Origin: Cliona cf. orientalis
Taxonomy: Eukaryota; Porifera; Demospongiae; Clionaida; Clionaidae
Direction of reading: 5' to 3'
Length of the DNA: 64,000 nt
Assembly: GCA_963930775.1 (NCBI GenBank)
Contig: OZ005694.1
Coordinates: forward strand, 496,001 to 560,000
This document shows, piece by piece, positions 1 through 64,000 of this stretch. The notes beneath the pieces were generated by a model. That model saw only the letters and a list, made by a program, of their open reading frames with translations, was not told the DNA's origin and searched no databases. Position 1 is the first letter of the stretch; every line of letters starts with the position of its first letter. The translations under genes and the position numbers were made by a program.

Positions 1-355
1 AAAGTAAGATCTATAAGAGAGAATTGGTGCTAATTTACAAAACATTGTGCTAGATTTACAAAGCATAAGGTTTATGTCCATTAGCTGTGGAGAAATTAAC
101 TCAAAACTAATCAGAGGAAAGAGAATAATAATGAATTAGATTAGATTTTGCATTGGTCATTTATTATTTTTAGGCTCCTAATAATGGTTTCCTCGGCTAC
201 ACTGATTATAATCGATAATAGTATTACCTACTAAGAGCAGTGGTGAATCCTTATTATAGTAATATTTAGAGTGATAGGCTGGGAAGCCCTTACAACAAAT
301 TTGAACAAACGTGCAAGTAAAAAGAATAGAAACAGAGTTGGTTCCCAACATAATA
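1..355. repeat. Dispersed repeat, copy A
   Basis: This stretch aligns base by base with 39764-40165 in the same orientation, starting at a shared 'agagagaattggtgctaatt' and continuing through 'cagaggaaag' and 'ggtttcctc' to 'ttggttccc'. The copies differ by many substitutions and small indels, so this is an old interspersed repeat. No terminal inverted repeats or coding potential are visible; its left end may lie outside the window. Confidence 0.75.
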
Positions 356-985
356 ATATTAATATCCTTGATGCTAATAATGAGGTATACCCTATCTCTG
401 CATTGAAGGGTAAGTATAGGTCGTATGTAGACTACCAATCTGTAGGCAAAAACTGATGCCGAAAACGTTTAAGTGGTTGGGCCACCACTTAGTGTGCACT
501 AAGGCCTCTGAACATCGTTTGAGTCAACTTTAGCTGGGCCAGGAGAAGCATTTAAGGATAGAAGAAGGTTAGAAAGATTAGAAGTCTATAACTATTTTAT
601 GCTAATTAATTATTCGTGAAACGGTATCCATTAATCTTCAAATAATTTGAGTATTTCCAATTCCTCATTCCAATTACAAACTAACAGTTTACCCTGCGTA
701 AAACACTTCCGATAAATTTGATTCATTATTGAGAGCTAGTTTTGTTCGTTGGCTCTTTCGTAGATATTGAATGACATGTGAACATTGTTTAATCCGTGGG
801 GCTCCCAAGGCTTCCATACAGCTATGCATACAAATATTGTGATTGCAGCACAACAGGGTTATAGGAGAAAATCAAGGATTGAGACAAACTGAAGCTTCAT
901 AGTGATATTAGGAAAGAGATGGTAGTACTAGAATAGGATGAGACTATCAGTTACCATGATACACCATAATTATTATGAATTAAGG
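356..985. other. No gene seen
   Basis: AT-rich sequence without a convincing open frame or exon. There is a short inverted motif around 474-505 (ccaccactta / taagtggtgg type) but nothing that identifies a gene or element. Confidence 0.5.
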
Positions 986-1165
986 AAATCGAACAGTAAC
1001 AAAAATTGAAGGAAAAAGTAGGGATGACAGTGCCGAAAGTCACAAATAAGAATTGTAATAAAAATTGCATACATCCCTATGCTTGCTTTTTGAGTAGATA
1101 TATAGGGCGCAGGAACCAACCCCTCACAAATCAAATATAGGAATTTCTCCCACATACAGAGTCAA
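986..1165. repeat. Dispersed repeat related to 47958-48150
   Basis: Shares 'aaaattgaagga', 'agtagggatg', 'acatccctacgcttgctttt'-type blocks in the same order with 47958-48150. The minus strand of both copies reads QKAS-(I/V)-GMY, but neither gives a longer conserved protein, so I treat it as a non-coding or decayed repeat. Confidence 0.6.
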
Positions 1166-1688
1166 AAAGACTGAAAGGATAGCATCAACATACTGAATTA
1201 ACATATTGAATCAGAAGTATCCGCTTTTCCAAATTGGAGTCAATATCAATGATAATACATGTACAATAATAGAGAAAAGCAAGCGTAAGGATATTGAGTG
1301 CATATTATTATCCCTGAACTGTGAATGAAACAATGTGCAGTATATATTGCACACACTAGTATCATCACTGAGCTGGGGTAAATTAGTGTCCCATAACTAT
1401 AAACCAGCTAGCCATCATTCCATACAACTTAAAATTAACAAAACACTGAGATAATTACATCATCAACAATATTACTAGTGTGATGTAATTCATCATGGAG
1501 ACGAGCGTTCGCTACGCGCTTGCGTAGTATGCGCAATGGAAGCAGATGTGCATGCGCAGTAGCAGAGGTAGTACGCACGCCTCAGGCTGCTGGTCACGTT
1601 TTGGGTTGAAAGGTGATCGTGAGCAGGTCCTTTTAATCTCTTTGTTCTTTGTGAGCATGCTTGTCAGTTGTGAGTCCTAAGTAGAGCT
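1166..1688. other. No gene seen; CpG-rich 5' flank of RPA-like gene
   Basis: AT-rich to about 1495, then a GC/CpG-richer block (1500-1600, with gcgcttgcg and catgcgcag motifs) immediately upstream of the RPA-like reading frame. This block could be its old promoter region, but no defined promoter element can be assigned. Confidence 0.35.
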
Positions 1689-2759
1689 ATGAGTTTGCTA
1701 GCAAGCAATAAGCTTGAGCCCATTGACAAGGCGACTGTGCACGGGATTGTAACCAGATTGTCTCCTGTGAAGGACAACAAGCGGAGTGAAAAGAAGTACT
1801 TTGAGTATAGGCTTGTCGATGATAAGAGCGTAGTTCAAGCAGTGTGCTTTCACAAGGAGCAACATAAGAAGATACTCGAGTTTGATGGTAAACCCGATAC
1901 TTTGGTAGATTATAAGATACAGAGAAAGAGGAAGGCTTATGCCTTTGGGAATGAAGGGAATATGGAGATGGTGGTGGAGAAATGAACCAAGATTGAATCA
2001 TCCAAGTTAGACATCACTGATAATCGGGATACTGTTGCTACTGATCCAAATTGTCAGAAGTGTCTGGTGTTGCAGTTGATCGAGTCAATGTTCAAGTCAA
2101 AATCGTGAAGGTGATGGCTAAGAGTGAGACTAAGGCATATAGGAAGGTATTAGTGTTTCAGAACATCCTGGTTTGTGATGACTGGATCGGGACGGCTGAT
2201 GATGTGGGAAGGTGATGTAGGGAAGGTGGCTGAAGGCAAGTCATATGCTGTGAACAATGGAAAGATGAAGTTGTATGAAGGTATGAAATATCTATCAGTG
2301 ACGAATGAAACAGGTGTTGACAAGATTGACAATTTAGGAGATGTGTCTGGTAGTAGTTCCCAGGTATTGGAAGAATACTCTATTTGTGGTGAAATTATCA
2401 GCTGTGCTAAAGTGACGCATTACCTTTCTTGTGGAATCTGTAAAAATGCCAAATTGACAGCTTTTCATCAGCAGATGATGGTGTTTGGTGTACTGAGTGT
2501 GAGTCCTATGTTGTGATGAGGCACTGTTCAAAGGAGGTGACTGTGAAGATCAATATTTTAGAGTTTGCTGACGAAAACCCACGTGAGATTTCGGTTCAGG
2601 CACTCACAGAGCATGTGATGGTTCTGTCAAACAAGACATAGGAAGAGTTAAGTGAAATGTCGAAAATGGATATATGCAAGGCAATTGTGGGTAAACAGCA
2701 GGTTGTAAAGGTTGATTTTGACAGTGGGATCGTGAGAAACCTGTCAATTGTTTCATGAG
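1689..2759 (+). pseudogene. RPA-like OB-fold single-strand DNA-binding protein, decayed
   Basis: The first block (1689-1985) reads as a replication protein A large-subunit-like OB fold (KLEPIDKATVHGIVTRLSPV, then YFEYRLVDD). The second block (about 2175-2516) reads GSGRLMMWEGDVGKVAEGKS, the second OB-fold signature, and is followed by a zinc-ribbon-like CGICKNAKLT ... CTECES that resembles the RPA1 C-terminal zinc finger. At least two frame changes and an in-frame stop (near 2638) separate the blocks, so it is not functional as it stands. RPA1-like proteins bind single-stranded DNA during replication; free-standing RPA-like genes are also carried by some Helitron transposons. It converges on the PIF1-like helicase remnant at 3129-4190, which fits a Helitron origin, but no HUH Rep domain is seen. 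A duplicated host RPA-like gene is the alternative. Confidence 0.6.
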
Positions 2760-3128
2760 GGGAGAATTTACTGAATGAGCATGATTCATGCATAATAAGC
2801 TGATCATTATGATATCATTTTCCTTGAGTTTTTTTGGGTTTTGTTATATTTATTCTCAGCTTTGGCAACCAGTACTTATCACCTATATCATTTTAATTTG
2901 TGATTTTCTCTGAATTTATTCAATCAGCATAATTAATAGCAATAGTAATATTGTATCATCATATCACTTGAATTTGTTGTTGGGTTTAATTTATATTCTT
3001 AATTTTGGCAATTAGTCTTATTTATTACATAATAATATGATTATGGTTGATTTGTACAATTATTAAATTTTTCTGATTTGCATAATTATTGAATTGTTAC
3101 TGTGAATGATCAAGTTGAGCAACCTAGC
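2760..3128. other. AT-rich spacer between RPA-like and helicase remnants
   Basis: Very AT-rich with tandemly similar blocks (tttgggttttgttatatttattctcagctttggcaacca and a second, related 'ttgggtttaatttatattcttaattttggcaat'), suggesting an old local duplication of about 125 bp. No coding potential. Confidence 0.4.
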
Positions 3129-4190
3129 CTAGCATCTTCTTGGCATCTCTCCTGAAAACGTACACTCTTGGATAGCATTGATAGTGAATGGTGTTTCAAA
3201 TACAAAGTCTTTAAGGTGGCGTACACGAGAACATGCTATAAATGTTAGACCAGTACAAAATTCCTTTTCACCAATTTCAATTACAGCTTTATCAAGAGTG
3301 AGCCCCTGGGATTTATGTATGGTTATCACCCATTAAAGCTTGAGTGGTAACAGTAGCCTTGAACATATTCCATTGGTGCTTGACCAAGTTCGAAGGATTG
3401 GGACAATAGATACTGTTCAATTGGGTAATGTTGGTCCAGAATGTGAATCAAAAGATTCCATGACTGCCGTTGGGAGGGCTGGAGGTCCAGCATTCTGGTG
3501 ACAGATGGCTCTTACAGTACCAATAGCACTGTTAACAAGATCAACATCTATCCACAAACAAGATGTTAACATTACTCTAGCATGTTGTGCAAGATGTACG
3601 AATGGTTGAAGGCCACCTGCATATTCTGTACTTGCTTTGTCAGCTGCTGATCCACTATGTACAGCCTTGATTTGTGCAATTGGACTATTACCTTGTCTAA
3701 GTTTGAAGAGATTGTATTGTACTGCATCATCAACTCGGAGATATGGGTGAATAGCATTCTCAAATGAGTTTAAGTCTGATACATGAGCAGCAGAGCGTGT
3801 CAAGAGGAGTTGCCAATCTTCAGTAGTGATCTGTCCATTTCTTAATCTCATTAAAATGTTTCGGAATATAATTTGTTCTGGCTGTTCACCTTGCTGTCTC
3901 ATAACTTGAGTGAGTACAACTGCTTGGTTGAAATATAAGTAAGCTGCTCGTCCAAGATCAGATAGTGCAGTCCTTGTCTCAGATAGAAAAAGAGGATGGT
4001 CCATGACAGGAGGCAATTGTCCAAAATCGCCAAAGAGTATACATGAACAGCCTCCGAAAACACAATTTGCATTTTGTGGGAATGCTTGTCTGAGCCTTTT
4101 GTCAATTTGACCAAACATTTTTCTGCCGACCATTGACATTTCATCAATGATGATGTATTTAACACCATTCATAGATAGAGTCGTGAAACA
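3129..4190 (-). pseudogene. PIF1-like DNA helicase, C-terminal part, broken
   Basis: On the minus strand the first block (4190 down to 3417) starts at Walker B, KYIIIDEMSM, followed by motif III GDFGQLPPV and a middle region with VMRQQGEQP. The end block (3329-3129) has the PIF1/RecD2 signature ITIHKSQGLTLDKAVIEIG and FIACSRVRHLKDFVF. The join between blocks has a frame change and a TAA inside the sequence LPLKL-stop-WVITIHKSQG. The N-terminal part with Walker A is missing because the sequence upstream (beyond about 4190) is Gypsy retrotransposon DNA. PIF1-family helicases unwind DNA 5' to 3'; Helitrons encode such a domain fused to a Rep nuclease. Helitron relic is therefore plausible, a host or other PIF1 copy is the alternative. 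Confidence 0.75.
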
Positions 4191-4191
4191 G

Positions 4192-5327
4192 CTGATCGTC
4201 CCCAAGAAACGGAGACCTAGTGTGCTACAGCAACTCCATTGTTCCTCGACAGCTGGTCACCTTGGAGTCGAAAAAAACTCTAGGAAAAGTACGGGAGCAA
4301 TTCTATTGGGTACCATGCAGCAAAGATATCAAAACCTTCTACAAGAATTGCGACCTATATGCTACCAGGCGGGGTCCAGCAAGGAAGATATGAGCCCCAC
4401 TAAGCCAGTACAACGTTGGAGCAACCATGGAGCAGCTGGCTATTGACATTCTTGGACCATTTCCGTAGAGCAAACAAGGCAACAAATACATCTTGATCGC
4501 AGCCGACTACTCCACTAAGTGGGTGGAAGCCTATCCTCTGGTGAACCAGGAGGTAGTCACAGTGGCTGAAGTTTTAATTCGAGAATTCATCAGCAGAATC
4601 GGAGTCCCTCTGATCCTGCACTCTGACCAGGGACGGAACTTTGAGAGTGCTGTGTTTTCAGAGATGTGCAAGCTACGAGTCACTAAAATCAGGATCCACC
4701 CACAGTCTGACAGTATGATGGAATGCTTTAACCGTACCCTTGAGGCTCAACTCTCAAAATTTGTTGAGGATCACCGACAAGACCGGGATCTCCTACTGCC
4801 ACTGCTACTGATGGCTTGCAGGACTGCTGTCTATGAAGGTACAGGCTGCACACTGGCTAGTCTCATGCTGGGCCGGGATCTGCGGTTGCCTATTGACCTC
4901 CTTTTCAGGCGCCCCGAGGTGCTCGAGTTTGCACGCACCAATCTGAAAGTGGCTTCTGACGGAAGGAAGGAGATGTAAGACTCCATGGCCGAGGATACTC
5001 CCCTAGAGAAAGGAGAGCCAGTGTGGGTCTACATTCCGCAACGGAAGAAGGGGATCTCGCCAAAACTGATGCGTTCCTGAAAAGGCCCCTACCTTGGTCA
5101 TCAAAAGGATCAATGACTTGGTCTACCGTGTGCAACTCGCAGATTGTGGCGGTACACTAGCCTGTCTCCTCCAACCCTGCTAAAAGGCCAAGATGGTGTA
5201 GGGTGTAGAGGGAGATGTCTCTAGCTCCTGACAAACCACTGCAGCTCCGAAGGTCTAATCGCCAGAGGAAGCCTCCTGAGAGAGTGTGTGATGCCTGCCC
5301 GAGACGTGCAGAACAAGGAGGAGGATA
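4192..5327 (+). pseudogene. Ty3/Gypsy retrotransposon integrase region (5'-truncated)
   Basis: The reading frame begins with the end of RNase H and the integrase zinc-binding region (QLIVPKKRRPSVLQQLH, AGHLGVEK). Next comes the catalytic core: IAADYSTKWVEAYP gives the first D, HSDQGRNFES the second D, and SDSMMECFNRTL the E, where the usual pattern is S-D-G-M-V-E-R-F-N-R. The C-terminal chromodomain-like/GPY region follows (KGEPVWVYIPQRKKG, KGPYLV). Frame changes occur near 4280-4440, a TAG precedes the core (about 4467) and more stops follow 4978, so it is dead. Upstream pol and gag and the 5' LTR are absent; the truncation point lies against the PIF1 helicase fragment. Confidence 0.85.
5314..5327 (+). 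other. Polypurine tract of Gypsy element
   Basis: aaggaggaggatag lies directly before the LTR start, the position where plus-strand DNA synthesis is primed in LTR retrotransposons. Confidence 0.6.
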
Positions 5328-5328
5328 G

Positions 5329-5563
5329 TGTTATGGGAAGCGCAGATATTATGACTGCTATCATTAGTTACCAATTCATTGATTAATTATTCACACATGT
5401 CAATGCACTAGTTGTGTCTGTGTGTCTGTCACCCCTTACAATTACTGGGCTCCATAAAAGCCCCCGACATGTATTCAATTCAGTATAAGAGAGAAAGAAA
5501 CATAATCTCCTAAGCTCTGCAACTGGCTAACTCTACACGAGCCTAGCAACGCAAACTGTAACA
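5329..5563 (+). mobile_element. 3' LTR of the Gypsy element
   Basis: Starts TGTTATGGG and ends CTGTAACA, giving the short inverted TGTTA/TAACA termini of an LTR. It follows the polypurine tract. It contains a TATA-like ccataaaagcc at about 5451, consistent with a U3/R promoter. Length 235 bp. The 5' LTR is not in the window, so similarity of the pair cannot be used for dating. Confidence 0.75.
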
Positions 5564-7253
5564 CTATGATAAAGCTAATCATGAAAATAAGGGAACAATC
5601 AGTATACGGAGAAAGAAGTAATGTGATTTCTACATGAAAATATAAATCACAAGTCTAGGCCATGTAATGAACATCAGGGTTGCTCTAGTGTGCATTTATA
5701 GTGACTAGGAACAACACAGCTATAAGTCAACAATGACCAACTAAAAATTTAATAGTACATGCTGGAGTCAATACAAATATGGACAATTTGCATTATAAAA
5801 TTAATGCAAGGCGGGAAAAAAACCAGAGGACATTAACTCTATATAGAATGGGAATCAGGTCTATCAAAGCACATTGACAAAGGTAAGGCAATTAAATAAT
5901 TCTAGCATTAGAGACATTGCTAATAATTAAGTAGACATACACAATGTACTCTCATTCCGCCTATACACTATCTATCTGCACAACAATGATCAGCCATACC
6001 ATCATGTACTTCTAAAATATTATTATCGAGAGCACACAGTTACTACAATAGCTTTCCATACATTTCCCACAATTTCTTTGAGACCTGATACACTCTAGGC
6101 CTACAGTGGCATTGATACACTAGTAAACTTTGATGGGAGCAATCAAGAGAGCCAATTATTTGTGACCATTCCCGTGTCAACTTGAAACTTGTCAGGAAAC
6201 TTGTCAGAGGTTATGTGCTTTGGATCACCCGGTAAAGGCTATATAGAGGTGGCAGAAACTTGTTTTGAAGAGGCTGCTATCACTGATACACGGCCCGCTC
6301 AGTGCTGCGTGCACTCATGAGCCAGCACTGTATACTCGCTTGTGGTAGATTGTTGATAACATTTCAGAGTACTAATTAATTTTAGGATGTCTTAGCATAG
6401 ACTGTTTGCAAAAACAAACTCTGGTCACATTTTAACGCCGGTTTAAGTTTGAATCTGTTTTTCGAGAGCCATGAAGAAGCTTGTGCTTGTATTTGAGCAT
6501 GTACGGCGCTAGAGAGTTCTAGTTTATTTCTTAGCTATGTGATCATTTAATAAGCCTAGGCTAGTATGATGGAGCAGTGATTATGAGGGGGAGTCAACTA
6601 CACACATGATGGCATCACACTAATTAGCAACACTAGATAGAAACATCACCGTTTTTATGCCTCCTGTACCTGACGAGTTTAGTCTTCTCTATCAAAATTA
6701 AATTTTGGTTGCTATTCTAGTTCAAGAATTTAGGCAGTTTTTCAGATCATTGACATCGGCTGGGCCACGTATTTTACACAAGTGATCAGTATAGGGCTTT
6801 CATATTCACAGTACAGCAATAGTATTCAGAATGACTTGGCTCTTTACTAATCACAATATTGCAAAATACAATGATAGTTATGAATGGAAGAGGGGAAGAT
6901 ATGGCCACAGAGTTGTTGCTACCCATCCACCTTTGGGTATCGTTCATAGCACTCAGTAATAATTGGTGTAAAGTTATTGCTCAGCCTTAGCATAAGGGAA
7001 ATAAATTATAATAATTAATAATTATGTATTTTATTGTTATAATATAGTGAATGGACTCAGTATATAATTAGTATATTGTTATGCATGCAACTCAAGGTTT
7101 CATGAATTACCTATACTGATGATAACTTGAACTCACCCGGGCTAGTGCTACATCATCAAATGAAGTACCCATCTGATATAATAATCTATAGCTTAGGCAT
7201 GGACAAAGGCAGGAAAAGTAATCAGTTATCAGAAATACAATTGCTACAAATTA
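5564..7253. other. No gene seen (1.7 kb)
   Basis: AT-rich sequence on both strands without a supported exon, transposase fragment or clear inverted repeat. Only short low-complexity blocks such as the AT-rich stretch at 7000-7075 are visible. Confidence 0.45.
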
Positions 7254-7257
7254 TTAA

Positions 7258-7669
7258 AGGCATTGTGTCATGCTATAAGCGCTGATTGCCTGCTAATTGA
7301 AGCCGCACGCGCCCACGCGGTAAATGAACATTGGGCGTGCCGGATGGCTGATAAGTTCGCGTGTACATTCAAATCTGTCCGCTGAGGCTCGCTCTGCTGG
7401 GCGTTCGACTTTCTAGGCGTCGTGTAGGCTCTCGATCCTATACTTATCAGTTTTCTTACTCTTTAGCTGTCCATAACCGAAGATTGCAGGCTTCTCAACT
7501 CGACCGTCGCGAACGTCTTTTGCGCTGCACGTGTTCGATCTCCGCGTATTTCCGTGGACTATACCGTGATATTTGGCGCGCCCGTACTTCCTGTGCCCAC
7601 TTTAATTGAATTTTTGAACTAATGAGCTCATTAAGAAGCAATTAGGCCTTATGTATGGACACAATGCCT
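7258..7669. mobile_element. TTAA-flanked MITE (piggyBac-type target), copy 1
   Basis: Flanked by TTAA at 7254-7257 and 7670-7673. Termini are AGGCATTGTGTCATGC and, on the other end, GGACACAATGCCT, a 12-bp inverted repeat AGGCATTGTGTC. The GC-rich interior has no transposase. TTAA duplication is diagnostic of piggyBac-type transposition. The same termini occur at 24633-25147. The TIR differs from that of the neighbouring piggyBac element (CCCTTTAGGGCCGA), so it was probably mobilised by another piggyBac lineage. Confidence 0.8.
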
Positions 7670-7673
7670 TTAA

Positions 7674-8232
7674 TAAGCATGAAAGGGATCTACACTATTT
7701 AGAGACCCAAAGGCCCGAGGCTGTAGCATCCTGAGCGCAGTGAAACCATGGAATGTGGCTAGCTCAGCTCGAGTCTAGGATGCATGTGTACAATGGATTA
7801 ATTACTATGGGTGTGGCTAGACCAACCATGTATACCAAGTAAGCTTACTGTGTGCCACAGCACTAAAGTACTTAGAAACCTGCAGGCAGGGTTGTCTGAA
7901 TCATCATTTTGACCAATCAAATTGGCAATATTTATTATGACCATGATATTATTCACATGGTTACTTTTCTGTTAGTTGTAGGTTGCTACTAGCTTGGTGT
8001 TCAGAGTCTGTGGCAGAAGAGAAGATCTGTAAAGCTCGTCATACTGTACGGTACTATGGGGAACAGTAGGACTGCAATCAAAACAGCTGCATATTGAGCC
8101 CCAGCTCTGTTTGCATGGATTCTCTCCATAGCATTAGTTAGGCTGGATATGGTAGGAACCAAAATTAGTGTCGAGCTTTAGTGCCGTGGTACATGTATGT
8201 TGATTTAGTCCAAGTACAGCTTTAGTAATTTG
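7674..8232. other. No gene seen
   Basis: Contains no recognisable coding sequence or repeat boundary; it separates two TTAA elements by about 560 bp. Confidence 0.4.
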
Positions 8233-8523
8233 TTAACCCTTTAGGGCCGACGTGAACGCGTGAAATATTGCGCCACGCCCGACTTTTTTTTACAACACGC
8301 GGGTCAATGAACTGAGGGGTGAAGTTCATGTTTACTGATGCTTGAACTTCTCAAACGATCGACTATCAAAGAAATTCGACTTGTCACGATACTTCTACGA
8401 TGTCTGTAGTATCTCATCAGCGGTCCTGATCATTGTCAACTTCGGAACAACGCAAGGTAAGGCTAAATTAATTCATGCATGAATAATTAGCTTAGCGTTC
8501 CTTGGTAAGTATGAGCTCTCTAA

Positions 8524-8616
8524 GCTTTTCACTCGCGGCTACCTCTTCATAAGCGCTTCTAGCGTCACTAGTAGAAGCGCTTAGCTTTAGAGAAGAGGTA
8601 GCCTCGAGCGAAAAGC
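8524..8616. repeat. Imperfect palindrome inside the piggyBac element
   Basis: gcttttcactcgcggctacc...agcgcttcta is followed by its reverse complement tagaagcgct...ggtagcctcgagcgaaaagc. The arms are about 40 bp around a short loop. A related 'gctagcctcgagcgaagtgag' motif recurs at about 10755. It could be a subterminal transposase-binding repeat or a small nested foldback insertion. Confidence 0.6.
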
Positions 8617-8762
8617 CTAGGGAGATGCTACCATTATGTGGGCTTACCATGCTTCGAGATTGATTGAACTTGTATGCATGTAACAGACACAAGGAATTAG
8701 TGTTCACTACTCTTACATGATATACATATATGCATGACTTATTATAGTTGCCTAAGCAATGT

Positions 8763-10254
8763 CTACTGCTGATGCCAGAGTCTGAAACAGTCACTACCAT
8801 CATTTCTTCCTGTGAGACAGAGCGGAGGGTTGCCTTCACATTCAGCACAAACCCATACCGTGTGGTTCCTACGTGGAGGGGACCGTACTTGCCTGCAGTA
8901 AACACACCGTACACTACTGCTGGAATGTGTTGGTAAGTGAGCTGTTTGAGAGTTAGGGTTGGGGTTGGAGGTGGGGCAAGGGCGTTTACGGGGTCGGCCT
9001 ATTCGTTTCCTTGATTTGTAGGTGCCAATCAACTGCTCGGCTAAAACTGCTTGAGGGTCATAGGAGTACCTGTCCTGACATCGAAGGAGTATAGGATGTA
9101 GGCATTTGTTGTGGAGACGTCAAACAAGAACCAGAATATGTACTTATAATTCTTGGTGCATTTCAAGTGTACATGGTAGTACCCTCGTAGTTGATCTCCC
9201 AAATCAACACCCCCCATGTATTGGTTGTACAAAGCTACACACAGAGGACACTCAACTGCTATCCTTGTTCCATCCTTCTGTCGTCTATTGACAGAGGTAG
9301 TGTCAGTGGGACTAGCTAGCGTTAACACCATATTGACCACCTTGTTGTCTTTCCAGGCAGTCGCTACAAGGTTACCACACTGACGGAAGCAGAACTGACC
9401 ACGATTGAACCGCTTTGCCTCATCACTAATCTCAGAGGGATAACCCTTGCGATTGGTGCGGACTGTGCCACAAGCATACGTACCATCTTCAAAAAGTTTC
9501 GAGAGCAGGCTGATGGATGAGAAATAATTGTCAAAGTACAGGTGGTGATGTCTTCCTTTGATGGACTCGGCTAATGTAAGTACAACTTTTTCCCCAAGCC
9601 CTGTCTCTCTATCACCACATGCACCTGTATAGACGTTGAAGTCATACATGTACCCGTTCAAAGCGTCGGCCATTGCCCACACTTTGAAACCACGTTTTAC
9701 TGGTTTTAGTGGTAGATATTGCTTCATGGAAGACCGATCTTTGAACGGGATCATGGCTTTATCAATACTCACTTGACAGTGAGGGTAATAGGCACTTTGA
9801 AAATTGTGCTTGAGGGCAGAAATGATGGGGTCTACTTTTTGCAGCCTAGAGAATCCCTCCTCTCCTCTCGCTGGCAGGGTATCATTATCGGCAAAGTGTA
9901 GATAACCAGTTATCTGCTCGAACCGATCCCTAGTTATCCTATCAGCGATAGGAGAGTAGTGCAATAACTCGTTGGTGGACCAGTAATCCCTGATTTCTGG
10001 TAGCTTGTTTACACCCATTAGTATCATGAAGCCCAGGTATGCTTTGATTTCTTCAGCGTTGGTTGATCACTCCTTTTCTGTACCTCGAAGTGCTTGCGTA
10101 GCATATCTGTTTGTCTCATCCACAATTAGGCTTATCAGACTGTCATCAAAAAACAGTGAAAAAAGGCCCAAGGGATCCTGAGGTAGAGGCACTTGTGGAC
10201 CTGCCTGTTGTGAGCTCTCGGTAACAACAACAGGACTTGCTTGTGTTAACCACT
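8763..10254 (-). pseudogene. piggyBac transposase (PGBD4-like), one stop and one frameshift
   Basis: DDE_Tnp_1_7 family cut-and-paste transposase acting at TTAA sites. In the main block the three catalytic aspartates are visible: SIDKAMIPFKDRSS, LYFDNYFSS and YNQYMGGVDLGDQL. The C-terminal cysteine-rich zinc domain (RCVYCRQ, VCAECEGNPPLC, CFRLWHQQ) lies in a different frame (8763 to about 9060), so a frameshift sits near 9045-9062. Upstream, the frame continues past the ATG at 10027 through a TGA (10067-10069, probably from Trp) back to an apparent splice acceptor at 10254 (ttccaattacag|agtgg). The N-terminal exon was not identified. Two lesions in an otherwise well preserved gene suggest recent inactivation. 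Confidence 0.92.
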
Positions 10255-11197
10255 CTGTAATTGGAAATTACTGCATATATAGTTTACTCTATTCTCTTAC
10301 ACACAGAATTCTTACGGATTGTTGCCGGTATGTGGCCACTATTTGACTGTTATGCTTGTGTGTCGTTCGGAGCTAAAAAGGTGATAGCGATAATCGTAGT
10401 TATTCTGATGTTCACTGTTGTGTCCTATCCCTAGCCTATCTTTTTACACACACTTATTATATATATACAACGAAAAATATTTTTCAGAGCGACAATTTTC
10501 TTATATAGTCCGTGTCATTACATGAGGGCATGGATACGCGTCTTTAATGCGCCCGGTTGCTATGAACACACGGCGCGGGCAGAGAGAAGTCCGCACTACT
10601 AGGCTCAGGATTGGTCAGAGCTGTAGGGCCGTGTGCACAAAGTAGAGTGCCTCGGGCCATAGCTACAGCTAGAGATGCATTGTCGAACGATCGGCGCGAA
10701 AGCACCGCGCGTTTCGAGAGGCCTGCTAAGCAGGCGTTGGCGCTAGCCACCGAGCTAGCCTCGAGCGAAGTGAGAGGCGAGGTCTTTTCTTTATCATACC
10801 TGTCAGTAGTACGGTAGCAACGTCGAGCAGAGCGAGAACGTCGCCATTGCACACGTACACTTAGTTGCTATGCGGGGTGTGGCCTCGGCAACCGCTTCCA
10901 TCTGCGCATGCGCACGGCACTAATGCCCATGCAGGCAGGATACTATTTGTCTATATTTTGTGAGCATGTACTATTAAAAGATGATCACCACATTATCCCA
11001 TGATTGTGATATTAAACATACTTATGGCAGCTGCTACTTTACCGCTAACGCGTAGGCAGCCAATCGCGCTATCAAAGAACGAGATCGAGTGGGCGTTCAT
11101 GCAAGTAAGGAGGGGTGTAACTGAGAAGTAACTTAATGCGCACGCGCGGCGGATATTTCCGCTCTCGTCATTTAGCGCGCGCGGATATATCCGCTTT
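10255..11197. other. piggyBac 5' region, no exon identified
   Basis: Lies between the first recognisable transposase exon and the right TIR. It contains CpG-rich DNA (10530-10920). Apparent open frames here on both strands lack family similarity, and I attribute them to base composition. The promoter and first exon of the transposase should be here. Confidence 0.4.
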
Positions 11198-11214
11198 CGG
11201 CCCTAAAGGGTTAA

Positions 11215-12103
11215 TAGTCCAAGTATATTACTCACACATAATAGTGTGTGTGATTATGCACAATCAAATTAACACTCATTAATTACTATTGTTTGTAGTT
11301 TGTTTGATCTCAAGGGTCCTTTATGCTTGTGCATGCACTCTTATGTGATCACACAAGACAACAGTGGGTGATTAATTTTACTCCTCTCTTCCCAGCCTGG
11401 CCCGTTTCATTGAGTAGTCTATTGTAAGACATGGTTGTTTGGCATGGCTTCACATGCTGTGGTACTCCCCTCTTTGAAATTTTTCATTACTCTGCTTTAT
11501 TCTGGCGTGTGTATAGTGTTGTGTGGTGTATAAACATGCACTGTTGTTGTGTTCATGATAATTTTGAGGAGCATCAGCTTGCTAAGATTTCCCATCAATT
11601 TTAAAAATAATATTGGGATTTGTATGCAAGTGCTATAGCTTGTGAAGTCCTTTGTATTAGGTGTAGGAAATATCAACACACACTTTTAATAATCCATTAC
11701 ACTCAATCACTCCCAAAATTCTGAAACATTTGAAATTTAGCCTGCAAGGAGACTGCAAATGTTTGGATCCATATCATATGAACCCAAGATCAATAGAAGG
11801 AACACTTGGCAGAGTGTGATTTTCTTGTTGCTTAAGTGCTTGCCATCTTCACAGTTCAGTAACATACACCCTCCCCTGATCTTATTTCTGCTACCTTTGT
11901 CACCAGGGACATGGTCTCTTGTTTGGTGTGCCAATCTGAGTGCATGAAGTAGCAGTCTTCAAACCAAGTATATATATCACACCATGCACCACGGCTGACT
12001 CCTTATGGTTGTACCACTAACCACCGTGCATCACCTGTTGGTTTAGGCCAATAAATTTATGCTACACAGCTAGCATGTCTGCTGCTAATCACACAGTGGC
12101 AGC
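11215..12103. other. No gene seen
   Basis: AT-rich intergenic DNA without a supported exon or complete repeat. Confidence 0.4.
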
Positions 12104-12105
12104 TA

Positions 12106-12612
12106 GCGTAAGTCATCAACTCTCGACAGTCTAAGACGTTCGGGACTGTAACTCGGGCTCTGTACGTGCTATGAACCTCGAACAAAATCCATTTGGTAGA
12201 TAATTCATTTGTCTAATAAACGACCACTTACCATGTATTACTCTCGTTTCTGCAGGTCACTATGAGTGAGTATGCTAGACCCATGATTTTATGAATTGGC
12301 GACCGTTTCCACCTATTGTCGACCGCCCAGTAATGTGCAACAGCCCTAATATCAACCGATGGCCAATTTTTATAATAAATGTGCATGCAAGTAGTAGATT
12401 CTTAAAATAATACTTTCATCATCATTATTACTTACTATTATCATAAATATCAAGATTTTATATCGAGTGAAACTTTTATATACGCAGGATGCACAAAATC
12501 AATACTATCGCCAAACGTTCATAGTGCATGGCAAAACGCGACCACACCCGTGACCACCGTATAGTAAATATCGGTCGACAATAAAAGGTGGTCGACTATT
12601 GATGACTTACGC
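12106..12612. mobile_element. TA-flanked MITE (507 bp)
   Basis: Flanked by TA on both sides (12104-12105, 12613-12614). Perfect 14-bp terminal inverted repeat GCGTAAGTCATCAA / TTGATGACTTACGC, after which the similarity continues less perfectly (TCGAC at both subtermini). No coding capacity. The TA duplication points to Tc1/mariner-type mobilisation. Confidence 0.8.
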
Positions 12613-12614
12613 TA

Positions 12615-13334
12615 CTATGCCAAGCTAGTAGCTTGCATATAAGTGTCACCAAGGGGCTGCTCAGAATGATTTAGGGAGAGGGGGATTGAACCCCTTCCCC
12701 ACCCCCAAGATCCGCCCCTGTATACCTCCGTAACGACTTGGACAATATTGTCTTGTGAATGAAGCTACTTCTCCAAAACTTGGTCGCTATACATATGAGT
12801 GTCCATCTTTCTGAATTTTGTATGGTCTAGCTATCTAAGAAAATAGTATTTGTGCCAGTAGCTAGTGCCATAACTACCGTGTTTGCCTAGGTCTATTTTG
12901 TAATGCTATGGCCAGAGATACAGCCTTACAGTGATCCTCTATTACTGACTAGTAAAAAATTGAATAAGAATTATGATTGGGTTGTAAATGTTTATTCACA
13001 TAACAATTAACATCAATTACGGACCTGTACAATTAGTTTATTTACTTTCTAGACAACTGTACAATTGACAACTTACTTGCAGGCATGGTGGAGTGGGGTA
13101 TATCCATAGTAATCTTTCACATTAATATTTGCTTGACAATTGCTAATGAGATAGGTGGCGATTCGTAGGTCACTTTTCCTGGATTAAAATCAACGACGAT
13201 AATACTACAGATACAAGGATGATCAATTTTGACTAATACTAAACAGGATATTTCGAGACATTAATTTTAACGAACATCAGAAAGTACTTTCCTACTGAGG
13301 CATTATTTCCTATCATTAGCTACACCTTCACAGG
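12615..13334. other. No gene; fragment of an 'agatccgcccctg'-ended repeat at 12660-12722
   Basis: The stretch ending gatccgcccctg (12711-12722) has the shape of the terminus of hAT-like non-autonomous elements, and a similar end (tgtatccgcccctg) occurs at 17916-17929, but no partner terminus was found. The remainder is AT-rich without genes. Confidence 0.35.
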
Positions 13335-13339
13335 ATGAC

Positions 13340-13693
13340 CAGGCGCGTAGCCAGGATTTTAGGTAAGGAGTGCTGGACTATGCACGCAAAACGCACACAA
13401 AATTTTAAGCCATGCCCACTTATTAATCGAAATTCAAATTGTCACAGAGAACGCGTTTTGACATAGATTGTATATTTCCCTTCCTCCTGAACACTAGCTC
13501 AAGATTTTCAGCCAAATCTTGCTATAAGATAAATTTCTAACTGTCTTCTAAGCTGTTATTTTGCAGTAGATGATGGTTTGGAATAGCTAAGGGGGTGCTG
13601 GATGAGGCTGTTGTATGGACTATGTCAACTAGTCCAAGAGCAAAAGGGGGAGCTCGAGCACCCTGAGCACCCCCACCCCTGGCTAGGCCACTG
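13340..13693. mobile_element. Short inverted-repeat element with 5-bp flanking repeat
   Basis: Begins CAGGCGCGTAGCCAGG and ends CCTGGCTAGGCCACTG, an imperfect ~16-bp inverted repeat, with ATGAC on both flanks (13335-13339 and 13694-13698). The interior carries a stretch rich in ggggg/ccccc near the right end. No transposase. The superfamily is unclear; the termini resemble common hAT-like MITE ends, but an 8-bp duplication is not seen. Confidence 0.6.
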
Positions 13694-13698
13694 ATGAC

Positions 13699-14342
13699 AC
13701 AAGTCAACAGATTATATGATTTGGCGCACCACTCTCTTTGGATGGTAGAAGGGATAACCAAATGTAGCTACTCTCTAAACCTCACTTACAAATGAGGCCT
13801 ACAATAGCAATTTTCAATGTTACAGGGTGTGCATTAATTACCAGCATGCATGTGTAAGGGGTAATTTAAAATTAATCGGTCGCGTCATTGTCATTCTCAT
13901 TAATACAGAGATCACCATATTAGCTACTATGGCATCCAAGCAACTCACAAGCTAAACAATTGAATTGAATTCAGAGAAAACTGGCTGAATCAGAATGATG
14001 TAAGATGGCTGGGACAGAGATCATCGTGCAACTAAGCAGCATTTCCGCTGTTTTTCTTAAATTCACCAGCCTTTAGTAAAGCAGATCTACAGATTACATT
14101 ATATGCATGCAGGGTATGTGCTTTACAGAGCTCTAGTTTTTAATGTGAAAATTTTAGTCAACAAGCTGGCAAATGTATGCAGATGCAACATACATTTGAA
14201 GTGGGTGGGCAGAAAGTACTATCAGATAGATATAATATATTATATAGGTATAAGTTTCAGTCCTCCCCTTTCTCCCTAGGCACTATGTAGCATCAGGAGT
14301 AGGTTGACTGGAGTGTTAATTGAGCTAGTCTGGCAGATCCAG
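13699..14342. other. No gene seen
   Basis: AT-rich, without a supported exon; it borders the left end of the Merlin-containing composite. Confidence 0.35.
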
Positions 14343-14859
14343 GGCATACTTACCAACCTCTCTGCTGTAGATATCTGGATTTTATGCCAGATTCTCAGGA
14401 TTTTTAGGGATTTTTCGGGATCATCAGTACTAAGCATAATTATGTTTGTTATCACAACTAATATAATACCAATTGAAAAACAGTAGCTATGAAGCTCTGT
14501 ATTGCTGCTGAGTGCTGTAGGCATCATGAAGGTCACATGACTGATGACATAATTTGTCTATAATGTGCTACTCGAATAAAAGCCCACCTACGAAGTGTCT
14601 ACCTAGCTAGAAAATGCGGATCAACTGTAAAGAACGGCACCTGTCAAAACTATGGCTTTCTCGGATCCTGACACGTCGAGAACAGTGATTCATAGACAGT
14701 TGTATCTCTTATCTCACGCCATGTACTCACTCTTACAATACATGTACTTTGCACTTTACTCATATTCTGTGGGCATGGCGCACATGCGCGCAAAGCGTTC
14801 TATTGTGGCTTAAATTTTTGGCGGCAAATTAAAGGGCGCTGAAAAGTACTATAGCCACT

Positions 14860-15902
14860 ATGTCTTTGCTGACAGTTGGTACGGTCATGTTTGGAGGAAC
14901 TGATGGCATTATCCGTTACCTACGTGCTAGAAGACTACTTGCCCGCAATCAGAACTGTGCAAGGTGATGAAAATAGATAGCTGTAATAATATTATAGCAG
15001 TATAATTCTATATAATAACAATTAGCCTAGTTAGCTGGGGCATGGACTAAAAATTGCTTGTATGACTGTTAGATGTGCTCTGCCTATGGTGGAAAGAAGG
15101 AGGAGAGATGTCTCAGACAATGTGAGCTGGTGCTGTCCACACTGTAAGAGTAGGAAGTCGATAAGGGATGGCAGTTTCTTTGCCAAATCTAGACTAACAC
15201 TGCAAAAGTGGTTGGTCCTGATGTACTTCTGGGCTAGAGAGTACCCCGTAGGTGATGCAGCAGAGGAAGCAGAGGTGCAGGAGAAAACAGCAATCGATGT
15301 CTACCAACGGCTTCGTGGAGTGTGCTCAACAAGGTTGATTATAAGTGGGCCTGTTGTTCTTGGGGGACCAGGAGCAGTTGTACAGATCGATGAATCCCTC
15401 TTTCGGCATAAGCCTAAGGTTGCACATACATAACAATAATACAATATAGCTACAGGTTAAAATAACTAACTTTATTGTATTTAGAATCATTGAGGAAGAG
15501 CTACAACCAGAGAAGTGTGGGTTTTGGGGACGGTGGACACATCTCAATCCCCTGCTTTACGAATCGTACCCAGACGTGATGCTGCCACTCTCCTGCCCAT
15601 CACACTGCACCACATACAACTGTCCATTCTGATGAGTGGGCAGCATACTTGTCGAATCCAAAGGATTCCAACCCTCAACCATGAAGTGGTAAATCATTCC
15701 CTTCATTTTGTTAATCCAACCACCGGTGTCTATACCCAGCATATTGAATCATACTGGAATAGAGTGAAGGGAAAATCGAAGTGTATGAGATCAGTTGCCA
15801 TCCTATTTGGATGAATTCATGTGGAGAGAGAGGCATAGACGCAGTGCTGGTGTTGCCTTCCATCAGATCATGCAGGATATTGCCACTCAGTATCCTGTGT
15901 AA
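14860..15902 (+). pseudogene. Merlin-family (IS1595/ISXO2-like) transposase, broken
   Basis: A DDE transposase of the Merlin superfamily, related to bacterial IS1016/IS1595. Exon 1 starts with ATG at 14860 (MSLLTVGTVMFGGTDG) and ends at a GT donor at 14964; exon 2 begins after the AG at 15072 and keeps frame. Exon 2 has a CARCALP...CPHC zinc ribbon, a helix-turn-helix-like stretch, and the first catalytic D in VVQIDESLFRH. After a probable intron (donor near 15418, acceptor about 15484) the frame meets TGA (probably from Arg), then GRATTREVWVLGTVDTS and RIVPRRDAATLLPI. SDEWAAYL gives the second D in a shifted frame; FVNPTTGVYTQHIESYWNRV gives the E in another; LPSYLDEFMWRERHR is in a further shift, ending at TAA 15900-15902. 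One stop and about three frameshifts make it a pseudogene. Confidence 0.85.
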
Positions 15903-16206
15903 ACGTGAAGTGGTCATGGCTGCCCAAACTTGATCAGCCGATCTGATCCTTGAACTGGACTCTTCGTATTTATCAAGTCCCCACTTTCATCAATTTTATC
16001 CTTTTGTATTCATTCTCGGTATTAATTTTATCCAGAACTCGCATTCCTCTGTTCTAATAAATACATAGGTTACAAGATTGCGTAAACCACCCACAAATGA
16101 AAGTGCAAAGTACGCAGTGATCCTGCATGGAGTCAGTGAGTACAGCAGCGCCACTATTTAATAGATATCACTGTTTCAGCGAACTTCTTGATTGGGTGGT
16201 CATAAT
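15903..16206. other. Right inner arm of the Merlin composite
   Basis: Contains the block 16090-16150 that pairs with 14722-14790 in reverse orientation, plus agatatcactgt (16160), which is repeated directly at 17064 on the other side of the nested element. No gene. Confidence 0.45.
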
Positions 16207-17064
16207 TATTGATAGCTACGAGCTAGATCTTGTTACACCAATCCGGCATTATTTCTCTCAGTGAAAAATAATAATTCATCATAATGTCTACAGTCTCGAC
16301 TGCTATACTGATGTCTTCCTCAGGGCAAAAAATGCAGAACTACAAGTGTACAGTTCTTAAATAGTCAGTTCTACGGTGGGTGTGTCCGACGCTCCTTGGG
16401 GCGTGAAGTGGCCATGGATTATGATGAATTATGAACACTTGACCATCTCCCCAGTAGCTGCACAGTGTAGTTGTGCATGTGGTAAAAGGTCGTCAATAGA
16501 ATGCGTACACATCGATCGATGCTGGCCCCAGAAATTATGGAGATGGCGTCTAAGATCGACTCTCAACCTTGATAGCGACAAGTTTCGATGCTTCAATCAC
16601 AGAGATGAACTCGACAGCACAGTATTCCTTCCAAATTTCTGGTTGGTCACGCTGCTGCAGTCGCGCGCGGACCAGCCCCTTGTGACAATGATGCGTGCTA
16701 TAATTATATAGCGCAAGGCTAGCTTTTTTTATCCACGGCATTACGGAAGCCAAGAAACACGTGAAGTTCAACCAACAGTACTTCTCAGAGAAAGTAGCGC
16801 TCAGCTCGTAATATATTCGCTGGATACACGCGTAAGATACTCTATATTTTAATTTTACTGATTTTCAAGTCCCAGCGAGGCCCTGGATTTTCTCATAGTT
16901 ACCTCATAGGTTGCATCATAATTTCATCACAATTTCATCATAGGTTACACCTCAATTACCTCATAACCACAGAAAAGTAAATTGCTACTGGAGAGATGAT
17001 TATTTTTCATTGAGAGAAATAATGCCGGATTGGTGTAACAAGATCTAGCTCGTAGCTATCAATA
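16207..17064. mobile_element. Nested inverted-repeat element in the Merlin right arm
   Basis: Begins TATTGATAGCTACGAGC and ends with the exact reverse complement. The inverted repeats run about 60 bp (through caccaatccggcattatttc), with few mismatches. The interior has no transposase. It interrupts the right arm of the surrounding composite, since the matching left arm is continuous there, which fixes the order of insertion. Confidence 0.75.
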
Positions 17065-17451
17065 GATATCACTGTCTTTGACGTGTCAGGATCCGGGAAA
17101 GCCATTGTTTTGACCGGTGCTTTTCTTTACAGTTGATCCGAAAATGCTATAGTCCCAGATGAGGTGGATTTCTCGGGATTTTTAGTGATGAAATTGGGAG
17201 CTCGGGATTGAAAGCCAAAATTCGGGATAATCCCGGGAAATCGGGAGGGTTGGTAAGTATGCCAGGGATAGTTTGTTTAATTCGTTAGAACCTCTGACAT
17301 CTAGCCTACTTGCCTTCATGCGAAAAAATCATGTGTACCTGTGATTCTTGATATCATGAGACTACATCGTCTTTCTAGCGGCTGCATAATTCAGCAACAA
17401 GCACAATCAAAAATGGGTGTGGCTAACCAAAAAGTGCGTAGGTTTGATGAA

Positions 17452-17872
17452 AAATTGTGACCTGCTCTGAGAAAAGGGACCCTAGCACATTTCCAATAAT
17501 TGCTGAAATGTGAAAAAATCTGCTTTTCTTCAATTTTCTACTTTTTAGTCTATCAAAAAATTGAAAGTTCTGGCTTCAATTTGATATATTATGTTTATAT
17601 ATTTGTATCAAATAAAATGAAGCTATGGGCGCTATTAATTGCTCCGATATATACAACTTAATACAGAATTTAATTAAAAAACGCCTATTTTCAGAAAATG
17701 ACTCTATCTACCTGAGTGAATAAAAATGGTCATAACTCCACTTGTGATCAATATTTTTCCTTGTAACTTGCACCATTGTACTCAGTATAGACAGAGCTAT
17801 CTATCCATGCAAAAATCTCAATATTCATAAAAATGTCCCTAAGGTCCCTTTTCTCAGAGCAGGTCACAATTT
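17452..17872. mobile_element. Inverted-repeat element with 'ttgtgacctgctctgagaaa' ends
   Basis: aaattgtgacctgctctgag...gggacc (17452-17484) is matched by its near-perfect reverse complement at 17839-17872, about 33 bp with one or two mismatches. AT-rich interior, no coding sequence. It looks like a foldback or MITE-like element; no convincing target duplication was found. Confidence 0.7.
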
Positions 17873-19148
17873 GTGAAGCACACATAAGAAGAAGAAACCC
17901 CCTTCACAATATCCTGTATCCGCCCCTGCTAGTGTACAAATGCTGACACACCATTCTAATGCAAACACAGAGAGAGGCAACAGCTACAGCTGCATAGAGA
18001 GAGAGTGCTGAAATATCATCGTCAAAGCCTCCATAATACACCATAATCGACTTATAAAAGACCTTATGTATAGGCCGCCTAGTCGATAGAGCTATGTTGC
18101 TACAAACTATGCGGCCATTGGACTCCCAGTCATGTGACAATGGCCACGCCTACTGGTAAAATTTCTCGCGCATGGTAATAAATTATATCGCGCACACGCA
18201 TAATATTATGTTTTTGCAATGAAAATCATTGTCACAAGTATTTCGCGGGAAAGGGACAACCCCACAACCGCGCGCGCGAAACAGAGCACATGGCACACAG
18301 TCACATGCATGATATTCAATTTTTTTGGCGGGTCTATAGAAGCTAGTTTATCATAGCACATAAGCAGCTGTCTCAGTTGACTCAGGAGTTGAGTAAGTTC
18401 ATTAGTAGTATAATATAGTTCAATTGTATTCTTGAACAGCCTTCTGCATGTATTCAGCCAGCCTGCATAGACAAAAGGGGGGCCATGGACTACGTAAAAC
18501 AGATATAATATTATAGCTATTAGCTAGTGACACAATAATATATTATGTACAATTCATATTTATCAAGAAGATGAATGTACAATAAAAATTAATTCTGTTT
18601 ACCTTTTACTATATATGACACTGTGTAGTTTGTTATTAAATTGCGAAGTCAGTCAGTTTCACACTCTTATCTGGAACAATAAGACCTAAAGGAGGTATGC
18701 GTATAGTTGTATATACATCGATCAGCAAATTATTACCACTACCACACAGAGTAGAGAGTAGACACATGCACGCACATGCATGTGTGAGTGCATGCACACA
18801 CAGTAATACTTTCATGAACTATCCATGCAGCCAGAAAACCTGAAAGCCTATGATTGATTATACATGTACTTACCATGTAGTAGGTGATTTTCTCAATTGA
18901 TGGTGTACACGAGCACTGACATACCTTTCTGTGTGTGTGTGTGTATATATACATGCATGTACATGTATGTGTGAATATGTGACTATCCATGGGAAAAGCG
19001 GGCATATGGGATCCATGCACAATTTGATCAATGTGTGGTTCAGAATTTTCCTACTAACCTTCATCGTCATCTACCTAGTCTATACACCTGCTAAGGACGA
19101 TAATTAGTGTTCCAACATGGGTTAACTAGGCTAATTTAAATACTGTAG
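17873..19148. other. No gene; (TG)n microsatellite at 18938-18960
   Basis: No exon is supported. A 'tgtatccgcccctg' repeat terminus lies at 17916-17929, a CpG-rich patch with cgcgcgcg at 18240-18280, and (tg)n(ta)n at about 18931-18960. Apparent open frames on the minus strand at 18739-19070 are translations of the (tg)n tract. Confidence 0.4.
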
Positions 19149-19150
19149 TA

Positions 19151-19739
19151 CCGTATCCTCCCGAAAATAAGCCCCCTCCCCTCCGTGACCCTCAAGTTCT
19201 TGCACAGGTATGTTTGCCTCGATTATAAGCCCCCCTCCCACCAAGTAGACTGCACACATACATGTGCGCGAAGTACGTAAGTAACCCCGCCCTTCAATTG
19301 ACTACGAGTACAAAGAGGAATCATTTGTATGGTAGTGGCTTTTAGAAAAGCCTGTTTTGAAGTCATTCAATGGCACTTCTAGCTTGGCGAAGACACATAT
19401 GAGCCGGTCAAGATGCTTTAGCTTTCCTCTGAAGACGTACACACACGGAACAACAAGTCCTTTCCCCACCGCTGATCGTCATCTGTTGCTGTCTACTTGA
19501 CAGGTCATCTCGCTGCCGCTCTTTTGGAGAAAATACAGCAAACTCTGGATATTTCCCACGGTACATGATCAACGATTGTGTCGTCCTTCCATACAGTGAC
19601 TGCAAATGGTGGCCAAGGGGGGGGGGGGGGGGCTTACATTCGAGAGGAAGTGCATATTCGAAAATAAGCCCCCTTCCCAGTCTAGGTCATGTCTATTGTT
19701 GAAAAGGGGGGGGGGGGGCTTATTTTCGAGAGGATATGG
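19151..19739. mobile_element. TA-flanked MITE with CCGTA ends and iterated 'AATAAGCCCCC'
   Basis: Flanked by TA at 19149-19150 and 19740-19741. The left end CCGTATCCTCCCGAAAATAA and the right end in reverse (CCATATCCTCTCGAAAATAA) match with few changes. The motif ATAAGCCCCC recurs inside at about 19223 and 19664 and at both ends, with long G runs at 19618-19632 and 19706-19717. No coding capacity. It shares the TA-CCGTA terminus with elements at 46178, 58341 and 61333. Confidence 0.75.
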
Positions 19740-19918
19740 TACATTACAAACACCTAAATATCTCAACAGGTAACTTTGTGTAATTTCTAACTGCCTTCAG
19801 CTACATATGTGCATTTGTATGTTAATTCCTGGACATATTTACCCGGTACTGGGCACTAACCTGAGATACTACTCACTGCTTATGAATGTGTACCTTTATT
19901 TAAACAGGTACCACCAGT

Positions 19919-22900
19919 ATGGCTGGTAATTTCAATAGGCATGTAACTCTCATTCTCAACTGCGGCTTTGCTCGGACAGCAGTTCGGGAGCTGACACCAA
20001 AATTAAGGTGGAAAAATTCAACTGATATTACCAAGAGATCGACCGAGTTTAAGAATCTCTTTCACGAATACAAGCAGTTTGGTGTACAGCAATCGTACTT
20101 CGACTCGAGCAACGCTAAAGCTTCACAATTTGACCGCGATTGTGATGCAATATTGAAAATCTGGGGTAAAAAGTGGCATCCGAGTGACAAACGCCAAGAG
20201 TACGAGACTACATTCGCAATTCAAAAGTGGAAAGACCTATCAGCAGAGCAAAAACAGAAACACACTTTGGAAAAGTGCAAGGCTTGTAAAAGACACTATC
20301 GCGATTTGCAAATGGCCTTTCCACAGGGGCCACATTATGATGGTGAGAAAATCATATCCATCAACACAGATGAGCTGGATAGTGTGGGGAAGAAGCTAGG
20401 AGCACGCAAAGCTCTCCATGAAATAAACGCCTCATTCAGAGAAGTGTTTAATTCCTCATTCTCTGATTCCATAGTCAGATGTGGCGATTCAGACCTACGA
20501 AAAAAAGAAACCAGAACAGAACAAAAGAAAAAATTGAGGAATATTCACAGAAAGTATCGAGATCAAGAAAATGAGGCACTAAAGCGATCAGCAGCAATTG
20601 CCACACTAACGGAAGATGAATCATTGCGGTCGTACCAACGTAAACGCAAACGGCAGTACTTCGAGCCTACTCCAGAGTCTAAAAGACCCAGGACAACAAA
20701 ATCTCACTCTCCTGATTTCAATAATGTCACGTGGGACAAGGAGAAGGTCCTCAATGATTTACAGTCGCTACCATCTGCACCCCCTCTCCTAAATTGCCAA
20801 CAATTTGCCAGAGAACACGGCATAACAGGTGGTAATGCCGGTCAAATAGCAAAAGAATTTGCTAAGGAGTCGGGAATTGATACAGAGCGACTGGATGGCA
20901 GATCAGAAATACGGCGTCCACGAGTAAGACGAAGGCGGCTATTAGGAGGAGAAATCTCAGTTCCATCTACATCAACCCCTGAAGTAATCAAAAATCAATG
21001 GAAGAAATTAATAGATGATGGTGAAATATCATTAGGAAGGCCATGTGTACCATATAACATGGTGCGATATGCCACAAAGGATGGAGAGCTAGAGAAATAA
21101 GAATTGGCTATTGTTGGTCGTAAGTTTCTCCTATTGCAAATCAGACAGGATCTTCTGTCTAAGCATGAAAAATACATGCGTCTAATGACAAATGCAGAGA
21201 TAGAAAGCATGTCCTACAGTGACCTCAGCTCCATGCTCTCACAGTACAACTACCAAGTCTCAAATGAGACACTATCAGAGCAACAAAAAATGGTTAAGGC
21301 CTTCCAACGTACCAGGTCTTTAATTTTGTGGCATGATCATGGCACTATCCTTGGCTTGGGCTGCATCATCTTAACAGTCCATATAGCTTATGATCCTGCA
21401 GTGTTTCTCACTCAGGAAGAATATGAAGCCCGGTGTGGTAAGTCAGCTTCCATACAGTCACATGTTGAACGATCCACCTGATGGCAGCTGGCTCATCAGC
21501 AGTGGAAGATCAACTGGCCCTACTCCAGGATCGTATCGACTGCTTGGGTGAACTGACAACTACTATTGTTAGTACCAATAGCATAGAAATCACTGATAAG
21601 CTGAGATTCTTTGTAGGAGACCACCCTGCCCAGCAGTTTGAACGCGGTACACAACATGGAGGAAATTTCAAATGCTGTGGTTGTAGTGTGAAAAGTAGCA
21701 TGATGGGAGATCTAGCACACACTCTCCACCTATCTTGGAGGAGCCTTCAAGATCAACAAGAACTAGTTCTTGAGGGCAAATTCGGCAAACAGCCATGTAA
21801 TAGCAAGCCTTTCGACTCATTACGTGTGGCAGATCTACGGCAAGAACTACATGCACGTGCTATTTATGACACAGATCATTGTAAGGATGATCTACGGGAA
21901 ACACTCACAACCATTCTTGGTGGAGTACAGCGCGTTCCGACGCTTCTCCTCCTAAACCCCACACAAGCCCTTTCCCAACTTAATATTGATGAGTACACGA
22001 TTCTCGACTGTGAGCCACTTCATGATCTGAAGGGTCATTTTCGGAATCTTTTGCAGGAGCTCCCTTTTCTGTTAAAAGGAGATGACCGCACAGCCTGTGA
22101 AAGGATCATTGGTGCTGTGAGTGGTGACACAATGACTGGTGCTAAGTTTAGAGTTTGTATGATCGAACTCTATCTCGGTCTCAAAAAGAATAATATAGAC
22201 CATGAAATTCTCTTGCTAATCGAAACCGCTGTTCGAATCTCACAGATCCTTTACATGACAGAAGATGATCGAAATCCAAGAAACATTTTACGCTTGTACA
22301 ACTGCACGTGGCTACATCACGAGCTGTGCAATAAATTAATTACCAGATTTCATGGAGGTATGAAGTACACAACATTTTTTGGTACGTACCTACACGCTTT
22401 AGTTGCGCATGCTCCTCAGCAACTTGAAATTGTTTCCTTGAGATCAGTAAACACTGAAAATCAAGAGCGTCTTTTTGATCAAGCACGTAGGTCAGCAACT
22501 GCTGCAAGCAACAGACACCCTCAAAATGTCCTGTACACTGCTGTCCTCAGACTGCAAGCAAAAGCAGCCTTCAAAAGTAGAATAGATGCACAGCTAGTAG
22601 CGGATAGTATTGTTGCTAAAGCTGGTGGTGATGTTCCCAAGTACTCTGGAACATTAATCTCTAAAACGTTTATCCTAGCAAGAGAGAGAAGTTGGCAGAG
22701 TCATCTCAAACGGATAAGCCACTACTTGTTACATGGTACAGGAAAATGGTGGAAAGAAACAGAAACAGGTTACCAGTTTCTTGATAGTGATCAAGACCCT
22801 CCCATCCATCCTGAAGGCCCTCATCTTCGACACTTTCGAACAACAAGCCTAAAGGAGGTTACCACTAGTGCAAAAACGGTATGGGATCAAGTTTTAGCTA

Positions 22901-23523
22901 AAGGCATCGAGCTTCCAACCACAGGAATTGTACTATATGACCAAAGCGATAATCCCATTGACAGACAAGACAATAATGCGGTGGAAAACATGAACACAGA
23001 TGCATCTACACATACAACTGGTGAGAGTGACGCAAACAAAGAGGGTATGGTGGAAAATATGACCACAGACACAACTACTGAGAACCAAGATCAACCCATT
23101 TCAGATGAGCCAAGCCATGAATTCATACCATTTGATGAGTAACGGGAAGAAACACAAGCAAGTAGGGAAGTTGAACAAGAAGATGGAGAATGTTTTAAAA
23201 CAAGACATGCAACAGAAATAAAGAAGATTATTGGTAGCAGTACTGATGACTTGCGACAGTTTGATGAACTACGATATCGTTTAAAAAGTTCTAAACCTGT
23301 AACAAAAGACGAGCGGACCATCTACAAGCGACTCTTTTACAAGCTACAACTGGCAGTACAGCATAAAAGAACTTCTATTTTGGAAGAAATCCAAGCTATT
23401 GAAGGAAGATACCATCAAGAGCATGGAACTCTTCCTAGTGAGAAGGACTGCCCTGAGTTTTCTACCCTTATGTCACAGTGTAAACACATCAACAAACTAC
23501 TACATGCCTGGAACATCCACTGA
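19919..23523 (+). pseudogene. Uncharacterised multi-copy family, CMC/CACTA-like DDE transposase candidate, broken
   Basis: One long gene read in three pieces. 19919-21100 (393 aa, ATG start MAGNFNRHVTLILN) is Lys/Arg-rich with KRKRQY and RRPRVRRRRL basic runs. A single TAA (21098-21100) separates it from 21104-21478 in the same frame. A frame change near 21470-21490 leads to 21481-23142, and a second single TAA (23140-23142) leads to the C-terminal piece ending at TGA 23521-23523. In the third piece I see FVGDHPAQQFERGTQ, then C-C-G-C, then LDCEPLHDLKGH, WLHHELC, FFGTYLHALVAHAP and SVNTENQERLF. The order D, CxxC, D, E resembles the CMC (CACTA/Mirage/Chapaev) tnp2-type core (GDxPA motif and zinc knuckle), so I infer a transposase. 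Similar uncharacterised proteins are, to my knowledge, multi-copy in cnidarians and other invertebrates. No TIRs were identified. Confidence 0.6.
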
Positions 23524-24240
23524 TAAATCACTATACCAAGCTCTATGCTGCCACATACAAACTACAGTAGTAGTACACACATTAAGCTGTGTTTATGAGC
23601 AATATGTGCTCTCAAATAAGTTTATATGTAATATGTACATAAAGCTGTCAATTTGGCTACCACATCACGGCAAATGGATATTTCTAGCACAAAGATTTTG
23701 CGTTAATACTAATTGTGACTGGATCTGAGAAACTCGGCATAATATATTATTGTCAAAATGCGCATATGGCGCAATGTGCATTTTTAGTATCAACAGTAAA
23801 AAAATATCAAAGTCCACTTTTCGTCATATTTATGTCAAAGAACCCTTCTACTAACTGTTGCCACCGCCTACGAAGGGTAAACGTAAGTTACAAAGCCTTC
23901 ATTTTGACCTACCTAGTCAGTATAGCTGCAATACAGGGAGCCCGTTGCTATGGGCACTAATTAGAATTCTCTAGCTACATACATACAGATGCATAGCAAC
24001 ACCTTTAGACCACATTTTCTCGATTACTGAGGGTGTGGCGCGATCGCAAACAAAGCGCTCTAGCTCCACAGCCAAGTGCGCGATGTGTCTCAGACAGGTT
24101 AGCCCTATGATACAGCTATCCAAATGTACAGCTAACTAAATTTTCATGGATTGACCAATATGGCGGGTTTCTCAGTTTTCTGTTTCGAGGAGTGATTCAT
24201 GTAAAGCAGTTCGTTTACCTATTTGTTTCATATCCATGTC
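23524..24240. other. No gene seen
   Basis: The 3' flank of the broken transposase-like gene. Open frames here (23399-23960) lack family similarity. A CpG patch with gcgcgatcgc lies at 24036-24050. Confidence 0.4.
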
Positions 24241-24313
24241 TGTATGTACATACTATCTATGGGTACACCTATATGGTACATGTACATACATACATACATA
24301 TGTATGTATGTAC
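24241..24313. repeat. Palindromic tetranucleotide repeat (ACAT/ATGT)
   Basis: gtacatgtacatacatacat is followed directly by atgtatgtatgtacat, giving a self-complementary microsatellite of about 45 bp next to the hairpin element at 24315. Confidence 0.8.
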
Positions 24314-24314
24314 A

Positions 24315-24495
24315 TAATAGTTATCTGCCAGTAATTGGGGTGCATAAGATGCATGAATGCACCCCAATTACTGCAGATAACTATTTTGTTGGTAGTTGAC
24401 CTCTGTTCATCATTGGCCTACTTTATGATGACCCAACCCCTTCCCATAGCCGGCAAATTGCCTTTAAAAATTTTGGTTGCTAAGCAACTACCAAC
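24315..24495 (-). mobile_element. Hairpin + GTTGGTAGTTG MITE composite, copy 1 (reverse)
   Basis: A 29-bp-arm hairpin (aatagttatctgccagtaat / attactgcagataactatt, around 24315-24385) adjoins a 108-bp element with inverted ends GTTGGTAGTTG and CAACTACCAAC (24388-24495). Three more copies in the opposite orientation occur at 41561, 48418 and 58705. In all four the hairpin lies on the same side of the element and a (TG)n or (TATG)n tract follows the hairpin. Confidence 0.8.
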
Positions 24496-24632
24496 AAATA
24501 GACGTATGACAACCCCATGACAGAGATATCATCAAAGAATGGCAAATAAAATATAAAGATCCATTTTATAAGCTACATGTACACTGTACAAAAACAAAAC
24601 GCTCCATATACACTCCTCACACTATACATTAA

Positions 24633-25147
24633 AGGCATTGTGTCACGATATAAGTGGTGATTGTTACTATTTTTAGATCTAGTGTACGGGCTCGTGTTGT
24701 GATAAATCGTGCACGTACAAAAATATTGTCGCGCGCTCCTCGTGGACTCCAGAACGCCATCGAAGGACAAGGCAAGGACTTAGCTACTCGTGGCGCTGCC
24801 ATAGGACTGGTATCTCCGTCTGTTCCTCGACCTACTAGCCCTCGCTAAAGGTAAATCTATTCGTGGTATACCACCTCGCACGTGGTGGATCTAGCTAGAC
24901 ATAGACATCGCTACTCTGGCAAGGCCGACTCTCGCCCGTCCCCCTGGTAGACCTCTTACCTTCCGCCGCTAGCTGAAGACCTTCTAGCTCCAACCCTTGA
25001 GCCTTTCCTGGACCGATCGTGTTCTGCTACCGCGAACTACAACCATTGATTGAAAAGTGGCTGCCAGATTTCAATCTAATGGGCGCGGTTATATCACATG
25101 TGACACTAATTTACTAAAAATAGCCCTTATATCGTGGCACAATGCCT
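24633..25147. mobile_element. TTAA-flanked MITE (piggyBac-type target), copy 2
   Basis: TTAA at 24629-24632 and 25148-25151. The termini AGGCATTGTGTCACGATATA and the reverse-complement end AGGCATTGTGCCACGATATA form a 22-bp inverted repeat with one mismatch. Same TIR as 7258-7669, but the interior is mostly different, so the two are related non-autonomous elements of one mobilising transposase. A CpG-rich interior gives spurious open frames. Confidence 0.85.
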
Positions 25148-25237
25148 TTAACATCCCAACTATGGAATGATTATTAATGAGGGACTCACTAGGCTAGGGG
25201 AAGCCACACTGATCAAGGATAAACCACCTACTCACAG

Positions 25238-25340
25238 AACACACACACACATACATACACATGCATACATACATACATGTACACACCTACTCACAGGAAC
25301 ACACATACATACATACACACACACACATACATATACACAC

Positions 25341-25397
<57 letters not shown>

Positions 25398-25512
25398 TAA
25401 TATTATACACACACACACACACACACATACATATTATACACACACATACATACACACATACATATTATAAACACACATACATACACACACCACACACGCA
25501 CACACACACACA

Positions 25513-25580
<68 letters not shown>
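25238..25580. repeat. (CA)n / (CATA)n microsatellite block
   Basis: About 340 bp of acac, acat and acatac iterations with three interruptions (taatatta, atattata). Several open frames across it (His-Thr or Val-Cys repeats) are composition artefacts. Confidence 0.97.
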
Positions 25581-25581
<1 letters not shown>

Positions 25582-26104
25582 CCTAGGGTGGGGCGTGCAC
25601 ACACAACTAATAAGGTCACAAAAGATAATTATGTGATAAACAGATTCAAATTTGATCTCAAGTGGATGACAATAGACCTAGATTGTCAGAAAAACCCGTC
25701 TTCTCTTGGGCCTATTTCCAGCTTTAAATGTCAAAACAACCTAGGGCAAGAATTACTGACAAAGAGAGCTGCACGTTGTGTGCACCATTCACACAAGCGC
25801 ATATGAACGCACACCACATGTGTGGAGGCTATACAAATCATAAAATTATAGCAGATAGCTGAACTATAATAATATAAATCAGGATCTCCGCTACCAGTAT
25901 GACCATTTACAGAATGGATGCTATTAATTTTACTCAAACTAGCATGCATTCTAAGCGAGATTCTAAGTAATAGAAATTTACTTACCTCCATATTAATTTT
26001 GCAGCAGTGAGTTTGCACCTTCGTGTGGCGTTCAAAGTCGTCTCCAGCTAAGGTAAGTAGAGCGTTTATCGTGCCAGGTAGCCAAGTGTCAGATGGTTGG
26101 CCCG
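25581..26104. other. No gene seen
   Basis: No exon or element boundary is supported; it precedes the tandem repeat at 26110. Confidence 0.35.
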
Positions 26105-26109
26105 CGTTG

Positions 26110-26365
26110 CCTTGTGTATGGAAGCGAGCTCTTGTCCATCTCGATATATCTTGCCAGGTAAGCGACAATTCCCAGTCGTCCCACATGTTGGAAGCGCTCA
26201 TCTGTATCGCGATCTGTCCTCACCCCTCCAGCGCCGGTTACCTTGTGTATAGAAGCGAGCTCTTGAGACTGTCCATCTTGATATCTTGCCAGGTAAGCGA
26301 CAATTCCCGTCATCTTATATGTTGGAAGTGCTTTGAAGCGCTCATCTGTATCGCGATCTGTCCAG
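26110..26365. repeat. Tandem duplication, unit about 131 bp, two copies
   Basis: ccttgtgtatggaagcgagc...tgccaggtaagcgacaattc...gctcatctgtatcgcgatct occurs at 26110 and again at 26241 with small indels. A third partial unit upstream (about 26060-26095, gccaggtagccaagtgtc) may exist. The repeated caggtaagcg looks like a splice donor, but no protein frame is conserved. Confidence 0.75.
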
Positions 26366-27190
26366 CGCCGGTTTATTTGCGAATATGTATGCCGGTCATA
26401 TGACCTGTCTACGTCATGGATCCGTTACCATAGTAATAATTCAATTATGGTTGAGCGTACGCGGCGTGCGCCAGCAGCCACTTGACCCAGGCCTTAACTG
26501 CGCTGAGTTGTTCGTGTATGTAATCATATTATTAATTTTGTGCTGTAATTATATTATTATGGAATTTCAACAGGGGATCCCAGTATGCCCCCCCCCCCCC
26601 CCCGTATACAATTCTGACTGGTCACTAATTTTATATTATTGTTAATGCTTGAATAGAAGCCAGCAGTTCACCAATATCTCGAGATAATAGCTGAATACTG
26701 GATCTCAAAAAGAGGATGGGAGCCTCCGAGGGGTGTGGCACCTATCACACAAGGCAATTAGCTGGGAGTGTTGTCTTAATAGTCACACTCATGATCACAT
26801 GCACGAAGTAATGAAGCCTAAGCACTCAATATTTCTAAAGAATATCGTACAGCAGACTTTCTTTGGCAAATTGCTCTCATTTGACTTTAGCTAAACAATC
26901 CTTGAGCTTCAGAGATCTGACAAAGTCCCTTTACTGCTGTTGGACAACTCGATACTTTCGTTTATTCATCTAAATACTTGACTAAACGTGAGTAGAGATC
27001 CTTCTCATAGCTTTATTGCTCTTCTGTTGATGCTGCTCGCTTGTGATAACTAAATTGGTCACAACAGGCGTCTTTAACCCAACAAAAATAATTTTTAGGC
27101 ATATTTCTGAGGTCAAGGTGCAGACAAATAAGTAGATAAAAATATGAATTCCCAGCTTTTACTGGGAAGATAACGCATACACACAGTGTG
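26366..27190. other. No gene; poly-C tract at 26588-26603
   Basis: A 16-base C run and AT-rich flanks. No exon is supported. Confidence 0.4.
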
Positions 27191-27195
27191 TATAC

Positions 27196-27247
27196 CAGGC
27201 CCTTACTCCTCCTCCTCAAAGGGCCTGGGTACGAGGCTACTGTCCAC
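27196..27247. repeat. Single end of a 'CCTCGT' MITE
   Basis: accaggccctt...aagggcctgggtacgaggcta has the subterminal palindrome and gtacgaggcta end of the CCTCGT family (complete copies at 29720, 36640, 43384). No partner end was found, so it is a fragment. Confidence 0.55.
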
Positions 27248-28135
27248 CTGGCCATGAATGAATCAAAAACAACTCTATGGCCACTCCATAATCTCAACAC
27301 TTCCCAGGCTATAGCTAATGATGGGGAGAACACTGATAACTAGACTCAATGAGTCACAACATGATTTATTGTTAGGCTTGGGCCTATTCAAAGACTAATT
27401 TACAGGATAATGCAGTGATCTATCCCAGTGAAGTGTTTCTTCATACAGGGGCAGTGGAATGGATGGGAAATGGTAACGGATCAACTGTCCTCACTCATTC
27501 TTTGGTGCATGATCCGAATATTCCTATCCAGCCAGCACCCACCATACCTTAGTATTTCTAGTACAAACACGGCTTAGTACTTCATCCACCCATCACGTAT
27601 GATTCATTCAATGCATCAACATACTGTTTGCTATATATTATCATTCCAGACACCCTACCCTAAATTGTGCGCACGCTGCATAAAAATTATCCCTACCATT
27701 AATTTTGGAGTAAGCATATATAAAGTTTAGTCCACCATACTCTGCATAAAATTGGCTTGACAAACACACGCAGGTCAAGGCCACTGTAACTTCAATATTT
27801 GTCCTCTCTTACAGAGAGCATGTGGACTGCAGTCATTGTTCATTATTCATGATGTATGAATATCATTATGTAACCACTAAACCTTGCCCCACTTCCTGTG
27901 GTTTGCAAGGAACATGACTAGCTGGCTTGCTATAGCAAATACATAATTTCTACAAAATTTAATAAGCATGTGGGCGGGTGACAGGAAACAATGAATCAAA
28001 TTATAGTTGTCTAATTAACGATCGCGCGATCATGTCCTACTTCTTCTGGGCGCGCCCTCCCGCTACACCAGTATAATTATACCCCTTCAGTATTTGTCGC
28101 CTGCAGCCACCTATAGTTTATGCTGTTTAATACTC
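27248..28135. other. No gene seen
   Basis: Would hold the downstream intron of the ankyrin exon at 28136-28322 if that gene continues leftwards; no further ankyrin exon was recognised. A CpG-rich patch occurs at 28018-28062 (gatcgcgcgatc, gggcgcgccc). Confidence 0.35.
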
Positions 28136-28322
28136 ACGCGCACGCATGATGTAGTGGTGTCATAAGATCAAAGCCAGTTCCAGTGTTAATGCGGTGAATC
28201 AGATTTTCATCCTGCACTATACGTTTAACGCCATCTGAGTCGCTGGCCTCGATAGCAGCAATCAATTTCTCCATCCCGTCAGAGAAGTAAGTATATCTTC
28301 GTTTCTCTCCGACCACAGCCAC
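28136..28322 (-). CDS. Ankyrin-repeat protein, single 5' exon (partial gene)
   Basis: The minus strand reads MEKLIAAIEASDSDGVKRIV then DLMTPLHHACA, the helix-turn-helix pattern of an ankyrin repeat (TPLHHA signature). A good splice donor (gcgtgcgc|gtgagt) follows, so this is an exon. The first ATG in frame is at 28274; the open frame extends upstream to 28322 without an ATG and is preceded by an acceptor-like ctatag, so the true 5' end is uncertain. No later exon is visible leftwards. Ankyrin repeats bind other proteins; nothing more specific can be said. It lies 208 bp outside the left TIR of the Ulp1-MULE element, so that insertion is close to its 5' side and could have affected its promoter. 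Confidence 0.6.
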
Positions 28323-28529
28323 AGACTATAGTGTGCCACTGGCAGGCTCCGATATTAGGTCACACAGCATAATACCTTAGTTTAGCACGCCCTTCGTAGA
28401 AGTATCCCCTGCGGTTTATAGTCTCGTGCTAAACTAATTGTTTTATTTCCATTTCCTCGTTTCCAATTTCTCGTTTCTCATCTCCCCGTTCCTGCTTCTA
28501 GAATCTAGACCAGCAATACGACTGACCCC

Positions 28530-28600
28530 GGGCCGGGCGATTTTTTTTTTTGGACGTACTTACAACCGGGTCAAAGGTCAAATCGTGCGCGTTTAACCCC
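28530..28600 (+). repeat. Left TIR of the Ulp1-MULE element
   Basis: Inverted match to 34558-34645. It contains the direct motif GGTCAAAGGTCA, which is also present in the related ends at 34640-34698 and 37745-37835, so it may be a transposase-binding site. Confidence 0.8.
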
Positions 28601-28875
28601 TCTTGTGCTGCGCGAGCGTGACAAGCGCGACATACTACGTACTCTGCATCTGACATAATGTACTCAATAATAAATTACGTAGTACGGTATTAGTGCTCTA
28701 GCGCTCATGATCTACACGCGAGTTGCACAAGATCCTCACATGACTCATTTCTTTCCCACCACTTTGGCGGTAAAGTGCAAAAACGAATTGAGCTGGTTGC
28801 TTGCTATCACTGTGAGAGTAGCCGTACCGAAGTTTCAGTGAGGCACAAGACTCCAATTCCACTTCCCTAACAGTC

Positions 28876-31800
28876 ATGACAGGTTACAGACTAACTTGTC
28901 CCCCCTTTTGTGAGCTTCAATCAACGCTGATTGATGACAAGGCAATCACCAGAATACGGGGTTCATCCTCGGAGACTACTGGCAAATGGCTTGATGATGA
29001 GGTACACTAGATCTATAGCTATCACCCGGAAAAATAATAACATTATTGTCATGATACAAACACGTGCATGCAGGGAGTGAATGCAATACTAACAAGGATG
29101 CTCTACTATGCTCAGAAGAATGGCTATGGTACAGTAAGTGGTTCAATAATAGGTCACAGCATGACGCTAGATACACAATTGTCTCTGCAGGACATCTTCC
29201 TGTTTAGTTCCTACTTCTGGGAGCGATTGCGGCGGAATTTTGGCTACGCTTGTCAAGCTGTTGCACAAGTAAATAACCTGCATAAAAATAATACGTGTAC
29301 ACAATATTAATGATCTTGAATGTGTTATAATATACTCAGACCAACTATAAAATGAAAAGCAAGTGGCTTATACCCATGTGCATGTATGGGCACTGGAGTG
29401 CAGCTGTAAGTAATTATTATGATGGGGTATACACGTGAGTATGTCAGACATAGTAAACTATAATTATAGGTTGTTGAAGTATTAGAGAAAAAGATAACAA
29501 TGCTTGATTCCCTGCATACACGGTTGATCAGTGCCTCAGAAAAGCTGAAGTAAGCTATGGTATTACAAAATTAATTATACTTATTATTTAATGTACAAAT
29601 TCAGGAAGTTTGCACAACACACATGTCCAGAAAACCCCAAAGAATGGACAATATTTTTTGATCAGGAGGTAAAATGATAATGGGCATGTGTATACACATA
29701 CTGCATGAGTGTATGTACTAGTCTCGTGCACCAGCCCCTCATACGCAAAGAGAGAGAAGGGTCTGGTGAAAAGGGTCGCACTACCGTGTCCCCATGTTGA
29801 AAATCGTACATGACCAATCAGATTGCAGTAGCGTAGTCACATGACTAATAGAATGTAATAATCTGTTGCATGCGTGCGCCCGGCCTATAGCTATGTGCGC
29901 ACGGTACGGTTTATTCCTATTTAACACACAACAAAATACCAATTATTGCATTCCAGGGGGACACGGTAGTGCAACCCTTTCCACCAGACCCTTTCTCTCT
30001 CTTTATGTAGGAGGGGCTGGCGTGCGAGACTGTGTATGTACGTGCACCAGTATACATGGAATATTCTTACTGATAATAATCAATCAGTGCTAGCATGGAA
30101 CTCTGATTTTATTATGTAGAATGTACCACGACAAACTAATTCATATGACTGTGGTGTTCTCATGATCAAGGTATAAATATATTAATATTATTACAATCAG
30201 CTGATTAATAATTGTGACATTATGTAATCAGGCTCTGGAGAAGATAATATACTCGCAATATCCATCACCACCACTTGATCCAGTAAGTATATATTAAAAT
30301 ACAACACATGCCAAGGATTGAAACCTCAATTTATACAGAAGAGTGGCGCTGTTTACAGACAGCAGTTTCTTGAACTGATTCATGTCAGTATGAAAAGGTA
30401 ACTCCTGCAATGCATGTATTTGCATGCACGGATAGATTTAATGCTTTAATTATAATAGTGACGGTGACGCTGACTACACACCAGTAATCCTAAGGCAACC
30501 AAAGGCCACCCCTGCTTCCACACAAAAAGACGACTTCATAGCAGTGCGAACAAGATCAGCCAAATTTTCACTGTCTCTAAATAGGCCAAACAAGGTAAAG
30601 CACAAGGATAAGGCAATCCAAATGGACATAAGCCACTCTAGTGTTAGTCGTGCTAGTCAATCACCTGTCGAGAAACAAGTTCAATCTATTCCCAATCCAG
30701 ACAAGGCAATCCTAATGGACAGAGACCACTCTAGTGTTAGTCGTGCTAGTCAATCACCTGTCGAGAAACAAGTTCAATCTATTCCCAATCCAGACAAGGC
30801 AATCCAAATGGATAGAGGCCACTCTAGTGTTAGTCATCCTAGTCAATCACCTATCGAGAAACAAGTTCAATCTACTGGCACTCCCAATCCTGACAAGGTA
30901 ATCCAAAGGGCCATAAATACTTCTACACATCATCCAGCTTCCAAGAAGCCAGTCCAATCTAATCTCAATCCTGATAAAGCAGTGGATACAGCAGATCTTA
31001 ATTTTAATCATAAGCAATCTACTCCCAGCCCCCCTATTATTATGGCGACCCAAGTAGATGCCAATTTTAGTCAATCGACTATCGACAATCAAGTTCACTG
31101 TAACCCCAACCTTCATACTAATCATAATTATTGTCAAAGCTCACTGATACTTCAGGACAGGAATGTTAATACCTGCTCTGTATGGGCAACCAAACAGACA
31201 CCTGATCAACCACACCCTCTGAAAAGGCAATTACTAATAACCCAGTATACACAAAATCCCAACAAACAGTCCTCTGATGGTGGAATCAAGCAAGGTAATA
31301 ACAGTAGCGCAAACACTACTATGACTCTGTCAGAAAATAGCAATAAGGAACATAACACGATCAGTCAGCTCTCAAGCACCAGTGATCATAACAAAAAAGC
31401 ACAGATAACTAAAGGACTATCATCATCCACTGATACGTTCACAACTGGTGACGTTGCAAACACAAACCCAAAAATCAGAAAATGTACTATGCCAAACAAA
31501 CAGCAACAAATTCTACCAAAATGCTGGGAAGAGCTCGACTCAAGTTTGCAAACTTTATTACCAAACATTGACAAGGTTACTTATGTAGTAGAAAATCATA
31601 ACAATAGGGAACAACTAAGCTTTGAAGGTGCACCAAAATTTGATTTTGACCTAGTGGTGAGAATTAATTTGGACAATCGAGACCAAGCGAACGATTTTCT
31701 AAATAAAATGATGAAACACAGCTTTTGTACGTACAGGATATCAAGAACGTCTAAAAAACCAGCTTTAAAACGAATAGCATACAAAATTGAAATGCACTGT

Positions 31801-34197
31801 CAGCATTTTAGGAAAACATTGACCACAAAGCAAAAAGATACAGCAGCGCTAGCAAAATCAAAAAAGGCAAGAAAACCATTTACTATGCAGGTTCGTGACA
31901 AGAAAACTCAGTGTCCGTCTCATTTAACGTTAACAGGTCAAATCCCAACCAAAAAACAACTCAAGGCTATAGATATTAAACCTTATTTGAAAACACACAC
32001 AGCTGTTCTCAATATCTCATTTAACCACAATCATCCTATCATATCTGGCCATGCTTTAAGCTTCCGTCCAGTTAGTGCTGAAACAAAGCAGACATTCTTT
32101 GAGCTATTCAGCAATGGTCATAGTGCATCGTCCGCTCGACACACACATGAACAACATCTACTCATGGACGCTGCTACAGATGAATTAAAGCAGTACGCAT
32201 TGGCAGACAGAGACACAAACCCATCTGCTCAAGATATTTGTAGGCTTTTCCAACAGTGGCGTGAAAAACAGTATGGGAAAGATGATGGTAAACCACTGTT
32301 TGAGCGGCTACAAGCAGAAGTTAACAAGTACAATGCCAAACATCGAGAGCAGAATGGGAAGGCTCTCCTACAGTGGTACGAAACACAAACAGACAACTAT
32401 TCAGATGATATAAACAGTGATGGTGAATCCAATCCGCCCCCTCCTAAAAAAAGGAAGAGAGAATCAACGAGCAAACCGTTAGTTCTTGCCATATGTACAC
32501 CTCTAATGGCAAGAGCACATGAACACGTATGCCAAGCGGGAGAATTACTGTTTTGTGACTCAACGTCATCAATGGATAGGTTTAATACTTCAGTATTCGT
32601 GTTGTCTACTCACTCAGTTGCCTCTGGAATACCACTAGGAGTGCTTTTAACCTCGGATGAGAGAGAAGAAACAATACAGACTGGTCTTCAGATGCTAAAA
32701 TCGATATTTCCCACTGGTGCATTCTATGGAAAAGGTTCGGAAGCAGGTCCAGATGTAGTTATGATCGATGACAATTCTGCTGAGAGAGGTGCAATCGCTA
32801 AGTGTTGGCCAAAAGCATGTGTATTATTATGTACATTTCATTTTCTACAGCGACAATGGACATGGCTATATGAGGGCAAAAACAAAATCAACAAAGATGA
32901 CAGAGTCACTCTCATTCAAGAAATTAGGAAACTTGTGAATGCACCTACAGAAGAGTCCTTGACATCCTTATACGACCAACTACTTAAGCATTCAGTATCA
33001 GTGAAATATCCCCATTTTCTTGAACATCTAAAATCAATTTGGACAAAAAGGGATTCATGGGCACATTGCTATCGGCGTAAACTTTTAATCCGAGGCAATC
33101 ATACAAACAATTACGCTGAAGCTGGGATAAAAATCTTGAAGGAACTAGTATTTTCACGAGTAAAGGCATACAATCTTGTTCAAATGTTCACATTCATCTA
33201 TGATATCATGGACATGTATTATCAGAAAAAGCTAATTGCAATTTCTAATCACAGATTTGAAACGTATGTAGCTTTAAGATTTCAAGGTCTTAATGCCAAA
33301 AAAGTTTCAAAGGCCAGCATTATAGACTTGAAAAATGGGTGGTATAAAGTAAAAAGCTGCACATTTCATAAATACTATGACGTTAATGTCAACATTGGCC
33401 TGTGCACTTGTGAAGGCGGACAAGATGGTTCACCCTGTGTACACCAAGCAGCTGTCGTATTATACTTTGGAAAGGAGTCTGTTAATTACATTGCCACACT
33501 CTCAGCAAAGGCTAGACTAAGGCTTGCAACGATTGCCTTGGGCAACAGTGCTATTAAGCAACTGTCATTTTATTCTTCACTACACCAACAAGCTATTGAG
33601 GAGGATACTAACGAACCTAAGGATAACAATCAGTGCTCAGATATCTTAACATTTGAAGGAACAGAATGGGACTTGATTAGGTCAAATACTGATCACCTAG
33701 TGGCATCAAATTCTGAACAGGATTTAAGTGTTTCAGAAATCAATACAGATGAGTTAATCAAAGAAGTGGATAGCTTTGCAAGTAATATTAAATTACAGAT
33801 TGAGCAAAAAGATCAGCAGCTACTTAGTGGAGTGAGAAAATTTTTGACTAGGTACAAAGATCTATCAGCTTACAGATCAACAGCAAGACTGGCATCTGCT
33901 TTTCATCAGTTTGGGTGGGTCTTTGGTGGAGTGATCAGTCGTACAAACTTGAGAGGAAACACTCGTCACGGAAAAAGGATCACTGTCCAAGCTACATCAG
34001 CAGGAAGAAGGCGGGGAGGAAGTTTACGTGGGAAAGCCAAAGTACCATCGGGTAGACCATGTAGTGCTTCTTCACAATCTGGTTTAATTTCTGCCAGCCA
34101 GAACTTCATGCCTACTAGAAAACAGCCAAAAGGAAAGAGAATTCATTCATTGAGTAAGAATGTTGCCAAAGGTTTGCAGAATGCTGGTAAATGGTAG
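28876..34197 (+). CDS. Ulp1/SENP-type C48 protease fused to MULE transposase with SWIM finger
   Basis: Ten exons, all GT-AG: 28876-29001, 29074-29133, 29191-29268, 29340-29405, 29470-29549, 29605-29668, 30120-30170, 30232-30282, 30339-30397, 30459-34197; about 1457 aa, frame kept at every junction. Residues 35-195 form a Ulp1 (SUMO/Nedd8-type cysteine protease) domain: KWLDDEGVN, then catalytic H106 (GHWSAA), D123 (MLDSL), Q163 (VPRQTNSYDCG) and C169. The H-to-D gap of 17 and Q-to-C gap of 6 match known Ulp1 spacing. Residues 262-360 are three 33-aa repeats. C659, C697, H735 and H737 fit a WRKY/GCM1/FAR1-like zinc finger. The MULE DDE core has D912 (FCDSTSSMDRF), D982/983 (MIDDNSAERGA, CTFHFLQ) and E1099 (NNYAEAGIKI). 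A SWIM finger follows (C1194, C1196, C1205, H1207), then a basic tail. No stop or frameshift was found. Plant Kaonashi MULEs are a known Ulp1-MULE case; this animal fusion may be independent. A domesticated host gene is the alternative, but the TIRs argue for a transposon. Confidence 0.85.
29720..30031. mobile_element. CCTCGT-family MITE inside intron 6 of the Ulp1-MULE gene
   Basis: Ends AGTCTCGTGCACCAGCCCCT and its reverse complement GGGGCTGGCGTGCGAGACT, with inverted repeats of about 50 bp including agagagagaagggtctggtg. The whole element lies between exon 6 (ends 29668) and exon 7 (starts 30120) and does not touch either splice site, so the 451-bp intron is long because of it. Confidence 0.85.
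30607..30905 (+). repeat. Three 99-bp in-frame coding repeats
   Basis: Units starting DKAIQMD, DKAILMD and DKAIQMD each carry HSSVS...QSPVEKQVQS. Copies 1 and 2 are almost identical in DNA, so the expansion is recent and kept in frame (33 aa per unit). Confidence 0.9.
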
Positions 34198-34557
34198 CTA
34201 GCTATGCTGAAACTTCCTCACGATCGTGAGTGACTATTCATTACTAATTATTATCAACTTTTATTATTTCTCTGTGTATTTAATTATCTGACCTGAAATT
34301 TTTGTCAGAGATCTAGAAACAAACAATTCCAGTATAAATCTTGAGCCATGATCAGGTCTGGCAGTACTGCTTGAGCTCAGTAATGAACCGGGGGTGAAAG
34401 TAAGTCCAATTATTTCAGCGCAAACAGACCTAGGTTAGAATCACTTTAAATGACTAGATGGAGTCCAGATCATGATCGGTAGCTTAGTCACTCGGGCACA
34501 CCAAATGGCAGTAGGTGGAGCCTATAGGCTCGCTAGGCTGGCCGATCGCGAACAATC
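34198..34557. other. 3' region of the Ulp1-MULE element
   Basis: Non-coding; the likely 3' UTR and subterminal DNA between the stop codon TAG (34195-34197) and the right TIR. No clear AATAAA signal was seen close to the stop. Confidence 0.5.
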
Positions 34558-34645
34558 GGGTTAAACGCACGATTTGACCTTTGACCCGGTAGTCCCCGAA
34601 AAGTCTAAGTCGAAAGTGCGTCCAAAAAAAAAAATCGCCCGGGCC
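34558..34645 (-). repeat. Right TIR of the Ulp1-MULE element
   Basis: Reverse complement of 28530-28600 with an insertion of about 17 bases between the CCGG and the AAGTGCGTCC parts. Confidence 0.8.
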
Positions 34646-34844
34646 GGCAATTTTTGATTTTGGGCGCAGTTAAGAGGTCAAAGGTCATTCTTAACCCGTC
34701 GGCTCCTCTCTGCGCTGACTCGAGAACTGACATCTGTACCAACCTCATTGCAAGCTGGCCAGGAATGAGGACCTGTTGATACAATGTGTACATGTATTGA
34801 AATGTAAGTATGAACGGCATGCAAAGTGATCGGAATTATATTAA

Positions 34845-36325
34845 ACGCAGTGTCTACTGAGCCGGTACCGGAACTCGATTTGACTACCTTAAAGAGCCGG
34901 CATAGACAAATGCGCATGCGCACTTGCAACCTGACCGGACTAAGTTTAAACGGTTACGTCATTAGGTCCCACCCGCTTCACGTGGCGCAGCGCATCGTTG
35001 GCCCATGGCCCACTAGCCAGCCAATCCGAGAAGGGTTAAGCCGGGTACGAGGCTACTAGCGCTGTTGCCACCGCCAAGTTACGACTTCTTCCCTTGGCCT
35101 ACACGTTGTTTCTGCAGTGCATCCTGCACACCAATATCCAGCTCTCCCTGTGCACACATTTAGTACACTGTTATTAAACGTGGAACTTACCATACTTTAA
35201 TAAATTTATACTGATTGCTGGATTGGATAGGTAGTTATAATTACTGGCATGTCACTGTGTCAAGAAATTTCAAAGGAACGGTACCTATGGGGTGATGACC
35301 TTGATGAGTTGCTCTCATCACATGCAAAGGTAACTGTGACTAGCAATGATCGTCAAAAATCCCAGTCTGGAAATATATTGTTAGCGGAAACGAGAATATC
35401 CATACAGATACACAAAATAAGGTAAAAACAGTTTTGGATAGAAAATAGTCACTTTGATGTTCACTCTTTGCCAAACATGTCCTGCGTGAAGAGGAATTTC
35501 ATAATATAAACTTCAGTGATTGTTTATGGAAGGTGCATTAAAGTAACATAACTGTTTATTAAGGACAAATATTCTGAATAGCCAATTATACTAAAATAAC
35601 AAAATGTAAGGTACACGTATGCACACATACACGTACACATTCATGAAGATGTGTACAATTATAACCCAACTCAAGAGTATATACCTAAAGTGGTCAGCAA
35701 TGGTACTAGGATGTATTCAAGTACATGTAGGTAAACAGGGGTAATTTCGTATGCGGGGCAATTCCGTATCCTTGTATCCCCTGTTCCACAATGCGAGCAT
35801 CTATGAAATAAGCCGGCGGTATACCTAGTAGCTATTGGTAGCTATATAGGATGCCTGGAAGCGCAGCGATTACACGCGTTATGTAGCAGAAATAACGAGG
35901 ATATAAAGTTGCCCCGCATACGAAATTACCCCAACACTTGGATGTATTCAAGTACATTACACTGCCATCATTGATTCATGTAATTGTTTAACTAGGCATA
36001 CAATTTGCAAAAACTGATGACACTGCTACTGTAGAAATTATCTGTAGAAATTATCTGCAAAACAGATAGACACATGGTATCCAACCTTCTCTAGCTCTGA
36101 CTTCCTTTGTTGATGATGTGGTGTGCTTTATTTGTTTATAATACTCTGAGTGGTTCAGGGTACAATTTGTGACATGTACTGCAATGCGCTGCGTGAAGGG
36201 GGTGGGACCCAATGACGTAACCCTTTTCATCTCGCGCAGGCCGCAAGTGCGCATGCGCATTTGTCTATGCCGGCTCTTTAAGGTAGTCAAGTCGAGTTCC
36301 GGTACCGGCTCAGTAGACACTGCGT
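34845..36325. mobile_element. Element with ~150-bp terminal inverted repeats
   Basis: ACGCAGTGTCTACTGAGCCG...TACCTTAAAGAGCCGGCATA...AATGCGCATGCGCACTTGC... at 34845-34995 is matched in reverse at 36180-36325. Both ends give the same short peptide in reading frame (VSTEPVPELDLTTLKSRHRQ), which reflects DNA repetition, not a gene. The interior (35060-36180) includes a MITE at 35738 and a possible short exon at 35250-35333 (MSLCQEISKERYLWGDDLDE before gtaact), not otherwise supported. Confidence 0.7.
35738..35932. mobile_element. 195-bp MITE with perfect 24-bp TIRs
   Basis: GGGGTAATTTCGTATGCGGG-GCAA at the left is repeated exactly in reverse at the right (35909-35932). AACA is present on both flanks (35734-35737 and 35933-35936), a possible 4-bp duplication. 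Outside it, ggatgtattcaagtacat occurs on both sides (35709 and 35939). Confidence 0.8.
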
Positions 36326-36639
36326 ATATTAAATGCATATGAGCTCAGTCAGGTTTAAACCGTTCTAAAATAAATATGCAGATGATACTTTTAATAACTA
36401 AGCCATGGATCCCAGTCTATAATCCATAGTCAAGCTCAATAACTGCTGTGGTTGTCTACTGGACTCAAGTGGAGGGTACGTATCGAATATACACTACACT
36501 AGACAGTCAGCCTTCGTAACCCATATGCATGATTTCGTTGTCAAAATTAAATTAAATTCTCATCAGCTGCCATTTATTCCAGTTTATTCTTTTTCCTCGT
36601 CCTCATTTTTCTATATTTCATGAAGATAATTGAAAAACC

Positions 36640-37009
36640 TAGTCTCGTCCCCAGACCCCACCTCCAAGGAGAAAAGGGTCTGGTGAACTTGGGCTGAATC
36701 CTTGGTTCTCGCTCTATGGCACGCGCCAACAAAGGCCATGCATACCTTGGTTCTGATTGGTCGCTATGGCTGTATTTGCATGTGATCGCAACCGGCGGTA
36801 AAGCAATCCTCGAATCTGATTGGTCAGCGAAATTGAATAACTTATACAGCTATACAGCGATGTTGCATTCCTGTGGTAAGCTTGTCATGTGACTGAGCAG
36901 AGCTGTGATCTCATTGGCATGTGCAAATTCCTCAGCGCAGGCCCAAGGATTCTTCCCAAGTTCATCAGACCCTTTTCCTCCTTGGAGGTGGGGTCTGGGG
37001 ACAAGACTA
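36640..37009. mobile_element. CCTCGT-family MITE
   Basis: Left end TAGTCTCGTCCCCAGACCCC, then accTCCAAGGAG and AAAAGGGTCTGGTGAACTTG; right end is the reverse complement ending gggacaagacta. TIRs about 65 bp with a few mismatches. No coding capacity. Confidence 0.85.
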
Positions 37010-37136
37010 TGAAAAATGGGAGGTTCTATGGTATCTACATGGCATTGTATATAGTAGTGTGTCTTAATTGTACTATATATGCTGATTGTTATGTTCATCT
37101 TCGATACACATCACTTGATTGGATAGATCTTGATTT

Positions 37137-37409
37137 TTAAACATGTACATTTTCACCACTCTGGTTATTAGTGATAATTATGGTTCTAAACAATAATATT
37201 GCAGTACGTCTTGATCGATCCTTCATCTCAGTAAATAGGCTTAGGGTCTTAGGAATTAATCCTTGTGGGAGGTGATTATTTTCCTCTTTTATATCTCTCA
37301 GGTACTTCATGAACGATATCAGTGACTGCTCTTGGTCCATATAATATAGCACAACATTGCCGTTTTGGAGTGAGAAAAGCAGCAACTGATTATGTAGAGC
37401 TGGTATCAT
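37137..37409 (-). CDS. Possible exon or open frame of unknown function
   Basis: A 90-aa open frame from an ATG (MIPALHNQLLLFSLQNGNVV, ending GENVHV). Its composition (balanced charged and hydrophobic residues) looks more protein-like than other frames nearby, but I recognise no domain and cannot link it to other exons. It lies inside the candidate element 34640-37835. It may be chance. Confidence 0.2.
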   Translation of the reverse strand: MIPALHNQLLLFSLQNGNVVLYYMDQEQSLISFMKYLRDIKEENNHLPQGLIPKTLSLFTEMKDRSRRTAILLFRTIIITNNQSGENVHV

Positions 37410-38098
37410 ACCATACCATGCCAGAGACCGTACTCCACCATGTACAATTTTGAACCCTCTTTGCGATCATTATTGTTACACACGTTTATTATTATTTGCA
37501 CAAGTATCAAGTGATGATTATTATTAATATTATGTGAGATAAAATTTCAAACTGTGTTGAAGAGTATAATATTATAGTTCAAGTTGTGCTCGGAAGTGTA
37601 CTGACTTTTATGTTGGTGCATACATGACATTGTAGTAAAGTTAAGTGTCCTGTGAGTCCAAGTAGCCCTGTGACACGTAAATAGCAGCCTGGGTACGAGG
37701 CATCATCGATACATTCACAGACAGTAGTAGATACATGTAGGATTCCGATATTATAATTCCCGTACCAATGGGGTTAAATGTGACCGTTGACCCTCCAACT
37801 GCGCCCAAAATCAAAAATCGCCCCCGGCGAGGCCCCACTACCGTATAGTCTGTTGCTGTTGTAGTTCGGTAGGTTGCCAAAGAAAGGCTCAAAAGTTGGA
37901 GCTGGAAGGTCTTCAGCCAGCGATGGAAGGTATTAAAGAGGTCTATCTCAATATCGGGGACGGACAACAGTCGGCCACGCCAGAGGAGCGATATCATCCC
38001 AGATATAGAACAACGCAAATGCGATCCCCACTAACCCGATCGCGATGGCTATACGTGGACTTAATACGGATGGGAGGGGCTGGGAGATCTAATCTGGG
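37410..38098. other. No gene; right end of the 34640-37835 element and CCTCGT fragment
   Basis: Contains ctgggtacgaggca (37688-37701), a single CCTCGT-family end, and the TIR-like block 37765-37835. Open frames on both strands lack recognisable similarity. Confidence 0.4.
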
Positions 38099-38403
38099 TC
38101 AGAGGAGGTAGGACAGTCTTGACCTTTGGCTAATAGTTCACTAATCGCTAGTATAGGCTTTCGTGGAGATTTTTTAACTCAGTGGTATTGATTTAGTGGG
38201 GGAGCCCCTCTTAGTTAGCACTATAGAGCAATTTTTAGGTCTTTGGAATGTCAATCAACCGCTTTGATTGACATCCCACTAAATCAATAGCGCTGAGTTA
38301 AAAAATCGCAATGATATCCTCTAAAAATCTCCACGAAAGCCTATACTAGCGATTTAATTAGTGACCTATTAGCCAAAGATCAAGCCTGTCCTACCTCCTC
38401 TGA
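38099..38403. mobile_element. Foldback element, ~100-bp arms
   Basis: tcagaggaggtaggacag...ctttggctaatag...gctagtataggctttcgtgg...tgatttagtggg runs in from the left and is matched in reverse at 38266-38403. The right arm holds two small insertions (about 20 bases). The loop is only some 60 bp, so the single strand can form a very long hairpin. No coding sequence. Confidence 0.85.
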
Positions 38404-39763
38404 GTCTGAGTGACAGTCAGGACCTCAGACTAGGGAGGTCTGTGACGACAAATTTGGACGACCCCCCCCCCCCCCGGCCCTTATATTTCAGAAATATGTG
38501 GATCCTGGATTCCAGTGGGCTCTGGGTTAGCAGGGTTAGTCTCCAGGATCTACGTGGGAGGTCAGGATTTATAGTGTCTAGGATTTGTCTATGAAACTTT
38601 AATACGACTACCAGCAGCAACAACAGTAGCTAGTGGCCGGAATAGATTAAGTTCCAATCTTGCAGTAGCTACACTTTGACTTTTTTCCCTATCGCATTTT
38701 CTTAAGCTTGGCAGTTGTGACACAATTACCATAAAGCGCGAATATTTCATGTCTAAAAATTTAATATTAAATTTTGTATAATAATTTTTCACGTTAAATA
38801 ATTTTCGGACAAACGACCCTATACCGCAGTATTATTAATATTGCATATGTATTTTTTGGGCAAGCCTGGCTGTCCGAAAATATTTTACGCGATTTTCAGT
38901 ACAAACGTCTAATTAGGGCAACATCCTAATAAAGCGCCACCCAGGAATTTTGTCGATTGTGGTGCTCGAGTAGTTACTATTGATACTGGATAAGGTAAAC
39001 TGATTTGTGGCATCAACACAAGTCATTAGTTACACACATCCATCCCAGTTAGCTACATGTTTTAATTATTGTCTTGTTAGTCCATGACCACCTCTGAGTC
39101 TCATTATCAGCCTACCCTAATAATATTAACATTAATATTACCTAGTATTATGAATACCCCCTGTAGTTGACAATAAGTTGGGTTGCTAGGCAACGGCCAA
39201 CAATTTGCAATATCTGCTAATTTTTTGGTGAGCATTGAAGATAGCTGTGAAGGTACTAGCTAATCTTAGATTCTAGATTTATAATCCTTGCACTCTCTCA
39301 TGCAGGCCTAGCTCTATGAATTCTGTTTCTTTTGGGCAAGCTACCCCCTAGGAAGAAATGTACTTATTATCATGTGATTTAACATCAAATTAAATTTAAA
39401 TTGAATATTAATGTTGAAATACAATCCCCAATACATGCATGGTGTAGACACCGGGCAGTTTGGGGGCTCAAGGACCCCCCAGGATTTTCAAACTCTACAT
39501 TATATTTATTGGGAACATTGGTTGACATATTTAAAAATTAAAATTAAAATTAATGTTGGCTTTATAATTATGCATCACCAAATTGATGAGAATTTCTCCC
39601 ACTCCGCCCCCCCCCCCCCCCCCCCCCCAAAGAGTGGACGTTTTTAATAACGAGGCAGAAATTTTTCGTGCACTTCATGTGCAATCATTATCACCCCCCC
39701 CCCCCCCCCCCCCACACACACACAGAAACACTCTGACTGAGACTTCCAATACAACAGATATGG
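38404..39763. other. No gene; poly-C tracts
   Basis: Poly-C runs at 38461-38476, 39606-39628 and 39693-39712, the last running into cacacacac. A hairpin with gttgggttgctaggcaac lies at 39178-39197. The region 38730-38935 has two imperfectly inverted blocks (attttcggac / gtccgaaaat). No supported exon. Confidence 0.5.
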
Positions 39764-40165
39764 AGAAAGTAAACATAAGAGAGAATTGGTGCTAATTTAC
39801 ATAACATTGTGTTAGATTTATAAATTACACAGTTTATGTCAGCTAACTGTGGAGGAATAATTCAAAGCCAATCAGAGGAAAGATTCTGAGACCATAAATT
39901 AAATATGAACTAGGTTGCTTAGTAATAGATTATGCAGTGGTTAATTAGATGGTGACTCCAGCCTCCTAATCTAACAATGGTTTCCTCCATGGTCAAGCCA
40001 ATTAAGGCTACACTGAATTACTAGAGCAGTGAATGGTGAATCTTTATTAGGTTAACAGTTTGTATAGTGGATTGGCTGGGAATACCCACCAGCCCTTACA
40101 ATAAATTTCAACAATAAACATACAAGCAAAAGAATAGGGACAGAATTGGTTCCCTACATTATATA
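39764..40165. repeat. Dispersed repeat, copy B
   Basis: Directly repeated relative to 1-355: gagagaattggtgctaattt, cagaggaaag, aatggtttcctc, ttggctgggaa and cagaattggttccc occur in the same order. Copy B is longer because of internal insertions such as 39900-39950. Confidence 0.75.
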
Positions 40166-41205
40166 TGCATGGTGCAAATGGCAGTGCCTCCAAGTGTGCA
40201 GATTTGTCAGTATTTTTACTGAATTCTGACTATAAAATTTCAAAAAACTAGGAGAATTTTATACAATGTCATCATATACGGAGCCTTTTGTAAAAAATTA
40301 ATACTGAAAAATACTGAAAATGGATGCAAATACTGAATATTTATACTGAAAGGCAGGTCCACAGGGGTGTTGATTTGATGCTATGGGACCACAGTCGGTG
40401 CCAGAACAACCTACAGTGGCATCAAAGGTAAAATTTCTGGTGCCGGAGCTTGCTTCTATAAAATAAAAAAAAATGACTGTTTTAGGTATAGCTCTCTTCT
40501 TTTAAAATGAGTTTTTACTAAAGGCGGTATTTAGATCGTTCAGTGTTCAAAATTGTCCACCATGCTTGCCACCACCCAATCCTCAAACGTCTGTCACAAC
40601 AGGGCAGGGTGCTATTAATGCTTGGTAGCATACCTTCTGTCTATGATCATTAGGCTGTGCACTGCATTGGGGGGCAATTTTATAGCTACTTAGCTATCCA
40701 GTGTGCCACATTGTGTGTGTATTAATAATGACATTGTGAAGTGTACAACAATGATGAGGTGAATCATGATAATAATAATAATGATGTACATAATGCATGA
40801 CATATACTGTGAAGCCCATCCAATGCTGTGTGTACTACATGTCATCAACAACTATTGTTCTGTAGTATAAATGCTTGCTTATACCTAACTATGAAAATTA
40901 ATTTTACATGCACATAATAATATTATTATACAGACAGGTGCACATGTACACCACAGAAGTGTAACCACTGCACTGATACCTGTACAAAATTACTATAACT
41001 ATAATACACTTGGGTACACATGTACATAAGTCTTACACACATGCATAATTATTATGAAACCCTGGACAATATACTGTTACAGTACATAGTGCAATCTGCT
41101 CTGTGTTTGTGCTTATACACAAATACATTCTATACTCACTATAATAATAATATACTACATTTGTAGAGAGCAAGTGGACATTTAATTTATCACACTACCG
41201 TCGAT
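40166..41205. other. No gene seen; AT-rich
   Basis: Contains a cluster of the repeated word aatactgaa (40298-40350) and (aat)n near 40770-40790. No exon is supported. Confidence 0.4.
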
Positions 41206-42537
41206 TTCACCAAAATTTAATTTTTAATGATCCCATTTCTCACAGCAGATCAGATAAAGCACTCTACCAGTGACAGCTGCTTTGCTCATTTCACTTGATG
41301 GAATATCATACTATTGATGTGTATGAGAATTCAATACTCTTATCCCAATCTCTTAATCGCATTATTTGTGTGCAATGCTATGTACACTCAAGGTGTGTAT
41401 GTACGTGTGTGTGTGCGTGTGCATGTATGTGTGATGGTGTGGTATTTTAAGATAGATGCCTGCCATATAACTTTAACATACAAGGCTGTGCCTGCCATAA
41501 TATGCTAATTATAACATATTATAATGCATAATTATTATACTCAAGTTGTGTATATATTTATTGGTAGTTGCCTAGCAACAAAAGTTTTTATAGGCAATTT
41601 GCCGGCTATGGGAAGGGGTTGAGTCATCATAAAGTAGGCCAGTGATGAACAGAGGTCAACTACCAACAAAATAGTTATCTGACAGTAATTGGGGTGCATT
41701 CGACCATGCATCTCATGCACCCCTATTCTGACTGTCAGATAATTGTTATATGTATGTGTGTGTGTGTGTATGTGACAGTGTGGTGTAATTATGGAGGTCC
41801 AAGTAAATTCATGAAAACCATGGAGAGGATGTACACTTTAGCCCCTCAGCTAGGCACCTTCAACATCACACACACACACACACACACACACACAGTGGGA
41901 GGAGCAGTAGATGGGGGACTATATATTATCCATTAATAGTTTCCTAGTTGTAGTAAAATTTATGTATACATATGAATGTGATTTCAAGATTCTGATGAAT
42001 TGGAATGGACTTTGTGTAACAGACATGGAATGTGATCAGTCACTACTTTAAGGTGTGTAATTACAAAAACACTACAAGTAATGATATTCCCTAGCTGATA
42101 ATTAACACACCTCATTAAATGAGGCCACTTGGCGCTGTATGTATAGGCAAGTATAGTCACTGGTACTGTATATAATATTCATTAGCTACAGTGCATTGAC
42201 CATAGTATTATTCATTATGATAGGTGACCAATATAGATCGGCTATGAATCTTACTGGAGCTCACCCTTTATGGGTACCTATATTTAGTGTGTGAGCAAGG
42301 TGTACATACATGCAGTAGAAGGAGGTGAATTAAGCTGGTATATTATTATTATTATTATTCTTGAGAATATAATAGGGTGAGTATGCATAAATACTGGAGA
42401 ATGATGCTAGCATTAGCTACGGTCCCTCCTAATTTTAACTTATCCCTTGAATGAAGTACTTCAATACTACAGTCAGATATATAATACTGACAAGAGATAT
42501 ACTATAACTTCAATATTGACTCACTGAGTACAACATA
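41206..42537 (+). repeat. Duplicated block, copy 1
   Basis: Aligns over its length with 48190-49382 in the same orientation (for example tcaatactcttatcccaatc, tagcccctcagctaggcacc, gaggccacttggcgctgtat, gaatcttactggagctcacc). Differences are scattered substitutions and indels. The block includes the hairpin/MITE composite at 41561-41750. It is either a segmental duplication or two copies of a 1.2-1.3 kb repeat. The similarity stops within a few bases of the inverted-repeat element starting at 42543. Confidence 0.85.
41561..41750 (+). mobile_element. GTTGGTAGTTG MITE + hairpin composite, copy 2
   Basis: ttggtagttgcctagcaaca...ggtcaactaccaac (41561-41667), then the hairpin tagttatctgacagtaattg...tgactgtcagataattg (41670-41748), then (tg)n. 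Lies within duplicated block copy 1. Confidence 0.8.
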
Positions 42538-43200
42538 ATAATGGGCAAGTGGATTTAGCGGAAACGGACGAAAGCGAAAACGAAAACGAACGCAGAAACG
42601 AAAACGGAAACGAAAACGAACAAGGAAAGGGTCGTCAAGTAGGTTCACATTGTGGTATAGGTCGACGATCTTGTAAGCTGCTTTATCGTGCAAAGTAGTG
42701 TGGTGCATCCATATATAGACATGTCACAGGCAGGCTTCTCATGCCAGCTAAGTTATACAGTGCACTGGGCCAACAAAGTTTGCCAGTCTGGAGTCCAGCA
42801 GGACCTTCCTGGTCTTTGCATTTAGCCCCGCGCAGGTAGCTAGTTAGCTGCCTTCCAACATGGGCTGAAAAATGACTCAGCTATGCAGCCATACTGATAC
42901 TGAGCCGATCTGGAGCACTTAGAGTCACCCCTATTCATGGCTAAACAGTACTATGTACAGTACTGTCATGATTACTTCAATATATTACAGAACCGTGACC
43001 AGATACTCAACAATATTTGACCTCATCTGATAGTCCTCTACTGTATGACCTATGATAAAGCTAGCTGCATGTATTTAGTTGAAGGTATCTACTAACTCCG
43101 GGCGATTGTAGACTCCCATGACAGGGCGTCAGTGATGCATCTAGTCCAGCCTCATCCCCAGACCCGGGGTGCCCTCCCAGATTCACTGGAAGACACTGGG

Positions 43201-43344
43201 GACACTGCTATCACTGGAAACGCTGCTGTCACTGGAGACACTGCTGTCACTGGGGACACTGCTGTCACTGGGGACACTGCTGTCACTAGAGACACTGCTG
43301 TCACTAGAGACATTGCAGTCACTTGGGACACTATAGTCATTGGT
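43201..43344. repeat. 18-bp minisatellite, eight units
   Basis: gacactgctgtcactggg iterated from 43201 to 43344 with variants (ctaga, ttgg endings). The unit length is a multiple of 3, so it stays open on both strands (GDTAVT repeats on plus), but this does not by itself indicate a gene. Confidence 0.9.
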
Positions 43345-43383
43345 GGCATTGTATATATTATATTATTGTAGTATATAGGATGT

Positions 43384-43854
43384 TAGCCTCGTCCCCAGGC
43401 CTTCTGAGGGGGGAGGGGGAAGGAAGGCCTGGTATCCACTGCATGCGCATGCGCTACATTTTCCGTATAATTTACCGTAAAGTGTCCGTACACTAATATC
43501 TACCACGTGCTGACAAGTGAAACGGTCCATGTGTTTAAAGAATACGGAATGACCTCCCGACCTTTGTACTAGCGATCACGCTAAACGCGTGCCCACGCTG
43601 TTCAGAGGCCTTTGTCGATCGATGGACAATATCGCTCGGGACACCTCGAAATCTCGCTCGAACTTCCAACTGTCTAAGCCTGCCATTACTAGGTACGTTG
43701 AGCACGATGCATTAAGGTCAAAGGACAAGTATACTAGACAGTATCCGTACGTAATCGGATTATTCAGAATCTGAATAATAACAGCGCATGCGCATGCAGT
43801 GGATACCAGGCCTTCCTTCCCCCTCCCCCCTCAGAAGGCCTGGGGACGAGGCTA
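43384..43854. mobile_element. CCTCGT-family MITE with ~70-bp perfect TIRs
   Basis: TAGCCTCGTCCCCAGGCCTT then CTGAGGGGGGAGGGGG, GGCCTGGTATCCACTGCATG and CGCATGCGC at the left is repeated in reverse at the right with no mismatch that I can see over about 70 bp. The identity suggests recent insertion or arm homogenisation. Nested in the 42543-44131 element. Confidence 0.9.
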
Positions 43855-44139
43855 ATAGGATGTATACATTATAATATACTAGTATATTAGAGATTACATC
43901 ATCACACGGAAGCTTATATGAAGAAGCACCCATTATATACATACTAAATAGCTGGCATGAGCAGCCTGCCTTGATAAGTCTCTGGATGCACCACACTATA
44001 TTGTATGCTTATAAGGTCGTCGACCTATACCAAATTTGTAACCTTCTTGACGACCATTTCCCTTTTCATTTTCGTTTTCGCGTTCGTTTTCGTTTCCGTT
44101 TTCGTCCGTTTCCGTTAAATCCACTTGCCCCATAATAAT

Positions 44140-45820
44140 AATATTATCATAGAGTCGGTAGACTCTATAAGTAGGGATGGCCCGGATATGCCATATATGT
44201 AATATATTACAAGTTCCAAAATATCTCAAAACAGGTAACTTTGTAAAATTTGTAAGTGTGAAAATCGGAATCTCCAGCAAATTATCTATCTAACAAGACC
44301 AAGATCATTCATCAAATCAATTGTACACGCCAGAACCAGATGTTCAAAAAATGGCCATTTCTCAATCTTTCTTTCTTTCTTTTTCATTATCAGGGCTAAC
44401 TCAAGACTGTCTGAACCGCTCACCCTAGTTCTCGTATATAAATTCCACTCTATTATGTAGCGCGCAGGTCCATGACTTGTTTGGCGTTATCTCGACGGTT
44501 AACGTAATGGTGGGCGTGTACGGCGCATTAACTAGTGGGTGTGTCTGATACGGCATTTTGTCATGTAATGCGCATGCTCGGAATGTGTTGCCATGGTGAA
44601 ATCATGTGACTATGGTCAGGGGCGCGGCCGGCGCGATGCGGCTACAATGATCGAGCGATCAGATACTCGCGCTCAGTTTTAGCCTCGAGCCAGCGCCAGG
44701 CTCTCCCGCACGAGCTAACTCACTACTGGAAGCCAATTCTATGAAAAGTGTAATGAAAGTATGAGAAAATTATATGTGCTGAGTTCTTAGAGCTGGAATA
44801 GTCTTGGAAATTGGGGCCAGAGCCCAATTTTTTGGTGTGTAACTGTGGGAAATTATTTCACAGTGTTGGAATAATATATTATCACTTGGAGTACATGTGA
44901 TAAACGTTGGAAATCTTTTTCTAAGTAGTCTATAAAAAGTATAGTAATTTTTGATGTGTTGTTAATATATTGGAAATTTTTCATATACAATTCTAAAGTA
45001 TTGTAAAACATCGAAATAAATGTGCGATAGTTTTCCAACGTCTACAAATAGTATTGTAATCTACAGATTGTGTTTGAAAGGTGTGTTAATCTTTTTGCAC
45101 AAAATTCCAAGGCTATGTAAAGTATCTGAATAAATTCATGATTTTCAGATGTATATGAATAATGTCAGATTTTAAGCTTATATTGGAATTAAACCCAGAC
45201 TATCAGAAAAATATCTGATATTACTATGGTCACATGATATACATGTGATAAAAATTCAAAAAACCAAGTTCAAGCATGCAAGTTTGTATAGCTAATCTCG
45301 AAAGAAAGGACCAAAAGGATGGTACTCATGACAACCTAATAATGACTTCTGGAAGTAAGTTTGGCATGCCTGCTTTTCAAGTTGCAGATCAAGTGATATC
45401 TAAAATTTGTGTCCCTGCAGCTGGCACCATGCTGGCACAGCCATACTGATGTTTACTCCATCTCTTCTGACTCAGCTCACTGGTTAATCAAAGGATTGCA
45501 CCAGCCTTCTGGTAAGCAATTTAAGATAGCTAGTTACGTACAAGCCAAAGAATATTTAATAGAGTATATAGCCACACACCTATAAGATATTCTGATCCCC
45601 TAGCTACATGCATATCAAGGACACAAGGGCATCATTGAGGTATTACTGACAAAACACATTAGACACCTTTTAAGCCCTTGATATAGCTATTAAATATATT
45701 ATTATAGCTGCTTGCCAACCATGAACCATGACCCATGACACTAAAATTAATATGCTGGAGTTTCTGCATGATAGTGGCTATATTAATTTAAGGTTTGGTA
45801 GCACTCGTTGGTTCTCTAAC
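44140..45820. other. No gene; partial inverted repeat 44780-44890
   Basis: gctggaatagtcttggaaat, tgtgggaaat and acagtgttggaataatat (44790-44880) have reverse-complement counterparts at 47420-47545 (attattccaacact, atttcccac, ttccaat), so 44.8-47.5 kb may be one old inverted-repeat unit. CpG-rich DNA lies at 44600-44710. No exon could be confirmed. Confidence 0.4.
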
Positions 45821-45822
45821 TA

Positions 45823-46175
45823 CCGTATTCACTCGAACAGACGCCTCTCTCAATTAGTCGCCGCATCTCCAGAAGTATTGAACGAAAATTAATAGCTGCC
45901 GCTCTTGAATAGTAGCCGTACCACACCTACTATTTGAGAAATACATTAGCATTTAAACATGACTCACAACTCACTCTAAGTAACTAAATACTTAGCAGTC
46001 TTCTAGAACAAGCTGTAGCCTTCTACATCGGCAAAGGGATCCGAATCAGTGGTGTCAATTGACCATTTCTCTATGGATTGCCTCTCTGGCAGCTACTGGT
46101 ATTAATAAACACCACTCTCAAATAGAAGTCATCACTTTCGAATTAATACCACACAAACTTGGGTAACGAAATAAA
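45823..46175. mobile_element. CCGTA-ended repeat, right end missing
   Basis: After TA (45821-45822) comes CCGTATTCACTCGAACAGAC and then repeated words of the form aatag(t/c)(a/t)gccg (ttagtcgccgc, aatagctgccgc, aatagtagccg), as in the 61333 element. No matching right terminus before the next element at 46178. Confidence 0.5.
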
Positions 46176-46177
46176 TA

Positions 46178-46794
46178 CCGTATAGCTCCAAATTTTTGTG
46201 GTTCAGAATTTTTGTGAAATTGCTGGAAATCCCATGATTGAAAATTTTCGTGATAAAAATTTCGTGATCGCCAGATTTTTTCATGATTACCACCGCGCCA
46301 CGGCATCGGTGCGGACAATTTACCTTTGTCGCTCTGCCCACAATTGCACGTGGCTCAGCGTTAGGCTAGCATGCTAGTGTGGACGTGAAGAGAAAAAACT
46401 AGACAAGACTTATACTGGCCTCTCTTTCTGCCTTTAGCACCTTGTCTGTTTGGCCATTTCTTCAATGTGGTTGTTGGCAGATTCGATACAAGATGAAGGA
46501 TGTTGTTTGGACAAAGATCCTTGCAGATTTGGTAGGTATCTTTTGCTCATTTTCTGAAAGTAAGCGTACAGAGTCTGTACATCGTTAGCAGCGATTCACA
46601 GTTCAGGCGTTCATTAGCCGACTAGTATCGCATGCGTACACGTACGCACAATCGCGCTTGCAATGCACATGTGCACACAGAACGTAGCCACACTCACAAC
46701 GATACTAAATTTTCGCGAAGGAAATTTTCGTGATCAGAACTCAAATCACGAAATTCACGAAAATATTGTGCCATGAAAATTTGGAGCTATACGG
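46178..46794. mobile_element. TA-flanked MITE with CCGTA ends and iterated 'AATTTTCGTGA'
   Basis: TA at 46176-46177 and 46795-46796. CCGTATAGCTCCAAATTTT at the left and its exact reverse complement at the right (19 bp). Variants of aatttt(c/t)gtga recur at both subtermini (46193-46260 and 46709-46775). The middle is CpG/ACGT-richer, without a gene. Confidence 0.85.
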
Positions 46795-46796
46795 TA

Positions 46797-47957
46797 GGAT
46801 CAAAAGTGAACACTGTATCTGGCTGTGTGCTATACACCCAGCCCAGATAGCCGGCCACTACATAAACCCCTTGGGCGTCTGAACATGTCATCAACCCACT
46901 GATGCCCGTATACCTTCTATGATAAGCACTCTTATCCTGACTATAGAGTATTATTATGATTTAGTATATCCCCTCCCTGTCTTACATTTAGTAACTACAA
47001 TAGTGTCGTCCTCTGCCCATCCTGGCGTGTTTTTCAACATGCAATGTTGAATAACATGGGATGTCCCTGGTACAAGCTCAAGGCTACGCTAAAGCATGAT
47101 ATAATAATATGCATTATTTTTTGTTGTATATACAGGTTCTACAATATCGTGATGACCCACGGTTCTAGAAGATGATATTGTGACTTATGTACTAACTGGT
47201 GTAAGCCTCAAGTACTAAAATTAATGTATTATCGAAATTCTGTATTCATAATAATTACTACTCATCATCTAAGTTTGATTGTGTTCTGTTGTCATTAATT
47301 TTTATCATTTTTTATCGTTGGTTTCACTCTTATTATTTTAATTATCATGTTGATTGGTTTTATTGATCAACTTTTCTAATATTATTATAATATTCACAAT
47401 TGAATAGGTTTACCATACTAAACCTACATTCAATATTATTCCAACACTATTTATGCTGACACTTTCCCACCTATAAGATTGGAATAGTGTGGGAAATTCC
47501 AATACTTTTCCCAAACACTTTTGAGCAATTTCCCACAAAACGGGGTCAAATTCTCAGATACATTACCAGTACTTCTTTGATGATATGAAATGGATCATAC
47601 GCACACACACTTTCCTATATTCTTCACATCATTTTCTTATACCTACTTTCCAGTAGTGACTATAGCTTAGTTAAATAGGCCAGTGCGAGCCGAGCGCTAT
47701 ACAGTGAACTAGGTATCAAGAGGTTCCTCAGCAGTCAAATGGAAGAGACACACCGCTACCTTGGCAGCCTAAACCAGCCTTCTTTGTCAGCCACCTTGAA
47801 GGGCGTGGCTAAGACTTTGCGCGAACTTCGGTACCTCCCATCTATTAGCTACTTAATTACACTGGACAGAGGTTGAGAGTTGAATGAGCAAACCATGTAA
47901 GATGGCATTGATAAATTATACTAAGAGCAATAAAAAAGAACAGAAACAAGTATAAAA
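46797..47957. other. No gene seen
   Basis: AT-rich. Holds the counterpart (47420-47545) of the inverted block at 44790-44880. No exon is supported. Confidence 0.4.
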
Positions 47958-48150
47958 AACAATAAAATTGAAGGATGAAGTAGGGATGGCAGGGTCAAAA
48001 AGTACACAAACAAGATTTGTAAGGGATAAGCATCTGCTATACATCCCTACGCTTGCTTTTTGAGGGGTGCAAAAATAATGCAACTGAATCAAACTATCAT
48101 GAACCATTGTGACAACCAGGGAACAACGTGAATGTCTCCCACATGCCGCA
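47958..48150. repeat. Dispersed repeat related to 986-1165
   Basis: Same order of blocks as 986-1165 (aaaattgaaggatg, agtagggatgg, acatccctacgcttgctttt). It lies just left of duplicated block copy 2; copy 1 of that block lacks it. Confidence 0.6.
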
Positions 48151-48189
48151 CTCAACAAATACGTGAACATTAATAATCACACAACCATC

Positions 48190-49382
48190 TTCACCAAAAT
48201 TTAATTTTAATGATGTCATTTCTCACAGCAGGTCAGATAATGCACTCTACCAGTGACAGTTACTTTGTTCGTTTCACTTGATGTAATATTAATATTGTTC
48301 AGACTATTGATGTGTATGAGAGTTCAATACTCTTATCCCAATCTCTTAATTGCATTATTTGTGTGCAATGCTATGTATAATGCATACACTCAAGTTGTGT
48401 ATGTACAATGTATGTGTGTTGGTGGTTGCCTAGCAACCAAAGTTTTATAGGCAATTTGCCTGCTATGGGAAGGGTGTGAGTCGTCATAAAGTAGGCCAAT
48501 GATAAGCAGAGATCAACTACCAGCAAAATAGTTATCTTACAGTAATTAGGGTGCATTTGACCATGCATCTCATGCACCCCAATTACTGTCAGATAACTAT
48601 GTTATTATGTGTGTGTATGTATGTGTATGTGTGACAGTGTGGTATATATAATTATGGAGGTCCAAGTGAATTAATGAAAACCATGGAGAGGATGCATGTA
48701 CACTTTAGCCCCTCAGCTAGGCACCTTCAACATCACACACATACACAGAGGGAGGAGCAGTAGATGGGGGACTATCCATTAATAGTTTCCTAGTTGTAGT
48801 AAAATTTATGGATGAGATTTCAAGATTCTAATGAATTGGAATGGGACTTTGTGTAGCAGACATGGAATGTGATCAGTCACTACTTTAAGGTGTATAGTTA
48901 CAAACACACTACAAGCAATAACATTCACTAGCTGATAATTAACACACCTCATTAAATGAGGCCACTTGGCGCTGTATGTATAGGCAAGTATAGTCACTGG
49001 TACTGTATATAATATTCATAAGCTACAGTGCATTGACCATAGTATTATTCATTGCATACCATCATGATAGGTGACCAATAGATCGGCTATGAATCTTACT
49101 GGAGCTCACCCTTTATGCATAATGGTTACCTATATTTAGTGTGTGAGCAAGGTGTACATACATGCAATAGAAGGAGGTGAATTAAGCTAGCATAATATTA
49201 TTATTCTAGAGAATAATATTATCGGGTGGGTATGTATAAACACTGGAGAATGATGCTAGTATTAGCTACGGTACCTCCTAATTTTAACTTATCCCTTGAA
49301 TGAAGTACTTCAATACTACAGATACAGAGTACTGACAAGAGATACACTATAACTTTAATATTGACTCACTGAGTACAACATA
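48190..49382 (+). repeat. Duplicated block, copy 2
   Basis: Counterpart of 41206-42537. Shorter mainly through smaller microsatellites. After gagtacaacata the two copies diverge: copy 1 meets an inverted-repeat element, copy 2 continues into atacacacgg. Confidence 0.85.
48418..48603 (+). mobile_element. GTTGGTAGTTG MITE + hairpin composite, copy 3
   Basis: gttggtggttgcctagcaac...gatcaactaccagc (48418-48524), hairpin tagttatcttacagtaatta...attactgtcagataacta (48527-48600), then (tgtatg)n. In duplicated block copy 2. Confidence 0.8.
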
Positions 49383-51029
49383 TACACACGGCCTTCAAGT
49401 TACCTTTGCCAAGGTATGCACACATGATATGGAAAGTAGCAAGTAGGAAATGCCTTCAATATACATAATATTAGATTAACAGTTATTATTGACACAAGGA
49501 ATTGTTCTGTTGAATAGCTGACTCCAGTACAAGATACAGTACAGGGTATATAGTACTCTATGTCAGTAGTCAATAAAATATTTTAAATGATAGCAAATAG
49601 TCAAGCTAGGTCTGGACAACTTGCACGGTAATGGTCGTCAAACCTATAAAAATTAATGTCACGTCCACTTGCATACTATAATAATATAGTGACCCTTTAC
49701 CACATATGCATCTGCACAAGCTCACTGGAGATGCAGAGATGTTAGCACTCTCCCTCAGGCTCAGCATAGGTGGAGGGTTCACTTGACGATGTACCTCAGT
49801 AAAGAGTCATCATGGGTGACAATTAAATTTTTATCATTTTTGTCATTGATGTGGCATACACAAATTCCACCCCCCCCCCCCCCCAACAAGAATTAATGCC
49901 TGTACACACGTACAATGATCCATCAAGACCATGCAAGGGGCATTGCCAAATACAGTGTTAGTAAGCAACAATCGCTACTGTCCTCCAGCTGATGATAGTC
50001 ACATCTTTGACTGTGACCTTTTTCTAGCCCATGCACACTATTTGTCCGAGTTTCTCTGCAGAAGTGGCCGTGAAAGGAGAACAAGCGAGAACAAGAGCGT
50101 TTATCATTTGCACAGTGACACACCCCTGAACTGGGCCAACCACTCGCTCAACCAGTACAGTGTAGAGGACTGTCTGCTGGCAAACGCTCACAATAGTAGC
50201 AACTTAAAACATTCTTTCATTCATCAAAAATAATGAAGCTTTTCGGCTAACATGGTTAGCCTCATCAGGATGATAAAAATGAATGAAAAAAAAATCTTAT
50301 ATAGAAATAAGGGAGAAAATATGGCTCAAAAACGACAGACAAGGGCCAAGACAACAATAAACTAGAGCTCTCTCGAGCACAAAACCCTCGGCGCGCTGCA
50401 TGGCATTAGCTAAATGCTTCAACAGTTGCATGCAGAAAGGAGGTAGCTAAAGGGCTGGGGCTGGGGTGAGACAGGGATGAGGCTAATGTTATACTTACAC
50501 AGCAGTGGCTTATAGCAGCAACAACCCTAGTGTGTAGTATCAAACTCCACACTGTGGTGTAGTCGTGTGTGGAGATTGAAGGGTGTGGCTTGCGAGACTA
50601 ACTGTGGTGTAGAGATCAATCCAACTTCCCTCACTGTAGCCTAACCTCCAATTCTTGGGGACTTAGCTAGAAGACTGAAGTACACTGAGCAATATTGCAT
50701 GTCCAATATTATCGCAACTCACTTGCCAGGTTTAAGCACTGTAATCCCATGCATGCATACAAGCCAGAGAGTCAAAGGGTGCCATAAGAATACAGGAAGC
50801 TTAGCGTGGGATGACGGTGGCTTCTTTTCATCTCTAAGGCTTAAGGAGTAGGTAAAGGTCGTCGGGAGATAAGGGGGTCTAGCTAGACTGTACTATGGGA
50901 TTGATATAACCGCGCATGCGCTGAGGGTTAATAGACATACATACCGTATATAGCGCGTAACCTATTTATACGTTAAGGTCCGATGTTAATTAAATAAAAA
51001 ATGCGTGGGTGTATACTCTCCAAAATCAT
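49383..51029. other. No confirmed gene; possible exon at 49931-50233
   Basis: A 100-codon plus-strand open frame starting with ATG at 49931 (RYCPPADDSHIFDCDLFLAH, HYLSEFLCRSGRER) has higher GC and a protein-like composition, but no domain was recognised and flanking splice sites are ambiguous. A poly-C run is at 49869-49884. The rest is AT-rich. Confidence 0.3.
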
Positions 51030-51195
51030 CGGAAAACATACCATTTAGATCGTCTCAACTAGCTTTTTAACAAACCGCACTCCCACCTTCTGCAAGGCAA
51101 ATATAAGAGATTTTCGTAGGTTAGGGTCGTCCGTTTTAAAAGTATTATAGCCGCACTCTGCGCGCGCGGCGCCTTCGTGCGCGTGCACATGCGCA
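51030..51195. repeat. Dispersed repeat related to 61865-62030
   Basis: ggttagggtcgtc, tatagccgcactc and cgcgcgcg-gcgcctt blocks occur in the same order in both places. The minus strand of both reads a similar peptide (CGY-T-K-DDPNLR-SL), so it might be a duplicated exon, but stops differ. Confidence 0.6.
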
Positions 51196-51444
51196 GTTAA
51201 GTTGTGACGGACTATGATGTTAATAGGCAGATCGGATCCAGGTACTAGGTACAGCGGTTTTCCACGTCCTTGCAATTTCGAGGCCAAAGCGGAAATAGAT
51301 ATTCATGTGACCTGTCATGTCGCGTGCGTGTACTGACGTCATGACTTGACGTGAATACGAGCGCGCGTGCGCGTTGCCTCGCTAATCAACGTGCAACCCA
51401 GGATATTACCGCGAATTTCAAATCGAGCTCGTTTCAAATCAATC

Positions 51445-52434
51445 ATGAAAACCTCGTATGAGCCAAGTCGCTCCAGTGCCTACAGCGAGGATTTGAGGTG
51501 GAGGATGATCTGGCAAAGGGAAGGGTTAGGCTATACCTATGGGGAAATATCAGTAAACCTTGGTGTGGATGCCTCAACAGTCCAAAGGACAGTCACCCTT
51601 TTTAAAAACACTGGAAGTGTGCATAAACGCCCTTACCCTAAGGATAAAGCAGCCAGAAAGCTTACACCTATTGCTCAGTTGTTTGTGCTAAATCTTGTGG
51701 TCAAAAAACCGGGCATATACCTCTATGAAATTCAAAAAGAGCTACAAGTATCACTGCTACTGGAAGTAAGCTTGTCAACCCTATGCAAATTTTTGCATAC
51801 TAATGGATTTACTCACAAAAAACTTCGTACAGTTGCTTCACAGCAAGATAAACATCTAAGGGAGAGATTCACCTCAGAAGTGTCCGTATACTCAACCGAT
51901 ATGTTTATATTTATTGATGAGACTGGTTCAGATGCCAGAAATAAGTTGAGAAAATACGGATATAGCATCAGGGGTATTCCAGCCAAGAATCAAACATTAT
52001 TGGTGCGAGGAGAACGCATTTCAGCCATTGCATGCATGTCAACTGCTGGGTTAGTGGATGTAAAAACCATACATGGAACAGCAAATGGTGAAGTGTTCTA
52101 TAGGTTCATACAGACACATCTCCTACCTCACCTACTACCTTACAATGGAATCAATCCACATTCTGTAGTGGTATTGGATAATTGTTCTATCCACCACGTT
52201 GCAGAGGTAGTCAAATCAATTAACGAAGTGGGAGCTCATGTACTCTTTCTCCCACCCTACTCACCTGACTTCAATCCAATAGAGGAATTATTCTCAAAAG
52301 TAAAAACGATTTTGAGGTCTGCTGAAGATGCACTGGGTGTTGCTGATCTGGAAACTCTTCTACTACACAGTTTCACATCAGTAACTGAGGAAGACTGCCA
52401 AGCATGGATAGATCACAGTGGTATATATACGTAA
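51445..52434 (+). CDS. Tc1/mariner-superfamily (IS630-like) DD34E transposase, intact
   Basis: 329 aa from ATG 51445 (MKTSYEPSRSSAYSEDLRWR). The frame is open further upstream without an ATG, so this is the likely start. The N-terminal helix-turn-helix DNA-binding region (residues 10-70: GYTYGEISVNLGVDASTVQR) and a second HTH with KKPGIYLYEIQKELQ are followed by the DDE core: D158 in FIFIDETGSD, D245 in VVVLDNCSIHH, and E280 in YSPDFNPIEELFSKVK, with 34 residues between the last two. It catalyses cut-and-paste transposition into TA sites. The gene is intronless and unbroken, so it may be active. Confidence 0.93.
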   Translation: MKTSYEPSRSSAYSEDLRWRMIWQREGLGYTYGEISVNLGVDASTVQRTVTLFKNTGSVHKRPYPKDKAARKLTPIAQLFVLNLVVKKPGIYLYEIQKELQVSLLLEVSLSTLCKFLHTNGFTHKKLRTVASQQDKHLRERFTSEVSVYSTDMFIFIDETGSDARNKLRKYGYSIRGIPAKNQTLLVRGERISAIACMSTAGLVDVKTIHGTANGEVFYRFIQTHLLPHLLPYNGINPHSVVVLDNCSIHHVAEVVKSINEVGAHVLFLPPYSPDFNPIEELFSKVKTILRSAEDALGVADLETLLLHSFTSVTEEDCQAWIDHSGIYT

Positions 52435-52512
52435 TAACATCAACAAATTATATTTTTTTATTGTGTATGCATGCCATAATGTCATTTTATTATTAGTTAC
52501 TGTAGTATGCAG

Positions 52513-53547
52513 TCATTTTAATTTGCGAAGAAAATCCAGAATATTTCCCTTTTGTTCAGTATATTCTTTCTCATCAAGGATACCATCCTCAAATAGTTGC
52601 TGTAGAAAGCGTAACTGTTGATAATTTTTCATTCTCAAGTCAACAGCCTTAGCAGGAGACACAGCTGGTACAGGGTTGCCGAAAGGACTGCCAGCATCAT
52701 GATCACGATCAGGTTGGGTAGAATGTGACTGATCCTTGCTGCCAGACATTGCAGTAGCAAAAGCAACAGCAGCCCCAGCTAAAGCATCACTTAGAGATTC
52801 CTTACGCTTCTTTGGTTCGGGATCCTTAAAAGCTGGAAGATGAGGTGGTTCCTCAAAATCCTTGTGCTGGTCAGAGCAAATGCATCTTGCCCAGAGGCGG
52901 AGCCGGGGAGTATCCCACTTTGACCCATGCTTGGATAAAAGCTTCTTATAAGCTTCTTCAACCTCCTTTTCATTCTCTTCTATGTTCTGCTTTTTGCTCG
53001 TTTCTGAGTCCCTCTTTCGCTTGCGAATATTTTCAACCTCCGTTTCATCACATCTTGCATCACACCACAAATTAATGGCACCACCTTGAGGGTACTTTTG
53101 GTACATTGTCTTTAAGTCATCTGGTACTACCAGCCACACTTTTGCCTGCTGACTGCCTTCAAAATATCCAACATTAAAATCAATGGTGTTTGGTACACTC
53201 TCTCTAAAAGATTCGATGAGCTTCACTCGCAGTGATGTTACAGAGTCAAATTTCATTGAACAGTCATTTAGGTGACGCACTATTACATCACTCTTTCGGG
53301 TAGGATTAATAATCTTTACCTTGTAGCTGTAAGAGGGCTGTAGTGATGTTTTGCGTGAAGCCGAACTCTGAGGCCTTGTATTAGTAGTCACACTTGCACT
53401 GCTGATGGTGTTGGTGTTGCCACCCTGAGCCAGTACCGCAGGCCCTCCGATCGTCACCAAAGGCCCACCAACGCCGGGAGGTTGTCTAGCAAGGAATCCC
53501 TGTAATTGTTTCAAAACATCACCGACATTGTTGGGAGCTTGCTGCAT
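52513..53547 (-). CDS. Accessory protein of the two-gene Tc1/mariner element, unknown function
   Basis: 344 aa, ATG at 53547 (MQQAPNNVGDVLKQLQGFLA), intact. Residues 1-70 are Gln/Gly/Ser/Thr-rich. Residues about 75-168 (YSYKVKIINPTRKSDVIVRH through KVWLVVPDD) look like a ubiquitin-like/PB1-type beta-grasp. Residues 170-250 are basic and helical (NIRKRKRDSE, then EEAYKKLLSKHG and DTPRLRLWARCI). The tail (LRFLQQLFEDGILDEKEYTE) resembles a SHOCT short C-terminal domain, a known oligomerisation-type helix-turn module. The domain calls are inference from pattern. Position inside the TIRs and the intact frame indicate it is carried by the transposon; a role as DNA-binding, regulatory or assembly partner is possible but unproven. 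Confidence 0.75.
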   Translation of the reverse strand: MQQAPNNVGDVLKQLQGFLARQPPGVGGPLVTIGGPAVLAQGGNTNTISSASVTTNTRPQSSASRKTSLQPSYSYKVKIINPTRKSDVIVRHLNDCSMKFDSVTSLRVKLIESFRESVPNTIDFNVGYFEGSQQAKVWLVVPDDLKTMYQKYPQGGAINLWCDARCDETEVENIRKRKRDSETSKKQNIEENEKEVEEAYKKLLSKHGSKWDTPRLRLWARCICSDQHKDFEEPPHLPAFKDPEPKKRKESLSDALAGAAVAFATAMSGSKDQSHSTQPDRDHDAGSPFGNPVPAVSPAKAVDLRMKNYQQLRFLQQLFEDGILDEKEYTEQKGNILDFLRKLK

Positions 53548-53724
53548 GATGAATTTAGATAGCTAGAGTCAGTCAGCCAAGCATGGCGCCTTCCCTACAC
53601 TAAGCTGCGGTCAGATCACGTGCTGAGTGTATGACTAGACTGCCACGCTAACGCGATCTGATTGGTCAGAACAAACGCATCCGCTTTTTGAAGGTACGTT
53701 GCAAGGTCATCGAAAACCGCTGTA

Positions 53725-56272
53725 CTAGGTACTAGGTACTAGGTATGGCGCATGGCCTGGGTCAAAGTACACGGTCAACACATCCACATGCAGAGTATGA
53801 CCCAATCCAAGCAGTCTATGATTATGCGTAGTAAGTTACCTTATTATAATAGCTTAGTGCAATGATTTCAGAACGTGAGACTATGTGCCAAGGTACTACG
53901 ATGGCTATCCCGGAATGGCCTGGCCCGCTGAACCAATAAGATTCCTTTGGTAGCCGGGTCAGAGATGTCGCCTGATCAGTTTATGCATAGTTTTATGTGT
54001 CATGGGGGGGGGGGGGGGGGGGGGAGAGTAGGTTACACCGCAGGATTAGGCAGCTAGTGGGTGATTGGTGATCCTCTCCTTGGTGCTGAGCTATTCAAAT
54101 AAGCCTGAGACTTGAAAATAGTTTCTGTATATACACTGATGATTGTTTCAATTTATTGGGGGTAGTCACCCTTATTCAGCCGGTACTCCTACCTACCTAC
54201 CTACAGTGGAGATTGAGGATTTTTGTTGACAAAATCAGGCCTGTACAGTAGCCTTTCTCAAAGGGGGGTTACGTAGGGGGCGTGTCTCAGACTTTGATGG
54301 ATGTATGTTGTGGGCATTAGCCCACAGCCCCACGTACAGGGTCTGGGGGCATGCTTCCCCCAGAAATTTTGGAAATTTAGACTCTGAGAGCAATTCTGAG
54401 GCAATCTGACACTTGTTATCGCTGAAATTTGCCACCTTCACCTTAGTAAATACTCTGTGCTGTTTATATAATACCATAATACCTACACTATACTACTAGC
54501 TTGCTCTATACTGCATAGCTATTGTACATTCGGTGTGTGTTATTACCCCGTGGGCATGCACAAGGGATGAAGTAATCAGTTGTGTTGTCGTTGACACAAA
54601 AAATTGCCATCTCTCAATGCTTGGGCACATAAGCGGCTCGTAAGCACAACAAATCAGTTGCATTTGGCAAAAAAACGGGCTTCAGTGTGTGAATCAAGGG
54701 ACATGGTCCACGAGCGTCACGAATAGTTCCATTTTGTTAGCCTTTGTAACCGTGCCTATCGACAGTGCCCACTCAAAATAACTAGAGCTCTGTAGAGCAC
54801 ATACCCCGCGCGCCCTGTAGCCACTATATAGCGTAGTATTGCAACACTATGAGGCGCTAGGCACACATGTAGCGGTTTCATGACGTGACGACCCTTTCCA
54901 ACACAGTGCTTGAGCATGTGCAGTCGCATACAATTATGCTAAAAGAGTGGGTGTGGTCAATAAACCACAGGCATGCTTAACAGAAAATGCACGATTTGTA
55001 GCACTAGTAAGCCTTTTTGAGAAATTCGAAGCGCGTACAATCAATTTTTTCACCGATATCTACAGATTGGTTGTGCTTATAGCACGCACAGACGCCTAGA
55101 ACTCGAGATCTGGCGATTTTCGTGCCGACGACGACAACAACAGACATACAAACCGATTGCTTTACCCCCTGCGCATGTGCGCGCGGTAACAATGCATTAT
55201 GCATGGAAGGCCTTATGCTTTCTGCTCGTGCACATAACGAATATTATGAACTGGTAAAGGGTCTCAATAATGCTGGTGGTATATGCTTGGCTGCTGACTG
55301 GAATACAAAGCCGTATCGAATCAGAATGTCAGATACCTTTATCTACTACATAGTCTAGATCTTTTTCCCCATGCACACAAAAGTACATGTAGATCTATGG
55401 ATTATGCAATTTACATGTGGACCCTGTGGTATGTGCTCTAGTGTGGAAAGCAACCCTTAGCTGTGTAAAGAAACATGCAAGTTACATCTAGATTTCCAAT
55501 ACTCTTAAATGGCCAAAAAAAGTGGGTTCGTCTGCCCCCACCCTCTGCATACGGGCCTGAAAATAAGCACTTGATTGCTCACTTACTGGATATTCCATGA
55601 AAGAGGTGTTTTGTTACTCTTGAAAGGTCAACTCTCATATTGGTATTGAAAAATATCCCATAGAGTACTAAATCCCTCAGAAATGTACCAAGAAAGTCTT
55701 GCTATCTTGGATGTATAATAAGGGTTGAATTTTTGAAACATGGCTCACCATAGGGATGATGCCAGCATTTTTAGTACAGTGTGTATGCCACTTTCTTCTT
55801 TAGTATACCAACAAATGTATGGACGTACATGTGTACATGTACATGATCTACAGGTGTATAATGTTCCTTCCATTCAGGTATAGTGTGCTATAGTATGGGT
55901 GTAACTCATTGCATGTCTGTTGGTGACTATATACAGCATAGTGAGATGGGATCTGGGTCGGTCAGCGATAGCCAAACTTCACTGGGATGCCCTTAGAGCT
56001 AGTGGGTGCCTTGTTTCGTGAGAGTTGTCCCACTGGATAGATGCAGGTTCAGGGGACCAAGAGAAGCCAGTGGTCGTATGCATGTGCTTCATAGCAAACC
56101 TTTATGTCTTCATGTTTGTAGAGCACCCAGTCATGCAAGCTTGGAGGGACAGTCTGCTTAACTAGCTACAGGCTGTATAGGCTACGTCCCTATTATTATG
56201 CCTAGGACGTTAAATTTTGTATCCCACTATTGCTTAGGGCTGCGTTGCACGCCTTCGATTAGACGTTATGCG
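53725..56272. other. No gene; dispersed repeat fragments
   Basis: Poly-G run at 54004-54023; (ctac)n at 54188-54204; a repeat fragment at 54240-54410 with gggtctgggggcatgcttcc followed by cccagaaattttggaaattt, a form common to invertebrate MITEs (from memory). A CpG-rich block lies at 54760-54860. Open frames here are short and without similarity. Confidence 0.45.
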
Positions 56273-56480
56273 GAATTGACATTATGCGGCGCAGATACTA
56301 ATAGCTACTCTGCCATACACTTCGGTTAGATGCTAACGCACCTTTGCTGCTGGCATCAACTTGCACATACCACTATACCTGATGCGTAATGAACTGTGCT
56401 GGAATCAATGTTATGCTGTGCAGATACCAATAGCGACTCTGCCATACACTTTGGTTAGCTTATGCACGCCACTATACCCG
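56273..56480. repeat. Tandem duplication, unit about 128 bp
   Basis: gaattgacattatgcggcgc, agatactaatagctactctg and ccatacacttcggttag (from 56274) are repeated from 56402 as gaatcaatgttatgctgtgc, agataccaatagcgactctg and ccatacactttggttag. Both units end near accactatac / gccactatac. Confidence 0.8.
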
Positions 56481-58338
56481 ATATAGCCATTATTGTAGGA
56501 GGCTCTAATGAATATGGTGCTCCTGGTTGGAGTTTACTATTAAGTGTTTGTGGCTGAGTAGGCTAAAGGCCGATCCTTTGATTCCCATTTATTGTGTCTG
56601 TTCCTTGGAGATAGTAATGATGGGGATGTGCTATCCCCGATCAGGTCCTCAAACAGGTACTGGTCACAACTGACCTCCTGAGTCAGTTGGACAGGAGTGG
56701 TCGCCTGTGGTTGATACCGCGTGGTGGGAGGGTGGGAGATTTCGTTAGTCAGGGTGATGCCGGATTTGCTTGCTGTGCGCCTTGGAAGTCGACTAGGACT
56801 GAGAGTTTTAGTTGCGCTAATGCTTTATATACTACCGTTGCAGCATTGCCTTCACTGTACCATGCTGTGCATTTGGTTTTGGCGCGCATTGATCCCTCAC
56901 TGCGCCTGCGTCGAGTTACTGCGGCTGCGCCGCTGCGCCGCCATCAGCCACGCTCTCCTACGGTTAACTCGGGTTAAACTGATGTTTCAACCCCCATTAT
57001 ATACATATAAAACCGCTTCCTGTACCTCGTGTATTCGGGGCTCGCTCAGGCTCGCCCCGAATTATAGAGATGCACAGGTGCTGAGTCAGCAAACAAGGTC
57101 CTGCCAAAAGATAAACCACAACCATCTGGTTAATTATCCAGTACGTGTATCTATCTATGGGAGGGTATGAATATTGGACTACTGTTGCAGTCGGCCGATA
57201 TTCGAGGTATCAGTGTCGCATGTAAACGTGAAAGAGCGCCCAGGTAAATTATCTACGGATCTCCGTAATTCGAATAGCAGCTACAGCTACTATTGATTTC
57301 AGGCTTATTCAAGCACGGTTACCAATCTAGAGTGAGGCTATCCGGCCGATACTTCACCGTATTAAGTGGGCGTGGTTACGATCGCCAGCGTGCATGAAAA
57401 TTCTTTTGTGCTGAAACGTGGCATAGGCTTGGTTCTGCGGCTGTTTGGCAGGTTATTTATCGATCTTACCTCGATTATTTGACGTTTCAGTCCTCATAAA
57501 CCAGCTATTTGAGCTACATTTTTCCAGGGCAGCTACACATGGGCGCATATTCGAGTAAATACTAGACCTTAGCAGGAAATTGAGCCAAAAGTGGGGGGTG
57601 GCAGACCATCCAGATTTGATCAGACAGTCTTGATTTGGAAGCTTGGATTCCGAATTCCACTTGTCCCAAAGAAATGTTCTTCAATGTCCCCCTTCTTAAT
57701 AACAGGGGTTCCCTACACAGTACACTAGCCACACAGCCATTTGCTACTATATCCTTCACTGTGGCTACTGGTTCCTGGACTGGGTAGCCAACTTTAGCCA
57801 TTGTTTCCCATACAAACTGCTTTTAAGTGTCAGCCATGGTCGGTAGTATCCTTGAGAAATGGCTATAAGATTTTGTAAGCTTCGGGAAACCCTGTATAAT
57901 CTGGCAGTGTTGCAATAGCTTGGCACAGTTCTACGATTTTGATGATCTTCACTTCCTGACGTTAACATGCCAGATGCACTTTGGTAATCATCATTGGGAA
58001 TACATGTAATATTAATGTCCCCACTTGCATCTGCCAGTAGGTTGGAAAAAATGCATGGTGGTGGAAATTGGGGAAGGTGACGTTTACTTGCATATGTCAT
58101 TGCAAATACATGTAGAGAGCGATTAGTAACTAACAGACTTGTCAAAGTGCACTTTCAGAAGATTGGTCGGAGTTCTACATGCATTTGTTCATACATGTAC
58201 ATGTGTATGTATGTAGAGAGAGGGGGTGGGGTGAAACTTGCCTGATATAGCCATTAGTATTTAGTATAATCTTTTTATTTGTGTATAATTATTGTCTCAG
58301 AAACCACCAGAAGGGTTTGTAAGTTTCCTAGGGTAGCA
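56481..58338. other. No confirmed gene; hairpin at 57028-57062 and weak minus-strand frames 57562-58145
   Basis: attcgggg...ccccgaat (57030-57061) forms a short hairpin. At 57270-57570 are fragments resembling the 61333 element (gctactattgatttcaggct). The minus-strand frames 57562-57801 and 57765-58145 overlap and could be one frameshifted coding remnant (GYPVQEPVATVKDIVANGCV), but I recognise no family. Confidence 0.3.
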
Positions 58339-58340
58339 TA

Positions 58341-58445
58341 CCGTGCCTTCGCGAAAGAGGGCCCATGGGCGGTGCACCTTACATTGGGCTTAGACTGGGG
58401 GGTGGGCCGATATTCCGTAGTGGGCCCTCTTTTGCGAGGGTACGG
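58341..58445. mobile_element. TA-flanked MITE with CCGTG ends (105 bp)
   Basis: TA at 58339-58340 and 58446-58447. CCGTGCCTTCGCGAAAGAGG-GCCCA on the left, CCGTACCCTCGCAAAAGAGG-GCCCA in reverse on the right. Very short, so it is a minimal inverted-repeat element of the CCGTA group. Confidence 0.8.
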
Positions 58446-58704
58446 TATATACCCCCACTTCCCCTCAAGTTTGGAGTTTAGGTACACTGCCACATGCTAT
58501 ATACATGTAATCCCCCCCCCCCCATTCTTCTGAAAGTAATTTCTGTATCCATAATTATTATGTCATAACAATGCAGATTCAGATGCTCACTGTGGGGTGG
58601 AGGTATTAAACAAGGACAGCAAGGCCTGAAGTACATGTAAGTCTGCACTGTGACCGTATGTAATGAATGTCCGAATGTACATGCATGTGTGTAAATGAGT
58701 GTTT
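58446..58704. other. No gene; poly-C at 58513-58523
   Basis: Short spacer with a C run. Confidence 0.4.
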
Positions 58705-58880
58705 GTTGGTAGTTGCCTAGCAACCATAGTTTTTATAGGCAATTTGCCGGCTATGGGAAGGGGGTGGGTCATCATAAGTAGGCCAGTGATGAACAGAGGT
58801 CAACTACCAACAGATCAGTCACATGACATTATTACTCGACCATGCATCTTGTGCATCCCTTATATGTCATGTAACTATTG
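58705..58880 (+). mobile_element. GTTGGTAGTTG MITE + hairpin composite, copy 4 (different hairpin stem)
   Basis: gttggtagttgcctagcaac...ggtcaactaccaac (58705-58811), then agtcacatgacat...atgtcatgtaact. The stem bases differ from the other copies, but pairing is kept, and the loop words (cgaccatgcatct, tgcatccc) are shared with copies 2 and 3. (tg)n follows. Confidence 0.8.
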
Positions 58881-58952
58881 TGTGTGTGTGTGTGTGTGTG
58901 TATATATACATGAGTGTTGGTGTGTGTGTGAGTGTGTGTGAGAGTGTATGTC

Positions 58953-58989
<37 letters not shown>

Positions 58990-58996
58990 GCGTGTG
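58881..58996. repeat. (TG)n microsatellite
   Basis: Two (tg)n blocks (58880-58904 and 58956-58996) around tgtgagtgtgtgag variants. Open frames of Val-Cys or His-Thr repeats across it are artefacts. Confidence 0.95.
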
Positions 58997-59466
58997 CTGG
59001 CTCAAAGTGTCTGTGTGGTACCCACAGCATTCTAGTCTTTGGACTAGGGATAGTGACCACCATGCCATCTTCCCGATCCATGACCTTTTTTCGTGGGTGA
59101 CACTCGTGATAGTTTCCTCTGGTTGTTGATCATTTTCTCATTCGCCATCTTCATAGTAAGCATCTACTACTAGACAGACAAGTCCGAATAGCAGTCTACA
59201 TGTACATGTACATGTACATGGGGAAGGAGCTGGTCCTAGAGAGCTATCAAAATTTAGTTTATTTGGCAATTTCAACCAGAATTGCCAAATTTTCCCAGTA
59301 TGCAGTACTTGTGATATTTCGAGTATCTTGACAGCTTGCATCAATGTGATTGGTGTGCATATATACACGTGCATAGTATCTGCTAAAGGAATCTCCCACT
59401 CTTCTTGCTCTTTTCTTTATGATGCATCATAATAACATACTTCTAAAAGTTCAACACAAAAAGAAG
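58997..59466. other. No gene seen
   Basis: Contains tacatgtacatgtacatgta at 59198-59219. No exon is supported. Confidence 0.4.
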
Positions 59467-59468
59467 TA

Positions 59469-59580
59469 CCGTAGAAGCTGGTTGTCAAGCGCATCTCGCT
59501 GTTAAGCGCATACTGTTTATTAAGCGCATAAATTTGAGTGAGCTTTACCGCCCTTTGTTAAGCGCATACTCCCTGGCTAG
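59469..59580. mobile_element. CCGTA-ended repeat with iterated 'TTAAGCGCATA', right end missing
   Basis: TA (59467-59468) then CCGTAGAAGCTGGTTGTC and four copies of (t/c)aagcgcat(a/c)(t/c): 59487, 59501, 59518 and 59557. No reverse-complement terminus was found to the right. Confidence 0.55.
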
Positions 59581-60556
59581 CCGTCTAAACGATTAGCGAT
59601 CGATCACGACGCAGAGACTGTAGGCTAGTAGTCAGCTGGAGTGCCAAGACTTCGAGATACACGCTCTCTGTTCCATTTTCACCCATCGTTTTGGACATCG
59701 CGTCTTCGAAATCGCCCAGGCACATTCTGTTGGCCCCCGCCTACCTTATCTTAGCCCTTTTAACTAAAAATCACGTAAATTTCTCGAGAGGCCTGTTTTG
59801 TCACGCGCATACTAATGTTGCTTTACAGTAACACGTAGGCAGGAGCTTGTTTTATGTACTTGGTCATGAAATATGTACATTTGTACCATGGTTGTAACAT
59901 TCTGACCAATCAAATTACTCCATAGGAGGTGTCTAAATAACTTGTACACCTCTTGTAGGTGTCTAAATATTTAAACACCTATCTCTGAGGCTATGAACAT
60001 GTAGGCTAGTTACAGCATCCTCTGAATGTAAGCAACGAAAGAAAGAAGAGATATGTACCACTAATCAATTGTATTGCACTTACTATACTGTGCATGATTA
60101 GTGGGCAGGTCTTACCACGTAATTGTATGGGCGGAGCGATTTATTGCCAAGTCAGCTGTTCAAAGAAGCAGCTGTAGCTTGAGCTGTACAGTACTACTTG
60201 CCTACATCGACTTGGAATCACAACTGCCATGGAGACGATAACATCGTAGTTCTGAATGGCAAAGAAGTAGCCAGAGTTTGATGAAAACGGCGTTGACAGC
60301 TACCATTATGGATCTTGGGCATTGATTCGATCGATGCCGCCGCTGCTACGATGGCTCAAGCTGTTACTAGTACGTGCTTGAGCCTTTTGTAGCCGACGCT
60401 ACAGTTGCTAAGCTGTAGATGCATTGTTAGGGCCACGTAGCCCATGGTACAAGCCGGTTATATCACTCGGTATCGGTCCCTACGTGACTTACACAACCTT
60501 ATATCCCATTGCTACATTGTTGCATGTGCAATATAAGCCATTCAGAGTGGCTACAG
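59581..60556. other. No gene seen
   Basis: Mixed composition. A short repeated word gtgtctaaata (59930, 59959) is the only structure seen. Confidence 0.4.
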
Positions 60557-60650
60557 GCAACCACAGTGCAATACGAGTGTCCGCGGGCAACCACAGTGCA
60601 ATATGGATAGCTGCCAGCAACCACAGTGCAATATGGATAGCTGGAAGCAC
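60557..60650. repeat. 30-bp minisatellite, three units
   Basis: gcaaccacagtgcaata(t/c)(g)gat(a)gctg(c)c is iterated three times. In frame it reads NHSAIWIA on plus; no larger gene is supported. Confidence 0.85.
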
Positions 60651-61094
60651 TGCCATAGATTTAGTGACTGCCTATCGATGGCTCTGAAGACTATGTACAG
60701 TGAACCGTATGCGGCAGCTAGCCATAAATGAGTCATACCACGATCGTTGGTATGTACGGGCCAGGTACTCGAGAAGTTGGGGGCGGAGTCTTTGAATGAA
60801 CCTTGAACGATTGAGACGCTCTGTCTAGCGTGTTCTATCGCCTTCTTTCTGCAGAATGTAGTATTTAGCTGGCTATCACTACAATTCACAGGCCAGTGAC
60901 TCGTATTTTTACTTTTCTCTTTATTCGTTCGCTCGGGAGTAAGCTACACCCCTTGGGATCGAGTCAGATCGACGTTAGCTATTTCGTTCTTACAATAAGC
61001 TATAGATGGCCTTGCTAGTATTTTTCTTTGTTACGAAGGACAGATCAGCGTAGATATCGGTGGTAACTATGGTAGCTGTGCCTACGGGATATAA
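60651..61094. other. No gene seen
   Basis: No supported exon or repeat. Confidence 0.35.
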
Positions 61095-61215
61095 AATAGT
61101 TATATCACGCACACTCGGGATGCATTGCATTTATTGACCTCGGCCCTCGGGCATGCGCCCTCGGGCTTCAGTGCAATAAATGCCATACATCCCTCGCGCC
61201 CGTGATATAACTATT
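61095..61215. repeat. 121-bp palindromic element
   Basis: AATAGTTATATCACG at the left is exactly matched by CGTGATATAACTATT at the right. Inside, cgggatgcattgcatttatt pairs with aataaatgccatacatccc and ccctcggg repeats pair in the loop. A similar cgtgatataac follows at 61264. Confidence 0.8.
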
Positions 61216-61332
61216 ACTCGGGCCTCCGGCCCTCAGTGTGTAAATCACGTAGAGACCTCTACCTCGTGATATAACCTATACATACATGTAGTATGCATAA
61301 GGGATTCCTCGTATGGATTGTGATAAGTTATA

Positions 61333-61749
61333 CCGTATTATGTACATTGTAGCCGCGGCTACTATTAGTTTCAGCCTTGCTTGAGTGCGACTACTAATCG
61401 AGGGCGGCTCTTAGTTGAGGGCAGCTTTTATTAATTTCAGGTCGATACCTGACGGTGTAATCCACAAAAATTGTAGTACAGAAAACTGGTTTACGAAGAC
61501 TGTACTTCGTGATACAATCGGCCTCACATTGCAGTAGAACCAAGCCAAGGCTGTCTTCTGCCATGGTTTTGTTCCGAATGAGCGAGCGTCTGCCACTTAC
61601 GATCGTGACTATACCCACTTAATCGAGTTCAAACATCTGTGTGGCTACTATTCGAGGGCGGCTACTACTTCTATCACTGAGCTCCAAGTGCGGCTACTAT
61701 TCGAGGGCGGCTACTATTTGGGGTGCGGCTTCTATTCGAATAAATACGG
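61333..61749. mobile_element. TA-flanked MITE with CCGTA ends and iterated 'CGGCTACTATTCGAGGG'
   Basis: TA at 61331-61332 and 61750-61751. Left CCGTATTATG, right (in reverse) CCGTATTTATTCGAATAG. Words of the form gcggctactattcgagggcg recur at 61351, 61386, 61648, 61687 and 61713. Minus-strand open frames inside (61394-61618) are not recognised as a gene. Confidence 0.7.
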
Positions 61750-61751
61750 TA

Positions 61752-61864
61752 GTTAGACCATGCCTACTAGGGCTGTATCCCAAATACACAAGGTAATAAT
61801 ACTTGAATAAACCTGATCTTTTGAATAATTAGCAGAAAAATTGCGTTGGTGGACATCCATGAAA
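61752..61864. other. Short spacer
   Basis: No feature seen. Confidence 0.3.
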
Positions 61865-62030
61865 TTTACCTAAAAAAGATACCTTCAACTTGCTTGTTTA
61901 CAAAATCGCACTCTCTCCTTGATCCTGCAGCAAGCAGTAGAAGGGAGTTTCGAAGGTTAGGGTCGTCACATTTACAAGTATGATAGCCGCACTGCGCGCG
62001 CGTGGCGCCTTCATGCATGTGCGTGATAGT
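61865..62030. repeat. Dispersed repeat related to 51030-51195
   Basis: Same order of blocks (aaccgcactc/aatcgcactc, ggttagggtcgtc, tatagccgcac, gcgcgcg, gcgcctt). See 51030-51195. Confidence 0.6.
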
Positions 62031-63300
62031 GACGTTTAATTTAGCGTATGTACATGTACATGTACATTTGCGTATTAATAATTATAATAATGATGAATAA
62101 CTAGCTGAACGATTTGCCCATGTGTAAGAGAGCCTCGAGGGTGGCAATGATAGGGTCAAAGTTCACGCGCAGAAGTCGGACCGAGTGCAACAGTATTGTA
62201 AAGTTACCCACCAGCGGGAGAGAGAAACGATAGGAGAGAGACAGAGAGAGGAGGTGAGTAGATAACATTCTGTTTGCCAATGCTAAGGTACCATATTTTG
62301 CAACTACTCAGAACCCTCACTGGCGAGTGTGGAGTGCCAGATAGTTTTATGCACATGAGCAGTCGTCAGTAGGCGATAATTTCTTAGGGGTATGCACCTG
62401 TCAATGACTTGCCCATACCTACCATACATTGCTGGGATAGGGAACGAGGCAGTGTATTAGACTCGCCCCATATCTTGATGCGAGATATATATGATATGCT
62501 TCAGTTGCTTGAGGCACCATCTAGCAAACATCTCATCCCTCGGTAGCCTTAGTCTCGTGGGCCATCCCTGGGCTGGCTTCAAGACTAGCTAAGGCTGTGA
62601 TAATACCGTAGTGTCCCAGGTAAGCGCCCATGGGTGCTCTACCATAAATCGCAATTTTTTGCTACCCTGGGTGCTTACCTGGTGTACTGGGCGCTTACCA
62701 TGTGCTAAGTTGTACAAAAAAATATTGGGCTGAGTCAACGTACAATCGCGATTGTGGAAGCAAGTTTGCTGCTAGCTAGCGTACTTTAGGCACAAGACAG
62801 TCACACTTTCGTTAAGCGTAGAAGCTTCTTACACTAAATTTAGAACTCTACTGCCACGAATCAGCTAATCAGATACATTGTGTGTGTAATAGTGGCGTAA
62901 CATCCCTCCTTTGCATAGGGTATGATAGATCGGGCTTGACTGTCATTCAAGACCTTGTTTGCTCCAGAAAGTAAGATTTTCAGTGAATTTTCCTTATAAT
63001 AGATCCCTTGAAGCTGCCATGATGTTTCCATAAACCTCCATATGGAACCACACCCTCGCCATGTGGTGCATTGCATTCCAAGATGGTTGCCGCAAGTTTA
63101 ACCTAGCCTCGAACCCGGGCTCCCTTTACCATGGCCCAATTAATACCTGCCAATTAACTTTGGCCACCGAACATAAAACACATCAATATTTGCCATGCAG
63201 TATTAATTGTCTCCTTGGTATTGAAATCAGACAGTACATCACATGAAAACGAAATACAATTGAACAATACGTTATGTATTAGCCATTGGGTATGTTATTT
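62031..63300. other. No gene; CCGTA-type fragment at 62604-62700
   Basis: TA then CCGTAGTGTCCCAGGTAAGC and repeated (g)gtaagcgccc / gggcgcttacc words at 62620-62695 make another partial member of the CCGTA group. A single tagcctcgaacccgggctcc CCTCGT-like end is at 63103-63122. No exon is supported. Confidence 0.45.
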
Positions 63301-63826
63301 TCAGTTGATGTTTAAGGTAGCCATTAGTCCCTCCACTGACTGTCCTGGTGTAGGTTTTGGTGCTTCCAAATCAATAAGGTTCTCTTCCGGAGGAGGAGGT
63401 GGGGGAGGAGGATCCAACATTACAGCAGAAGGCCCAGGATGACCATTCACGTTGCCTCCAGGGGGAATTGATGTCTGGATGGATGTGTTCGGGGTGCCAG
63501 CAGTAGCAGACTGAGAAGATGGTGGTACCCTTGTCTGCTTTCTCTTCTTCCTCTTTCTCCTATGTTTGCGGCCTCTCTTTGGATGATGGTCTGGTGTTAT
63601 AATCAAGTGAGTTAATTGTTTCATACTTTGTGCAATTTTACCTGCATGAGGTAGCTGCTCTCCAGCCCTCCACCTCCTCTGTATCTCCATCAGTGCTCTC
63701 TCCCTTTCAGCTAGTCGCCACTGAAGATGATGGAGCTCAGTAACTGCAATAACTGAAGATGACCACCGTGTGTTATTAGTGATACTACATGAACTGTGTT
63801 TACTCACCACTCAAGGTATCACCCAT
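63301..63826 (-). CDS. Small proline-rich, basic protein of unknown function (three exons)
   Basis: Minus-strand exons 63808-63826, 63642-63743 and 63301-63590 with GT-AG introns of 64 and 51 bp; 411 nt including the stop, 136 aa. It starts MGDTLSVTELHHLQWRLAER, with a helical segment ERERALMEIQRRWRAGEQ. The middle is strongly basic (KRGRKHRRKRKKRKQTR, a possible nuclear-localisation signal), then Ser/Thr/Pro-rich, then eight prolines followed by EENLIDLEAP, where LIDLE fits a clathrin-box-type motif, and it ends GLMATLNIN. The 51-bp intron is a multiple of three, so it can also be read through. No transposon hallmark surrounds it; I think this is a host gene. I do not recognise the orthologue. 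Confidence 0.65.
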
Positions 63827-64000
63827 TGCTGTATGTACACTTTTTTTGTTACTCACTAATCCTCAGAACCTTTTATATAGTGAGAAAGGTCGATTACCCC
63901 AGATACTGTATTCTTGCATCAACTTAGTTTGCTGCTATGATTGTGTAAGGCTCCTAATCCACAATCATACTCTGTATATTTGGCCCCTTGCTTGCACCAT
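63827..64000. promoter_or_regulatory. Probable promoter side of the small proline-rich gene
   Basis: This is the 5' flank of the minus-strand gene. No TATA box or other defined element can be assigned with confidence. Confidence 0.25.

Follow-up and report, generated by a model that had tools for sequence, protein, structure and literature searches.

The gene and the ends of the element

The window (the whole 64,000-nucleotide stretch analysed, C6:496001-560000) lies in a genome of 216.8 Mb in 149 contigs, which was searched for related copies. It contains an element with inverted ends, bounded by a 9-bp target site duplication and enclosing a predicted gene in which a Ulp1-type protease precedes a transposase (Table 1). 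Joining the ten GT-AG exons proposed in a preliminary description of the locus confirmed a single frame of 1457 aa in which internal stops are absent, and the active-site residues listed there (H106, D123, Q163 and C169; D912, D982/D983 and E1099) proved exactly numbered. The nine introns comprise eight between the Ulp1 exons and one ahead of the transposase exon. The last Ulp1 helix, recognised by its position in exon 9, was itself aligned to SENP5 via the relative L034. The two halves of the protein are separated by a linker of ~350 residues with a high content of S, Q, T and N, as judged over residues 213-580. An inverted-repeat element similar to that of intron 6 occurs in intron 7 of the related element L060, the exons being spared in both.

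Table 1. Positions within the window of the element, its ends and the parts of its predicted gene.
Feature	Position	Strand	Remarks
Whole element	28537..34638	+	6102 bp; ends GCGATTTTTTTTTTTGG inverted
Left target site duplication	28528..28536	.	9 bp, CCGGGCCGG; perfect copy of the right one
Right target site duplication	34639..34647	.	9 bp, CCGGGCCGG
Left TIR	28537..28610	+	outer 20 bp equal the right arm exactly; inner block with GGTCAAAGGTCA; inner limit approximate
Right TIR	34550..34638	-	20 extra bases separate outer and inner block; inner limit approximate
Exon 1	28876..29001	+	protease; ends ...KWLDDE; phase and position shared with L060
Exon 2	29074..29133	+	protease; counterpart in L060
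Exon 3	29191..29268	+	protease; counterpart in L060
Exon 4	29340..29405	+	protease; catalytic H106; counterpart in L060
Exon 5	29470..29549	+	protease; catalytic D123; counterpart in L060
Exon 6	29605..29668	+	protease; counterpart in L060
Small inverted-repeat element, intron 6	29719..30034	.	limits approximate
Exon 7	30120..30170	+	protease; Q163 and nucleophile C169; counterpart in L060
Exon 8	30232..30282	+	protease; counterpart in L060
Exon 9	30339..30397	+	YRQQFLELI, the Ulp1 C-terminal helix by position
Exon 10	30459..34197 (with stop)	+	linker, C..C..HxH domain, DDE core, SWIM finger, basic tail
Three 93-bp (31-aa) tandem repeats in linker	30607..30885	+	L058 has extra sequence here

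The element had earlier been placed at 28530..34645 with a 70-bp TIR. It is real and its TIRs match, but that span swallowed most of the two 9-bp duplications, and each TIR consists of a perfect 20-bp end and an inner block (28 nt at 96% identity between the arms), with a 20-base insert in the right arm only. In a control for chance, 4 of 200000 random 9-mer pairs, one 9-mer from each side of the window, were identical. The inverted ends and the duplication of about 9 bp that mark a Mutator-like element (MULE) are both present. The left end (28527-28610) has matches at three further places in the genome. The search for target duplications in other copies, proposed earlier as a check, found a perfect 9-bp duplication at both elements that possess two ends. 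The second of these, L060 (C4:3633593-3638742), shares a 17-bp end with the window element and has CCGATCCGG on both sides. Moreover, CCGGGCCGG stands directly before the left end of the copy L058, and the tail copy L030, with one end only, adjoins CCGCCGCGG. The 9-bp target sites may therefore, on three sites only, resemble CCGGNCCGG or a near variant.

A second element apparently begins at the right target duplication and extends from 34647 to ~37821. One of its ends, GCAATTTTTGATTTTGGGCGCAG, includes GGTCAAAGGTCA, and the inverted counterpart lies near 37805-37821. This second element resembles a non-autonomous relative, and the Ulp1-MULE thus sits exactly at its edge. Elsewhere in the window, a scan for other mobile genes covered ten frames, six of them without a match. 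It revealed a PIF1 helicase (3420-4256), an integrase core just below cut-off (4469-4975), a DDE_Tnp_1_7 transposase (9044-10066, 1.5e-86), presumably of the piggyBac type, and a DDE_3 frame with HTH (51355-52431).

Protease and transposase halves

When the protein was submitted to Pfam in two pieces, the N-terminal 212 aa gave a Peptidase_C48 match (E 6.9e-13, 49.4 bits, cut-off 20.7). The nearest solved structures by sequence were SENP2 (1.8e-9) and SENP1 (4.1e-9), and the four catalytic residues fall within the blocks aligned to SENP1/2, the His-Asp-Gln-Cys set being complete. A Nedd8-type protease was rejected, since SENP8 reached only 0.09-0.12 against 1.8e-9 for SENP2, and the SUMO type is therefore preferred. 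Thus, of the "SUMO/Nedd8-type" protease described earlier, the Ulp1 type with its SENP1/2-like, SUMO-type affinity stands and the Nedd8 type does not. We predict with good confidence that the protease is active, and SUMO is fairly likely to be the modifier on which it would act. Neither a PHD finger nor an integrase-core family was called by Pfam in the window protein at E<=1. With the Ulp1 part alone as query, no homologues were obtained among 223 candidates; we suspect that small exons missed by gene callers may be the reason.

The host genome also has a SENP-like gene with introns (L064, C7:1623600-1625600). By eye, two of its intron positions agree with those of the element, one after WLN/DD[QE] and one before [GN][IV]PxQxN..DCG, and the others disagree. 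These positions hint that the Ulp1 exons derive from an intron-bearing SENP gene.

In the transposase half, the MULE domain scored 26.2 bits (E 1.1e-5), below the cut-off of 27.6, in the two-piece Pfam search; the same stretch reached 29.6 bits, above that cut-off, in the genome search. A SWIM finger follows the DDE core (20.7 bits, cut-off 19.6). Its ligands C1194, C1196, C1205 and H1207 are kept in 40-41 of the 41 rows of alignment A1, where D912 is found in 39 rows, D982 and D983 both in all 41, and E1099 in 40 (with one gap). The fold resembles an IS256 DDE transposase, and the top structural match is ISCth4 (PDB 6xgx, 6xg8), a bacterial insertion sequence that we take to belong to the IS256 family. 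The likeness lies in this match of the transposase half; to our knowledge, ISCth4 carries neither a protease nor a SWIM finger. The window protein shows these marks of a MULE transposase: a DDE enzyme of the Mutator/IS256 type, the D-D-E triad and the SWIM finger. The overall picture drawn at the outset, a TIR-bounded MULE with a complete DDE core, a SWIM finger and a Ulp1 fusion in one intact predicted gene, is supported.

Copies, relatives and the pairing of the two domains

Using the transposase exon as query, we recovered at least 46 stretches, itself included, with several per element. Searches with the TIR and with this exon showed few near copies. Of those recovered, one (that of the window) is complete and has an unbroken frame, and one (L060) is two-ended but diverged. 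L058 is 97.8% identical to the window element over its 3' part, at most an indirect sign of transposition. It lacks the stretch matching 28712-30150, and with it Ulp1 exons 1-6 and most of exon 7, the C169 codon being cut. When aligned to the window's exon 10, L058 shows two indels within the repeats (87 and 176 bases) and three beyond them (1, 4 and 10 bases); its frame is consequently broken, and the 1242 aligned codons contain no in-frame stop. Its right end was not found within the 9.9 kb examined. Copies without the Ulp1 exons inside the TIR-bounded unit had been named beforehand as a sign that the two domains are chance neighbours. L058 fits that description in part, but since it retains exons 8-10 and its frame is broken, we read it as an internal deletion. 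Another copy, L059, is degraded (~77-98% identical by block) and keeps remnants of the Ulp1 exons; L061 and L062 are end and subterminal pieces only.

The transposase of L060 is 49% identical to that of the window. Its Ulp1 exons, with boundaries placed by eye using the window gene as a guide, agree with those of the window in order and phase and almost in length. We looked in L060 for a junction that would connect exon 9 in frame with the transposase and found none, and this copy may therefore be broken there. A comparison of codon positions 1 and 2 with position 3 between the two elements, the only basis of this claim, indicated constraint on both halves (p 2e-5 and 4e-35), and third-position divergence was 0.614 in protease and transposase alike. 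Introns 2 and 5 align clearly above shuffled sequences (0.76 v 0.57 and 0.79 v 0.64, respectively); the other five introns were at most 0.05 or 0.06 above the shuffles, or worse, and the exons had no shuffle control.

The pairing recurs in other relatives. L036 and the near-identical L038 have a C48-like N-terminus and a transposase in one unspliced frame, with the motif GNHWSLLAID..YYGDSL..PLQTCSNICG read by eye. P0025 combines a partial C48 and a MULE domain in one frame, both above the Pfam cut-off. Pfam called C48 in only 2 of the 41 rows of A1; it made no such call in L036, L038, L037, P0028 or P0037, and P0032 reached only 0.002, below cut-off. With a 10-row profile (A3), yeast Ulp1 was matched at 1e-4, the match extending to the catalytic Asp. 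Of the 25 closest homologues, 12 have the motif of the last Ulp1 helix among their first 80 residues, nine of these at residue 1; it is missing in 13, several of which start further downstream. The pattern, which was composed after the sequences had been seen and replaced a looser first version, occurs nowhere in the remaining 35917 aa of 40 proteins. With the N-terminus of P0037 as query, three proteins including itself were obtained among 2028 candidates. In viral-contig and genome-contig sets, 67 and 174 pattern matches were found, none of which was confirmed as a relative. At 1127 of L036, the one-frame relative with a C48 of type 2, near the 3' side, there is an end-like GCGATTTTTTATCTGACGCACCC..CTTAGA resembling the window's right TIR.

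Among at least 58 MULE-domain matches in the genome, eight have a C48 match (at least 137 were used) within 8 kb, all eight on the same strand, compared with 0.62 on average, and never more than 5, in 2000 shuffles, for which contig extents were estimated from the outermost matches. In a DDE-core tree of 54 rows (L007 was left out, its core residues being missing), all 24 C48-labelled rows fall in one 48-row group (support 100/96), together with 24 unlabelled rows, P0039 among them. Six other MULE rows of the same genome stand outside it. The SENP-type and type-2 labels need one change each, with weak support (76/55). It should be noted that labels were assigned by eye and by the last-helix motif, and that 30 of the 54 rows bear none. 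One of the six outside rows, L002, is followed downstream by a C48 of its own, in a separate frame.

L002 (C6:8696807-8700091) is a MULE of another lineage with a ZSWIM1/3-like transposase (PF21056, 1.5e-44), and the frame downstream of it (L067, C6:8699900-8701400) holds a C48 and a PHD finger. Three more MULE matches have a C48 downstream (C8:9710151, C1:35479900 and C1:34369371). Many places on C1 also contain open frames, 1018-1154 aa long, that match C48. In L068 (C6:575000-579400; 945 aa of frame examined) a PHD finger comes after the C48, the N-terminal part being without a Pfam match at 0.1; C48-bearing frames like this one are possibly another transposon type.

The preliminary description asked whether the coupling arose independently or by shared ancestry, and a partial answer can be given: the Ulp1-transposase pairing is common to diverged families, and the window copy therefore did not acquire its protease on its own. 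To judge from the sequences, a fusion of chance neighbours is unlikely. Taken together, the ends, the duplication, the single spliceable frame, both catalytic sets and the same pairing in diverged relatives leave us nearly certain of the predicted anatomy.

Relation to known elements and proposed function

According to the available part of PMC2836005, Mutator transposons of hydra, lancelet and several plants encode Ulp1. Since those animal elements are already in print, this kind of element is known, and a reading of the present fusion as a first is not supported. The hydra and lancelet MuDR elements resemble ours in being animal Mutator transposons that encode Ulp1 (C48); a figure legend of that paper names an aligned set of Ulp1 and PHD domains from Ginger1 and Mutator transposases, whereas the window protein has no Pfam PHD. 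An N-terminal, intron-rich Ulp1-MULE form in animals was not found described in the literature searched, Repbase and most subscription journals lying outside it, and the main text of a survey of Mutator diversity (PMC6446971) has no occurrence of "ulp", "sumo", "otu" or "protease". What sets the lineage apart is its N-terminal protease, its nine introns and the absence of any PHD finger seen by Pfam.

The plant Kaonashi (KIU) elements, VANDAL/non-TIR MULEs, likewise bear a ULP domain with a possible anti-silencing role (PMC13317346, PMC2528002, portions available). Arabidopsis Kaonashi carries its ULP in a gene of its own that runs opposite to mudrA, and TIRs are absent, whereas the window element has one frame and clear TIRs and so does not belong to this type; in ULP-MULEs of melon and rice both orientations occur (same sources). 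Ginger1, as presented in the accessible text of PMC2836005, is also an animal cut-and-paste element with a transposase fused to a Ulp1 or OTU protease, but its transposase is Gypsy-integrase-like and its protease C-terminal. The Pfam MULE and SWIM matches, the N-terminal protease and the ISCth4-like fold separate the window element from it. CryptonF and CryptonS are DNA transposons that encode C48 too, but they are tyrosine recombinase elements, and the C48 cases named in the available part of PMC3212892 are from oomycetes.

The element in the window is an intact and probably autonomous Mutator-like DNA transposon. We propose that the transposase half would bind the inverted ends through its zinc-ligand domain, that the DDE core would excise the element, and that insertion would proceed with a 9-bp stagger and a preference for CCGGNCCGG-like sites. 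The transposase would carry the protease half to element DNA, where SUMO would be stripped from proteins; most likely, the benefit would be to keep element chromatin, as well as the transposase or the repair proteins present at the break, from SUMO-dependent silencing or turnover. That the element represents a lineage whose transposase bears an N-terminal C48 domain (a SENP-type SUMO protease) acting in this manner is the reading that we moderately favour. A de-silencing role of the protease is plausible, and the same pairing in related elements suggests that it may aid movement or escape from silencing. We put forward only tentatively, at somewhat less than even confidence, that silencing relief would be the main benefit. 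The broadest version, a widespread Mutator lineage with a SENP-type protease as standing N-terminal domain and transposase-delivered de-SUMOylation against SUMO-dependent silencing, seems rather doubtful. Silent chromatin is promoted by SUMO, and in C. elegans Argonaute-directed silencing needs SUMOylation of a histone deacetylase (PMC8131101, part available). HDA-1 SUMOylation is, per the section outline of that paper, dispensable for maintaining piRNA-started silencing, which weakens the idea that SUMO removal could undo settled silencing. Ulp1-carrying VANDALs bring about hypomethylation of their kin, and the part available of the review PMC13317346 gives the precise function of Ulp1 as unknown.

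It is also possible, though we would not bet on it, that the protease of the same fused protein acts mainly on the transposase, the transpososome or DNA-repair proteins rather than on silencing. Transposon Ulp1/OTU domains may serve transposition, for instance via DNA-repair factors (PMC2836005), and C48/OTU proteases recur in unrelated DNA transposons, namely CryptonF/S (PMC3212892), Ginger1 (PMC2836005) and CACTA (PMC2528002), in the portions of these papers available. The sequence, however, does not separate such a role from silencing relief, and plant Ulp1-VANDALs have been tied to anti-silencing (PMC13317346, in part). A protease that cuts the polyprotein and frees the transposase would make sense of the long linker between the halves, but we consider such self-processing improbable. 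SENP-type enzymes cleave after the Gly-Gly of a folded ubiquitin-like protein. Among the four GG of the protein (486, 1198, 1368 and 1398), only 486 lies between the halves, which, given this specificity, counts against self-processing. The intact frame and the few near copies might instead point to a host gene domesticated from such a transposon; the intact ends with their perfect target duplication, the 97.8%-identical copy elsewhere and the kept transposase residues make this highly improbable.

Mutator elements often capture pieces of genes. The Ulp1 exons could accordingly be a captured fragment or a separate gene within the TIRs, as in plant cases of Mutator gene capture (PMC13317346, part available), and both L058, with exons 1-6 and most of exon 7 gone, and the missing exon 9-10 join of L060 would agree with that. 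Such chance placement was nevertheless rejected, and we regard it as extremely improbable: the window frame is free of stops throughout, L060 has the same exon layout with codon constraint, other relatives are one-frame fusions, 12 of 25 homologues have the last-helix motif close to their start, and C48 and MULE matches lie close together. As for novelty, there is a modest chance that the same family is already in Repbase among the MuDR elements with Ulp1, since hydra and lancelet MuDR Repbase Reports are cited for Ulp1 (PMC2836005, available part); judging from the legend, however, the L002/L067 lineage may fit the published Ulp1-and-PHD Mutator alignment better.

Protease-bearing transposons being already known, the value of the window element lies in its being clean, intact and testable. 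Because the codons of protease and transposase are both constrained, protease capture by DNA transposons may yield a selected lineage domain rather than a stray gene fragment. If the proposed reading is true, the SUMO protease joined to this transposase would offer a simple and testable example of how an element counters silencing at its own locus.
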